From contig NC_037595.1 in assembly GCF_003073045.1 (NCBI RefSeq), positions 6,436,227 to 6,500,226 of the forward strand: a stretch of DNA of 64,000 nucleotides. Reading direction: 5' to 3'. The notes under the pieces are model-generated. The model was not told the origin of the DNA. It was given only the letters and a program-made list of their open reading frames with translations, and did not search any database. Shown here piece after piece: positions 1 to 64,000 of the stretch. This stretch comes from Pomacea canaliculata (lineage: Eukaryota > Mollusca > Gastropoda > Architaenioglossa > Ampullariidae). Both the position numbers and the translations under genes were made by a program. How positions within the stretch are numbered: position 1 is the first letter of the stretch; every line of letters starts with the position of its first letter.

Positions 1-1931
1 AGGACAGCAGGCCAGGTCTGATCATAAAATATGTTTTGGAGTTTTAAATGCTGAGTCTTACGATTGTAATTAACTTACCACCTCACTAGATATCTGAATC
101 ACATTTGAGTTTGCTGTACTGCCACATCACTGGTTTTATTCTCATTTATGTTTATCCCTCGCTCATCAAAGCATGCTGAAATTCAGTAAATATTACACGC
201 GCACTTCACCAAGAAATTCACAACCAACCCCAAATGCAGGCACACACAATCGATACATACACACAAAAATTATGGTGGGCTATACATCAGGGGTTGTTCA
301 ATGTCACAAACACACTAACACTGTGACAAAGCTCGTTTATTTTACATCAAGTGAAGGAATAAAGTTCTATCCTTTCTTTCAGTTTTAGGTATTTTATAAA
401 AACAAAGGCTTAAGAAGCTACTGACAGTAACATTACTTTCAGTGAATCTGGTACAGATTTTATCCATCAGAAAAAAAATTAGGGTACCTTTTACATTCAG
501 AAGGTAACATTTGCTTCAGGGTCATTTCTGGGACAAATATATACAAAATAACATGATTTCATGTACAACACATCACCAGAAATAAATCTATTCCCTGTCA
601 AACATGGTTTAGTTGTTTAGCGAGCAACTGTTGATGATTATTTACAGTCAGACTTGTTAATATGTTAATGGCGAAGTGTGGATCTTTCTTAACAAAATCC
701 AGAACAATTACATATTTTTAAAAAGTTCCTCAGTGACATCCTTCAAAAATCAAAAGCATCCTAAAACATGGACTTGATGTAGGAACTAGACATGGTCTAT
801 ACCACTTTAAATAAAACAAATGAAAAAAAAAACAGAATCGCTCACACAAATATGTTCAAATGATTCGCTGCCTTTAGTAATCTCTTTCGTATTTAGTTCA
901 CTAAAGCAAAATCTTTCTGAGTAAAAACATGTTGGATGATACTCATTAGACCACATGGCAACCCAGTCTAGAATTTCTAGAAACTTCCTCGACTCACAAG
1001 GTGCAGCACAACCCATCAGAGGGCAAGAATCACATCATACTGGAAACTGAAGAACAGCACAAGCAGTTGGAACCTGGTTTAGTCGTTACTGATGAACAGA
1101 CAGTAGGCTAGGATGTATTCATTAGAGTCTTGGGCATGCTTAGCAATCCTGTTTTCTTTCAAAAGATTTGGACTTGGGTAGGCCATGCCCTGCTTGTCAC
1201 CATTCTAGAGAGGATGACAAGAATAATGTGCTGTTTCATCATCTGCCAAGAGGCTGTCCTGCAGCATGAGTGTTTAAATGACCAAGTGCCACAGGCTCAG
1301 GTAGGGTTAAATGGCAAGTCATATTCTACAGATGTGCGGGAAGTCCAACATGGAAGAAGTTATCCTTCTTCACAAAATCCACAGAAAACAAATGAGTTGG
1401 AGTTCACAACAGAATTGAAAAAAAAAATTATGTGTATAAATTTTAAGTATACATATATTTTGGCTGGAAAATTATTATATTTGTGTATGCATGTTGGGAA
1501 GAGAGGGGAGGGGAGAAAATGGTGAGATGAGATCTGAACAGTACAGCCAATCCTCTCTCTATTGGCGACAGGCACTAACTGTTGCACTACTGGACCATGG
1601 TGTATGGGCACGCACATGTGCAAGCCATAAAAGGAATGTGTGCACCCCAATGTTCTAATTTTAATTTGTGGCAGATTCAGAGTAAACAACAACAGTTTTG
1701 TGTTAATATTGCAGCTCTATCAGAATCTCCAGCAGGCATCAGTTTACAATACTCCCATATAACCTTACCATCAGCACCACCAGCTCATTTCACAATGCTG
1801 TCAACACTGCCACTGGTATTTGCATAACATCCAGCACAATCTCACTTTCCGATGGAAATGATCTTGTTCTCTACACACTGGTAATCAGCAGCCAAGGTAC
1901 AAGTCTGGGAGGTCAAACGATGACTGCGAAA
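1..1931 (-). other. Region downstream of cryptochrome, probable 3' UTR
   Basis: No conserved coding exon is visible on either strand. It directly follows the cry stop codon on the minus strand, so at least part of it is likely cry 3' UTR. Read on the minus strand, canonical AATAAA signals lie at 336-341 and 135-140 (seen as TTTATT on the plus strand). Which one is used cannot be told from sequence. Short open frames here show no codon or family signal. Confidence 0.4.
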
Positions 1932-4900
1932 TCATATCTTGTTCTCCAGCCGCATTCCAGATGTCTGTTCATGATCATCATCTGAAGAAGTGCTGGTAAA
2001 CATGTTGGCCTTCAGCAGAAACATGTCCACTGCAATGAAAAGAGTCGGGTTTTCATTGCAAGAGGTACCTGATCTAAAAGTGCTGTACTAGTTCCTTAAA
2101 CTTTTTATCCATCTGAAATTCCTCTTTCAAAAGCTCAATAAAAGATAAAATCAAAAAAGCATCGCAGAAAATCTTTCAGGACCAATTTTTTTTAAATCTT
2201 GCTCAAACAGTGTTCATAGAACTCTTGAAAATTAGAAAGGCAAATTAAAAGAAAATATATATCTAAACACTTAGCAATGACAATATACCAATCAAATAAT
2301 GGGATTTTTTATAATAATGGGGTAACTCATAATCTATACTTTCCATTCTTCAAATAATGCATAAACAGAATGCAAATCGACTTACCTTTTGGAATCTTTG
2401 GAGGATCCAGCTTCCTCTTATACCCTGAAACTGAAACCAGTGACAATCTGATAAAATCAGGCCTTGAAACAGAAAGTATAACAATCCAGATGCAAAAACT
2501 GAAATATCTGAATGCAAGAATTTTCAAAATGCATCTTAATGAAACTTTTTAATTAACACTGGAAAAAATATATATACTAAATACTTTGTCTCTTAGTACA
2601 GAAGACTTCTGCAATTTTATTGCTCTGTTCTCTGTAACAATGAATAACTGTTGTTTTGCTAAAATAATAAAACTGAAGGTCTGCCTCTTTTGCTTCTTTT
2701 GTTTTCAAATGAAAATCTTATCCTTCTCAGAAAATTCATGGTTACTGTATTATTTTCTTATCCTCACTTGTTAAAGTGTAGCCCTAGAGGCAAACAGAAA
2801 ATTAATTAAGTTGCAAACAAACTAAAAAAAATTAAGGACACAGTGCCATCATCAGTTACAAAAGTGTAGAATGAAACAAATTTTTTTTTAAAGAAAGACA
2901 CATATAGAATAGTCAACATTTTAAGCGCTAACATTACTAGGTCACAACCATAGCAAAAGCTTCAAATATGCTGATGAGGTATTGCCCAATCAGCAGGCCT
3001 GCATTCATAGCATCACAGGAAATTTCCAAACCCAGGTATGAGGTGTGGTGTTTACGAGCTAGTACTACCTAGAGATTTAGCATGTTTTAATGAAAATAAG
3101 CATACAGATTTGACAAAAATTTGTAAAACTTACCTGAGGAGCTGACAAGAAGATGTTTGTAGACCTGGCGCATGCGTTCCATATTGACACGACTGACATG
3201 GGTGTGGTCTACCATTGGGAGTGGGTAATCCTTTCCAATGATGCAACGCGCTGCTTTCTGCACTGCTTCTGGGGCAGTCCATGGCTCATAGATATACTGA
3301 GTGGGAAACCCCTTTAGCGCAGGGAGGTAATGCCTATCAAACAAAAAGAAAATCTGTTCCAGCTTACATGGCCTCTTAAGTTTTTATTGGTCTGACCTTT
3401 CTTGATAAACAGAAAATTCAGTATATAATTTTCCAACTTGCCCTCTTTTTTAAAAAAAAGCACTCTAAATGAAAAGAGATAAACATCTATGCAATTATCA
3501 ACTAAAACTCTATTTTGTGATTTGAGTTGGTGTCTGCATAAAGAAAACTGCAAGCAAACAAAATAATGTCAGAAAAGCAGAAATATGTCATTACTGCAAA
3601 ATCTACAATACATTTTCACAGGTGCTGCAACCAGCAGCATCAAAATAGGAAACTCGCTTTTCCCAACCATGCAGCACAGCTAGACTCACCTGACAAAATC
3701 CCCAGTTGGGTCTGCACGCTTGCCAAAGTTGACAGGACAATAGCAGTGGAAAAACTGCTGGAAGAAAGCGCTGCATGACAGCCACATCCACATGCCTGCA
3801 TTGACACTCCAGTCTGCGTCCAGCAGCAGCTCATCAAACACCTGGCATGGGGAAGAAGTTTGGAGAACCAGGTTGAGACCAGATGCAGAGGTCAGTAAAT
3901 AAATGCAGTAAAATGCTATTTGCAATGGTTACATGTTTCACTCAAACCCACCTCTCTCTCTCACACACACAGACAGAGTACATTTTTTTTTCATGTTTAC
4001 TGACAATTGAATTTCTTTGTTGTATGATCAACAGTCTTTTTTTGTACACTGCACACTGGGCTCACCTCTACATGGGGAATTGCACTCAACAAACTATGAA
4101 CAGTCTACCAGAATTAAATAGTAAAAAGCGCACATCCTTCTCAAGCATAAGCAATATATTCTCAGAAGTGTTTACCTTCATACCCTCTTCCCAGGAGATC
4201 CAAAGGTCTCCACGAGTGAGGAAGCAGGCAACAGCATGACGTGCTAGATGATGAATCCAACCTTCCTTCTTGAGCTGCACCATGATAGCATCTATCCAGG
4301 GAAACCCTGTCTGACCCTGTCCAATAACAAGCACAAATGTACCCAAAAACCACTCCCCCATGTAAGCATTCAGGCAACCACAGCAACCTAAACAGACTGC
4401 TCTAAAATCTGTCACCAGTGTCAAATTTACCAAAGACCTCTAGTTAAACAGTTAAAAGTCACTTATGCACACTTGTACATCAAAATCAATAAATAAATGA
4501 AAGCGCACACACATATGTATATATACATCTATACAAACATAAAAAAACTGTTGTTTGCTAAGTACATTATGAACTATCATCAGGATTTGTCAGCACTGCA
4601 ATTTTTTTCTATCCTCTCCCAGACTACAAAAATGCTGTTATCATTTTAAAAATTGAGGGAAAAACAAAACTGTTAATAAAATGAATACATTTTGATGTAG
4701 CAAAACTTACCTCAGCCCATTTGGCAAGTGCCTCTGGGTTGTGGTCCCAAGGAATCTGGACACAAATGCTGTTGCCAGACATCTTGTCAAAGTTTGGGTT
4801 ATTGGTCGCAGCTGTGTAAAAGAATTCTCGCCACAACAGCTGGCCATGCAGCGCAAGTGGTGGCTCCTGGCCTTTCTTAACCTTTAATCGAAATACACAC

Positions 4901-7900
4901 ATACCTCTAAATAAGCAAAGTGATGCCATTAAACATCCATACATATACCTTTTATCCAGCTAAATGATTTCCTTTCAGCAAGGCAGAATATCTCCTAAAC
5001 TGTTCATACTACGACTGAACAGATTATATGTTTCAGTTATTTCTGATGTTACCTTTCATACACTCTGTTCCATAGACAAGGAATGTGAGGGTAATACACC
5101 AAAGATCATATTATGAATTCTTAAACATCTGTTCAATGTGCTTTACCTAAAAAAAAATTTACTAGCCATTGGCAATCACAGAAGTAACTGGAGGGGACCA
5201 GCAAAAATTAAGTAATTTATTCCATCCTTCCTCTCTCCCCACTTGTCAGTTAAAAACTTCTGAAGGAATAATTTGAAACATCTACAATATAATAAGTTTT
5301 TTTAAAATTATTATTATTATAGTGCCACAGCCACAGTCAGGCCCATAGCACTTTTTTGATAAACTTTCATAAATAAGAAAAAATCTCTTATCCACCAAAC
5401 CTCCCCTCACCAACCCACACACTGTCGTAAACAAGCCCTACACATACACAATCAGCACACAGTGTTGATAAATTTTCATAATCTGATGACAACACAGGCA
5501 AAAAAGAGAGAGAGAAATATGATCAAGACCAACAGGGCCCTTTCAAAGAAATGAAAATGTTCTATTTACAAAATTATTGAAATTAATGAAATGAACAGGA
5601 AGCATTTGTTTATAAATATGCAAAAAACTTACTTTTTTATAAAGTTCTGTTAGTTTCCAGTAGAAGAGTCTGGGTGAGAGGCAGCCAAAACGAAGGTATG
5701 GACTAAGACCTGTCTGGCTTGGGAACAAAGACTGTGGACTCATCTTTGGTCGCTCAAAGCTAGCAACCCATGCCTGAAATTTAAGGGGAGGCAACAAACA
5801 TTTTTATAATAAAAAAAAACAAAACAATTCAGCTCTAAATTTTTTATATGTGCAAACAAGCAGCTGAGATGAATTTATTGGGTATGAGAAAGCAATTCTT
5901 AAAAAAAAAAACCTCTGGCCCCCCTCCCCACTTTAATGAGCATTTGAATTGGTAAATATTCATAGTTTGTGGCAGGATTTGGTGTTTTTGATGCCAGCAG
6001 AAAACATCAGAATTCTAAGAAAGCCAGAACACATATGACCCGCCATTTTGTGGACACCAAATAATCAATTTAAGAGACCAAGCAAAGGCTAATTGAAAGT
6101 GTAATGTCTACCAAACTGAAGAAGTGACAGTAAATTTTGAGGCCATTTATAAAGAAAAGAGAATTGCTTCTAAGAACTGACACAGTTTCTCCTATGCAGA
6201 TTCGGCTGATGTCATGTACATCACAAGCAGGAGACAATACACATGCTATATAGCATTTATCACCAACTTGCATGCAAGAACATAAGCTGATTACAAGAGA
6301 TGGATGTTACAGGAAAGGTGTGTAGTTCTATTTTTAGAGCAGCCAGTACTGCAGACAGGGTTATTGATTGGCCTTTGGAGAGGGCTTGGAGCAAACTCCT
6401 GTTTATATGCACTGATGACTCAAGTAGACGATGCAAAAACATGGGTTGGGATTTTGACTAGGAAACTAAGATTTTAGCCACAATGGTCTATGGAAAGCAA
6501 TCAATTTCCACTCCTTCCTCTTAAGTCTTCTTTATAAGTTCCTGTCATCATTTAACTTTTAACCTTGTTGATCAAGAAACATTATCAGCTCCTAATCTAA
6601 TTCTCTCCCTTTACTATAATCCTTTAAAGCCCAACAGAAATGCGCTGTAGCAATACACAAGGTCAGTGCAGCAGCCTCTACATCACTTCCAATATCATTC
6701 AACTGATGTTTAAGCTTTAAGACTGCTGTTACATTCTACTCAGTTATCGCTCTCTCTACAGCTGTTGTTTCCAAAGTGTACATTACTATAAAAGTCCACA
6801 CTTGAAATGAAAACTTAAACTCTTTTTTATGGACATAAACATGGATCCAAATGTTTGGTATTATGCAAAAGAGTGTGTTACCTTTCGTTCCAAATGGCGA
6901 TATATCCTTGCCAGAGCCTCTGACTCTCCACCTCGGAATGTTGCTGGTCCAAGGTTATCTGTGTCAAAACCTATGGGGGAAAACACTCTTATCAACACTC
7001 TTGTCATTAAGCAATTTTGTCACTGCGTGCTGTCAATTGTCAACCAAAACATTATCATAAGGCAGTTTTGCATTTTAAATAGTCTCAATAATTTCACCAT
7101 CAATCAAAGACAAATTTTGGACAAAAAGCATGAGATGGGGGAAGCCACACAGAGGAAATAAGAAACATTATAAAGGATAACTCGTATGGAGAGAGGAGGG
7201 AATCTGTGCTGCCCTAAAGTGAGGCAACAGTCAGGATTGGTGAAATCAGGAGTTGAGATTGTAAACAGGTTTAGCTCATTGTAAGATACTAATTCCAACT
7301 TCTTATAATCTTGTGTGTTGTCTCAATGTTTAGCCATACAATCTGCTCAGCTCATGAACCACATACCATTCCCCCCCCCCCAAAAAAAAAAAAAATGAAA
7401 ATGTCTATATATACAACTGCCAAATCTAATGACACCACTCTCCATTCAAATATGTTTGCTGAGGTGGAAGGTCAAAGACTAGATGCAGCACATATTAAAT
7501 CACCAAGAGCACTGAAACTTTATAGCTGAATAGAGGACTCTACAAAGATGACAACTTACTCTGCTGCATCTTGTCCTTAGGGAAAAATATCCTAAAGAAA
7601 GGGATCACTACAAGAACAAGTAGTAGCAGGTCTTACCCAGTTCTTCAAGAGATGGAACACCATATTTATCATCGTGGTCATCTGCGACAGGGGTATGAGT
7701 GTGCTTTAACATGGTAGCTGTGACTGTCTCCAAGGGAACAGGAGGTGGCAGCAGACCAGACAAAATGGACTGGAACCTTCTGTATGTTAAAGGAGGCTGA
7801 TTGTTGTTGGCTTCTAAAATGCTGAAATAAAAAAAGTATAATATACATAAGCTAGACTATCCATTTCATTAAGAAAATATTAAATATATTTTATGCTGCT

Positions 7901-10900
7901 TCTTTGCTATTTTGAATAAAAGCCTACCTAATTCAGCAAAACAATGTTTCTGAGAGAAAGAATTAAAAGTTCAACTCACTGCCTCAAGTCATAAAGTGTG
8001 TGCGATGGTTTCGTGACCACTTGCACGCCAATTTCTGCTGCCAATGCACAGATGGCTGCATCTCTCTCTTTTCCATATGGTTCTGGGTCTTCTTCGAATG
8101 TCAGTTGTGTAATGTTCCATTCCTGAAGATGAAGCTGCTATGTTACCTACAGTTTGTACACTCTATTCTCACAATGACTTGACTAAGTCTATTCAATCCA
8201 CAGCAACCTGCCTAGCAGACCGGAAGGGATCTCGCTATGATACATGTTTAAAGATATTAATTTTACAGTAAAATTCAATATTAAAGAAATTACTGAAAAC
8301 TCTCCTGCTGTAACTGCTATTTTACAAAGTCTTATGAAGAAACTGTCAAAACAGAATTTGGCTAGTGTACAAATCAAAATGCAGCAAAAACACACAAGAC
8401 AGATAAAAGTATATTTGCAACAATATAACAAATCTAGTGTAACTTTCCTCTTTAATAAAGCCATTGAATCCATACATTAAGCCACAGAACTCACTTTAAA
8501 AATTCTGGAAAAGACATCGGCTGGCTGTCCACGAATGACAAAGAGCCGGCTGTTCAACTTTCGTAGGCTGCTGTCCAGATCCTCCAAGCTTTCCAGCAAA
8601 AATCTGTCAAATGTCAGCCATTTATTTGTCAACACTTTGCCGATGACAGGGTCTACGTACGAACTTCTAATACAAGGACACAGGTGTGGCCTGCCGCTTA
8701 CCAAATATTACAAGTGCCATCACAAACACTTTTTGCTAGAAAATGACGGAGGGGGCGACTTTACTTGACTGTTCAAAACTGCGAGGCATGTATTATTGCA
8801 TTCTTTAGTTAGACTACAGAAACACAAACAAAAAGAAACCGCCTGCAAGTTGCAGACGACAGAAGTGGTCGAGATGAAAAAGCGGTTTTCATAACAATTA
8901 TTAGACATAAACACACTTAAGGATCGATAAGAATGACTAAGGAGTAAAGTCCTTGGCTGCTCGAGAAATCATTTTTATGTTTTGACTATTTTGTCTATGT
9001 AATCTATCTGTACTTCTCACCCAGCAACACTGTGTATTTCACGGAATCATACCCATTACAAAAGTAGCAAAAAAATCAATAATCGCGGCTCTTCTCATAT
9101 ACTAAAGGGGTGCGGGGAGGCGGGTAGTTCTCCATGATCAGCTTGTAGTTTCACTCAATGGTACAGTTTTCGTATGTTATGAAAGCCACGTAGCAGGTTT
9201 TTGAATAACCCATGCTAAAGACAGCGAACTTGTATTACTGCTGGCAGACGATTTTTTTTTTTTCCAGTTAACTACTAAAACGAGGCAGTTGTGTATAAAG
9301 CTTCCGGTTTAGTCACACTCTTTTTGTTTAGGCTCGCCGAGACCAACAGCGGAGAAACTTGATAGAAAACGGTTTGGGCACAGAAACGTCTAACCCCGTG
9401 GTACGTGTGTCTTTGAACACGTGCATGCATGTTGTTGCCGCCTGCCAACGCGCCTTGAAAGTGAAAAAAAAAAAAACAACAACCAATGACACTTAGAAAC
9501 CTGTGCTATTTTTAGAAAACAAATGAGCGACTTCATCAAAGTATGAAACACGAGAAACAGCATTTTTTATCTAGATGTCTCAGGTTTTAAGGTCTATATT
9601 TTTTTTTAATGTTGACAAGCACAACTCTACAGGTCAAATTCAGGAAAACCATCTATCTCACAACGTGGTTTTATTTTTTATTCTTTGCCATGCATCCTTA
9701 AATATCGGGTTTCTATCTCAGGAACAAATAGTTCCTCGCCTAGATTTAAGGAAATTAAATCTCCTAGTTATCTTGGCCCACCAATTTGAAAAACAATTTG
9801 TTGTCTACAGACTACCGACAAAAGCAAGCAAGATTAAATGATGCAAAATGTGTACCACCCTAAAAATCTGGGCTACTTAAATTCACCAAGATAATGCATT
9901 TAACAATTTACACAAGAATCATTTCAGTGGGCATAACAATGTCAAAAAAATCTGAATGTCAAATGGCTTCATAAGAATAAATGAATGAACTGTCAAACTC
10001 CCTGGCCTTTTGTTTAATGATTAAATCTCTCTGCAATGTAAGCCAAATTAAATAGGAGACACAGCAGTGAAACCAGTATAGCAAAACACCTTAAAAATAA
10101 GTTTATTAAATTCAGATTAAATGTGAACTTCCATTACTTAAGGAGTTGATATTATTAAACTTGTATGCATGAATAAAAATGCAAAATGGATGTTTTTATT
10201 AAAATATATCAGAAAAGATAATGGCTTTCATCTGTCCACACAGTCTGGCGGCACAAAAGACACTATGTAAAAATGGGCAAAGACAGTAGTAAGCATCAGG
10301 AAGAAGCAAAGAGATGTTAAGATATGCAACCAAAGACACTTTTGAAGGGAGATATCATTCTCTTGGACACAGAACATGTTTTGCCAATAAAGCTTCTTCT
10401 AGTCACATTTGGATGTAAACACTGCTACACAACTACTAAACACTTATTCATGGTGACTACTCAACATATGATTGTCTGATCTTTGTTGGCTATAACTAAA
10501 GATTGAATTGAACTCCCCTTGGAACCAATAAAGTGTATTAAATGTATTGTGTTGTGTGACTTAAAATTGAAAAATATAAAAGAATTTTGGATCAAGAAAT
10601 AAATCTCAACAGCTCTGCTTATGGTCTGACAGGCCTATAGCAGCTACAACAATTGACAGCTAAAATGCATAATGGGTCATGTATTCTGACCAATGTGAGA
10701 TTATCTGACATTTTGTAAATGAATCATGCCATAAATTATTTCACTCTCAGAGGTACTTGATGAGAATGAGAGAATGCTGAGCCCTATTTATACTCTCCAC
10801 CTTATCCAGACTGTACCAAAACCTCATAAATTCTGTTGCAATCTAGATTCTGCTAAACTTTATTGAAACCTTCATAAAAGTATATTTTCTTGCTGCTGGG

Positions 10901-11821
10901 GTATCATGATATGGATTTCATGACTCAACTTTAAGGATGACCATATTTACTGCATTTATCTAAAAATGGTAAAAGTGTAGAAGGGCAGATTTGCAATTTT
11001 TTAATGATGGCGGTTATTTTATCACATACCTACAGACTATGATGCACTTAAATGGTGGGCTGTTACTGCTAGTGTGGGCGGGCCGCCCTCACTGTACGAA
11101 TTATGTAAAGGCAATTAACTAGCGCAGCTAAACTGAGATGTAATTCAATGGGCTTTGGGATGTTTTTTACTTCCATTAGAACTTCAATCCCAATTTACTG
11201 GCATGGATACGGTTGTCAAGTTATAAGGAGAAACCCCTGGCAATATCAGATACTGAAAGTGATTTAAATGATTTATACCATGAGACCCTCCACATATTTG
11301 ATATTTCCAAGGTCAATATCATCTTTGCATATCAGTCGTACATCGTTACTTAAATTATCCGATTAAGTCGTAATGAAGGACTGTCCCTAAATAAACTACT
11401 GTAGTATTAAAGTTCTGCATATATTATTATTGTAAAATAACACAATCTATATCCATCAAAGCAGCAGCTGTTTACCTCATCGACGTACCCAAATGCTATA
11501 ATTAGAACCGAGGAGGGAAATATTTATCTCATCTGGCCAAGGCGAGGAAGCGTGGCGATAAAGCTTTCAGGTTAAAAATACCGAAACAGAAAGTAATGAA
11601 TTTGTATAATCATACCTCCATTTGTTGATGCCAACTTGAGATGAACCAGCGAACCACGGATCGAGAATGTAAACACACCGGTAACTAGACGAGTCTTTCA
11701 ATGCCTCCAACAACGCAGGATTGTCATGGAGCCGAAGTCCTTTGCGAAACCAGTGAATAGAGTTCTTTTTCGGCATAGTGCCTTCGGATGTCTTCTTAGG
11801 TGATGTGACTTTGCCCTTCAT
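1932..11821 (-). CDS. cry2: Cryptochrome, vertebrate-like (type 2) circadian repressor
   Basis: Twelve coding exons, minus strand, in transcript order: 11616-11821, 8495-8603, 7980-8122, 7637-7821, 6882-6970, 5633-5773, 4711-4881, 4176-4316, 3690-3841, 3134-3333, 2386-2424, 1932-2029. They join in frame to 557 residues. The start is the first ATG after an in-frame TGA. An N-terminal alpha/beta photolyase-like domain ([13 protein letters not shown], about residues 23-35) precedes an FAD-binding helical domain (about 220-490). The electron-transfer tryptophans are kept at W336, W390 and W413. The residue facing flavin N5 is Asn409 (DADWSVNAG), as in vertebrate-type CRYs, not the Cys of Drosophila-type CRY. 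HCYCPV and [16 protein letters not shown] are CRY features and argue against a (6-4) photolyase. These proteins repress CLOCK:BMAL1 in the nucleus. The C-terminal tail is only about 45 residues, with a basic [13 protein letters not shown] stretch that may be a nuclear signal, then an acidic Ser/Asp patch. All introns are GT-AG. Confidence 0.95.
8604..11615. other. cry intron 1 (3.0 kb)
   Basis: This is the longest intron of cry. No conserved exon is visible on either strand. It holds one CACGTG E-box at 9418-9423 and one D-box-like TTATGTAA at 11101-11108, both possible clock elements. A stretch near 10480-10540 resembles the 3' end of a retroelement (ATTGAATTGAA followed by an AATAAAGT motif) but is too short to classify. 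Confidence 0.4.
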
Positions 11822-12060
11822 CTTTACCAAATATCATTTCCGGTTATTTAGGGACTAAGCAGACGCAATTTAGAACAAAACACAGTCGCCACTCATCTAG
11901 CTGAAGAAACACGTCCGACACAACGTGACCAGATGCTATACCTGTACCGACGACGCTGATTGGTCAACACAAGCCCATGTGACTTTTGTTCCTCACGTGT
12001 ACTGCAGCATGCTCATGGAATCCGCTAGTGTTGAGCTTTCCGATCACCTGCGCAGTTATC
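11822..12060 (-). promoter_or_regulatory. Putative cry promoter with canonical E-box
   Basis: The region directly upstream of the cry start contains a perfect palindromic E-box CACGTG at 11994-11999, about 173 bp before the ATG, and an inverted CCAAT box (ATTGG) at 11959-11963. CACGTG is the CLOCK:BMAL1 site that drives Cry genes in vertebrates, so clock control is plausible. That is inference from motif and place. No TATA box is obvious. Confidence 0.5.
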
Positions 12061-12099
12061 GTGACCCCGTGTCGTACCGTTCACCACGCTTTTTTTTTT

Positions 12100-14560
12100 T
12101 TTTTTAAGAGCCACACATAGAACGTATCAAACTAAATGATAAAATTCTGACAAGGCACTACTTCTGCGTGTGTGGCACAAAGATATATAGAATGTTATTT
12201 AGTATAATTGATACCTTCTATAAGTATATATATAATACATCTATATATTTCCACCTGTTTTAAAAGCGTATATATCTTTTGATTTTTTTTTTAAAATTGT
12301 GACTACGTAAAAATTTGTCAGATAGTACGATTCCTTTTAAGTGTAGAATTTACAATTGTGACATCACGCGGTTAAACCCTATATATAGCTACATCAAAGG
12401 CGGTGGTAATTAAAACGTCGAGCTATAATTATCATATTATAGCAAGTATACATACATCCTTTTGTAATCTATCATAAACGGCCCAACTCATACTTATACC
12501 CTTTCATAGTTGCTTTTTTCTTAACACTGCCGATCGCATCTAATTAAACCTTCTAAAATTTTAGCTACGTTATTCATAAGGAAGACAACAAATAATTTAA
12601 AAGACAAATTGCAAGACAGCCAGGCGTGTGACAAGAAGAATTAAATCTGTGTGTTGGTCAGTTGCCATGTATAGGAGACCACTCCATCATGACCAATAAA
12701 TAAAATACTACCATTACAAGCATATAACGACGAGGTGACTATATATACAAGCATATATATGAGCTGACCTTTTAATTTTCTTAATTTTTTTTAAAGAATA
12801 TCTGACATCGCATAGCACGGACTACTCCAGTATAATAATATACCAAACATGCATTTGAAAAAAAGCAAATGACGAACAGATTACAGAAATAACGTATGGA
12901 ACGGTCGATCGGCGTCTCGCGTACGTCAGTGTAGTGGGTTGATGGCAGGGTTGTGGGGAAGGAGTGCCCTGATCGATCCTCACTTCCCGCCTTAGCGAAA
13001 GTCAATGCTGAACAAATGATAGAAGCAAATAAAAAATATATATAGCTATATATATATACAGACTGCGTGCATGAGAATGGATGATTGTATAACCTCTCTG
13101 CTCTCCATGTCTTTCGATCAGTCTCATAACAATTGGTAAACTAGAGAACTATAATTAGTGGCACCTGATTATTATTAAAATAAAGCTGTTTTGTATATAT
13201 CATCTGTCGAGATGAGGTTCGATCACTGCAGCGGCATTGAAGACGACGTACGACGATGAAAGGGAAGGGGAGGCTGTTTTACGCCGAGCTATAACTATTA
13301 CTAAGGCTATAACCAGACAAAGCAGGTGCCACGTGCAGAGAAAGAACATGCAGTGTCCCCGAGACGATCGAGATCTGAATCCAGGACAGCCATGAATCCT
13401 CATTATATTGGTAACAAAGCCGCTAGTACATGCATTCAAATTATGCAAGTTCGAAATAATGCGTTTTAAAGTTTTGTTTTAAAAAAGTAGCTTTAAATTA
13501 AGAAAAAAATTAGAGAAACGTACGTCGCTTGCATCGTATTGCGCTTGAGGTTCGATCTGTTGACTATTTTTTTTTTTTTCTATCTGATCGATCGTTGCCT
13601 CTGGTAGTAATGTTAGTATCATCACGTGGTTTAATTGTAACTGCAAGCGATTTTTATTGATACGTGATCATTGAGATGAAGCTGTCGGAAAACGTGCCTT
13701 ATAAAAAGTGGGGCCACCGCCTTTTTTGTGCTCTGCTCCGATTAATTAGTGTTTACCCTGTGCCTGTGTCATAATATATCTCACAGGCATCCAGCTTACA
13801 ATGCACGCGATTCAAAGTCAGCTTCGATCGAACGGACACACAGACACACACAAAGTTGCTCGATATGAAAATGGGGAATCGACAGCGACGATAAGAAAAA
13901 AATATATATATGCAGTTACGAAAAATCAAATCGAATGAAAAAGTTGGGAATATATTATATTACCTGTAAGAATTGAGCTTTTTACAGCTGTATATATATA
14001 CATAATCTTTCTTCTTCTCGTACCCATTGAAAGTCTCGATCGTGTATAAATAAATATAGGGGATCGGTCTATTGGACCATGACCATGTACCTACAGCTCA
14101 TATATATATATTGCCGATATATTCGACCACTATATCCATACATAGTCGGTTCAACCATTGTTATAAGCGACTATTCGGCCAGGAAATTTTAAGTGAATTA
14201 AATTTGCTGTACTCTTCGTTCTCATCTACTTTTTATATAATTATATATAAAGTTGATCTATGTCAATATATATATATCTCAGAGGTTTTTTTTTTTGACA
14301 TATTAAATTGTAACAACTTTAAAAATTTTATTTTTTTTAAGTGCGTTCATTATCGAGTCGTATATGTATTCTGCCGGTCGATTGCTCTGCCATTGTGTAT
14401 ATATACATGTATAGGTATCATATTGCTCTACGTTACTTCAAACAGCTATATAGCTATATAGCGTCTCCATATCTATTTGTCATATTTGATACACATCCTG
14501 TGACTAATTTGCATAGGAAAAAAATTAAAAAGTCCTTTCCTTTTTTTTTTTTGTTTACAT
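12100..14560. other. AT-rich intergenic block with (TA)n tracts and CGATCG/CACGTG sites
   Basis: No conserved coding exon is visible. The block holds many short alternating TA tracts (for example near 12225-12250, 13035-13060, 13985-14003, 14100-14112, 14265-14277). CGATCG occurs six times (12531, 12906, 13365, 13589, 13825, 14037), and I noticed it nowhere else in the window. CACGTG occurs at 13330-13335 and 13623-13628. A TATAAAAA box at about 13700-13708 follows the second E-box by about 75 bp and could be the promoter of an unrecognised transcript. Open frames in the block look random. Confidence 0.45.
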
Positions 14561-14940
14561 ATAGCAAACAGCGAAGATGCGTATGTGTAGAGAGAGAAGC
14601 TTTAATTATGTTTCTGTCTGAAGCCAGACGTGGTCGAATCGGCTGAGATTAGTGGTCGAATCGACGAGCCCGCGCGCCGTAGCATTCGTTTATTTCCGTC
14701 ACAGCCTACGGAAACACCCGAATTCGGATATAGAGCACGTGAATTCTCGATACTTTGCGAGATAGCGCTTAATCTCTCTCTGGGAGCTCTGTTACTTTGT
14801 GTTCGTAGAATTTTCGAGGTTTGGTATGATGTGGGAGGCATAATTTTTTTTTTTAACATTTATGTTATGTGTAACTGTTAGATTCGATTCGCAAAGAATA
14901 TTTTGAGAAATTTCAGCAAAGTCGCCGGCAGAGATCCAAC
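14561..14940 (+). promoter_or_regulatory. CSTF3 upstream region and probable 5' UTR
   Basis: This stretch is richer in CpG than its surroundings and leads into the CSTF3 start codon. An in-frame TAA at 14872-14874, with no ATG between, supports the start at 14941. It contains a CACGTG E-box at 14736-14741 and a 12-bp direct repeat GTGGTCGAATCG at 14630-14641 and 14652-14663, spaced two helical turns apart. No TATA box is evident, which fits a housekeeping promoter. Confidence 0.45.
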
Positions 14941-17900
14941 ATGGCTCAGGCTCAGACTGCTGGAAATCAAGCGTTACCACCAGAGGTAATGTGCCTTAAT
15001 TTTACTTGATTGAAGTTTATTTTGCTGTCACATCAAGCATATTGATATTTTATTAGGTCAGTGGACTTGTAACAACTTTTGATGCGGTAATGATAAGTAA
15101 TCAGACCAATGTCAAACTAATTGATCCATCCTCAGTTACGCGACGTTAAAAAAAAAACTGATTAAAAAAGGTTTTTTTTTCTTTGGAACGACATGATGTG
15201 TTTAAAAAATTTTTTGGATCTGTCTTAGCCAATATCTGTTATTTTTTAACTTGAATTTTACACCAACCATTTTACATTTTTCGTTAGCACAAAATACAAT
15301 CTAGACTAGACTGAAGTAGAAGAGTGAATAGATAAACAGCTCTGGTACACATTTCGTTTCCACAGTAGTATTTAAAAATAGGATTGTGCTGCCCAAAATA
15401 TGCTGTTCTCTTTGATTTTTCATCATTTGTTTCAAAGTAAAAGGACGACCAACTTCAGGCATATTAAAAAATCTCTAGATTGCAACCAATTTATTTCTTT
15501 ACCTACCAAACGTCCCATCTCTTGAGAAATTCTGTTTCACACATTGCAGCTCAAAATCACAAGCCACCCTATTTTCACTTCAGTCTACCATTAAAAAGAT
15601 AACTGCCAGCATCTAAGATTTAAGTACTTACAACCTGCTTTTATATTGGACTGTTGCCATCCAGCAAGGTGCTTTAAACAGTGATTGAATAAATTTTGGG
15701 TAGATAGTATAAGTTTTTTACATGAAGACACACTGAAGTGGATGGGAGATCTGGGATATTGAGCAGCTCTCTGTCTCGATTCCTTCTCTAGCTGTCCACA
15801 CACAATTGTTGTATATTGTCATAATTGTTATTTTTACAGGAAGTTGGGTACATTGCTGACAAGATTGTGAAAGCAGAAAAAAGAATCAAGGCATATCCCT
15901 ATGACACAGAAGCATGGAGTATTCTCATCAGAGATGCACAGGTGAAAAACATTTTCAAGTTTACTTCATTATCATTGTTTTTCACACAAAAAATAAGGAC
16001 TACTGGCATTAGTAGTAAAGTTCTCATAGCTACACTACATTTAAATTAAAAATCCTTTCCAACCAATTAACAAATTGAATCTAAATGACGACTTGCTGAA
16101 TTGTTTATGCTGGAAATTTTAAGTTTCAGGAAAACCATTTACTTAGTCTTTAGAGTACAGGCATTCTGGAATTGAGATTGTCTTAAAAATTTTCAGCCAG
16201 AACTGGTGTGATGATAAGGTTACAAACAATTGTATGAAGTTTCAGTGTGGCAGCTGCATGATCTGATAATGGCAATCTGTGCATGGAAGATTAAAAAAGA
16301 ATGTCATTACAAAACTGAGTGAACTTCTTTCTTTGTCACTTGCATTAAGATTGGTGGAACTGAAAGAATTTTTCAGATTCTTGCACATAAACAAACTTGT
16401 GCCCTGCATGCACTCTACTTTCATCATAGGATGCAACTAAGATTGCAAGCTATAAATATGGCTATACTGGCGAATCATCAAATGCTGTTAACAATACACT
16501 CAACGATACTTTTGTCAAAAAGTCGTACTATGTCTCAAATTAGGATCAGTTTGTTTTCTTTCATAAGAGTATTCAAAAATGAAGACCTTTGTGAACCATC
16601 CTGGAGCTGTTTCTTTAGAAATTGTTCAGAAACAATTCTTTTGCAGCCCAAAATCACAAGCAGAAAGTCAGTCTCCATCATTAAAGCCCAGCTTGCTAGT
16701 TCCCTTGCCGTTTCCTGTAAGGAGACTTTACCATGCTATGAGTGTTTCTGAGGAAAATTTTAAGTTTCAAAAATTTCATCATGATTATATGATTTTTATG
16801 CACATGGCTGTGGTTTAAATGTGAATTTCACATAAGAAAATGTGGCTGAAGTAAGTTACTTGATTGTTAACAAACAGGACATCATTTTACTACAGTTGCA
16901 GTCAATATTGTATGTTTTGTTTAGTGAGTGTGATGAAGCTGGCAGATATACCAGAAGTGTTTGTTTAAAGTAGGAATCTCTTTTCTTTTTAAGAGTCTCC
17001 GAAGGTAGGTTTAGACTAGAGGTTTTAACTTTAACTTAAAGCCTGTTTATGTACATTATTAACTGCTAAATATGTCTTGTTCCAGATGCGGAAAATTGAG
17101 GAGGCTCGGCCTATATATGAACGTCTAGTGGAGCAGTTTCCAAGTGCAGGCAAATATTGGAAGATTTATATTGAGCAAGAGGTTAATATTCTTTTTTTTA
17201 TACCACACCTTGCACTTTCTTTTATGCTTCTGTTGAAGCTGGATCTTGAAGAAATCGAAGTGAAATCAAAACAGAAATTTAAGTCCCTGGATTTGGAATT
17301 TTCTATGAAAATTTTGTTTAATGTATGATTAGATAATAAATAGTGCTTTGCAGCTGTTCAGAGCATGAATATGGGTTTAACGCTTACAATTTGTGAGGGT
17401 AGATCAAGCATATGGATGGGCGCAGTAGAAATAGAGTAAAAATATTTGATGTGAATAACAAATTGTAAAATTGGAAGTAGCAGTATTTCCCACTGTCTGA
17501 TTGTCAGGAGCATTTCTGTTAAGGTCTTTCTAGCCAGAGCATATAAGAATGTGCACATGTGGTTTGTGATGTTAAGTATAGAATTAGATCTTAAGCCTCT
17601 TTTTTTTTTTTTTTTTTTTTGGTTATATCTATGTTTTAATGTAGTTACATTGAATTCACTTTGTTCTCTTCTTTTATCAAACGATAAAGAAGTTTACCTC
17701 TGCCGGTGTTGACTTTTTCCTGCGTTTCTAGGGAAACTTGGGTTGGATGGTGTTGACTTTTTAGGTAGGGAGTTAGTGGGGTGGACATGTCATCTAACAT
17801 CACTGTGCATACCCTACCTTACATGTGTACAAGACCCTTTTGTAGTCAGAGCTGCATATGCATGGTATGTACCCACAGTAAATAAAAGTTTTTAAGGATT

Positions 17901-20900
17901 TGTTTTAAACAGTGTTTGAGTTCTAGGTTTTTTGGTTGGTGCTTAATATAGAAGTGACAATTATTTCACATTGTTCAAAAATAAAATATTGGCCATTAGT
18001 GTTACCTAGGTTTGTATATGTTGTATATATTGCAATAATAATATTGAAACTTGGGAATTATTATAGGAATAAAAATCCTTTGCAAGTTTTCCTTAATTAA
18101 AAAGCTAAATCTTATGCTCTCCCATTATTTTTTTATTTTTTTTTTATATCCAAATTAATCTTAGCCTTAATATTGGGCTTAAATAACATACAGTAAGAGC
18201 TGGGTCGCTCAACAGTAATGTAATTATTCCTGGTAGTTGTCTGTAATATGCCTCAGTACCTATAAAACAAAATCATTATGCAGTTAGTATTCAAATTGCC
18301 AAGAGTAGACTTTTAAACACAGTTGTTTATAACAGACTATGTTGGCCCAAGTGTGGTTGAGTGTATATGTCCATTGTATGTATGCAGATATGTTGGTAAT
18401 ATAAGTTTTATTCTTTAATAAGAAAGAAGTTTTTTAACTTGATGGTAATGCTGATCCACTAATTTTTTTAACAATTTGACACATCAGTGACGAGAAAAAT
18501 ATTTTTAAATAAAATGCTTATGGAGTTTGACAAATGCTGAAAGCTTTTATAAAATTTTGTCTTCATTTTTGAAATTTTGTTTGATTCATAAAAGGGTAAT
18601 TTGAGGAGAAATGAATTGAATGGAAGTGCGGGGGGGGGGGGGGGGGGGGGGGGTGGTATAATGTGACTTGAACAGTTCTGGTAATTTTAATTTCATATAT
18701 TAGACTGCATGTTAATGGTGAGTTGTGTGGTTTGTCTTGGACTATGTTTCTTTGGTGATTTAAACTGGGAAAACTATATTAAAATGTGAATTAATAAAAC
18801 TTCTTCCAGGTTACTGTGTTTCAAAACGCACATAATATGTGTTTCTTATGTGTGTAAAACATTTTGAGGCAGGAGTTCATTTTTATCATCACTTTTTCTT
18901 TTTTGGACATGATATTCTAAGTATATTTTTATCTTTATCTTTAAATAAGTTATTTGACTTTAGCAGAATTTTTGAAGTTTATTTTTAGTGACAGTATTTC
19001 CTTTCTCAGTGGTCCTTCCAGTCCAGGTACAGTATTATATGTCAAATGTGATATTTTATACTTTGTTTGGTTATTTATTATTTCAAAAATTCAGTATACA
19101 TATTTTTGAGGTAATGTGATTCTGAACAAAATGCCTCAAAATAAATGTTTGAACAGGCTCCTGTGGGTGCTTTATCTGTTTTTCTTAGGTGAATGCACAT
19201 TTTAAGCTTTGTGTTTGGTTTACACCATTGGGGGTGACTGCATATGTGTGCACAGATGTTTGTGCTGCTTGTTTGTTACTGTGTGTGCAATGTGACATTC
19301 ACGGCTGCTAAAAATGGTGGGAGAGAGTGTATGCATGTTGTTGAGAGTGATAAACACTTACCTTCCATACAACAGGCTTTGAAACAAATTAGTATGTATG
19401 CACAACCACACAGGCAACAGCTCTTTGTATTGAAGATACAATTTCTCTCCCTTGATACTCGTTTTCTTCCCTTGCTCTTGTGTCATTTACACATGCTAAA
19501 CTGCTAGCACTCAAATCATATGCATTATCATATGTCAAGTTTTTGACTATTTTAAGTCATATTTCTACCAAATTAGGGTGTATGCTTCACAAAACACTCT
19601 GTGCCCTGCCATTTTCAGTCCCAGTCTTTCTGACATTAAATGCACTACACCTTAGCAAAGTATGCTACAAATTCAAGCAAAAATATTATGCACAAACCCA
19701 ATGTGCACATTTTATTCATAGAACAAGCTTAGTTAAATAACTGCTGAAAATTTCAGAAGGTTCTGCATGAAAGCTTGAGCTTTTTTCTTTTGAAAGATGT
19801 TTGAAACAGATTCTTATGTTTAACATCATTCTTGAACTGTTCAACACACCAGTCCAGGCTATTTACTGCATAATGTTGACTAAAGGTTGCATGACGATTA
19901 TAGTTGATGACAAGTGATCTCTATCTTAACCAGATTGTTGCTTGCTTCATTATTGACGGTATGTGCCTATTGTGTCCTATGAACACATGACGTCGGGTGC
20001 CATAGACTTCTTTTCAGACTGATTCTTTCCTGCTAATGTAACGTAGAAGTGTATTGTGGTCCAAGGATTTATCCCTAAATGAGGAGTAACGTGAAGGTTT
20101 GTTTTCTCTGCATCTTGCTTGAAGTCCAACAGCACATGCCAGTGTGGCTCCATATTGCACACCTGTGTCAGTGACCTTTGTTGGAATAGGACATGGTTGT
20201 GGTTGAGGGATCTTTTCCACAGCCAAACAGGAGACATGTTTGTATGAGAGGCAGACCAAAGTGTTGCTCATTCCTGGTGTCCACTGGCAGTTGGGTTACA
20301 TGCTATTTGCCATAGATACAGTTTCTGTTAAAATTTTCTATTTTAAGAGATAAAATAAGATTTGATTTCAAGTATACATTTCTTGTGACATTAGAAGATG
20401 GTCTAGGTGCATCTGTCATATTTCTGGATGCATTTTTTCTTCTTCTTTGGATTTGTTCAATAGAATTATTTGTAGTTTCCTTGTGTTGGACACACATTCA
20501 GTATTTTGAAGTGATGAAAACTTGGTTGCTAGTTTGCTGGGGGATTTTTTGTTGGTAATTTCTGATTTTGGTCATATGTGATAAAGGTACAATCACTCAC
20601 TTGAGATAGTACATTTATTAGTTTCAGTCATAATGATCTCAGACATTTCTTTCTTCTATGAAGGGAACTGCTACAGTTACATTTTATTTTCCAGCTATAG
20701 CAGTTGAATGTAAGAATTGAATCATATTAATCATCACATTGTCAGGAGACTTGTCAAGTGCACAGATCCCATGAAAAAAGTTCAAGGCATCATTAACACT
20801 AATCATAAATTACAATGGACTTGTCACTGAAACATTTCTATAAGGAAGAAAATGGCACAGATTTTCTAAACTGAAACTGGTGTAACAGCACTTTTACTTA

Positions 20901-23900
20901 TAACAAATTATAAGTTTTGTCGATTAACAACTTGAATTCTTTCCACTGCTTTGGTGCCTTAGCTTGGTTGTAGAAGACTTATACTGTATCTAGGAAATGT
21001 TTCACAGTTGTCCTTGAGCAAAGGCTTAATTTATTCATGTGTTATGCAGGGAATATTTTGGATTACATTATTGACTTGACATTTCCACCATGTCAAAGTA
21101 GCATCATGGAGTGGTACAAGTGTTTCTTTGATTTAAAAATAATTAGTTTTGTGTCACTGTGGTTAGTAGGAGTAGCATTGAAGGGTAGCATTTTGTTTAA
21201 TTAAGGTGTCTTGTTTTTGTTGGTCTAGACATTTTGGCTTTTCTGGAAACTTTCAACAACATTTATAGGGCAGAGTAGGGATGAGATTAAGGAGGAAGAT
21301 TTATGGCATTTACAGTTTGGTTCAGAACCAACAGTTCTGGCAAAATTTAGGCACCAGTATTTTGCTTCGAAGGAGGAACATAGTTCTATCTCCCAAATGT
21401 TTCACAGGCTTACTTTAGTGGCTTCATTCTGTCAAGGTCCAAATGCTTTAACGGGCTGTTCAGTGGCACAACAACAGTTAGCTCTTGTCACCAATACAGT
21501 CTGTTCTCCTGTGGTTTCAGATCTTGTTTTGGGCATGCTCTTTCTCTGCATGTGGCATCTGTTTACAGAGCTGGCTGCTTTGCCATGATAGAGCCTTAGT
21601 TGCTGGCCCCCAGATGTTTAAATTTTGGGATGGTGAAGGAGGTTATTACAAGTCTCATATAAAGGATCTGATCATCAGTAGGTGTTAGATTAATTTTTGG
21701 GGTAGAAATGACCTGAAAACTGAAGTATAGACTTATGTGATAGGTGCATTTAACTTTTTAGAAGATGGTACATTTTTCCCATTTACATTTGTTATGGATT
21801 GTATTATTCTATAAACTACAAATGTGTGCCTTGGCTTCAGTAATTAAAATTTTTTATAGATTGCAGTTTGGCTTACGCAGTTTTGTGTGCATTATGACAT
21901 TTAAATGCTAGATCTTATTCAAAGGCATCAGCATTTGTGTCCTTTTTTAAGTAATCAGCTATCATCTAATAGGAATACACAATGCTGGATCATCATCACA
22001 AACATATTTTTAGGGCCTGTGTTTCAATTACTGCTTACAAGAGGATCCATGTTTATAGAATATGCAACGCTTAAAACAAAAAGTACAGTTATGCTTGACA
22101 TCTTCAGAGAAGACTTTCACAGAGATGAAGTCTTTCGTAAATTAGTCTGGAAGTTCTGTGTTCCTTTTTCTAAAATGAGCAGGAACATTCCTTGCTATCT
22201 GTTCAATTTTAAAAACCAGAATGTTACAAGTGAAAAGTAGGCTGCACATGAGCTTCACATTAAGCCATATTTACAAGAAGGTGGGAATGAAATTTAGCAG
22301 CAATTTCTCAAAATCCCTACATGCAAAAAAAAAAAATCACCCGTAGTCATGTCATGCATAGTTTCTTTTTTTTTTATTTACAAGGATGCTCCTTAGTACA
22401 AATAAATTTCTTGTCTGTCTACATCACTAAAAAAGAATAAAAATCATATCTAAACAAAATATCATTCACTGTGATTAATCTGAATGCAAAATTATTTTCA
22501 TAAACAGTTGATTACAATGTATTCTCAAAATTAAATGGAAAAATATTCACATTCGTGAGATGCAGGCCTTCGAACATTGTTGGTCTTAACTGGGGCTTGG
22601 ACAGAGGTCACAACCTCATATGCAGGCACATCAGATTATCAGCTTGCTGATTGGGCTACACTGGATTAGAATGTGCTTGAACTTCTCATATTGGCTACAG
22701 CCTTCAGTGATGTCAGAAATATGAATTAAGGTCAATCCTAAGGTATCTTTCTTACGAAAAAAAAAGTAAATCTTCATGACACATCTGTGTATGTATGTTC
22801 TATGAACTAGCAACTTCATGTTTGACTCAGCCTAGGGCATTTAATAAGCATAACATGTTAAAACAAATGAGAGACACAAAAGTGTGTGCATCTTTGACAC
22901 AAATACTTGAGCAATCCTATGTATGGAAGCATGTATACAGATACACATGAACTTACACATATTTTGGAAATAATAAACCTTTTAAAAGCATTTAGAATTT
23001 TTAATATTTGTACTAGTATGAAAGAAATTGTCCCAAATATTGTCATTAAAAGTTGTGTTGGCATTCCATTAGGATTTTCCTGTTCCTGAAAACAAATTAC
23101 TTGTTCACTGGAATAATCTGACTAGTCTGTGTTGTTTCATTTATCTATAAACCTGAATTGTTGTGATATGGATTTGATGCCTGTCTAATACACTATGCCT
23201 TACACAATATTGCGCGTGCCTAAATGCCCACAAAACCTAGTTGAGTGAAGAGCCTTTTGTAAAAAAATTTGAAAAGTGTTGTCAGTGTTTTCCATATGAA
23301 ATAAACCTTTTTTCAACACCGAAAGTTTGTTTCTATGATAGCATTGTCTTTGCGCACGTAAAATAAAATACCTGCACATAATTCTCATTTCCACCACCAT
23401 TTAATAAAAATAACATTTTAATTTTCTTTGGTAGTTGTCTTAGTTTCACTTTGTTTTACATCATTAAATTTCTCAAAGTGGATTTGATAGTTCCAGAAAA
23501 TAGCAAATGGTTATGTAACATATGTCAGACTCTCTCAAACTCTTGAATTCTCTGGTAGTGGCTTTTTAAATGTTTTAAACATTTTTTTGAACTGTTGTCA
23601 TGCATTTGACCTATTGTTTGAGTAATAAAGTCTTTGGTTCATTGCTACAAGTTATTTTTGCCTGGTCAGGCTTCAGAGGGTTCTTGTTCTTCTGGAACAT
23701 CACTCTTTTATTTTCCTCTCTTTCCACTCCATCTCTATCATTGCTATCCTCTCTCAAAGAGAGAGAAATTTAATACTTGGAATTTCTTGTTCATCTCCTG
23801 ACTAAATATGGTATTTTGACTATACATATTTGAGCAAACTGTAAAGAGTTAAAACAGCATTTACCACAACATTAATATTTCTTAAGCCTAGAATAATGTT

Positions 23901-26900
23901 CAGTCTGTTTTTATATTGAGGATTTCCATCACCTGAAAGCATATACAATTCACTTAAGAGAGTTCAAATCCTGTAGAAAGAGGACCAAGGGGTTCTGAAA
24001 ATGTAAATGATTTGGCAGTAGGGGCTGAAAAGATTTTAAAAGTTTAAGCCAGAGCTTTACTGGGTAAAGTATTTCATAATATACCAAACTTAAAACCTGA
24101 ACTTTTGCCATAACTCGTTATCAAATATTGCTTACCTTTACATGCATAAAAACATGACACTAATTACTTTCCTTTAGATTCTTGTCATCAGGAATCAAGA
24201 TAACATTGTCATATGGATTGGTGTGTACTTTTTTCCTGTAACTGGTCGATAAAACTCATGTTCATGGGGACAAGAATGAGGGGCTTTTAAAACCCTCGAG
24301 AATTCTTAATAGGGATCTGAAAACCACTAACATTTTATGGATGATAAAAACTGTATTTAAACTAATGATTATTAATGTATTCACAAAAACGTTCTAACTG
24401 TTTGAACTTTCTCTAAAAAGCTTTGTTTAAGCACAAAATCCCTGTGTGAGTTTAATTACTCCATTTTGTCTGTAACCAAGTTACTTTTCTTGGCATGCAG
24501 AATTTGTATTCACATCATAATCTTTGTATTTTTGTGATGAAAAGGGTTCTGTTCTCACTGAAGAATAAATGAATCTTGAATCCCATTCCATTTTATATTT
24601 GTTTCATTTTTGTCTGTTTGATTTTGCTTGTAATAAGTTGTGTGTTTTGTCTTGTTCTACTCGGTTTTTTTTCCTCCCCTACCTCCCTTTCTGTCTTGCT
24701 TGTTTACAGTCTTTCAGACTCCTCCTTTCTGAGGTTTTTTCTCTAGGCCTTATGCTCTCCGTCTGTAACTGCTTGTGTGTATGGTTGATGCATTTCACAG
24801 ATAAATGAATGCATGAAAACAAACATGCTAGTGCAAAGTACATTTCTTCAAACATGCTTTTGCTGCCTTCTATTATTCACAGATAAAAAAAAAATCAAAC
24901 ATCTTAAAAATATAGTTTGAATCACAGTCCTGCAATGTTGAGCATTTTGCTCACTCAAATGATTGCCTCTTCATTATAATAACAATCTAGAGTTATTCTC
25001 AATGGTGTGTGTGAGGGAACTCACTGGTGTGAAGTTGCAATCTTGTTGGTGTCCATTATGAGGGGGGAAAAAAATTTTATAGGAAATTTATTGTTTAAAA
25101 TTATGCAGAAATATAAGCAAACTTCATTAATACTTGTTTCTTATTTCAGCTGAAGGCAAAAAACTTTGAAAGAGTAGAAAAGGTGAGATACTTTTTTAAA
25201 ATGTTTGGTTAGCAACTCCCTTTTCGACATTTTCACATATAAGTGATTGCTATTGTTAAAGCCCATTAAATGTCTTGGTCTGTAAAGTAGCAATGCATCT
25301 GCGACATATCTTTTTGGCTAACTTTCCTGAAGTGCCCCATGTTTAGCACATGGCCAAATGAGGCTGTTCTGGGATAGTTTTAAAAAGGTGAGGACGAAAG
25401 AAACTTTTGGAGTTTCAAACCGAGAGACATACAGGCAAAGTGCAACAAATCTCTTAACAACAATACAGAAAATGAAGTTTTATAAGATGTGGAAAAAAAA
25501 GATCAAAAAAGCGTTTTTACAAATTAATTTCAGGATGTAATCTTGATGACATTCGAAGAAATGCTGGAACACCTTAGCATTGCTAAGTCCTTTCCATTTT
25601 AAAGTTCTCATTAGTGAAATATTTTCTTGCAAGACAAGTTTTTTTATGTAACAGCTTATTGAACTGCTTACACAAACTAATCAAACGAGTTAAAGGTAAA
25701 GTTCCACACGAATTGTTCCTGCAGTACTGGTGTTCATGAAACAAACTTGATCATCATTCTTGTCATGGACAGCTCTTCCAGAGATGTCTTATCAAGGTGC
25801 TAAACATAGATCTATGGAAGCTGTACCTCAGCTATATCAAGGAAACCAAAGGCAGCTTACCATCATACAGAGAGAAGATGGCTCAAGCATATGATTTTGC
25901 ACTGGAGAAGATCGGAATGGACATAATGTCCTACCAGATCTGGGTTGATTATATCAATTTTCTAAAGTCTGTGTAAGTGCAAACATTTGTTAATTATAAC
26001 TTCTGATCTAAAAAGTACAACAACAAATGTCATATTTACATCTGATTGCTCCAAATAGATTGGTACAAGTACTTTGGACCTGCAGCCGTGTTCAGAAATG
26101 GTATTGAAGTCTAAAGCCTAAGACTTACCTAGTAAAAAAAAAAAATCCCCTTGCTGGGGTTTAAAGCAGGTCTTTTGCTTGTTCCTGCTTTCTATTTGTT
26201 AATCATGCACCTTGGAAGAATTCTGTTAAATGTCAGTAGTATCAAGGAAATTTAGGTCAAAGGAATTTTATCCAAGTATCCAACGTTGCAGGTAGGCCAT
26301 TATATAACTGTATCTCATGTACTGAATATTACAGGGAGGCTGTTGGAACATACGCAGAAAATCAGCGGATCACAGCAGTGCGAAAAGTTTACCAAAGAGG
26401 AGTGGTTAATCCTATGATCCACATTGAAATCTTGTGGAAAGATTACTGTGCCTATGAAAATGTAAGTGCTGTGATAACTGAATTCTAGCCATTTGAAGTA
26501 TTATGTATTAATGCCTTCTATTTAAGACATTAAAATCACTGCAAATAATTGAATAATATCAGTTTTAATTCAAAAAGTGTGAAAACTAATAGTAATTTAT
26601 AGTGAAGGAGTAACATCAAAATTTAGGAAATATTGGAATATGTTCACTGTCGAGCATAAATATCACTCAAATAAAGATGCCATTGTTGAGCATGCAATAT
26701 ATCTCGGGAAGTATAAGGAAAATGTTTTGGAAGTATGAGCAGCTTTAAACCTAAAGTAACAGGAAAATCTTATTGATATAGAAGCGCAAAAAAGAAAACA
26801 TGTTCAGTGTCCTGATGCACTTCATTAATCAATTAAATCAACAAAATAAATTTAAAATATAAATATGGAAATATATAAATAATATAAGTAATAATAATTC

Positions 26901-29900
26901 TCAATAGTATGCCAGTATCAAATGTAAAACTAGACAAGTGTGGATATGAAGTTTGATTAATATTTACACATCCTGCAATACTTTTGCACAAAGAGTTAAA
27001 GAAAATTACCCATAAATAGAATGTTGTTATATATCTTCCAAAAAGCTAAATTAAGACCTGGTTAAAAGATTAAGGAAGATTGAATGATTCCTGAGATATA
27101 AAAACCATTCTATCCACCAAAATATTTGTATATTAATGGTTTGATTTATTTGTTCGTAGAGTATCAATTCACTGATTGCAAAGAAAATGACAGAGGACAG
27201 AGGTAGAGAATACATGAATGCACGGCGAGTAGCAAAAGAGTTTGAGGCTGTTACACGTGGCCTGGATAAAAACAGCCCTTCTGTACCTCCACAGAATACA
27301 TTCCAGGAGCTCAAACAGGTGTGTTGATGGTTGTCTTAGTGACATGATGGATGACCAGACAATGGTTTTGCTTTTAAATGGGTTACAGACAATAAGCACA
27401 GTACAACCTCTTTTCAGAAGTTAATGTTTTTAATAAGCAATTATGAAGGTGTGGATAGGGGTTGGATCTAATTTTAATTCACCAATGTGATCTGATCTTG
27501 TTATGATTTGTGGAGGTTGAATAGCTGGCTTGATGAAACTTGGCTGTTCAAACCTGTGGTTTCTCTTCCAGGTAGAACTTTGGAAAAAATACATTGCTTG
27601 GGAAAAGAGTAATCCATTGCGAACAGAAGACCATGCAGTTATCACTAAGAGAGGTAGGAATGCAAGCAAAATTAATTATCTGTTTCTATCTTGGGCCATA
27701 TAAAAGGTGGTTTAGAAGCACTTGTTCCCAGGATCATGGGTTGTGTGTTAAAATATCCAACTCTGGTACACATAAATTCTCCTGGGATATGAGGCTGGCC
27801 TTCCTCACTATGATATAGCTATGGTTGCGAGTTCGTACTAAACACCAAAATCAGCTCTAGCATAAGATCTTTTTTGCTCATGTGGCTGGAGGAAATAGAA
27901 CACAACTGTTGTAACTTTTAGAACACTGACCATTGAACAGTGCCATATGAACAAACCAATCCTATACTTTCTGTTTGCCTGCAGTGATGTTTGCATATGA
28001 ACAGTCTCTGTTGTGCCTTGGCCATCACCCAGACATCTGGTATGAAGCGGCATCCTACTTAGAGCAGTCCAGCAAACTGCTTACAGAAAAAGGTGACCAA
28101 AATGTTGGCAAGCTCTTTGCAGACGAGGCTGCAGCAATATACGAGCGAGCAATTACCAGTCTCATGAAGTCCAACATGCTCATATATTTTGCCTATGCAG
28201 ACTTTGAGGAGGTGAGTTAGTACAGCAGTCTGTCTTCTTGCCTTTTTGAGCATTAAATTCCGGGACAAAGTAGATGTTCTAATCCTTTACATTATGATAT
28301 ATAATAATAAAATAGGCCATTCTTTAGCCAGAATATATCTTTTTATTAATTGGATAGAAATATAAATCTATGCTGCTACCATTTATGAAGTTTCCCCTTG
28401 TGTCGATAGACCCGCATGAAGTATGACAAAGTCCATCAGATATATAAGCGACTAGTGGATAGAGAAGATGTGAATCCCACTCTGGTAAGCACATTACATA
28501 TTCTTTGACCTTTGTTGGAATAGGACATTATAACAAGAAACAAGTTTGCCTTTTCTTGTATTTACTAGGGAGTTCATAGTTCTGCAATGCAAGCAGAACA
28601 TAAAATTTTGTCTTGCTCTTTCACACATAGCAATACAACTTTCCTCAAAATAGACTGGATTACAAAGGTAGACAACTTCACCTCTTGAAGGTGACACATT
28701 ATAGCTGCTTACCATAAGTATCTACCTTAGCTGTTTTGATTCACAAATCAGGTACCTCCATTTTAGTTACCTTTGCATCCATATGATGAAACATTTATGT
28801 TAAGGGTGCTCCAAAATAAGCTGTAACTGAATGATGACAAGACCGAACTGCTGCTTATTTGTCCTGAGAAATTTCTGTCATCCTTCGAGCTCTTTGAGAT
28901 CCATTAGCCTCGTTGTATTATGTTTTAAAAATCATGTCTTAAGAAAATGTTCACACTTTCATTGATGCTGCAGCCATACATACAATACATGAAGTTTGCT
29001 CGTCGAGCAGAAGGCATCAAATCTGCACGTTCAGTGTTCAAGGGTGCACGAGAAGACAAACGTTCTCAGTACCATGTCTATGTAGCTGCTGCTTTGATGG
29101 AGTACTTTTGCAGCAAGGCAAGTATGAGAAATAACAGTACCTAAGCAAGGAATGCACTAGAGTTATGTGTATTTTAAGATAAGCATTTGTGAATATTCTT
29201 TTAATATAGGTTTCTTTAGCATACATATTTGTTTTGGTGTCAAACTTGCATTCAGTGGAAAATCAAAAATATCTTGAGTACATTTTACAATTTGTTGAGA
29301 AAAAATAATTGTAGAAGCATGTTTTTATAACCAGGATGTTAAACTATTTGTCTTCAGTCTTCAAAGTTGCCAGTGGGCACATTGGATTTAGCAACTTTGC
29401 CTCTTGCATCTTGGAGAAAATTCATGTCACTGTTTTTTTCCTCATAAATTTCTTTTTGACATTTCAGGAAAAGACCATTGCCCTCAAGATATTTGAGCTG
29501 GGGCTGAAAAGGTTTGCAGATATTCCAGAGTATGCCTTATGCTACATTGACTTCATGTCTCATCTCAATGGTAAGCTTAGCATGAAAGTTTCTTTCATTT
29601 ATTGTTTCATTTTTTTAAAGCATATAAGTAACATGAATAAGGTCAGTTACAATTTCAAGCACACTACAAGTATAACCAAATGAAATCAAATACACTTGTT
29701 CATGGCTATAAAAATAATTTTCCACTTTGTGCATATCTTTTGTAGCCTTTGTATATATCTTTTTTGTCATCATCATCAGCATTATTGTCATCATAAAAAC
29801 TGATGGGTGAAGAACAAGATTTTAGGCTTGGGAAGGCTTGAAAATTTTTAAGGTTTAGAAGCTATTGTTACACAAATATTTTAGTCCATGACTTTCTAAT

Positions 29901-32900
29901 CACAGTTTAATCTCATCTCTTCATGTATGATGAATTATTAATGTATTAGTAGCCTGTTGTAGTCTGTCTTCATATATTGATGAGAAATAGAGTTCTGTTT
30001 ATGTGGAGCGTTAATGTGTTTCAGAGGATAACAACACACGAGTATTATTTGAACGTGTCCTTAGTTCTGGATCCTTAACACCAGAGAAGTCAATGTGAGT
30101 AAAATATTGAGATTAAAATATTGATTAATATTGGATTAATACCAGATCCTGTAAACCTTTCCCTTTTCAGTGTGCCTAAACATGTTAGTCCAGTGATGAT
30201 CTTTTTCCATTTTTTTAGGGACATCTGGAGTAAGTTTCTGGCTTTTGAGTCTCAAGTTGGGGACTTAGCAAGTATTGTTAAAGTGGAGAAAAGAAGAGCA
30301 CAAACCATTGAAAAGGTAAGAGATAGATTGGCAGCTTTTTTTTCTGACTACTAATTCTCTGCCATAATCTGTGAAATCATTGTAGGAGGATTGTGAGTGA
30401 TTTTATTTTTTAAGCTGGATAAATGAGTGGTTTTTCTCTGTCTAGGTGCAAGAGTTTGAGGGCAAAGAGACTGCATTGCTCATTGACCGGTACAAGTACT
30501 TAGATCTGCTGCCATGTTCAGAAAGTGAACTCAAAGCCATAGGTTACATGGTAAGCTCTCAGATTTCTTTACCTACTCCAAGATAAGATTGAAAAAATGC
30601 ATAAAACTTTGTTAGAGACCATCAGATTACCTGAACTTCTTAACATTTTTCCCCTCTCCCAAAATATACTTGAGAACTATGTTTTAGGAAGAAGCATGAT
30701 AGCTAGTGTATGATAGGCGCATTGAATCAACTATTTAAAAGGGAAAGTGTGACCTGAAGGGGGGAAGAACACAATATTGTTTGTTTACTTTTGCATGTGT
30801 ATGAAAATTGAAATGAATCTGGAAAACATTCAGACTTTCTTCCCCACAGGCTCTCATCAAACAGAACGTAGTACAGCTCCCCACTGGCCTAGGATCCAGT
30901 TCCTTGCTGCAGACACCTTCCATCACTGAAGAGACAGATGAAGCCAAACGACCTCATTATCCTAAACCAGATGTTGACCAGATGCTTCCATTCAAACCTC
31001 GTACAGTTGTTCGTGAGTCCTCCCTTTAGCTTTTTTGTTAACACAGTATCTTAGATGGTTCATCTTTAGTGTGCTCATCACATATGCATCCGACATTATT
31101 TAAAGCATTGCAGTTTATTCTATTCCATTCGTGTACTTTTGGCATGAAGTGAGCTTAAGTCCTTTAGCTTAAGGCCATAATTTTTTTTCCTGTGCTAACA
31201 TGGAATCAGGTTTTAGTTTATTTCTTGTAACTTCTCAAGGAACATAGGGCCGCAACAACACCTTGCCAGCTTCAGTTGGGCCCATGTAGTTCCGATGTCC
31301 TTTGCCTCGCTGTCTGCTGTTCTTTTCCAAGTTTTTTTTTGGCCTCCCAACTCCCCTCTTCCCCTGAGGGTTCCAGTCAAGTGTCCTATCCAGCCCCTTT
31401 TGCGCTTTTTGGTGTCTTGGCTAGTGGCATTCTGGTTGGTTCTTTTCCACAGGCTGCTGTTGGAGATCATTTCATGCCATCTTATTCCCAGAATATGATG
31501 TAGGCATCGATTGGTAAAGGTTTGGAGCTTGTTGTCGATGGTGTTTGTCAATCTCCAGGTTTTAGAACCATACAGTAGGACTGCCTTCACATTAATGTTG
31601 AATATGCGGATCTAGCAGTCCAAGGATAATGCTTAGGAGTTCCAGATGGGGCGTAGGCTGTTAAGAGCATGCCTGGCCTTGTTGATGCAGCTTTCGATGT
31701 CATCGTCCGCCCCACCGTTCTTGTCGACAATGCTCCCCAGATACGTGAAACGGTCTGTTTCTAGGATGTTCTCTCCTTGAAGTTGGATTGGGAGTTCCTG
31801 CTTGTTATTCTCATCACTTCAGTCTTCTTTCTGTTGAATGGAATCAAGAAGCATGAACAAATCACAGTTTGGCTCATCAGCTGCAGTTTGTACAAACATT
31901 GCAATACAGTACTTTACAGAAGTGTCTTCAAAAGAAGTAATGTAATAGTTAATGCATGGAAATGCCACCTCCCACAATTTTATCCTTGCATTTCATTTCC
32001 TCCACAGCTCCTGGCTCCCATCCAGTTGCAGGGGGTGTGTTTCCTCCACCTCCAGCTGCAGCTGCCCTTCTGCAGCTCATGCCACCACCCCAGTGTTTCA
32101 TGGTATGTCCTTCTTTTAATATAGTTTCCTCCTAATTAGTGCATTCAGTGTATGTGTTACTGGGCATAACTTCACTTTCCTGAATGCATTTCTTTAATTA
32201 AATTGGGATTTTTTTTTTCAAGCTAATCAAATGGTGGGACAGGCTTGGTAGCTGTCTGTTTCAAACATAAAATTGATAGGAAAGAACATGATGTATGATG
32301 TGGTATGAACTCAACCAATATACAGGCTTATGCACAGCCACCTCCCCCTGCCTTGTCCTCTTCTTTAATAAGTGCCATGTTGTTGAAAAGACTTGTAACA
32401 AGTTATGCTACACCAATGGCCTTGATAATAACTGGGGAGAGGGGAGGTCAGCATGGGAGTGTAGGTGATATAGGGGTAATACATCAAATGTTGTAAGGGC
32501 TATAAAGCTTGCATTTAGTAAATGGCTTGTGAAGAGCTTAATTTTTGGATATGGTTGGCTTGGTGCATCACTCTTATACATCCTGTTTCTTCCACCTGTG
32601 GATAGTATAATACAGAATTTGTTTCACTCATTTATAGGGCCCTCATGTTATTATGGATAAATTCCTGGAACACATGATGAATCTAAAACTACCTAGTGGT
32701 GAGTGAACATTTTATGTATCTTTTGCTGCGTGGTCATTTGGGATGTTTTTCTTCAATATTCCTGTGGATTAAAACTGTGTGTAAAAGAAAATGTTGCTGC
32801 TTTGTTACCATTTCCAGTTGCTGCTACTGGCATTCATTAACCATGGATATCCAAGTCTTGGCAGTGATGAGATATGATATTCTTATTGCAGCTCCTGTAG

Positions 32901-33091
32901 GGGTCACCAATGGCACTGATGGTCAGTTCCGCATTGACCCAGGTACACAGTATTCCATGGAGATTGCAATGGGTTCCAGAAAGCGCCGACACACTGACCA
33001 GGATGAAAGTGATGAAGAAACTAACGATTCCTCTTTATCAGCACCCATCAACGACATTTACAGGAGTCGGCAACAAAAGAAGGTCAAGTGA
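14941..33091 (+). CDS. CSTF3: Cleavage stimulation factor subunit 3 (CstF-77)
   Basis: Nineteen coding exons join in frame to 727 residues (human about 717): 14941-14985, 15840-15941, 17086-17181, 25150-25182, 25773-25972, 26335-26461, 27160-27318, 27572-27653, 27985-28211, 28410-28484, 28974-29117, 29468-29570, 30025-30094, 30219-30315, 30446-30550, 30850-31012, 32008-32102, 32638-32698, 32892-33091. HAT repeats run from about residue 20 to 555 ([63 protein letters not shown]). A Pro-rich segment follows (about 610-641), then the conserved C-terminus [12 protein letters not shown]. CstF-77 dimerises and bridges CstF-64 and CstF-50 in nuclear pre-mRNA 3'-end cleavage. Exon 4 is only 33 nt. 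Intron 11 is GC-AG (AAG|GCAAGT at 29118). Intron 3 (17182-25149) is by far the longest and has the weak donor GAG|GTTAAT; see the separate entry. Confidence 0.97.
17182..17900 (+). promoter_or_regulatory. Putative intronic polyadenylation region in CSTF3 intron 3
   Basis: Exon 3 ends GAG|GTTAAT, a poor match to the GTRAGT donor consensus. If the donor is skipped, the frame runs 48 more codons to TGA at 17326-17328, giving a 129-residue truncated protein. AATAAA follows at once (17335-17340). A second AATAAA at 17881-17886 is followed by a T/GT-rich stretch (about 17887-17942), the usual form of a downstream element. The motif GGTGTTGACTTTTT occurs twice between them (17704, 17749). In vertebrates CSTF3 is known to have a conserved, autoregulatory poly(A) site in intron 3 behind a weak donor. 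The match in intron number, size and donor weakness is striking, but use of the site is inferred. Confidence 0.55.
17901..25149. other. Body of CSTF3 intron 3
   Basis: About 7.2 kb of AT-rich intron without a conserved exon on either strand. It includes a 24-base G run (18630-18653), many T-rich tracts, and a 23-nt segment at 20172-20194 that recurs exactly in intron 10 of the same gene. Open frames such as 19244-19507 and 21905-22240 show no family resemblance and look random. Confidence 0.5.
18630..18653 (+). repeat. Poly-G tract (24 G)
   Basis: An uninterrupted run of 24 G on the sense strand of CSTF3 intron 3, about 1.45 kb downstream of the weak donor. Such a run can fold into a G-quadruplex in the pre-mRNA. 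Its exact length is unreliable because homopolymers are hard to sequence. Confidence 0.85.
26040..26137 (+). pseudogene. Decayed copy of CSTF3 exon 15 inside intron 5
   Basis: The segment aligns along nearly its whole length with exon 15 of the same gene (30446-30550). The shared parts run in the same order: ATTGCTC, GGTACAAGTACTT, CTGC.GCC.TGTTCAGAAA, AAAGCC, then a degenerate form of the exon's donor region (TTAC..GTAA). The reading frame is not kept and no usable splice site remains, so it is a relic, not an alternative exon. It points to an internal duplication in the gene's past. Confidence 0.7.
27715..27810 (+). mobile_element. Possible tRNA-type SINE relic
   Basis: In CSTF3 intron 8, a weak A-box-like stretch (GGGTTGTGTGTTAA) is followed about 40 bp later by a decayed B-box-like stretch (TTCTCCTGGGA). 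The arrangement resembles the relic near 54600-54740. The evidence is weak and the family is unknown. Confidence 0.2.
28795..28925 (+). mobile_element. LINE reverse-transcriptase fragment
   Basis: In CSTF3 intron 10, translation gives a [16 protein letters not shown] stretch, the typical NDDKTE(V/A)LL(I/V) motif of CR1/L2/jockey-type reverse transcriptases. One stop interrupts the flanking frame. Only about 130 bp are recognisable; both ends are lost. Confidence 0.6.
31225..31850 (-). mobile_element. LINE 3' ORF fragment (RT C-terminal part) in CSTF3 intron 16
   Basis: On the minus strand the frames read [60 protein letters not shown] and [17 protein letters not shown], in that order. This is the classic C-terminal half of a non-LTR retrotransposon reverse transcriptase (YLGS, LLYG, W.LT, LQ.F.NRCL). 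Several stops and frame changes show it is dead and 5' truncated. Its low-coordinate end shares the 3' terminus with a second copy at 57538-57668, so both belong to one family. The exact clade is not certain. Confidence 0.85.
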
Positions 33092-34130
33092 TGAAACAAG
33101 AAAGAATGGCCAGAACTAGACACCATTATTTGTTTCGTATGAGGCAGCAATTAAAGAAAGACTTTGCTGGCTGTTGTTTGTGAATTTTAAATTGAAAAGA
33201 CTCAATGACCGACAGTCAGCTACATCTATGCTACACTCCTTACTGATGTTTTGCATTTAATATGATTCTGTTCCACTCAAGGTCTTTATGAGAACTTTGT
33301 ATGTGAACCTGTTGAGATCTGCTGGGTTTAGGAAGTGAGTGCAATGATGCTACAACAGATTTTATAGAGAGAATACTTTTATAATAAACAGTAAGGGCTG
33401 TTCACCATTATTCACAATGATTGGACAGACTTTTTAGCCTCTCCATTGCTAAAAATCGCCTTTCAAAATTGTATGTGCATTTGATCCCACTTTCATAGGT
33501 TCATCACATGCTGAGATTTTTAAATCTTGTTTCTATAGTTGTGACTATCAACCAGAGCATAGTAAAAGAGGGGTATTGGCAGTAATGCTGTCTTTGGATG
33601 GCCACTGTGTATTGGTAGTTCCCATTAACATAGCTTCTGTCTAGCTGTGATAGTTCATTGAGCCCCCCACCCCATTTGGTGTTGCATTATGATTTAAGTG
33701 TACAGACATGAGCTTAGGATTTGAAGGGGTTGGGGGTTCAGGGTTTTTTGTCAGATTTCTCTTGCTTCATTATTTCACATTAATCCTTCTTTTCCTTCTG
33801 TTCAGCAAATGCATTAATGAATGGCCTTTGTTTCTTGTGAAAACATGGCAAGAGAAGGCTATACTAATAGGAATGATTGGAAGTACTTCATGCTCATTTT
33901 ATATGGAAAGTTTTTTTATCTTTGCCATCTTTCTTTTCTGCATGTTTTGTGAAAGTTTGTAGGGGTGAGGAAGATAAAATAATGTTCTGTCAGATGTATG
34001 AAATTTTTGTGGGAAGGTGCGTTGCTGATTGGAGGTGACTGTTTGAAAAGTGGGTGTCGCAGATGAAAATTATATGAATGTAAATGCAAATTAAAGCTGT
34101 ACAAAATGGAAACGTGTTAGACAGTTGTGT
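33092..34130 (+). terminator. CSTF3 3' UTR and probable poly(A) sites
   Basis: This region follows the CSTF3 stop codon. A proximal AATAAA lies at 33383-33388. A distal ATTAAA at 34090-34095 is followed within 35 bases by a GT- and T-rich stretch, a good downstream element. No coding sequence is visible. Frames such as 33708-33962 look random. Confidence 0.5.
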
Positions 34131-34720
34131 TTTTTCCCCCATGCTTAAAGCATTCAGAATTTTCCTAATCTTAGAGGAATATTTGTCTGTTTTGAAGTAA
34201 AATAAGGGATAAGCATCAGTATTCTTCAGCTTTTAGTAAAAAAAATGTCCAACATTTCTCAAAAGAGGACTGCATCCGAGTTAGATTTTTTTTTACTGAT
34301 GCTGTTTGTAGTCTTGAATATCTATCCATATTCTTGTTCTTGGGGGCATATTTTTTTCATTTATACATGGTGGATGAAAGAAACTCCCTATTTAAAATCG
34401 TTAATAACTTATTAATAGCTGATCATATTATTAATAGCTTATTAAATAGCTCAGTGAAACAAGTTTCAATGTGGACAGTAGAATGGTAGAACATGTCAAT
34501 AAAAGGGTTACGACACACTATTGAATATGCAATACAAACTACCCACATAAAACACATTTTATTTCAAATCTTTTTTTTTTAACTGCATACTTTACTGTCA
34601 ATGACTTCACATGTCTATCATGAAGCTGGCATGTCAGCATACACAAACTTGTCTATACACACACCAGCAACTCATTATGTTTGGTATCTACATATATAAC
34701 AGATAATTTATATAATACAA
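34131..34720 (-). terminator. Gap between convergent CSTF3 and TAF13; TAF13 3' UTR
   Basis: Read on the minus strand, an AATAAA signal lies at 34558-34563 (TTTATT on plus), about 160 bases after the TAF13 stop. TAF13 transcription probably ends near 34.54 kb, leaving roughly 400 bp to the distal CSTF3 poly(A) site. Nothing else is recognised here. Confidence 0.5.
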
Positions 34721-37427
34721 TCACTTAGTTGTTGCATATTTGATCTCATCAAAAGCTTTTCGAGCCTTCCGAAGTTCTTCACTCATCAAAAGCAATTCTT
34801 TCACACGGGAATATTTTTTGGGGTCTTTTCTTATCACAAAGATGATGTCTTCCACTGAAATGCGACCTGGTCGCCCAACATCCATGGCCTTCTTGGTCTG
34901 AAACACCACATCTCATTGTAAATGACTAAATGTGTATCTATACACCTGAGCTCTAAGTACTTGGAATAATAATAACAACAATCACATATATATTTGCATA
35001 GATCTATGTTTGCCTCATTAATATAATAATAACACACAGCATCATGACCAAGACAGATTGCACTCTTGAGTGAAAAACTTTTTTTTTTTACTGACTGGGT
35101 TGAGGAAAGTAGAAGACACCTTTTCCCAAATCTGAGGGAATAATCCTTAATTTGCAAACCTACAAGCATCACTTTATACAGCATGATGTCAAATCCACAA
35201 TGCTTGAAATATCCATGGATTTACTTAATTTAACATGTCCCAGCGGGTACCACTCATTTTGCCTCACAGCCCAAGTCAATTTATCACAGCTATGATTTTA
35301 TCCCAAGACTGAAAAGTCAAATTGTTCCATGCCCAATCAGTGACGTCTCTGCATATAGTAATAGACAAAAAAAGTCAAAATGCAAGTTCACAATAAAATG
35401 ATGACAAATTTATAAGATTGTTTAAAGATAAAAATCACATTTATTCACTATTGTAAGATACATTCTCTGCATGTGTATTGCCTAGCGGCTATTTTTGTTG
35501 TGGCTAAACTTATTGACATGGTTCTGCTTAAAATAGGCAGCTACTTGTGTCGTTGGTAGTTCGTTTTTTGAGGGTGATTTGACTTCTCAGTCTTGGGATA
35601 AATTGAATTTACCTGAGACAAATGGACATAGCTGGGATGAATTGACTCAGGGTGTGGGGGAAATGACCGGTGACTGTCCTGGCTACTCTATGGAAATTTG
35701 CATGAAACTAGCAAGTTTCAATTAAACAATGACATTTTTAGAAAAAAGACAACGAACCATTTCTGTGATGTACTCTATAACAAGATCCTCAAGCAGATCA
35801 ACTGATTCTGTGTATGGATTCTGGTCATCTCCAAATCCATACATCATACATCGCACTGAAACATGACATTTTTCAAAATATTGTAGTTATGTTCACAATA
35901 CTTGCCATTTCTTTTACTTCCTGTCTTTGAGCTTGATTACCACATACACACAGGCCAGGCATCAAGATGCTAAGATGTTGGAATTTTACACACACACACA
36001 CACACAAAACTGCCATTTGACTTTGATAACTACTTAAGCATAAAAATAAATCCTTTAATATCCGCCTATGGCCAAGTTTTAATCACTATAAAAGCTCAAA
36101 TCTGTCACTGTCACAGATCTAGTCGGAGTGGTAGGACTAAGCGAAAGAGCGTGAATGATGAAAGTTTTCGGAATGCGTGTATCTATGATGTAAAAAAAAA
36201 AAAAAAACGTGGGGAGAGCAGTTAGGGAGGAGGGGAGAGAATCATTAGAGAGCAAAGGGCGAGAGGACATGAAATTTGTCGTTATTCAACTGTGAGTAGA
36301 ACATGTTGTGTTATATGAAGTGAAAACCCAATGCCGAGACAGTGAGCTTTACTGGTTTATAAGGAATTCATTGCATTTGTGGTTGTGTTATTTGAAGTGA
36401 AGAGCCATTGCCGAGACAGTGTATCGAAATAGTATAGAGGAACTGAAGAATGCTTTACAGTCTGCGTTTATGTTATCTCAACGTGTCAATGGCCAGCCAT
36501 TGTGTTATTCACTGTGTCACTACTTTGAGAAAAATAGATCGTAGTTAGGATTTTGTTTTATATGTTATTTTGTTTTGTTTAGTAAAAATAGGCAGACTCC
36601 TTTAGACAAATCATTTTATTTGTGTGAAAGAACGCGCATTTGTCTGACCCCGCAAGTGTGTCGAAAGGGAGTGAGCGAGAGACACTTTGCGGTCTCGTGA
36701 CAGTCACCCAATAAGCAATCATCAAGCAGCACCATTATTCTTCTGGAATTCTATTATGATGTAAACGTTGATTTTATAAATAAACAGTAATATTTTTAAA
36801 TTATTATGGTATTTATTTTTTCCTCTCTTGTGCATTCAGTAATGAGTATGGATGTGCTGGAGGATAAGAATTTTTCTACTTTTTCCTTCTCTACCATGAA
36901 CTTACATTCTTTGGAAAAAATCTTTTTCCTCTTTTCAAGTGGAGTGTCTTCTTCTGCTTCCTCTTCATCAAACTGAAACAATAAGAGAAAAATAGGGATC
37001 AATAATTAGATATGCAAATCCCTTTCAGTATATTTTTAATCCCTTTATACATTTGGTTTTTTTTTTTTTTTTTTTTTTTTTGCTACCTAGCTGTGCGATA
37101 GCAACACACTTCGAAAGAACGGATTAGCTTATTTTTACAAGACTTATTGCGCACACCACTGACAAATGTTAGAAAGTTTTACATACTTTCAACCTATCGA
37201 TTTCGGACTCTTATAACTGCTAAAAACATTGCTACAGTACTGTCGATAAATTATTCAGTGAATGTGCAATGTGGATCAGCTGGAAAATGATTCATGCAGT
37301 TGATTTATAGTTATCGTTTTAATTCACAAAAAATTTAAACAGAAAGAGAAGATAAAACAAAAGAGCATTTTCTTGTTTTGTTTACATCTAAAACGGAGTC
37401 TTTGTCCTGTGTCCCTCCTTCTGCCAT
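34721..37427 (-). CDS. TAF13: TFIID subunit TAF13
   Basis: Four coding exons in transcript order: 37386-37427, 36906-36972, 35758-35855, 34721-34897. They join in frame to 127 residues (human 124). TAF13 pairs with TAF11 through a histone fold inside TFIID and helps load RNA polymerase II promoters in the nucleus. An acidic N-terminus (FDEEEAEEDTP) and a basic KRKKIFSKEL precede the histone fold, with RCMMYGFGDDQNPYTESVD, DLVIEYITEM, GRPGRISVEDIIFVIRKDP and RKARKAFDEIKY all kept. The donor of intron 3 is weak (ATG|GTTCGT), but only it restores the frame EMTKKAMD. It is divergent to COX17 (341 bp between starts) and convergent with CSTF3. Confidence 0.96.
36307..36421. repeat. Pair of degenerate 38-bp direct repeats in TAF13 intron 2
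   Basis: Units at 36307-36344 and 36384-36421 share TGTGTTAT.TGAAGTGAA and ATTGCCGAGACAGTG-like cores with only a few mismatches, 77 bp apart start to start. A third partial TGTGTTATTCACTGTG follows near 36500. The intron (35856-36905) also has a TATAAAAG at about 36087 and ends with GTGACAG, matching CTGTCAC at 36102 in inverted orientation. The origin is unknown. Confidence 0.5.
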
Positions 37428-37768
37428 GGTTTCTTTCAAAGAGGATGATCACTGTTTTCCCAGGCTCTCAAATTCTTTAAATCCGTTGGATATTATCTGA
37501 TGAACTCGCCTGAAAATGTTCCAATTAGTACATCATAGATGCAACTAAACCACTAACTTATATCACGTCCGTGATTAAACGTATCAGAAAACGACATGCT
37601 ACTTCCGGTAAGGGGAAGTCACTCTTATTATCATTGCTTCAAGTACGGTTGGGTCACAGACTCCTTTGAAAGTGTGTGGGTCTGGTAATCAAATCTCTGA
37701 CTACACATTTCTTGCTGGAGTTTATTTCAATTTTCATCCCAGAAGGCTTCAGAAAAAAAGGTGTTATA
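37428..37768. promoter_or_regulatory. Bidirectional TAF13/COX17 promoter
   Basis: Only 341 bp separate the two divergent start codons. The stretch includes ACTTCCGG at 37601-37608, an exact ETS/GABP (NRF-2) site of the kind typical of divergent housekeeping promoters and of nuclear genes for cytochrome oxidase. No TATA box is evident. Shared use is inferred from geometry. Confidence 0.6.
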
Positions 37769-38541
37769 ATGCCGGAAGAGAAGAAGGAAGAAAAACTAAA
37801 GCCATGCTGTGCCTGTCCAGAAACCAAAAAGCCAGAGATCAATGGTAAATTAATGATGAAATTCTTTCACATGTTAGTAGTAGTTAATGTAATAGTAATA
37901 CTTGTATGCCTCACGCTGGGTATGGCTAGTGTGCGGCTTCTTTTGGAACAGTTCATCTTGAATTTGCTTTTATTTTCGTTTTTCATCAATTTGATATTGT
38001 GATTGTTCCTGCTTACTTATAGTGTATAAATGCGTGACTGACAACTATCTTCGACCTTGACTGATTTTAAAATTAAGGGTTTTTTTTTTTTTTGACGAAG
38101 ATGACACTTCGCCCATTCTTTTGAGAAAGTTCGAAATTACTTAATTATGTTTTAGTTATCACTTGCACCGGTCTAATTTATCAAATGGTGTCAGAATTGT
38201 AACAGAAAAATCGGATGATCTTTGTGTCCTCGGATGATCTGTGCCCATCATTGAGGTTAACTAGACAAGGGACTTTCACTGTCTAGGCTCAATGGTATGG
38301 CAAATACTATTGATAATAATTCTTAGTGTAATGAGTATCTGTATCCTAGCATGTTATCGGGAGCATTTATATCCATTATCACATAAAATTAGTACTTAAA
38401 AAACCCACAGATAACATTGACCAGAAAATGTTGTTATTTTTCTCCCTCTAATATAGCATAATCGAAAAAGGAGAAGAAAATTGTGGAGAGCTGATTGAGA
38501 AGCACAAAGAATGTATGAGAAAATTGGGATTTAACATATGA
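37769..38541 (+). CDS. COX17: Cytochrome c oxidase copper chaperone COX17
   Basis: Coding exons 37769-37844 and 38457-38541. COX17 carries copper in the mitochondrial intermembrane space to SCO1/2 and COX11 for cytochrome oxidase assembly. Exon 1 gives MPEEKKEEKLKPCCACPETK with the copper-binding CCxC. Exon 2 gives CIIEKGEENCGELIEKHKEC and ends LGFNI, so both CX9C pairs are present. As written the two exons are out of phase by one base. One more A in the five-A run at 37826-37830 would give the invariant TKKARDxCIIE and a 53-residue protein. An error in the assembly is the likeliest cause, since the gene is essential and otherwise intact. A strong donor CAG|GTGAGT lies 6 bases after the stop, and a 3' UTR intron runs 38548-38798. 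Confidence 0.93.
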
Positions 38542-38589
38542 TAGCAGGTGAGTTGGCTCTTATTGCCATTTCCTTGAAGGGTTAATTAG

Positions 38590-38705
38590 ATCAAATCAAA
38601 CTTTATTGTCTATTCAAGGCAGCCCAAGACAGAAATTTTCTTTTGCTCACAGTCATTTCACACATACAAACATAAAATAAATGCATCTATATATATGTAC
38701 ACCCA
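38590..38705 (-). mobile_element. Retroelement 3'-end fragment in COX17 3' UTR intron
   Basis: Read on the minus strand, the segment ends with GACAATAAAGTTTGATTTGA, the kind of 3' terminus often seen on LINE or SINE copies in marine invertebrates. It is preceded by a short stretch of unique sequence. No open frame survives. The family is not identified. Confidence 0.45.
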
Positions 38706-38798
38706 TACATACCTGTTAAGCATTCTCGTGGTCTGAAAAGATATTTTTTAGGTTCATATAAATGTCTATAGAAATACTTTTGTTTTCTTTTTTTTCAG

Positions 38799-38935
38799 AT
38801 AGTCATCAGTTGATAAGAATGGGATGCATCTTCATATTAAGCGGATGTTGTGCCTTTTTGTTGATAATTCACCCATGTGTGCCACATGATATGACTTACA
38901 ATGCAATGTAAATAAATATAAAAATGAAAACAAAA
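38799..38935 (+). terminator. COX17 last non-coding exon with poly(A) signal
   Basis: A polypyrimidine tract and CAG acceptor at 38796-38798 pair with the donor just after the COX17 stop. AATAAA at 38911-38916 marks the likely transcript end. It has no coding content. Confidence 0.55.
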
Positions 38936-39249
38936 ATTGATATTTCAGGTTTTCTTGTTGACTTTAGCAGATTGAAGCTTACATTACATCACCCACTACT
39001 TATATTTTAATTCTTGAAGCTTTTTTTCATTAATTTTGTTACATTGAAAATAAATGACTCAACCAGATCTAGCACTAATGACACTCACCAATTGAGGTTT
39101 TTCCAGGATGGGACAGTGCTAGATTCAATGCCTCAACAGAGCCCACCCTCATTGACTAGAGGTCCTCCTCAACCATCTTGCCAAGGGATGGAAAGAAAAA
39201 TCAACTAGTATAATATCAACAGCATCTTCTAAGAAGCACCAACTCCTTA

Positions 39250-39960
39250 CAGTGAGGCACTGGAATGGAGAAGGAATCATGAATAAAAAGATGGATCTCA
39301 AACACATACTGCATGAAAGAAACGTCTAGGAAACCTAACTACAATTGAGAAATGCATTCTAGGTACACAAGCTAGTACTTGCTGCATAGAAAAAAGTCCG
39401 GGTTGATGGCCTCATCATGAAACTTCATTTTGAGTCGCAGATAACATGTTTCATTTGATCAGATTCTACTTGCACTACCTCAAAGCACAGGTCACAGATG
39501 ATGGATGCAAAGGCAAGAAGTTACTGCAGCAAAACCCAGCAATTGGCAAGTAGTCTTGCAATGGATACCAGACCGCTGGTATCCCAAGACAAGCCGATCA
39601 ACTTGCCAAACCTGGGTCAAGTGGACAGCAACCTGATAGTAACATGAGCTTCCAGGAGAAGATCCTTGTGCAACCTGTTTGCACTACTGACACATTTCTT
39701 GAATGATGGCAACAGGTCATGATCCTACAATTACGTCCAGGTCACAGATGACTAAACACTCATGTTCAAGAACTGAGGCTGTGAACACACAATCTTTATC
39801 AGTTGTCTACAACTTAGAAGACCAAAGGCCTGAGCACATACTCCAAAAATGGTTTCTACTGAAGGCAGAGAGATATGAGGCACCCCAATCCAAAGAATGT
39901 TGTATGGGAGCAAAAGAGACAGCGAACAGTACATCATTAGCAGCCAGGCCTTTGAGCATA
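39250..39960 (+). mobile_element. Decayed RNase H-bearing LINE with internal deletion
   Basis: Three pieces of a non-LTR element lie in order. At 39258-39330 is an endonuclease start (HWNGEGIMNKKMDLKHILHE, like QWN..G...KK..L...L). At about 39552-39665 is an RNase H end (GIPRQADQLAKPGSSGQQPD, like GIPGNE.AD.LAK.G). At about 39725-39880 is the post-RNase H region (EDQRPEHILQK, like E.Q...HILQ.C). The reverse transcriptase that should separate the first two is absent, so the copy has a large internal deletion plus several stops and frame changes. Element type: jockey/I-like; clade uncertain. Confidence 0.75.
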
Positions 39961-41426
39961 TCCTATTGAATGAGAATATTAAGCAGAGACTAGGAGAAGA
40001 CCTAATGCTGTATTATGATATACATGTATAATGACTAGTTGCATACATTTAAGGTCCATCTTGCTTATGACTTACATTGCTGGACTGATGCTTGGAAATT
40101 TGCAAGGCTGCAGTAGGACCCATTATTCACAAAGGACTACAAGGAATTGAACAACTGATGACTACATATTTTTCAGTCAAAAGATGTCTTCGAAAAGACT
40201 ATTCGACAGCATAGCACTATTAACCAGAGAAAACAGATTTATTAATGGATACAAGCTTCCATCACTTGTCCCAGTTTCACATATCTTCCCTGTCTTCACA
40301 AATCTTGTCTCTTGATAAATTGTTTGAACTTTCTCCTTCCTTTGTCTTCGTGTTCATTCACTCCTATCCTTTTTTGTACTAAAAATTCATTAAGTTTCTT
40401 TTTTTCTGGAGGCGTGTGTTTTTTAATATCTCACCTTATTATTTACATCCCAATTAGCACTCCACACAATACAGCTCACAAACAATTGTTAGCATAAGCC
40501 CTGCTGTACATGATACTTAGGAACCCAGAAAGTCAACCATTATGTTGACCATTAGCCCCACCCCCAATCCACCTATTCAAATTGGCAAACCACAGTGATA
40601 CTAAATGAGAGTAGGAGAGCAGCTGTTAAGAACTTTATAATTAAATACAATGCCCTTTAAAAATACGCATGTGTACAACTGATAACAATGTTCACTTTAA
40701 AACCAGGTAAGTGAGTTTCCCAGTGTCGATCATGAAACCAGTTTTCACAACTTTTTGGGTTATCTAATTTCCAACTTTTTTAAAACCTTGTTTTCAGCTG
40801 ATGTTCTATTAAGGTTGGACCCCTACACGGGGAAAATATTTATTTTTTGGTGCCATGGTCGTTTTTTAAATTAACACCAGATTTTGCGTACTTTGACATA
40901 CAATAAAACAGATTCCGAGGTGTTTTAAACATAATGTCCAAAACACATTCAAACATCAGGTCTCTAAATAAAAAAATTCATGATAAACCACTAAATATGT
41001 TTATTTACATAAGCAGCAAACTAGATTTATATTACAGCCAATCTTTAAACTGTGCAAGCAGCCATTTCAACTACTGGTGAATCAAAAGTTAAGAGGCAAA
41101 AAATCTTTTTTTTAAAGATAGACCATGAACAGAAAGCCATGGCAATGCTTAAAATGTTGCATAATGAAAAGAGTTTGGTCACTGAGGTATGCAAACAGAT
41201 ATTCTTAATTAAATTTTCAGTATCAAATAAAAGTAGAGTGCAGATGGTCATTTAACACATTTTGTTTGCAGAAACAAAATTTAAGGACCTTGAAAGATTT
41301 CGAGATGCTTCACAATCAACATTAATTAAAACTCAGTTTCGATATCTGTTGATATGTTTTCACTTCCACCGATCCTGTGTATTTTTTCCCAATGTCAGAT
41401 CATGAATAAAATAATGCACATTCTTC
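39961..41426. other. Intergenic DNA between COX17 and DNAJB13
   Basis: AT-rich sequence with no conserved exon. Part of the first 250 bp may be further LINE debris. TTTATT at 41000-41005, which is AATAAA on the minus strand, is a good candidate for the DNAJB13 poly(A) signal about 420 bases after its stop. Nothing else is recognised. Confidence 0.45.
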
Positions 41427-44400
41427 CTAGGGCCGCAGGGCAGTTCTCAAGAGGTTCTTTTTCTCAGGTGTCAGTGTTCTTGGGAATGCAATATCAAACT
41501 CAATAATGAGGTCGCCTTTCTGCTGTGGGTCAGATGACAGGGGCATGCCTTCATCACGTACAATCTTTTTGTAGCCAGGTCTGCAAACAATGAATTTAAT
41601 GTACTTTTAACATGAGGGGAAAAGTCTGAAGTAGTGCCTATCTCACAAGGATGGTACCGATACAATCTTGTGGTGATGACGATGATAATGATAAAGCAGT
41701 TATATAATGCATTTTCTGCTTGGTATTAACTTCAGTTTGCTTGAGCATATTACAGATAAAAAGCACCCCAGACTTTTGTAAATCATAGGGTGCAAAGCAC
41801 AACAAAAGGCAACACCACTCCTCTATCACCACCACTTCTGCTTCTGGTTACACTCACTTGATGATGTCGTTGATAGGTATGTGCAAGATACGATCATCCA
41901 GTGTTGTGATGTCCACAGTGTACTGGGTCAAAGCGCGACCAAGCGGAACATGTGCCATAAAGATAAGGTTTGTGCCCTCTCTTCGGAAACGAGGGTGTGG
42001 TTTATCCTTCACAATGAATACTATGTCCGCTGTCAGAAGGATAGAAGACATTAATTTAGTGATCTCAGAAAAGTCAATATTACTTCAAGAGGATGAGGTT
42101 CTCATTAAAACAGTCTTTAAAGGAACAGTCAATTATGAAATCATGATCACCTTGATGGCATTACTATTATGCCACAAATAAATTTCCTATTGGAGTATCT
42201 CAACTAATTTATTGGTGGCTGTGAACAAATTTCAACATTTTGAAATCAAAGCCAGAAGGTAAGCAAAATTAATTATTTCTTGATTAACTCTTCCTCTAGA
42301 TGTATTTAATTGGTAGCTAAAGTCAATAGTTAGGCACGTCGTCCAATTACAGCGAGCATTTACATAACTCACTTTTTAAGTTTTGAATAAGAGCTATCAT
42401 TATTCTTCCAAAAATTTTTTTTTTTTAAATCCACCAGCAAAAGTGGCTGGTGCTACCTGGTATGTTGTTAGGACCCTGGTCACCCTCTTTGGGAAAAGTG
42501 ATCTTGGTCCCAGGTCTCCAGCCTTTCTTGACGGTGATGGTCAGGATCTTGTCCCGGATGCTGGATGTGTGACCATCCTCATTCATTACCTGGAAGCAAG
42601 TATGATTGCTCTCATTTGTGGATATCAAGCTAGGATTGTCAATTTAAACTTTTGCATAAGCAAGCTAACATTTTCTTGCAATGATATATATATTTTACTG
42701 TATGCACATATCTATTTCAACTGTTTTCAAACTTGAGGAAGAAAAAACAATCTAAAGCACAAACTACACTTTTTGTATACTACACAAACAAGGCTTTTAT
42801 GTCAGATCATGTAAAAACAAACTATTTAAAACATGATTATGACTCAACAGGGTCCATTTATAAAAGTTCACAGCACAGAGTGGAATGATTCATACCCTAC
42901 GAGAGATCTTCATCTTTTTTGTGCACCCATGATAAACCTCCTCCAAAGAAAGAAAGAGGTCTCGTTCAATGGGTGTGTCTTGCTTCTTGGCACCACGTCC
43001 AGCCAGCCCACCAAACCCCATGCTGAGGTCACCGTCCACTCGGTCATAAAATTCTGCAATGGCAAGAAATGCAGCATCCAATGTAAAAATACTCATAATG
43101 AGTGTTTTAATGGAAAGATGATGTTGTGGATGCTGGTATAGCAAAAAAAGTATCACATACGTTATCTTTTAATGCAAAAAGAAAGCAGCCAGATTTATTT
43201 AGGGAGATCACTGTACTGACAATTTTACGCTTACCACTTATTCTTTTCACATTCACTACATTATGGGATATTTCTTCAAATTTTCCAACATATCGGAAAT
43301 ATTATTAAAGTGAGAAAAAGATATTTTATTTAATTTTTCAGCACAATGTACACGTAATCCTACAGCTCTGCTTTTTTTTGTTTTTTTTAATTTATTTTTC
43401 TTTTCCTAGTTACCTTGGAATGGGTTGTCACCACCAAAAAAATCACGAAAAACTTGTTCTGCATCACCATGGAAAGTATAGCCCTGAGTCCAAGCTCCAG
43501 CTTCCATGCATCCATGAGGAACCCCATTTTTCAAGCCTTCCTCTCCAAACTGGTCATAAACAGCACGCTTCTTTGCTGAAAATAAGTACACATACATTTC
43601 TAATGAGTGCAGCTCTTGGCTTTATTAATATACACCTTGACAATCATTTAAGTAGAGATTAAGTAATTTCATTTTATTTTATATTTGTGTGTTAATTCTG
43701 TTATTTATTAGCCTTGGCTCATCTACAATATACCCAACAGATCTGAGCATGTATTAATTCTTCATTCATCTTCAGCTTTTATGATTTAAATAACTTTTGC
43801 AAGTAACATTTGATTATGCATGACACAAAATTTTTCCCCCATTTCCCTTCGCAACTACTTATTGTAGTTTCTAGAGCTAGAAAATTCAATATTTCTCTGA
43901 TTATAACAAGTAAACTACACTGCTGGAATATTCTCCATGGAAATATGAAGAAACTTATCCTCCAATAATACCTTGCAAAATTCCACCAGTGTAACTGACT
44001 ATGTATCATTTCTTCAATCACCAGCTTTAAATTACAACTGTCTGCTAGTTGAAAGAACTTACGGTCAGACAACACATCATAAGCTTCTGCCACCTGCAAA
44101 AATTTGTCTGCAGCTGCTTGGTTGCCATCATTTTTGTCTGGATGATATTTCAAGGAAAGTTTTCTATAACTGTTAAAAGAAAATTTCAAGAGTTATACAT
44201 ACCATGTTCCTTGCAGCAACATTTCTTTCACACTCCCGACCCCCAAAGCAAAATCTTGCATAAAATAGAAAAGAAAACCTAGAAAATTTAATAAATCTGG
44301 GATCCATATTATTACAAGTTTTGTGTCTATGAAAATAGTTCTCCCGATTACCAAACATGTCAACTTTAAATAGCATGGAGATTTTGCCATTACTTTACTG

Positions 44401-44878
44401 TAATCGATCCTGTGAAAAAAATGAGATGTTATATTTTGATTATATATGTCTCATATAAACACTGAATGTTCAGCTGCTACAAAAATGTGACTGATTCGGC
44501 CAAAAACAATATTAACCATTCTGAATTTTTAAAAAAAATGCATGTGATTTTAACACAAATAAACACGTACAGAAAGAAATAAATGTTTTTTTTTTTTAAA
44601 GGCCTGTACTTATCGTTACTTTGTAGGGAGAGCTACAAATAAGATAGAAATCGTTATCATTATAAATTAAATTCACTTTTATTATATTATTCATTACTGT
44701 ACTGTGGTTTCTCTAGATCGAGTGAGATATATCATAATCATTAACTTTGCTGTAAATATACTAACGCACTAAAATTAAACTCTTTAACGATACTTATTAT
44801 TATTTACTTACTGTTTTTTAATATCCGCATCTTTTGCGCTTCGCGTCAATTTAAATGGGCATAATAGTCAACTCCCAT
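41427..44878 (-). CDS. DNAJB13: DnaJ homolog subfamily B member 13 (axonemal J-protein)
   Basis: Seven coding exons in transcript order: 44812-44878, 44063-44169, 43414-43575, 42896-43053, 42457-42589, 41858-42029, 41427-41580; about 317 residues (human 316). DNAJB13 is a type II HSP40 of the radial spoke in motile cilia and sperm tails. The J domain (1-70) has a complete HPD at 32-34 (KYHPDKND). It is followed by a G/F linker ([15 protein letters not shown]), then the two C-terminal beta domains ([55 protein letters not shown]) and [20 protein letters not shown]. Exon 1 breaks frame by one base at about 44848-44849: [10 protein letters not shown] and [12 protein letters not shown] lie in adjacent frames, and one more base in that short run would join them. 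Divergent to CFAP47, 359 bp between starts. Confidence 0.95.
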
Positions 44879-45237
44879 CTTGACAGTTCTAGTGGTACAC
44901 CATCGGTTGTTGTGTACAGCAGCAAGATGGCGTACAGCTTAGCAACCAAAGGAGTCTAGCTTTGGTTTTAGTTTCTGTAAGTTATCTCTGTATTAGTAGT
45001 CTTTTCGAATGTTTAAATAATAATTTCCGTAGTTATTGTGTCATACCTTGAAAAAATATAATCTCTAAATTATAATAAGCAGCTACTGAAAGTTCGAAAC
45101 AAATACTTTGGAAAAGTTACTAAACAGAACCCCAGCAACACTGCTAAACAATATGGCGTTGCAGGTACGAACGTTCGCTGGTTCCCTCATACGGATGGAA
45201 TAAAACTTCTATGTGCAACAAAATACAGTAAATAAAA
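44879..45237. promoter_or_regulatory. Bidirectional ciliary promoter between DNAJB13 and CFAP47
   Basis: Two motile-cilium genes diverge from this 359-bp stretch. AGCAAC half-sites of the RFX X-box type occur at about 44940 and 45133, the second inside AGAACCCCAGCAAC, an imperfect X-box. An AAGATGGCG (YY1-like) lies near 44924-44932. No full X-box or FOXJ1 site was found. A 16-codon upstream open frame (45153-45203) precedes the CFAP47 start. Confidence 0.5.
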
Positions 45238-48200
45238 ATGGAAGGAGATATACATGGGGTGCGAATTGAACCCCGAGTATTGAATTTTTTTCACACGGTG
45301 CCTGGAAAGATTTACACCTTGACAATCAACGTGAAAAACGTGTCAGAAAAAGGCTGCAGCATTCGGTATTACGGACCTGAAAATACGGTATGTCATGATG
45401 AGCTCTTCCTAAGATGAAGACAGTGTATATCAGAACTATCTTATTGTTCTATCTTTTGTAGTTTATTTGTGAAAAGCAAGTTGGTACAAGTTTTATGAAC
45501 TATCTACCAACGAAATCTGGTGTAAATGCACACAAGATTTATTTATTCATATTTATTTATTTAACAGAAGCTTCTATCATAGTTTGAAATAACCGGCAAA
45601 AAATTGTGCTAGGAAATACCTTTATTTGTCGGAAAAATCAGTAGTAAGAGGTTCCAAATTGTCCTCAATTGAAAAACACTGCCATATATAGGTTATAAGA
45701 TAAAATCTATAAGTTATTGGGGTTTTTAGGCCTTTTCATAAGCTTAAAACATTTGTTTTTCATAGTTATATCATATTATTCATCACATTTTTGTGATCTT
45801 TTTGTTGATATTGAGAAAGAGAGAACAAAGTACCACCCAAAGGTAGATTCCATGTTATGGTGGTTGGTTGGAGGGAAATGCATGGGGACCTGGAGCATAT
45901 TAATTGAGGGAAAAGGGATAAGTAGGAAGAAAGAGTTTATTTTTTTACCCTAAATTTATAAAAAATTATGCTTGTTGATAAATTTGCAATGTTATAATGT
46001 TAGGAGGTGCAAAAAATATGTTAAAGAAATGTATGGTTAGACTATAAATGCTTTTTAATATTAGAAATTAATATTGTTTCATTTTAGTTTGTTTGTTTTT
46101 TTTTCAAGTTTGTTCCCTTTTACTCTTTGATTTATATAAAATCTAGTAATGAGATGGCTTATTGCCACCGTCATTACAACTAATGTCAGCACAATGTGCC
46201 CTAGCTAGTTCTTCAGTGGTTAAAAAGAGCTATTTATGTTTTATGCGTTTATATTTAAGACTTTTTTTAGCTTTTCTCTTTTTTTTGTGCTTGCTTTTAT
46301 TACACTCTAACAGCATGGGTGCTTAGTTTATCTCCACAAGTGTATTTAGGAGGATCATTATAGATATTATACATATTACAATATTCTTCATTGAGAATGA
46401 TTATAACTACTTTGATTAGATTTGGTTTATTTGTAGAGGAGTGGAGTATTACTTTGCCTTTGGTTTTTTATTTCTCTTCCTACATTATTTTTAAATATTG
46501 GTTTGATGGTCATTCTTTATGCTGGTGAAACAGGGATGTTGATGTTGGTAATGCTAATTTTATTTTATTGCCAGTCTTGCTGGTTTATTTTCTTCTTTCT
46601 TTATTTTTAATTGAATATAAGAGAGAATCCAAAGAAACTTATTTTGACCATTTTCTTTGTTAATGTTATTTATAAAAGATAGCATTGTGTATATTATGTC
46701 TATTCTATTAGGCAACTGATTTTACCTCTTTGTGCATATGCCTTTGCTGCTTTTAGTAAAAGGAAATGTTAAACCGCTGAAATCAAAATTGCAATAGAAA
46801 GCTGCATATATCAGAGGAAATAAAATTATGATAATGGTACCATTGTCTTTTTGTCTTGAAAGAGAGGTAATTTAACTCTTGGAATTAGATAGTTTTAACT
46901 TATTTTTTTTTAAAAAACCTTCAAAATGTATTGTAGGCGTCATAGCTTATAGAAGTCATAGGGTTAGTAAACAGTAATGGTTAGCTATGTCCAGGGAATT
47001 ACTTGTGAAAGGCAAAGAAGCCCCCATGCAGCCTTCTCCTTTTGCACACCTTGACTGCTATTGGTACCCACAACCACTGAGAATCCTGAAATTTGTAGGA
47101 CCTAACAGATTCCAAATTCAGATATTGTATGCCACAAAAAAATTAGTTTAAAGCTGTAATGATTATGTAAATTATATACTTTTTTGCTTTTAGCCATTTT
47201 TAAAATAATAAATGTTTTATTACTGCAGAAGAACTTTCACCTGAAGGTGAAAAACCCGGAGGAACCAGTAGCTCCAGGTCTTTGTGTGCCTGCAAGCGTC
47301 GAATATAATGCAACTGAGGAAGCAGAAATGACAGATAGACTGGTGCTGACTATTGATGATGAAATTCTTGAAGTCCCAATATTTACGTGAGTCTTTGTGA
47401 GCAGTTCTTCTGTACAAAATTATCAGATAGACATGACACAAAAAATAAAGACATTGTAACATTCCATTCATTCTTTGCAATGTTTGCCACAATAAATCAA
47501 GTGAGAAAATTTCTTGCAGTTAAATTGAAAACAAGCACTGAACCCTTTCTTAATATTGAGCAAATAATATTTGTTTATTTGCTTTATCCAGATCATGAAT
47601 TTCTGTATTTGGACTCACAGTTTGGAATTCCTTGCCAGTGCAATTTGTTCTCAGACACCTACGCTGTCTGATCCCTTCATGTGGATGTTCCTCATCTGTT
47701 TTCAATGGTTATGTTGTTTAAAATGTCCATGAATAATATTGTTCTCAATCAATAGGTATCTATCATGCCCCCATCTGGAGCTTCCAAGAGATGTGGACTT
47801 TGGTACTGTAATAGCTGACAGCAAAGTTATTACCAAAGAGATATCACTAATCAACTCTGGGGCAAAGGCAGGGGAATTCAAGATAACCTACAATGGTCAG
47901 AAACATATTTCTTTCACTCCCTCTGTGGGATCCATACCACCAAACAGCATGCAGATTATAAAGGCAAGAGCAGTTTTCTGTCTTGCTTTATTTAAATTCA
48001 CGATTAGGGGATATATATATATATGCACAATTAACTTCATGATAGTAAAGCATTTTAGGGGCTGACACAATTAATATTTTAAGTTGTGTTTAGATGATTT
48101 TGGTCATATTTTAAGTCTGCTCAGAATTTCTCACACACATTTAAGCCTTTATCATTTATAGTTTGTGTTCAATCAGCCTATAAATATAAACTACATATAC

Positions 48201-51200
48201 TCGCAAACACACACATACACACAAATACACATGTAACTGCTTTTTTGACATCAGTTGTTTCTCTTTTTTCAATACTGAAGTTATGACACACATAAGAAGG
48301 TACCCTATCGTTTTGTACATGCAGGTGGAGTTTGTTACCAAAATACCTGGAAAGCTTGAGGAAACTCTAATTGTAGAAATGGAGGGTGTGGAACCAAAGG
48401 AACTGACTATTCATGGCAATGTGTGCAACCCACTGATAGAGATCTTGTCACTGAAGGATGAGCAGCCTATAAAGTGCATTTCTTTTGGCAATACATACTA
48501 TGGAACAGACTGCACAGAGTGCGCACTTCTATTCAACAACAGTCCTGCTACACTTAGCTTTGTGGCAATGATTGATGAAAGTGCACCAGGCCAGGAGATG
48601 GTGAATACTTTGTGGTGCTAATTACCTGTTTATTCATCCATGCACCCATCTCCCCATACAACCAGTCCATCACTCTGTTAGCCAGAAATTAATTCTTTGC
48701 AGCTCATTAAAATTTGTATGAAAACCACACCTACTTGGTGGATAAGCAAGAAACTCTGAGCCATAAGAAAAGAGTAGAAAGGGTTTTTTTTTTGCTCAAA
48801 TGATGATTTACTTAATGGCTATTTCTTTGTATTTGCATAACACCTTACTGATAAAAATACACGTGTGTGTGCCTACTAGGGTATTGACATGACCTCGACA
48901 ACAACAGGAGCTCTTGCAGAAGAAGATGGTTACAATAGTAGGCATGGAAGTATCAATGCTCTCACCTCTCTGATCACAACAATTCCAAACCAGGGAGTCC
49001 TTCAGCCATACCAGAAAATACCCATCTTCTTCCGCTTTAGCCCAAGGTAGGAACAGTTCATTATATTTAACTTAGAATCTCTTATTTGAGGAGAGACTGT
49101 CAGTCATTAAATACTAAGATGGTTTGTCCTATAAGTTATTTTAGGAGTATGTCTCCCTGTTCTATACATTGACATCTTTAGTAAGTTTAGTTCTATTTGT
49201 GCCACGGGTAGTCAACAATATGAGAGGACTATTCATATGCCAGCTTGCCAAACAGTGCTGTCGACCAATCACACTTGTGCTAGTGCATAAATCTGCTTCT
49301 TCTACATTTTTGTGGCTTGAAACTTTGTAAAGACAATGGACAGGTGTTTTTAATATGGGAAATAGCATTTAAAATTAATCAGTGAAGATTGAAAATAGGC
49401 AAGCAATAATATTGACCAAACTATGCATTTTTACACTTTGGATTCAAAAACACTTTCTTATGCTTTTTCAGATGGAATAAAGCACAGGTTGGCTGGAAAA
49501 GCAAGGTCATACCCCCACCTCGAAAAGATTTTGCTCTTTTTGTCCGCTTTGAGATGTCGGGATCTAGTAAAGGCTTCTCAGAGATCACAGTGGTAAAGAA
49601 GAAAGGTCATTTCAGCACCACTGGTATGGCTACAATGTTTTTGTATTCTTTGCTGTGAAAATTGACATCCATTGACATGCAAATGCAATTGAACCTTGGG
49701 CCTGATTTCTAAAGTTCTCTTTATCTGGAAGAATTGGAAATTACATTAATGAGTAATTCATTCATTAGTCTACTTTAAAATGGCCATGGCACTACTGATT
49801 GTTAATATGCTTGAAGGAATGTTCACATTGAAAAAGACACAGAAATCAAACTACAGAAAGTAGTATGAATTTTAAAGGCATGTGAGAAATATTTGGAACA
49901 AGAGAAGGTATAAATAGCAAAACAAACATTGTAGCAATGTATTATCCTTATATCATTGTACCTTAATTATCATGTGAGGTATGGTATAATACTGTTTTTG
50001 TTTATATTATTTCCTAATAACCTATACTTTATATGCTTTGCCATCCATTTTAAACTTAATGACAGACACTTTGTTTTGCCTTCCTCCCATCTAGGAAAGT
50101 TTGCAGAGGTTGCACTCACTGCTACAGCACTGCCAGTTCTTCTGGACATCTCACCATCTGACAGCTTGGACTTTGGCGAGTGTCCTGTTGGGGAATCTGT
50201 AGACACTTTGTGCACCATCCGCAATGAGTCATTTCTGTTGCCAGCTATATTCCAGTTCCGCCGCATAGCCCATTTCTCTGCAAGGCCCCTGAATGGGAAA
50301 ATTTCTCCAGGACAGACTCAGGATGTGGTCTTTTCTTTTGTACCAAAACAAGTTGGTCAGTATAAGTTTAAGCAACAGTTTGTGTATGATTCAGTGTTGT
50401 TTAATTGTACAAAATGTAGAATTTAAAAGTGGGGGAAAATTTTTTTTTTGCCTGGCAGTTTGTCCAGTTAAAACTTCTCACCACCACAGTTCTAAATGTT
50501 GAAAGAATTAATTTAGTTTATCTACAAATCAGCATCCCACTGTTGAGTTACAGTCATGTCTTCATTCCTATTTCAAGGGAAGATAAGTGTTCCTGCTCAC
50601 CCTTACATTATGGATTAATGACTGATTCTATCTCCTCCAACTACATGATGGATTGTAAACATAACAAGTCTGGCTGTATAAGGGCAAACAGAACCCTACT
50701 AATGTTTGTCTGCTTGTGCTGAAAGCTCACTTTTCAAAAGGTTCATCAAACCTATTATAGAAAGGGTAAGGTTCAGTCTATAAGTGCACTGCTGTCATTG
50801 ATTAAGACATTTAGAAACAAGACCCAAAGAATTAGATCTAGCCAGACTAGTTCAGTGGTTTGGAATGCAAATAGCCCAGCAACTAGGTCAAAGGGTATTG
50901 GATGTAGGTCAGGTGTGGTCTGGGGCTAGGAGGTCACAATGCTTGAGTAGGAGGTAATTCTGTAGACAAACATCAAGTACAAAAAATAGGAAAGCCAGCT
51001 CAGTTCAGACTGTGACAGAGTTAGCCCACTATATACATCTCTAGAAATATATAGTGTCCTGCTCTCTGCTATTAGAGATGTTGATGGCTAAGATATAGCA
51101 TTTATTGAAAATACTATTAACTTAACAGAACTGCTTTGTTGTGCCACAGTCTGAGGAAATGCAGTCCTAAAGCTGGAAATATTTTTCAGGTGTTTTTGAT

Positions 51201-54200
51201 TTTTTTTAAACAAACTGAAGTAAAAGTTGCTTTTCAAAAATGGATTCATCTTTTTTTTTTTTTTTAACATTACCGCCCTGGGTTTAAATTTAGCAAAAGG
51301 ATTTCTTTTCTTTTTCAGACATAACTTCCTTGTAAAAGCAAAACATGTCTGTGCGGGGGCTGATGTTTCTGAAAGTTTTGTACAGTCCTCATATTACTAC
51401 ATGTCTTGTGATTTAACATATTTTGGATAAACTTTATATGCTTTTGCATAATTATAGGTCACTTATCTACTCTAATGCTATAATATTTTACAAAATAAAG
51501 CTTTTTTTACCCTGATGCAACCTTAGAAACACATTTTTGAAAAGTAAGTTTGGGTTATACATATAAGAAACACTGTTGCCTAAATGTGAAACATTACAAT
51601 TTTTATATTTAATTGTTAAAATGCATTTTAAATTATATTTTTGTGATACATAGTTTGTTTGTTTTTTTGTGTTTTTTTGTGTTTTTTTTGGGGGGGGAAG
51701 GGAAATTAGGCAATTTTTGTGGATGTGTTGCCTAAAATTGAGGAAATCAATGGAATTTTAACAGTGTGAAATATTATATTCTTGTATAGGAACTTTCAAG
51801 CCCCTGATGCTTTTGGATGTGCTGGGACAGACAGCTGATACCTACAATCCATCACTGACAAACTTAGAGGTTATTTCTACTCTTTCCACTCGTGTGTCAG
51901 GCCACAGTAACCCTGTCACTGTTGTACCCAAGCCACGTTTTAATCCAGGTTAGTGCAAAATCACACAGATAAGTTTTGGGTTCCAGTTTCTGATATGTTT
52001 GAAGCATGAGGGAGAGAGAGGTAGGGAGGAGAAAGAGAGAATGGATGAACAAAACTGCAAGTAATACTAATTTTTACAAAATTCAACAAGAGCAAAAATG
52101 AAGGGATAAGATCAGAGGAACCATTTGAAGGGATGAAGTGGAATGGGTGCATGAGAAAGAAAGAAAAATGTCTTAAAGATTGAAAAGTGTGATGTGAAAA
52201 AGGGAGAATAGGTGATGTTATTGTGGTAAACTGAGTATTTTTTGCAGCATAAGATAGAGCAACAGGAAGTGCTGGACATCTTGTCTCCCCCTGAGTTATT
52301 TTGCTGTCCTGACCACAAGCACAGTGGTCCTGCAAGCTGTTAGTTTCAATTTTCTAGCTGGCATCCATTTAACTGCATGTGAATGAGTTACCCACATACA
52401 TAAGAAGTATCTTTTTTAACAAACAAAATGTCACTGGTTTCTCTGTTAAAAATCAGCAGCACTAGATGTGTGGCTCTTGTTATGTTCATGTAATTCTAGA
52501 TTATATTGTGTGGCTTCAGGTCTCACTCCATACATCACAAATGAGGTGGGCATGTATGTGGAGACCACCTTTGCCGATGTGGACTCTAAAGTACCTCGCA
52601 ATGCTCTTGCTGGCTCCACACGTGTGCATCTGCACCGTATCTACCGTCCAAAGTCATTAGACATTGAGGATAAAAAGGTCAAGGTGGCATTCCCAAATGA
52701 TAGACCACACAGTGTGCGGCCCAGTGAGAGAAATCAGATCTTCAGGTAAGTTAAAAGTATGATTGTTATCATAGTTTGCTCCTTATAGTTCCTCTTTCTG
52801 TCTTCTGTGTTTGTCTTTTATTACTCGTCTGGATAGTTATTTCTCTTTCCATCCTTCATAATCTGTCCATCTCTCCTAGTTGTCTTATGTGCTGAGGACA
52901 TAATCCTTCATGAGCATGATTATGCGCTATATAAATCACATGTTTATTGTTATTATTAAATTCTTTTTTTAATTTAGAAGCTGTAATTCAGAAAAGTTTT
53001 CTAGACATGCTAATATTTTGTGCAAGTAAAGCCTTCATAAGCTAGTAAGAAACTACTGTTCACCTTTGTTCTTATTTGCCAACAGTGTAGGTTTTGCAGG
53101 AATTATCCATCGATAGAAAATTCTGGTCAAGGATAGAATGTGCAATTTTTTCTTCATCATTATTGAATATGAGTATTGAATTCTTATGGGTGTTAAAGCA
53201 GGGAAAAGATGAGGAGGGGGCGGCGATAAAGAAGAGAGAAAGGGAAGATAGGCATAGGGGAGGGAGGAAAGGATTTGTTAAAAAAAAAAAAAAATGAGAT
53301 AGGTAGTGTTGGAAGAAATGTAAGCAGATTCTTAAAAATATGCTTAGTTTCTTTTTCACCACTTTACAAAGAAGGACAAAATATCAGAGTCTGGGTATTT
53401 GGAACAGAGGAGCTGGAAGAGGTACAAAATCTGAGAAACAGCCAATTAAGGTTCTTAAAAATTATTTCTTATGTCATTTGTATGTGCATGCATGTATATA
53501 GGGACTGTGTTTCTTGCAGAACACCATTTACTTACATGGATCGCTACAATTATGTGGACCCTGATTACGCATTGACTGACGACGAGATCCTGACTCGACG
53601 TTCCCATCGGTCATATTATGTTGAACATCTACATTTAATTCAAGACCTAAAAAAGGAAAGAAGAAGAAAAAGGTACATTTCCTGCCAGTTTTGTGAATAG
53701 ATTTTACAAAGTTTGTTTATTCTAACCAGAATTTGACTGAAGTTGAAGAGCTATGATTTAGATAGAAGTGGTGCTGAATGTAAAAATTGCGAAGGTGGGG
53801 ATTCTCTGATCCTACAAGTATTTTACACATGTAGAGGGAATAAAATCACCTGACAATTTTGCTGTTGTTACGGTGCAATAATTTGAGAGGAAATAGCTCA
53901 AATTTTCTAATGCTCAATCGTGCAGGGAGTACAAGCTAACAGCCAATCAAACGGATATTGGCCTTCAGCCAGCTGCTGGTCTGCTCCCCAGGCCCTTGAA
54001 ACTAAAGGAGATAAAGTCAGCCTCACCATGTGAGAAGAATTTTCTCCCCTAAATATCTATATATGTGTGTGTGTGGTTGGTGGAAAGGGAAGTGTAGTGG
54101 CAATGCTTATTACGAATTCAATAATTATGATTATTAGAAATGTGTGCACATATGACAGCTGCATATAACACACCATATGCTGACAGTATTCTCTTGACTT

Positions 54201-57200
54201 TTTTTTTTTTTGGTATTCCTTTTTTTTCTGCTCCACTTTGTTGCCTGTTCTTGCCAAAAACTAAATGATTTTCTTTCTTATTGAGCCTGCACAGGCTCTG
54301 CTCATATTATCCACCCCATGATGGTCTGTCAGTAAAACAAGTATGTATTTCTTTGTAAGTTTTCATTTCCACTGATTATGTTTATTTCATTTGCTTGAGT
54401 GAGATTCATGCTTATTGTTGTTGTCATTTACATATTTTTGTTAACACTTGGAGGCCAGCTTTCAAAATGAAACTGGCAGCTGTTTAGTAGCATCCACAAG
54501 TCTGTACAGTCTTGTGAGGTGTAGAGCCTGGAACTGCACCTGCTTGGTGTATCTTTTCAGGGCGAGTACCATTTATGTCATTTCTGTCTCCAAGTGACAG
54601 CTGTTGCTATATGGTGTTGTGGTTAAATTGAGTGCCCCATGTGGCCCAACTCTTCCATCTTCAGCACTTTGGGAGTTTTTCCTGGTTACCTGCCCTTAGC
54701 TCACGACCTGTACATCCTTAGAAAGATACTATTACAATCTTGTGTCTCTTTTCTAGCTCTGCCACCACCCAATGAGGAATGGAGATTACTAAGTACTCAG
54801 GAGCTGGCTGTTGCTGAGAAAGAAGCCATGTCCAAACCGGTGCGTTATTCTTTTCTTCTGTTTAAAACATCATGGAGTTTTGCTGGTGGTAATGTACTGG
54901 GGGATTATTACAAGACCATGCTGATTAAAATTATTTTTAGTTTTAATCAACTTATTTCTCTGAGAACAGGTGCAGGAAGGTCTTAATGCTGTTCCTACTA
55001 CAGACAAAGAAAAGGCTGACTGCAAGAAGTGGCTCAGTCCACAGAATTTGCACCAGATCGTAGTGGGTAAGTGGGTAAGTTATGGCATAGAGGTATCTTG
55101 TGAAAGTGAATAAGTAGTAACAGGTGGGTAAAAAACTTCTACTAACCTTTGTTACAATAGCTTTAAAATCAGTTTTGCATCTTCATGGACTTCTTTTCTT
55201 TGTTACCAGGTCCCCCAACAATAGAGTTTGGAAAAGTATGTATGCGCTCAGTGTCACAGAAGGAGCTGAACATCATCAACAATCTGCTGGACTACATTCT
55301 TGTGGAGGCAACGGTCAGCCAACCAACTATTCTCAGTTTGATAGCATTATTGTTTCTCTGAAATACTACTCAATTTACACCCTCCAAGTGTTTCTTAACA
55401 ATGAGTAAAACTTATGCACTCATAAGAAAGAATTAAACAAAAGCAAGTTTTGATTAATCAGTGGTTTTGTGATGTTTGTATTTTTTCTGGTTAACTTTTT
55501 ATCAGACTGAAGCTATTGTCTTATATTTTCCTGTTTGCTTATAGATTGATAGCCGCGAGCTCCGTCAGAGCAGCCCACTGTCTCAAGTAGTTCCACCACG
55601 CTCAAGGGCAGTTATCCCTATCATTTTTGAATCCAACACCAAGGGCAACTTTCAGAGGTAACCTTTGCCTCAAGGCAATGTGGTGGTTAAGTAGATGTGA
55701 ATTACTTGGTGTAGCAGGCTTGGAATCTACATATTAACATAGCAACGTGCATTTCCACTGAATATTTAAAGTACAAGTAAGATATTTTTGATATGCTCTT
55801 ATGTCTGTTATACAAATGTTTATGAGGTGGGGGAGTTTTTCACTCAATGTCTGCAAAAGTGTTACCTCAAGGCTGCTGGCTGTTTTACAGATCGGTGACA
55901 TACACAATCAATGGATTCCATAAGAATCATGTAACTGTCATGGCAGAGGTGGTATGTGTGGGTCTGGAGCTGTCAACAGAGAACCTTGTCCTGATGCCCA
56001 CTCTGGGTCTTCCTGCAGATGCAGGTGTGATGATTGTTATCAGGGCATTTGTCATTCTTGACATTTTCTTTCCATGACATGTCCCACAACACATGTAAAA
56101 AAACTTGAGTCACTTTCAGACAAAAATTATAAAAAATAAAATGCTTCATTGGCTTAAATAACAACAGCAATTCTTATAAAGTCCTTTATATTGAAGGCAG
56201 AAAACATGAGATAGGATATTTTGATTCAAAAGTTTTCTTTAACAAGCTTTTTAGTACAAATGTAAGCCTGAACCTTGATTAAGATGTTTCACATATTTTC
56301 TCTTATCTTCAATCGGGTGTTTTTCTTTGTGTATAGGGTTCCGTGGTGTCATAACTCTTCACAATCGTCTAAACTACCCTGCAGAGTTTACCTGGTCACC
56401 AGACATAGGTGAAAGGGGTACTGCTTTCTCCATTCGACCTGCCACAGGTTTGATTCCAGGCACTGATTAATTGATAATTAGAAGTGGATAGATACAACTC
56501 TGCTTCAGATATGTATGCTAGAGAATGTGCAACACAACCATTTGGTGAATATTTGATAATTCAGAATGACAGTATCCTTTAAGCTCCTCTTGCCATTTTG
56601 CTTGCATTTCCTTTAAACGATTAAGCATTTCTTATCTTAAGCCTCAAATTAAGAAATTTTTTTTTAAGTATGTCTATTTCATATCTGATATTTAGTATAT
56701 TGATTACATGAAGTTGTGGTATACTCAGGTACGGTGAATACTAATAGCAGTCTTGACTGTGAAGTGGTCTGGCACCCATCTTACTTGGCACCACAAGATG
56801 GCTCCTTCATGCTCATTGTGCATGGTGGAGAACCTCTCAAGCTTCAGTGCCTTGCAGAGGTGAGGTGACTGAAAAGATTTAAGAATTTGTCATCGAGTCT
56901 TGTCAACCATAGCCACGAATTTGTGAACTGAGGAAGCTATATATTATAGCAGATAGTTGGAAAGCAGAAAATAAATTTTATGATGGAATTTACAATAATA
57001 CATATAAAGAAGACAATAAATTGTGTTCATGTTGATACATGTTGAAATGAAGTCTCTCTCTTTCTTTCACACACACAATTTCTTTATCTGCTTGTCTGCT
57101 AGTCGGCCAGTTGGTAGGCTTCCCTGTACAGGCTTGCAAAATTGCTGCCAAGAACAGACACAATCTAGCAATGACCTTTTGGTAGTCTTAGGATATGAGG

Positions 57201-60200
57201 GACACAAATATTGTATAAGGATATGTCTACGTTGTCAAAACTACAGCCAATGGGAGAGCTGAGTGCATGTTAATTAGGTGTACCCAGAACTTAGTGATGT
57301 TTTTAGTCATCTGTCTCAAGAATAGAAGGTTTCCAGGATGTTTGCATAGATTTGGGGAAATCTTGCACTTAACATTACCTAGTCAAAAAAAATGAGTTGC
57401 ACCCCCGACTAAACCTTTAATTGCTGCATGTCTGCTGTTTAGAGCTAGGAAATGGGACCACGTAACGCCTTTCCTTTGTTTTCTACACTGGCTACCCATC
57501 CATTCTCACAATCAGTACAAACTGTTGCTGTTCATTCCTTGTTGCTCCTTTGAGGAGCATAGGGCCGCAACAACACCTTGCCAGCGGACCGCGGTTTTGG
57601 GCAACCCCCATCATTTGGGCCCAGGTGGTTCCGATGTCCTTTGCCTCGCTCTCTATTGTTCTTTTCCATATCCTAACTATTCCTGTCACCAGAACTAACA
57701 ACATATGGTCACAGGATTTTTAGTTACTGTGCAGCGAAACAATGGAACTCTCTCCCTTTCCATCTCTTCCACCTAAGATGAGAGAGAGGGCAAATGAAGA
57801 ATGTTTGGTCGGAGTGTAAGTGCTAGGTAATGAGTGATTGAAACAATACAAACATATTTATTTATGCACTTCATATAATTTAGATATTCTACTTGATTGC
57901 ATTCTACTGCCGAGAACGAGATGTATACCACGCCCTGCTTTGAAAGGGTCGTCGACCCACCAAATAGATAATTGAATTCAATTCATCTCTTCCACCTACC
58001 TACAAATGAATCCTTCAAATTTGCGTTGAATGCACCTCTTCCTTGAGCATTACACAGTCCACACAGTGCTAGTCCTTTTTTATCGACTTTCATCCTTTCA
58101 CCCCGGCTTATTGCTACTTTCCTACTTGTCTTCCTCTGCAGAATCACATATTCTCAGTTCTTGTTTCTTGGTTCCTCTTTGCATTTTCTATATTTGTCAT
58201 CTATTTGTCATCAGTACTGTTGTTTATTTCTCCATCCCTCATATGCTGTCCATGTCCGTGTCTCATTCTTGTTTTAAGGGCTTAGAGCATGCTCCTTACA
58301 AGTGTGAGTATGTGCTATACAAATCTTTCATTTATTATTATTACTGCCAGCAAAAACAAAAAAGATAAAACCACAGAACTGTCTTGCAGATGGGACCAAC
58401 ATCAGTGTCTTTTGTGGAACAGCGGATTGCATTTGGATCTGTGCCAGTGAATCTCACAACAACCAAATCTGCTTTTCTGCAAAACACAGGGGTTAACCAT
58501 GGCTACTTTCAGGTAGATAAGGCTTATGGTAAATAAAGCTGCTGATAAATAAGGCTTGTGGTACTTTATATTTCTTATCTGTTGCTATTTGTCTGCTTTT
58601 TTTTGCATTTTACGTATCATTTCAATGTAGATATCTCTTCAGATGTATTATTTTCTGTTGTATTTACAATTTTGTTTTGACCCTTGAAAAGCTAATATGT
58701 TAAAATTCCAGGTACTTGATCCAAACCCTTTTCCTGGACTGACTGTGACACCGGTTCATGGTGTCATCCCAGTTGGTGGAGTCACAGAGCTCTTTGTCTC
58801 CCTCACACCAGACACTGTTTTGAAGTTTGATGCACACATACAGATTGCCATTAAGGGTAGTCGCACAGTGGATCTGCGGATGGGTGGTATAGTGGAGTCT
58901 CCTTCAGTTGATATGAGTGTGGTGAGTCTTGTGCGTCACAGATTTTAATTCTACTGTTGTGAATGTAATACTGTGCCATGCATAAAAAGGTCAAATTTGT
59001 CCTGTAATCATTCTGCTGTTAGAGAATAAGACGTTAGAGAGACTGCACTTCGCTCAAGACCATCTTGCAACAGCAACAATGGCTAGGCTGGAAAGGTCTG
59101 GTGCAGCCATAACCTCAGGTTTACCATGAAGTATACTCTGACAAGTCCTTTTTGTAGTACTGGTCCTTCCTCACAGATGGGAAACATGGATTCTGCTTGC
59201 TTGATCTTGGGAGGAGAATCCAGGCATTAGAGAACGTGTTCTTGAGGAGGCTGATGTAGATCTCGTACAGCGAACTTACAAAGCAATGACATTGTATGAA
59301 GCATTTTCACCACACTCATAGGACACCAGGAACCACTATTTGCAACAGTCAAGCAGTGTAAACTGGTCTGGTTTGGTCATGTGACCCATCACAGAACTCT
59401 TTTCAAAGACTGTTCTTCAAGATATCATTAAGGAACGTCAATTCCATGATTCCATGATGGCCAGAGGAAGAACTGGCTTACAAACACAAGGGAGTGGACT
59501 GGTCATTCTCTGCAGGACCTGCTCACAATCAGACAGGCCTGAGTGGCAAGCCTTGTCAGCTGCTGTATCCATCCATGTGCTCTCCCAGCGACTGGTACCA
59601 GTCAAGAGATGAGTAAATGAATGGGTAAAAGGTATCAGATGCCCATTAAATGGCTGGGTCAGCTGGTGTGAATACAGAGGCATCAAACCAGCCACTTTGT
59701 TCTAGCTATTCAGCTGTTCATTTCTTCTATGACCTAAGTGCTTCACAATAAAGCAATGTTTGCAGAGGCTGCACACCATTTCACCAATTTGGAGATAAGA
59801 CGTTTACCCTTGTTTTCCCCCACTTTGCCCTGGGAAAACATTTCAGCTCAATAATAACCACAGCTCTTATTGATTAGTGCGCTCCACTGTGGGATCAGAA
59901 GGCCCCTAACAAAAAAAAAAAAAAAAAACCTCCTGCCCACACAACAACTGTTTTGCAGAAACAGATACTTGAGATATCAAGGAAGACAGCAGAAGGAAAG
60001 AGTATGTCATGCCATATACACCTGAAGCCACATATTCATTCCCTGTATGACCGCTAAGCTATGGGGATGTTACCTTGTCTTATGCAATGAAAGTTTCTTT
60101 GAGCAACAGCTTGCCATGTCTGAATGATTTGAAAGAACTGGTCAATGTGGTTAGAGGTATGTTTTTTGGGTTTCAGTTATTTAATACCAATCTATGCTGC

Positions 60201-63200
60201 TTTCTTCTTGCTTCCTTGGCAGTGTGTGACACCAGAGAAATATACTAAAAGGAGTGCTTTTGTGCTTCTATTGCAGAATTCTTTCAACTTTGGTGGTGTT
60301 ATTGCGGCTGCAAATCATCCATTTCTTTCAAGATGTTCAACAAGGTAAACTGATCATAACACATTTCACCAATCATTTTACAACAGTGATTAGTTATCTT
60401 ATGTCATGCATGCAGACTCGTCTTCTTTTTAACTGGTTTATAGGCTGATCTCTTCAAGATCTTCATGAAGCTGGTACAGTAGTGCTGGCAAGTTCCTGGT
60501 TCTTGCTTAGCAAGAATAATAATAATAAAACACATGGTTTATATAACTCATACTCACGCTCATGAGGAGTGTGCTCAGCATTTGAGACAAGAAGGAGACA
60601 TGGACAATATACAAATGACTGAAGAAGAAACAACATACTGATGATTAATAACAAATGCTAATGAAGACAAACATAGAAAATAAAGAGGAATTGGGTAACA
60701 AAAACTGAGGGTTTTGTGATTATGCAGAGGTAAACAAGCAGCGAAATAGCCAATAAATGAAAAAAATGGAGAGGGTTTGAAGAAGGACTAGAATTGTGTG
60801 GACTGTTCTTAGGAGAAATGTTTAAGGAAGAGGTGTTTTTAGTGCATATTTAAAGGATTCAATGGTGTGTCTCTTTTCTGGAGACCTAATTGCTTCTTTT
60901 AGCTGAAAAATAATGAAATTCTTTAATTTTCTCTCCTTGTAAGAACATGCCATTAGCGAAAGTTTTCTTTTTCCTTAGGATGTCATTTTTATGTTTTCTT
61001 GACTTGCTGTATATTTTTTTAATATCCAGGTTAAACAAATTGATGTCTTCTAAATCATCTAGGAGAAACAATAGTGAAATTTATGGGGCTTATACCTTGC
61101 AAGATTGATGTTTTACTAGATAAACTAATCACTGTTCTGTAAAAGCATAGGATGAAAATTTTATATGATGTATAAAATTTATACATTTTTCTCAGTAAGC
61201 CTTAAATCATAGAGGGCGTAGATAAACAGGAATACACTGTTATCTTTTAGGGGAACACGCGCTGCAAGCTGGAGTTTGACTTGACCCGTTATAAAGATTT
61301 CAGTTTGAGTTTTCCTGGGTTCCAAACTACAGGTAAGTGACAGGTTACAATGATAGATTTTATTCTCAGGGATTTTTGTTTCCTTGTTAAAAAATGGGAC
61401 AGAAATGCCCGATATACTTCACTAAGAGTATTTTCTTTTTCTCAGTCATGCTATTTATCATACTTTTGCAATGGATCTCTTTATTAATATAAAATTTTAC
61501 ATTAAAAATTACAATATAATATTCCTGTTAGGCAAACACATCTCAGATCTCAAAGAAGTAGCATGTGTGGGCGTGTGAGAGAGAGAGAGGCTGCCTGAAT
61601 ATACTCTATACACACACACATAATTGTTGTACACAGTCCAAAAAAAGAAAAACGGAAATATTGCTCAACTTATATTTTTTTTAAAAGCTTATAGCTGGTA
61701 TAGTAACTAAATGTATATTTAGTACCAAAATCTATTCCTGCAGCTGTTTGTAATAAGACAACAAAGTAAAAGATTGTAATGCCCTTTTATTGCTCAGAGG
61801 ATCGCAACTACCAAATAATGAACCCTGGGATGTCTACCATCACTATTTTGCCACTTCAGACTATCAAAGGAGAACTGAGCTTTCTTCCTCTTCAAGTAAG
61901 TTTCTAATGTAGAGACAAAAAGTTACTAAATATTATCTATATTTAATTTTAATATTTTTTTTAATTGAAGGAGTTGAATTTTATCTTGTGTTGACATCTG
62001 CTACTTTGGCAGTAGTAGTTATATACAGCATGTTAGTATAAACTATAGAGCAAAGGAAGGTAATGCAGTGGTTTATTCATCATGCGCTGGGGACATTTGG
62101 AACAAATGAAACTGATAAACTGGAAAATACAATATATGTACAAAAATAAGAAATAACAGATTTCAATTTTTGAAACTGGATTTCACACAAGCTAAAATGG
62201 TTCTTTGCAATAAAAGAATTTAGAAACTGATTTGTATGCTGGAAAAGTTTGTGGTCAAATTGCGATTTCCTTTGATCTTTTGCTCAGGTAGCAGCCTACG
62301 ACTTTTTAATGCCAGTGATCATCAACCACATGAGTGCACCCACTCCATCCGCCACTCCCTCCCCCCCAACCACAATGCCCAGCGTAAAGAAGACTTTCCA
62401 TCAGCCCATCAGCTCTCAACCTGCTGTTGGCGACTCCCCGTAAACAGATACTTGCCACAGCACTGCGACAGCCTCTGCAGATTTCTGACAATCACATTAA
62501 CTTTACCTTGTCATCCTCCATCATGGACAAGACCTCTGGCTGTGGAGAGATGAAGGTGAGAGTGATTCCAGCATCGATGGAGCCATGGCTCATGTAGTAG
62601 GACACGTGACTGCCACAATTGTTCTCAGCAGCCGTGCAGTAGAAAGGGCAGGCTAACAGTTTTCAGCTTATCACTTTCTTTTTTAATGTAAGGAATAAGG
62701 TAAGGGAGCTGGGTGCTAGCTTTATATTTCTGAAGCAATGAAGCATATGCCATCCTGGCTGCACATCATTTCTAATAAGAATCTCGAGATCTGTTGTGTG
62801 AATGGCAATATCTTCTTGGATGGTTCTGACATTTTCTACCTGCCTACGAATTTTTGTTCACGTATTTGGTTTTGAGGTGCTGTGTTATACAAGGTATGAG
62901 AATGATTTTTAACAGTTCTCAAAAAAAAAAAATACATGTCACCTTGTGAAGATCATCTCTAATGAGTTGGAAAATTTGCAGAATATTCCACTTTCTGGTG
63001 AATTCTAATGGAGTTTTATGGATTAGAATGCCAAGCTTAGTATGTGGTTGTTCAGCAGGAAAATTGGTAAAAATGGTTGGCCATTAAAATTAACGTGTAC
63101 GACTAGAAGGGGCTGTTTACATCTCTGCAACTAACAAAATGTTAAATAATATGTTATATTTAATATTTATTAATCAGCTGAAAAAATGCTTTATGGGTGG

Positions 63201-63993
63201 AGCTTGTGGTTACAGTAGCTACGTACGTTGGTTTTAGTATGTACCATACAAACTGTAGGAATAAGAACTTTGTTGTGTTATTTCCAGACCACGGTGCTCG
63301 TGAACAGCACAAAGGAGGTGCTGCATTGGGGCTTGGATCTGCGACAGGCCAACAAGACACTGAAGGATGGCATTATCAAATTTGTTCACCCCTCTGGTGT
63401 CCCTTTCATCTCAGACGGTAACTCTAATGGCATTGAGGGAGAGCTGGAGCCCGGCAAAGTTATGCCTATCGCTGTTGTCTTCTCGCCAAGTAAGCAAGAA
63501 AAAAAAGTTGGAGGAAGAGAAAATCCGAATGTGTGGGGACAGTTATGAAATGTCAGGCCACAAATGTTTATATTTTCCCCCCTCTTTTTTCCTTTTCTTT
63601 GTTGCCATTTTGGATGGTGCCTCTGGTTTCATTCTGCAAACCTGTCTTAGCCATCTCCATCTTCTTTTTTTGAATTGTGGTTGTTATACTTGTGCAGTTG
63701 GCTCTTGTGGTGATTTCTGTGGTAGTAAATATATTTGATCAGAATACCTTCAAAAATTTTCCTCAAGTATTTGGTTTGGAAAGTCTCGAGTTTCTGCAGA
63801 TCATGAGTTTAGAAGGAAACAAATAACTTTGTGGCTATAGCAATGTCTGAACTTCAAGGCTTGCACACAAGTTCACACGATACTCATGATGCCGCATACT
63901 TCCCCAGTTAACCCAGCTGTGGAGAGTGTACCTCTTTTGCTCATCAAAGTGGAGAAGAGCGCTGCCCTCACAAAAGAGTTGGCACTAAGGCAA
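45238..63993 (+). CDS. CFAP47: Cilia- and flagella-associated protein 47, 5' part (runs off the window)
   Basis: Twenty-six coding exons: 45238-45387, 47229-47386, 47756-47963, 48325-48600, 48880-49046, 49472-49623, 50095-50355, 51790-51948, 52520-52745, 53520-53672, 53926-54029, 54757-54839, 54970-55066, 55210-55313, 55545-55657, 55891-56024, 56337-56447, 56729-56859, 58390-58512, 58712-58921, 60277-60344, 61251-61332, 61798-61895, 62288-62555, 63288-63489, 63908 to 63993 (or 63989). They give about 1,308 residues of a protein near 3,200 in mammals. An in-frame TAA three codons upstream supports the start. It is a chain of ASH/MSP-like Ig domains (DVDFGTVIADSKVITKEISL, SDSLDFGECPVGES, GPPTIEFGKVCMRSVSQKEL). 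CFAP47-type segments include AFPNDRPHSVRPSERNQIF and YNYVDPDYALTDDEIL. It acts in the sperm and ciliary axoneme. Intron 3 is GC-AG. Exons 21 and 24 each break frame by one base in a C run. Confidence 0.93.
50845..50990 (+). mobile_element. Possible tRNA-derived SINE relic in CFAP47 intron 7
   Basis: CTAGTTCAGTGGTTTGGAA resembles a tRNA/SINE A box (TAGCTCAGTGGTTAGA). About 40 bp downstream GGTCAAAGGGTATTGGATG resembles a decayed B box. No intact tRNA fold is apparent, and the tail is not recognised. Confidence 0.3.
52790..52965 (+). mobile_element. LINE 3' tail in CFAP47 intron 9
   Basis: This 3'-end fragment carries ATTATGCGCTATATAAATC followed by a TTATTGTTATTATT microsatellite tail. It matches, in the same order, the 3' end of the LINE at 58070-58350 and the inverted copy at 60495-60740. 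The 5' part is missing, as expected from truncated reverse transcription. Confidence 0.7.
54600..54740 (+). mobile_element. Possible tRNA-derived SINE relic in CFAP47 intron 11
   Basis: TATGGTGTTGTGGTTAAATT resembles the A box of tRNA-type SINEs (TGGYGTAGTGGTTAA). GGGAGTTTTTCCTGG about 45 bp further resembles a B box (GGGTTCGATTCCTGG). The spacing is right. The copy is old and the family is unknown. Confidence 0.35.
57538..57668 (-). mobile_element. Short LINE 3' fragment nested in the intron 18 LINE
   Basis: On the minus strand it reads [20 protein letters not shown] and [10 protein letters not shown], nearly the same as the 3' end of the LINE in CSTF3 intron 16 (31225-31340). The CSTF3 copy lacks about 29 bp present here. 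The fragment is strongly 5' truncated and interrupts the older host LINE. No clean target-site duplication was found. Confidence 0.75.
57775..57997. mobile_element. 209-bp insertion with 14-bp target-site duplication
   Basis: CATCTCTTCCACCT occurs at 57761-57774 and again at 57984-57997. Removing the sequence between them, plus one repeat, restores the continuous LINE reading frame FHLFHLPTNES. The 209-bp insert ends in TTGAATTCAATT, like a simple SINE or LINE tail, and carries a GGGTCG/CGACCC hairpin near 57946-57958. It has no terminal inverted repeats and no coding content. The family is not recognised. Confidence 0.75.
59030..59630 (+). mobile_element. LINE C-terminal ORF fragment in CFAP47 intron 20
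   Basis: Frames in order read DLGRRIQALENVFLRRLM, then KLVWFGHVTHH, then RKNWLTNTREWTGHSLQDLL and TGTSQEMSK. This is a typical non-LTR retrotransposon C-terminus (DLERRIQAFE, L.W.GHV.R, GRQRK.W). It contains several stops and frame changes. No 5' part is present. It is a different family from the one at 57420-58350. Confidence 0.8.
60495..60740 (-). mobile_element. Inverted LINE 3' tail in CFAP47 intron 21
   Basis: Read on the minus strand, it runs parallel to 58120-58350: a CCTCTGCA-AATCACA stretch, TTCCTCTTT, TTTTCTATGTTTGTC, then GAGCACACTCCTCATGAGCG, a TATATAAACC motif and a TTATTATTATT tail. It is therefore the third copy of this family's 3' end within 8 kb of CFAP47. Confidence 0.7.
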
Positions 63994-64000
63994 GTGAGGT

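Follow-up and report, generated by a model that had tools for sequence, protein, structure and literature searches.

An intronic poly(A) site in intron 3 of vertebrate CSTF3 (CstF-77) was reportedly described by Pan in 2006. According to Luo 2013 (PMC3708835), the poly(A) switch in this intron is conserved in vertebrates. Human CSTF3 isoform 2 comprises 103 aa, and the form that retains intron 2 comprises 44 aa. Coding of the human short isoform runs from the 5'SS to a stop, so that a composite exon is formed, and no protein product of the human intronic isoforms was detectable (PMC3708835). The human intron 3 donor lies at the 0.7th percentile of all introns and the acceptor at the 94th percentile. 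Intron 3 occupies 43% of the human gene region and human intron 1 is very large; in vertebrates a large intron 1 and a small intron 2 are reported to be conserved. The vertebrate site carries the suboptimal hexamer AUUAAA, and its elements are ordered UGUA, hexamer, U-rich, GU-rich. In reporters in human cells, usage of the site depends on the weak donor, on the length of the intron and on the GU-rich element (PMC3708835).

For Drosophila su(f) a short isoform without an in-frame stop was described. No common sequence or gene structure connects it to the vertebrate switch, and the two were judged convergent; in C. elegans no such switch was found (Luo 2013, PMC3708835). A further parallel is the autoregulation of PCF11 by premature termination. 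According to PMC7471841, it is likewise a 3'-end factor that limits itself via early polyadenylation, but the gene is another one. Among the matches listed in our literature search, as far as their text was accessible, no invertebrate CstF-77 site was named beyond vertebrates and fly. The search yielded no paper joining molluscs with alternative and intronic polyadenylation and, for the letters of the human CSTF3 tail or donor, only papers that, judged by title and abstract, are unrelated.

We analysed a window of 64,000 nucleotides from the snail Pomacea canaliculata, which holds a CSTF3 gene. The relevant part is organized as follows:

14941..14985, + strand: exon 1, coding part (15 residues)
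15840..15941, + strand: exon 2
15942..17085, + strand: intron 2, 1,144 nt, donor CAG/GTGAAA, preceding human residue N44
17086..17181, + strand: exon 3 (human residues 44-75)
17182..25149, + strand: intron 3, 7,968 nt, phase 0, 43.9% of the ATG-to-stop span
25150..25182, + strand: exon 4, 33 nt, in frame

The spliced alignment begins at human CSTF3 residue 9, so that exon 1 is outside its cover. Exon 1 and intron 1 (854 nt) were read by eye, and the in-frame join to exons 2 and 3 was translated. Exon 2 was located by tblastn and spliced alignment to human CSTF3, with its start taken from the acceptor read, and exon 3 by protein matches, tblastn and spliced alignment; residues 46-75 of human CSTF3 are matched through PDB entry 6uro_E (E 9.4e-9). 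Both longer introns and exon 4 were placed by spliced alignment. Intron 3 follows the residue aligned to human E75, which we take to be the last residue of human CSTF3 exon 3. A different donor for intron 3 was considered and dropped on inspection, because the protein alignment pins the E75/I76 join from both sides. The snail intron positions fit the lengths that Luo 2013 gives for the human isoforms (103 and 44 aa). Gene, intron by position and a stop in the read-through are common to snail and vertebrates. Relatives of exon 5 were sought in viral_contigs and genome_contigs, where 15 and 50 pattern stretches, respectively, were found and none was confirmed.

For comparison, protein-supported introns from the same genome were collected. 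Of 139 aligned introns 33 were left out: in 32 cases the protein flanks were weak, and in one, right where an ATP1A copy begins, the flank was too short. CSTF3 accounts for eight of the 32, including intron 2; CSTF3 intron 1 never entered the set. Several of the omitted rows reflect misalignment where conservation is poor, others resemble true introns. The remaining 106 introns derive from eight genes, four of which are ATP1A copies, and the background is therefore small and uneven. Low-scoring rows that were kept may include alignment errors as well, e.g. an intron of 5,582 nt in ATP1A_b.

Splicing and read-through at intron 3 involve these features:

17179..17187, + strand: weak donor GAG/GTTAAT
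17182..17328, + strand: read-through frame, 48 codons (17182-17325) plus TGA (17326-17328)
17192..17199, + strand: run of eight T, candidate TIA-1-type helper site
17712..17731, + strand: acceptor-like site; a hidden terminal exon would begin at 17732
25130..25149, + strand: true acceptor, of average strength

With 7,968 nt, intron 3 is the longest of the 106 introns, and the next longest CSTF3 intron, intron 2, reaches 1,144 nt. Its donor ranks third weakest of the 106 in a leave-one-out weight matrix (one of the 105 others scores lower) and fourth weakest by U1 duplex energy (-4.2). It is the only donor of the set with neither a purine at +3 nor a G at +5. By comparison, the intron 2 donor lies at the 9.5th percentile of 105 donors. 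The T-run starts 11 nt into the intron, and a run of at least eight T within +7..+26 occurs in two of the 106 introns, CSTF3 intron 3 included; it may act as a TIA-1-type helper site. The acceptor is 65th from the weakest of the 106. At least one dispersed repeat is located within intron 3 among the matches listed (about 21451-21611), and others may be hidden. The first 2.3 kb of intron 3 are T- and G-rich (AT skew -0.15, GC skew +0.20). Introns 1 and 2 are not, and for this reason the skew carries no clear message as a trace of early termination.

Read-through of the donor extends the 81 residues of exons 1 to 3 by 48, giving an open frame of 129 residues. The first 19 residues of the tail are hydrophobic, with a Kyte-Doolittle mean of 1.85. 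The open frame as such was taken as weak evidence, since at least 49 open codons, one more than the actual frame has, arose with a probability of 0.041 in 5,000 simulations. The stop precedes both AATAAA hexamers to which the earlier note had drawn attention. The following elements were recognized:

17335..17340, + strand: first AATAAA, 6 nt past the stop
17826..17871, + strand: CFI-type elements, three TGTA ahead of the main hexamer
17881..17886, + strand: AATAAA, main candidate poly(A) signal, 699 nt from the start of intron 3
17900..17911, + strand: predicted cleavage region ttgttttaaaCA, from spacing
17912..17942, + strand: GT-rich downstream element, GTGTTTG through GGTTTTTTGGTTGGTGC

A bare AATAAA was not accepted as strong evidence, because 59% of 300 Markov-simulated 1-kb stretches of the same composition contain at least one. 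The density of AATAAA/ATTAAA is about 2 per kb of strand here. The surroundings of the signals were compared for 441 AATAAA. The hexamer at 17335 has an ordinary flank, with one TGTA and a G/T fraction of 0.60, and was rejected as the main site. For the hexamer at 17881 the G/T fraction of +10..+60 is 0.76, the highest of the 441, and is reached by none of 65 AATAAA in seven loci not previously used. At least three TGTA within 60 nt are found at four of the 441, this site among them. The downstream measures were devised after the site had been seen, and on measures other than the 50-nt G/T fraction it is merely good: counting the site itself, 5 of the 441 equal or beat it in the best 20-nt G/T window, 48 in the number of TGT/GTG and 62 in the match to YGTGTTYY. 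Searches with 17000-17900 and 17700-19400 against the rest of the genome, which skip very common words, gave no match, so that the site lies outside any detected dispersed repeat. An Rfam scan of the window at gathering thresholds likewise gave no match. A weak donor (score of at most 3.3) is combined with a graded poly(A) signal in three of the 106 introns. Two of them belong to VCP (813 and 194 nt), and the pairing alone is consequently not unique; only CSTF3 intron 3 is longer than 2 kb.

With these data the descriptive claims of the earlier note hold: the exceptional length of intron 3, the weak donor at 17182, the 48-codon read-through with its TGA six bases ahead of AATAAA 17335, and the second AATAAA at 17881 followed by a GT-rich element. 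The functional candidate, however, is the hexamer at 17881 rather than the one adjoining the stop. The vertebrate-type switch that the earlier note proposed is supported for the gene, the intron, the weak donor, the length, the stop and the layout around 17881, but not for a strong acceptor or a large intron 1. Intron 3 takes up a similar share in both lineages (43% of the human gene region, 43.9% of the snail ATG-to-stop span). Both donors are found near the bottom of their distributions (0.7th percentile in human, one of 105 lower in the snail), and the order UGUA, hexamer, U-rich, GU-rich is common to both, for the snail as read from the sequence. In contrast, the snail acceptor is average rather than at the 94th percentile, introns 1 and 2 have 854 and 1,144 nt instead of a large intron 1 and a small intron 2, and the read-through tail has 48 residues compared with 28 in human (103 less the 75 residues that end with E75). 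The snail hexamer is AATAAA and not the suboptimal AUUAAA, which might make the site too strong to act as a sensor.

We propose, with a probability of roughly 0.55, that intron 3 of snail CSTF3 is an attenuator of the vertebrate kind, whereby usage of the site, its response to CstF-77 and common descent are what we infer. U1 snRNP, possibly assisted by a TIA-1-type protein bound to the adjacent U-run, would have a loose grip on the GAG/GTTAAT donor, and splicing over the 8-kb intron would consequently be slow. Meanwhile, the CstF/CPSF/CFI machinery could take AATAAA 17881, some 0.7 kb past the donor, with its three UGUA, AAUAAA, U-rich and GUGUUU/GU-rich elements. If CstF-77 is plentiful, this site would win and the transcript would stop near 17911 as a composite terminal exon, encoding the first 81 residues and a 48-residue tail with a hydrophobic start; the product would probably be degraded. 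If CstF-77 is scarce, splicing would win and the full-length protein would be made.

It is somewhat unlikely, though to be reckoned with, that intron 3 is an ordinary long intron whose donor became weak by drift, whose length stems from insertions and whose AATAAA, GT-rich flank included, only resembles a poly(A) site and stays silent because U1 suppresses it or the polymerase reads through it. AATAAA/ATTAAA occur about twice per kb of strand here and 22 of them are in sense orientation in intron 3, so that one good site among them is not very unlikely; the dispersed repeat at about 21451-21611, among the matches listed, demonstrates that insertions contribute to the length. However, the top G/T site of 441 falls within the first 0.7 kb of an intron that vertebrate work had singled out beforehand, and the same intron ranks first in length and third in donor weakness among the 106. 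Strong cryptic sites near weak donors would presumably also be selected against. Splicing of exon 3 into 17732, so that 17881 would serve a hidden (skipped) terminal exon instead of a composite one, appears improbable. The acceptor-like site at 17712-17731 takes fifth place among the 424 AG sites of intron 3 that were scored (the true acceptor is tenth), reaches the 58th percentile of true acceptors and would open an exon 149 nt ahead of the main hexamer. Nevertheless, four other AG sites of the intron score higher, the weak donor would still be required, and the human short isoform is a composite exon with coding from the 5'SS to the stop (Luo 2013).

Two further explanations accept that the site is used. 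Premature polyadenylation could have a different role, such as lowering expression in particular tissues or supplying a functional truncated protein, independently of CstF-77 feedback. The open frame of 129 residues speaks for this, but the hydrophobic 19-mer that begins the tail (mean 1.85) is expected to destabilize it and the human intronic products are undetectable (Luo 2013), so we regard this as quite improbable, too. An attenuator of the same mechanism but of independent origin in the snail is unlikely to a lesser degree. That the snail differs from vertebrates in acceptor strength, in hexamer type and in the size of intron 1 is in line with convergence, as are the verdict of Luo 2013 on the fly and vertebrate switches and the lack of one in C. 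elegans. On the other hand, protein alignment places the snail site in the same intron as in vertebrates, and the donor is in the bottom range in both, whereas the fly gene structures differ. The fly case shares with the snail the gene family and the proposed outcome, but the snail has the vertebrate intron and an in-frame stop (17326) and the fly has neither. The earlier note had pointed to intronic polyadenylation in su(f); this does not support common descent, because neither sequence nor gene structure is shared according to Luo 2013, where convergence is argued instead.

Returning to an attenuator of the vertebrate kind, the long intron, the poor splice site and the strong-looking early poly(A) signal suggest that the switch may have arisen long before the vertebrates did. 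That molluscs and vertebrates inherited it from their last common ancestor is possible, and we advance this tentatively. A mollusc that combines the intron of the vertebrate switch with a similarly weak donor and the poly(A) layout turns an origin prior to the split of protostomes and deuterostomes into a concrete and cheaply testable idea. If it is true, the switch would have been relocated or rebuilt in the fly and lost in C. elegans. The CSTF3 site would then be one of the most ancient self-regulating poly(A) sites known, and its donor would have been kept weak over a very long period so that 3'-end processing capacity can be sensed.

The human CSTF3 query, which aligned with PDB entry 6uro_E at 717 of 717 positions with one differing residue, places CSTF3 on the + strand of the window by tblastn and spliced protein-to-genome alignment. 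Strong donors were given no preference in this gene model. It comprises 19 introns from the spliced alignment plus intron 1, a total that is approximate because, in the less conserved 3' half, some rows are placed wrongly; the flank is weak in eight rows.

Features of CSTF3 and of neighbouring genes in the window
14941-14985, + strand: CSTF3 exon 1 (by-eye reading)
854 nt, + strand: CSTF3 intron 1 (follows from the by-eye exon 1)
15942-17085, + strand: CSTF3 intron 2, 1,144 nt, ahead of N44 (spliced alignment)
17086-17181, + strand: CSTF3 exon 3 (tblastn and spliced alignment)
17182-25149, + strand: CSTF3 intron 3, 7,968 nt, phase 0, between the counterparts of human E75 and I76
25150-25182, + strand: CSTF3 exon 4, 33 nt, in frame (spliced alignment)
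43779-44192, - strand: frame with a DnaJ domain, neighbour gene (Pfam, 10 open frames scanned)
49935-50423, + strand: frame with a HYDIN/CFAP65-like Ig domain, neighbour gene (same Pfam scan)

For the donor background, human VCP, EEF2, ATP1A1 and ATP2A2 were aligned to the snail genes in addition to CSTF3, and 106 of 139 aligned introns with good protein flanks on both sides were retained. The earlier note had described intron 3 as far longer than the rest and its donor as weak, and both descriptions hold. The intron is the longest of the 106 (median 378.5 nt). Its donor, GAG|GTTAAT, is the third weakest in a leave-one-out weight matrix (one donor scores below it with a matrix from the other 105) and the fourth by U1 duplex energy (-4.2), the U1 sequence and method being taken from Luo 2013 (PMC3708835). 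The consensus of the set is the usual MAG|GTRAGT with G at +5 in 97 donors; T at +3 occurs in two, GAG|GTTAAT included, and this donor alone lacks both the +3 purine and the +5 G.

The donors of introns 1 (GAG|GTAATG, 3.8th percentile) and 2 (CAG|GTGAAA, 9.5th percentile), which lie outside the set, are low too, and the +5 G is missing from all of the first three CSTF3 donors (14983-14991, 15939-15947 and 17179-17187). Slow splicing may thus be favoured across the entire 5' end of CSTF3. The 33-nt exon 4 directly 3' of the giant intron could slow its splicing further. Just past the intron 3 donor lies a run of eight T (17192-17199). Counting intron 3, T-runs of this length within +7 to +26 are found in two of the 106 introns, and an equally high T count in +7 to +21 in five. 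According to excerpts of PMC9311317, TIA-1 binds U-rich sequence 3' of weak donors, recruiting U1 via U1-C; a factor of this type may act at the T-run.

Intron 3 carries 22 AATAAA/ATTAAA hexamers on its sense strand. One of these, AATAAA at 17881, was graded against 441 AATAAA in 367,604 strand-bases. Its G/T fraction 10-60 nt downstream (0.76) is the highest of all; counting the site itself, at least three TGTA within 60 nt upstream occur in 4 of 441, an equal or better 20-nt G/T window in 5, four TGT/GTG in 48 and a 7/8 match to YGTGTTYY in 62, ranks that are optimistic because the measures were devised after the site had been seen. At seven further loci (46,608 strand-bases), none of 65 AATAAA reached 0.76 and one had 0.70 with TGTA. 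AATAAA was present in 59% of 300 simulated kilobases of the same composition, and an equally good downstream element in none. The other hexamer named in the earlier note, AATAAA at 17335, 6 nt past the read-through stop, is ordinary (0.60, one TGTA). In the 2.5 kb past the end of the CSTF3 coding sequence lie six hexamers, all with flanks poorer in G/T than that of the 17881 site (0.56 at most).

With a graded signal defined as AATAAA or ATTAAA with G/T of at least 0.62 and one TGTA, and a weak donor as a score of at most 3.3, seven of the 106 introns have the signal, nine the donor and three both. These are CSTF3 intron 3, the only one above 2 kb, and a pair of VCP introns (813 and 194 nt). 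Graded signals also occur in a 6.5-kb SERCA intron, but its donor is strong. The 194-nt VCP intron, at human residue 128, opens with TGG|GTACAG, weaker than any other donor among the 106, and reaches a stop two codons in; its AATAAA at +41 is accompanied by two TGTA and a flank rich in GT (0.72). This may reflect intronic polyadenylation or a faulty alignment.

In human reporters and cells, as described in Luo 2013 (PMC3708835), splicing competes with cleavage at CSTF3 intron 3. There, early polyadenylation rises when the intron is lengthened or the donor weakened and falls about tenfold on loss of the GU-rich elements, and the short isoform increases with more CstF-77 or with U1 blocked. The inputs of this competition are in place in the snail intron, whose site may be used, be subject to the feedback and share its descent with the vertebrate one. 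The human acceptor (94.3th percentile in the same source) is strong, as in vertebrates generally, whereas that of the snail is average (65th from weakest of 106); a weaker acceptor had a minor effect in the human reporter. An acceptor-like site at 17712-17731, fifth of 424 AG sites scored, would permit a hidden terminal exon instead, a layout that we consider improbable. The alternatives overlap, one sharing the mechanism but differing in descent, so that the odds given to them do not add up to one.

Use of the 17881 site would yield an mRNA for 81 CstF-77 residues and a 48-residue tail; over the first 19 residues of this tail the mean Kyte-Doolittle value is 1.85. In human isoform 2, E75 is presumably the last residue of the main frame and is followed by the 28-aa tail VTILFYFFLYQYCSIHCSDRKQVRNIAN (75 + 28 = 103). 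If so, the two tails begin similarly and the human intron 3 donor likewise lacks G at +5, which is a lead rather than a test. The excerpts of Luo 2013 (PMC3708835) give 103 aa for isoform 2 and 44 aa for isoform 3, which retains intron 2; intron 2 of the snail, which follows residue 43, agrees with the latter. They also describe the human intronic products as not detectable, and no signal came from a reporter to which the coding part of the intron had been fused.

A genome search (440,159,624 bases, 24 contigs), which skips very common words, found no match elsewhere for 17000-17900 and 17700-19400. Far inside the intron, a dispersed repeat about 150 bp long (about 21451-21611) recurs, among the matches listed, in at least 39 other places on 15 of 24 contigs at 78-85% identity. 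It appears SINE-like in length and spread, and its listed matches may hide further repeats past 19400. The sense strand of the first 2.3 kb (17182-19500) is markedly rich in T and G, with an AT skew of -0.15 and a GC skew of +0.20, unlike that of introns 1 and 2.

The earlier note had cited the switch of vertebrates and intronic polyadenylation in fly su(f). Conservation of the switch in vertebrates is described in Luo 2013 (PMC3708835), which argues that it arose independently in fly and vertebrates, by convergence, and finds none in C. elegans. Among the literature matches listed, mostly outside subscription journals and seen in part, there is no report of the site in invertebrates other than the fly. 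Snail CSTF3 intron 3 likely belongs with the known vertebrate-type poly(A) switches as an additional case, and we tentatively consider, at somewhat less than even odds, that the switch may have a bilaterian origin.
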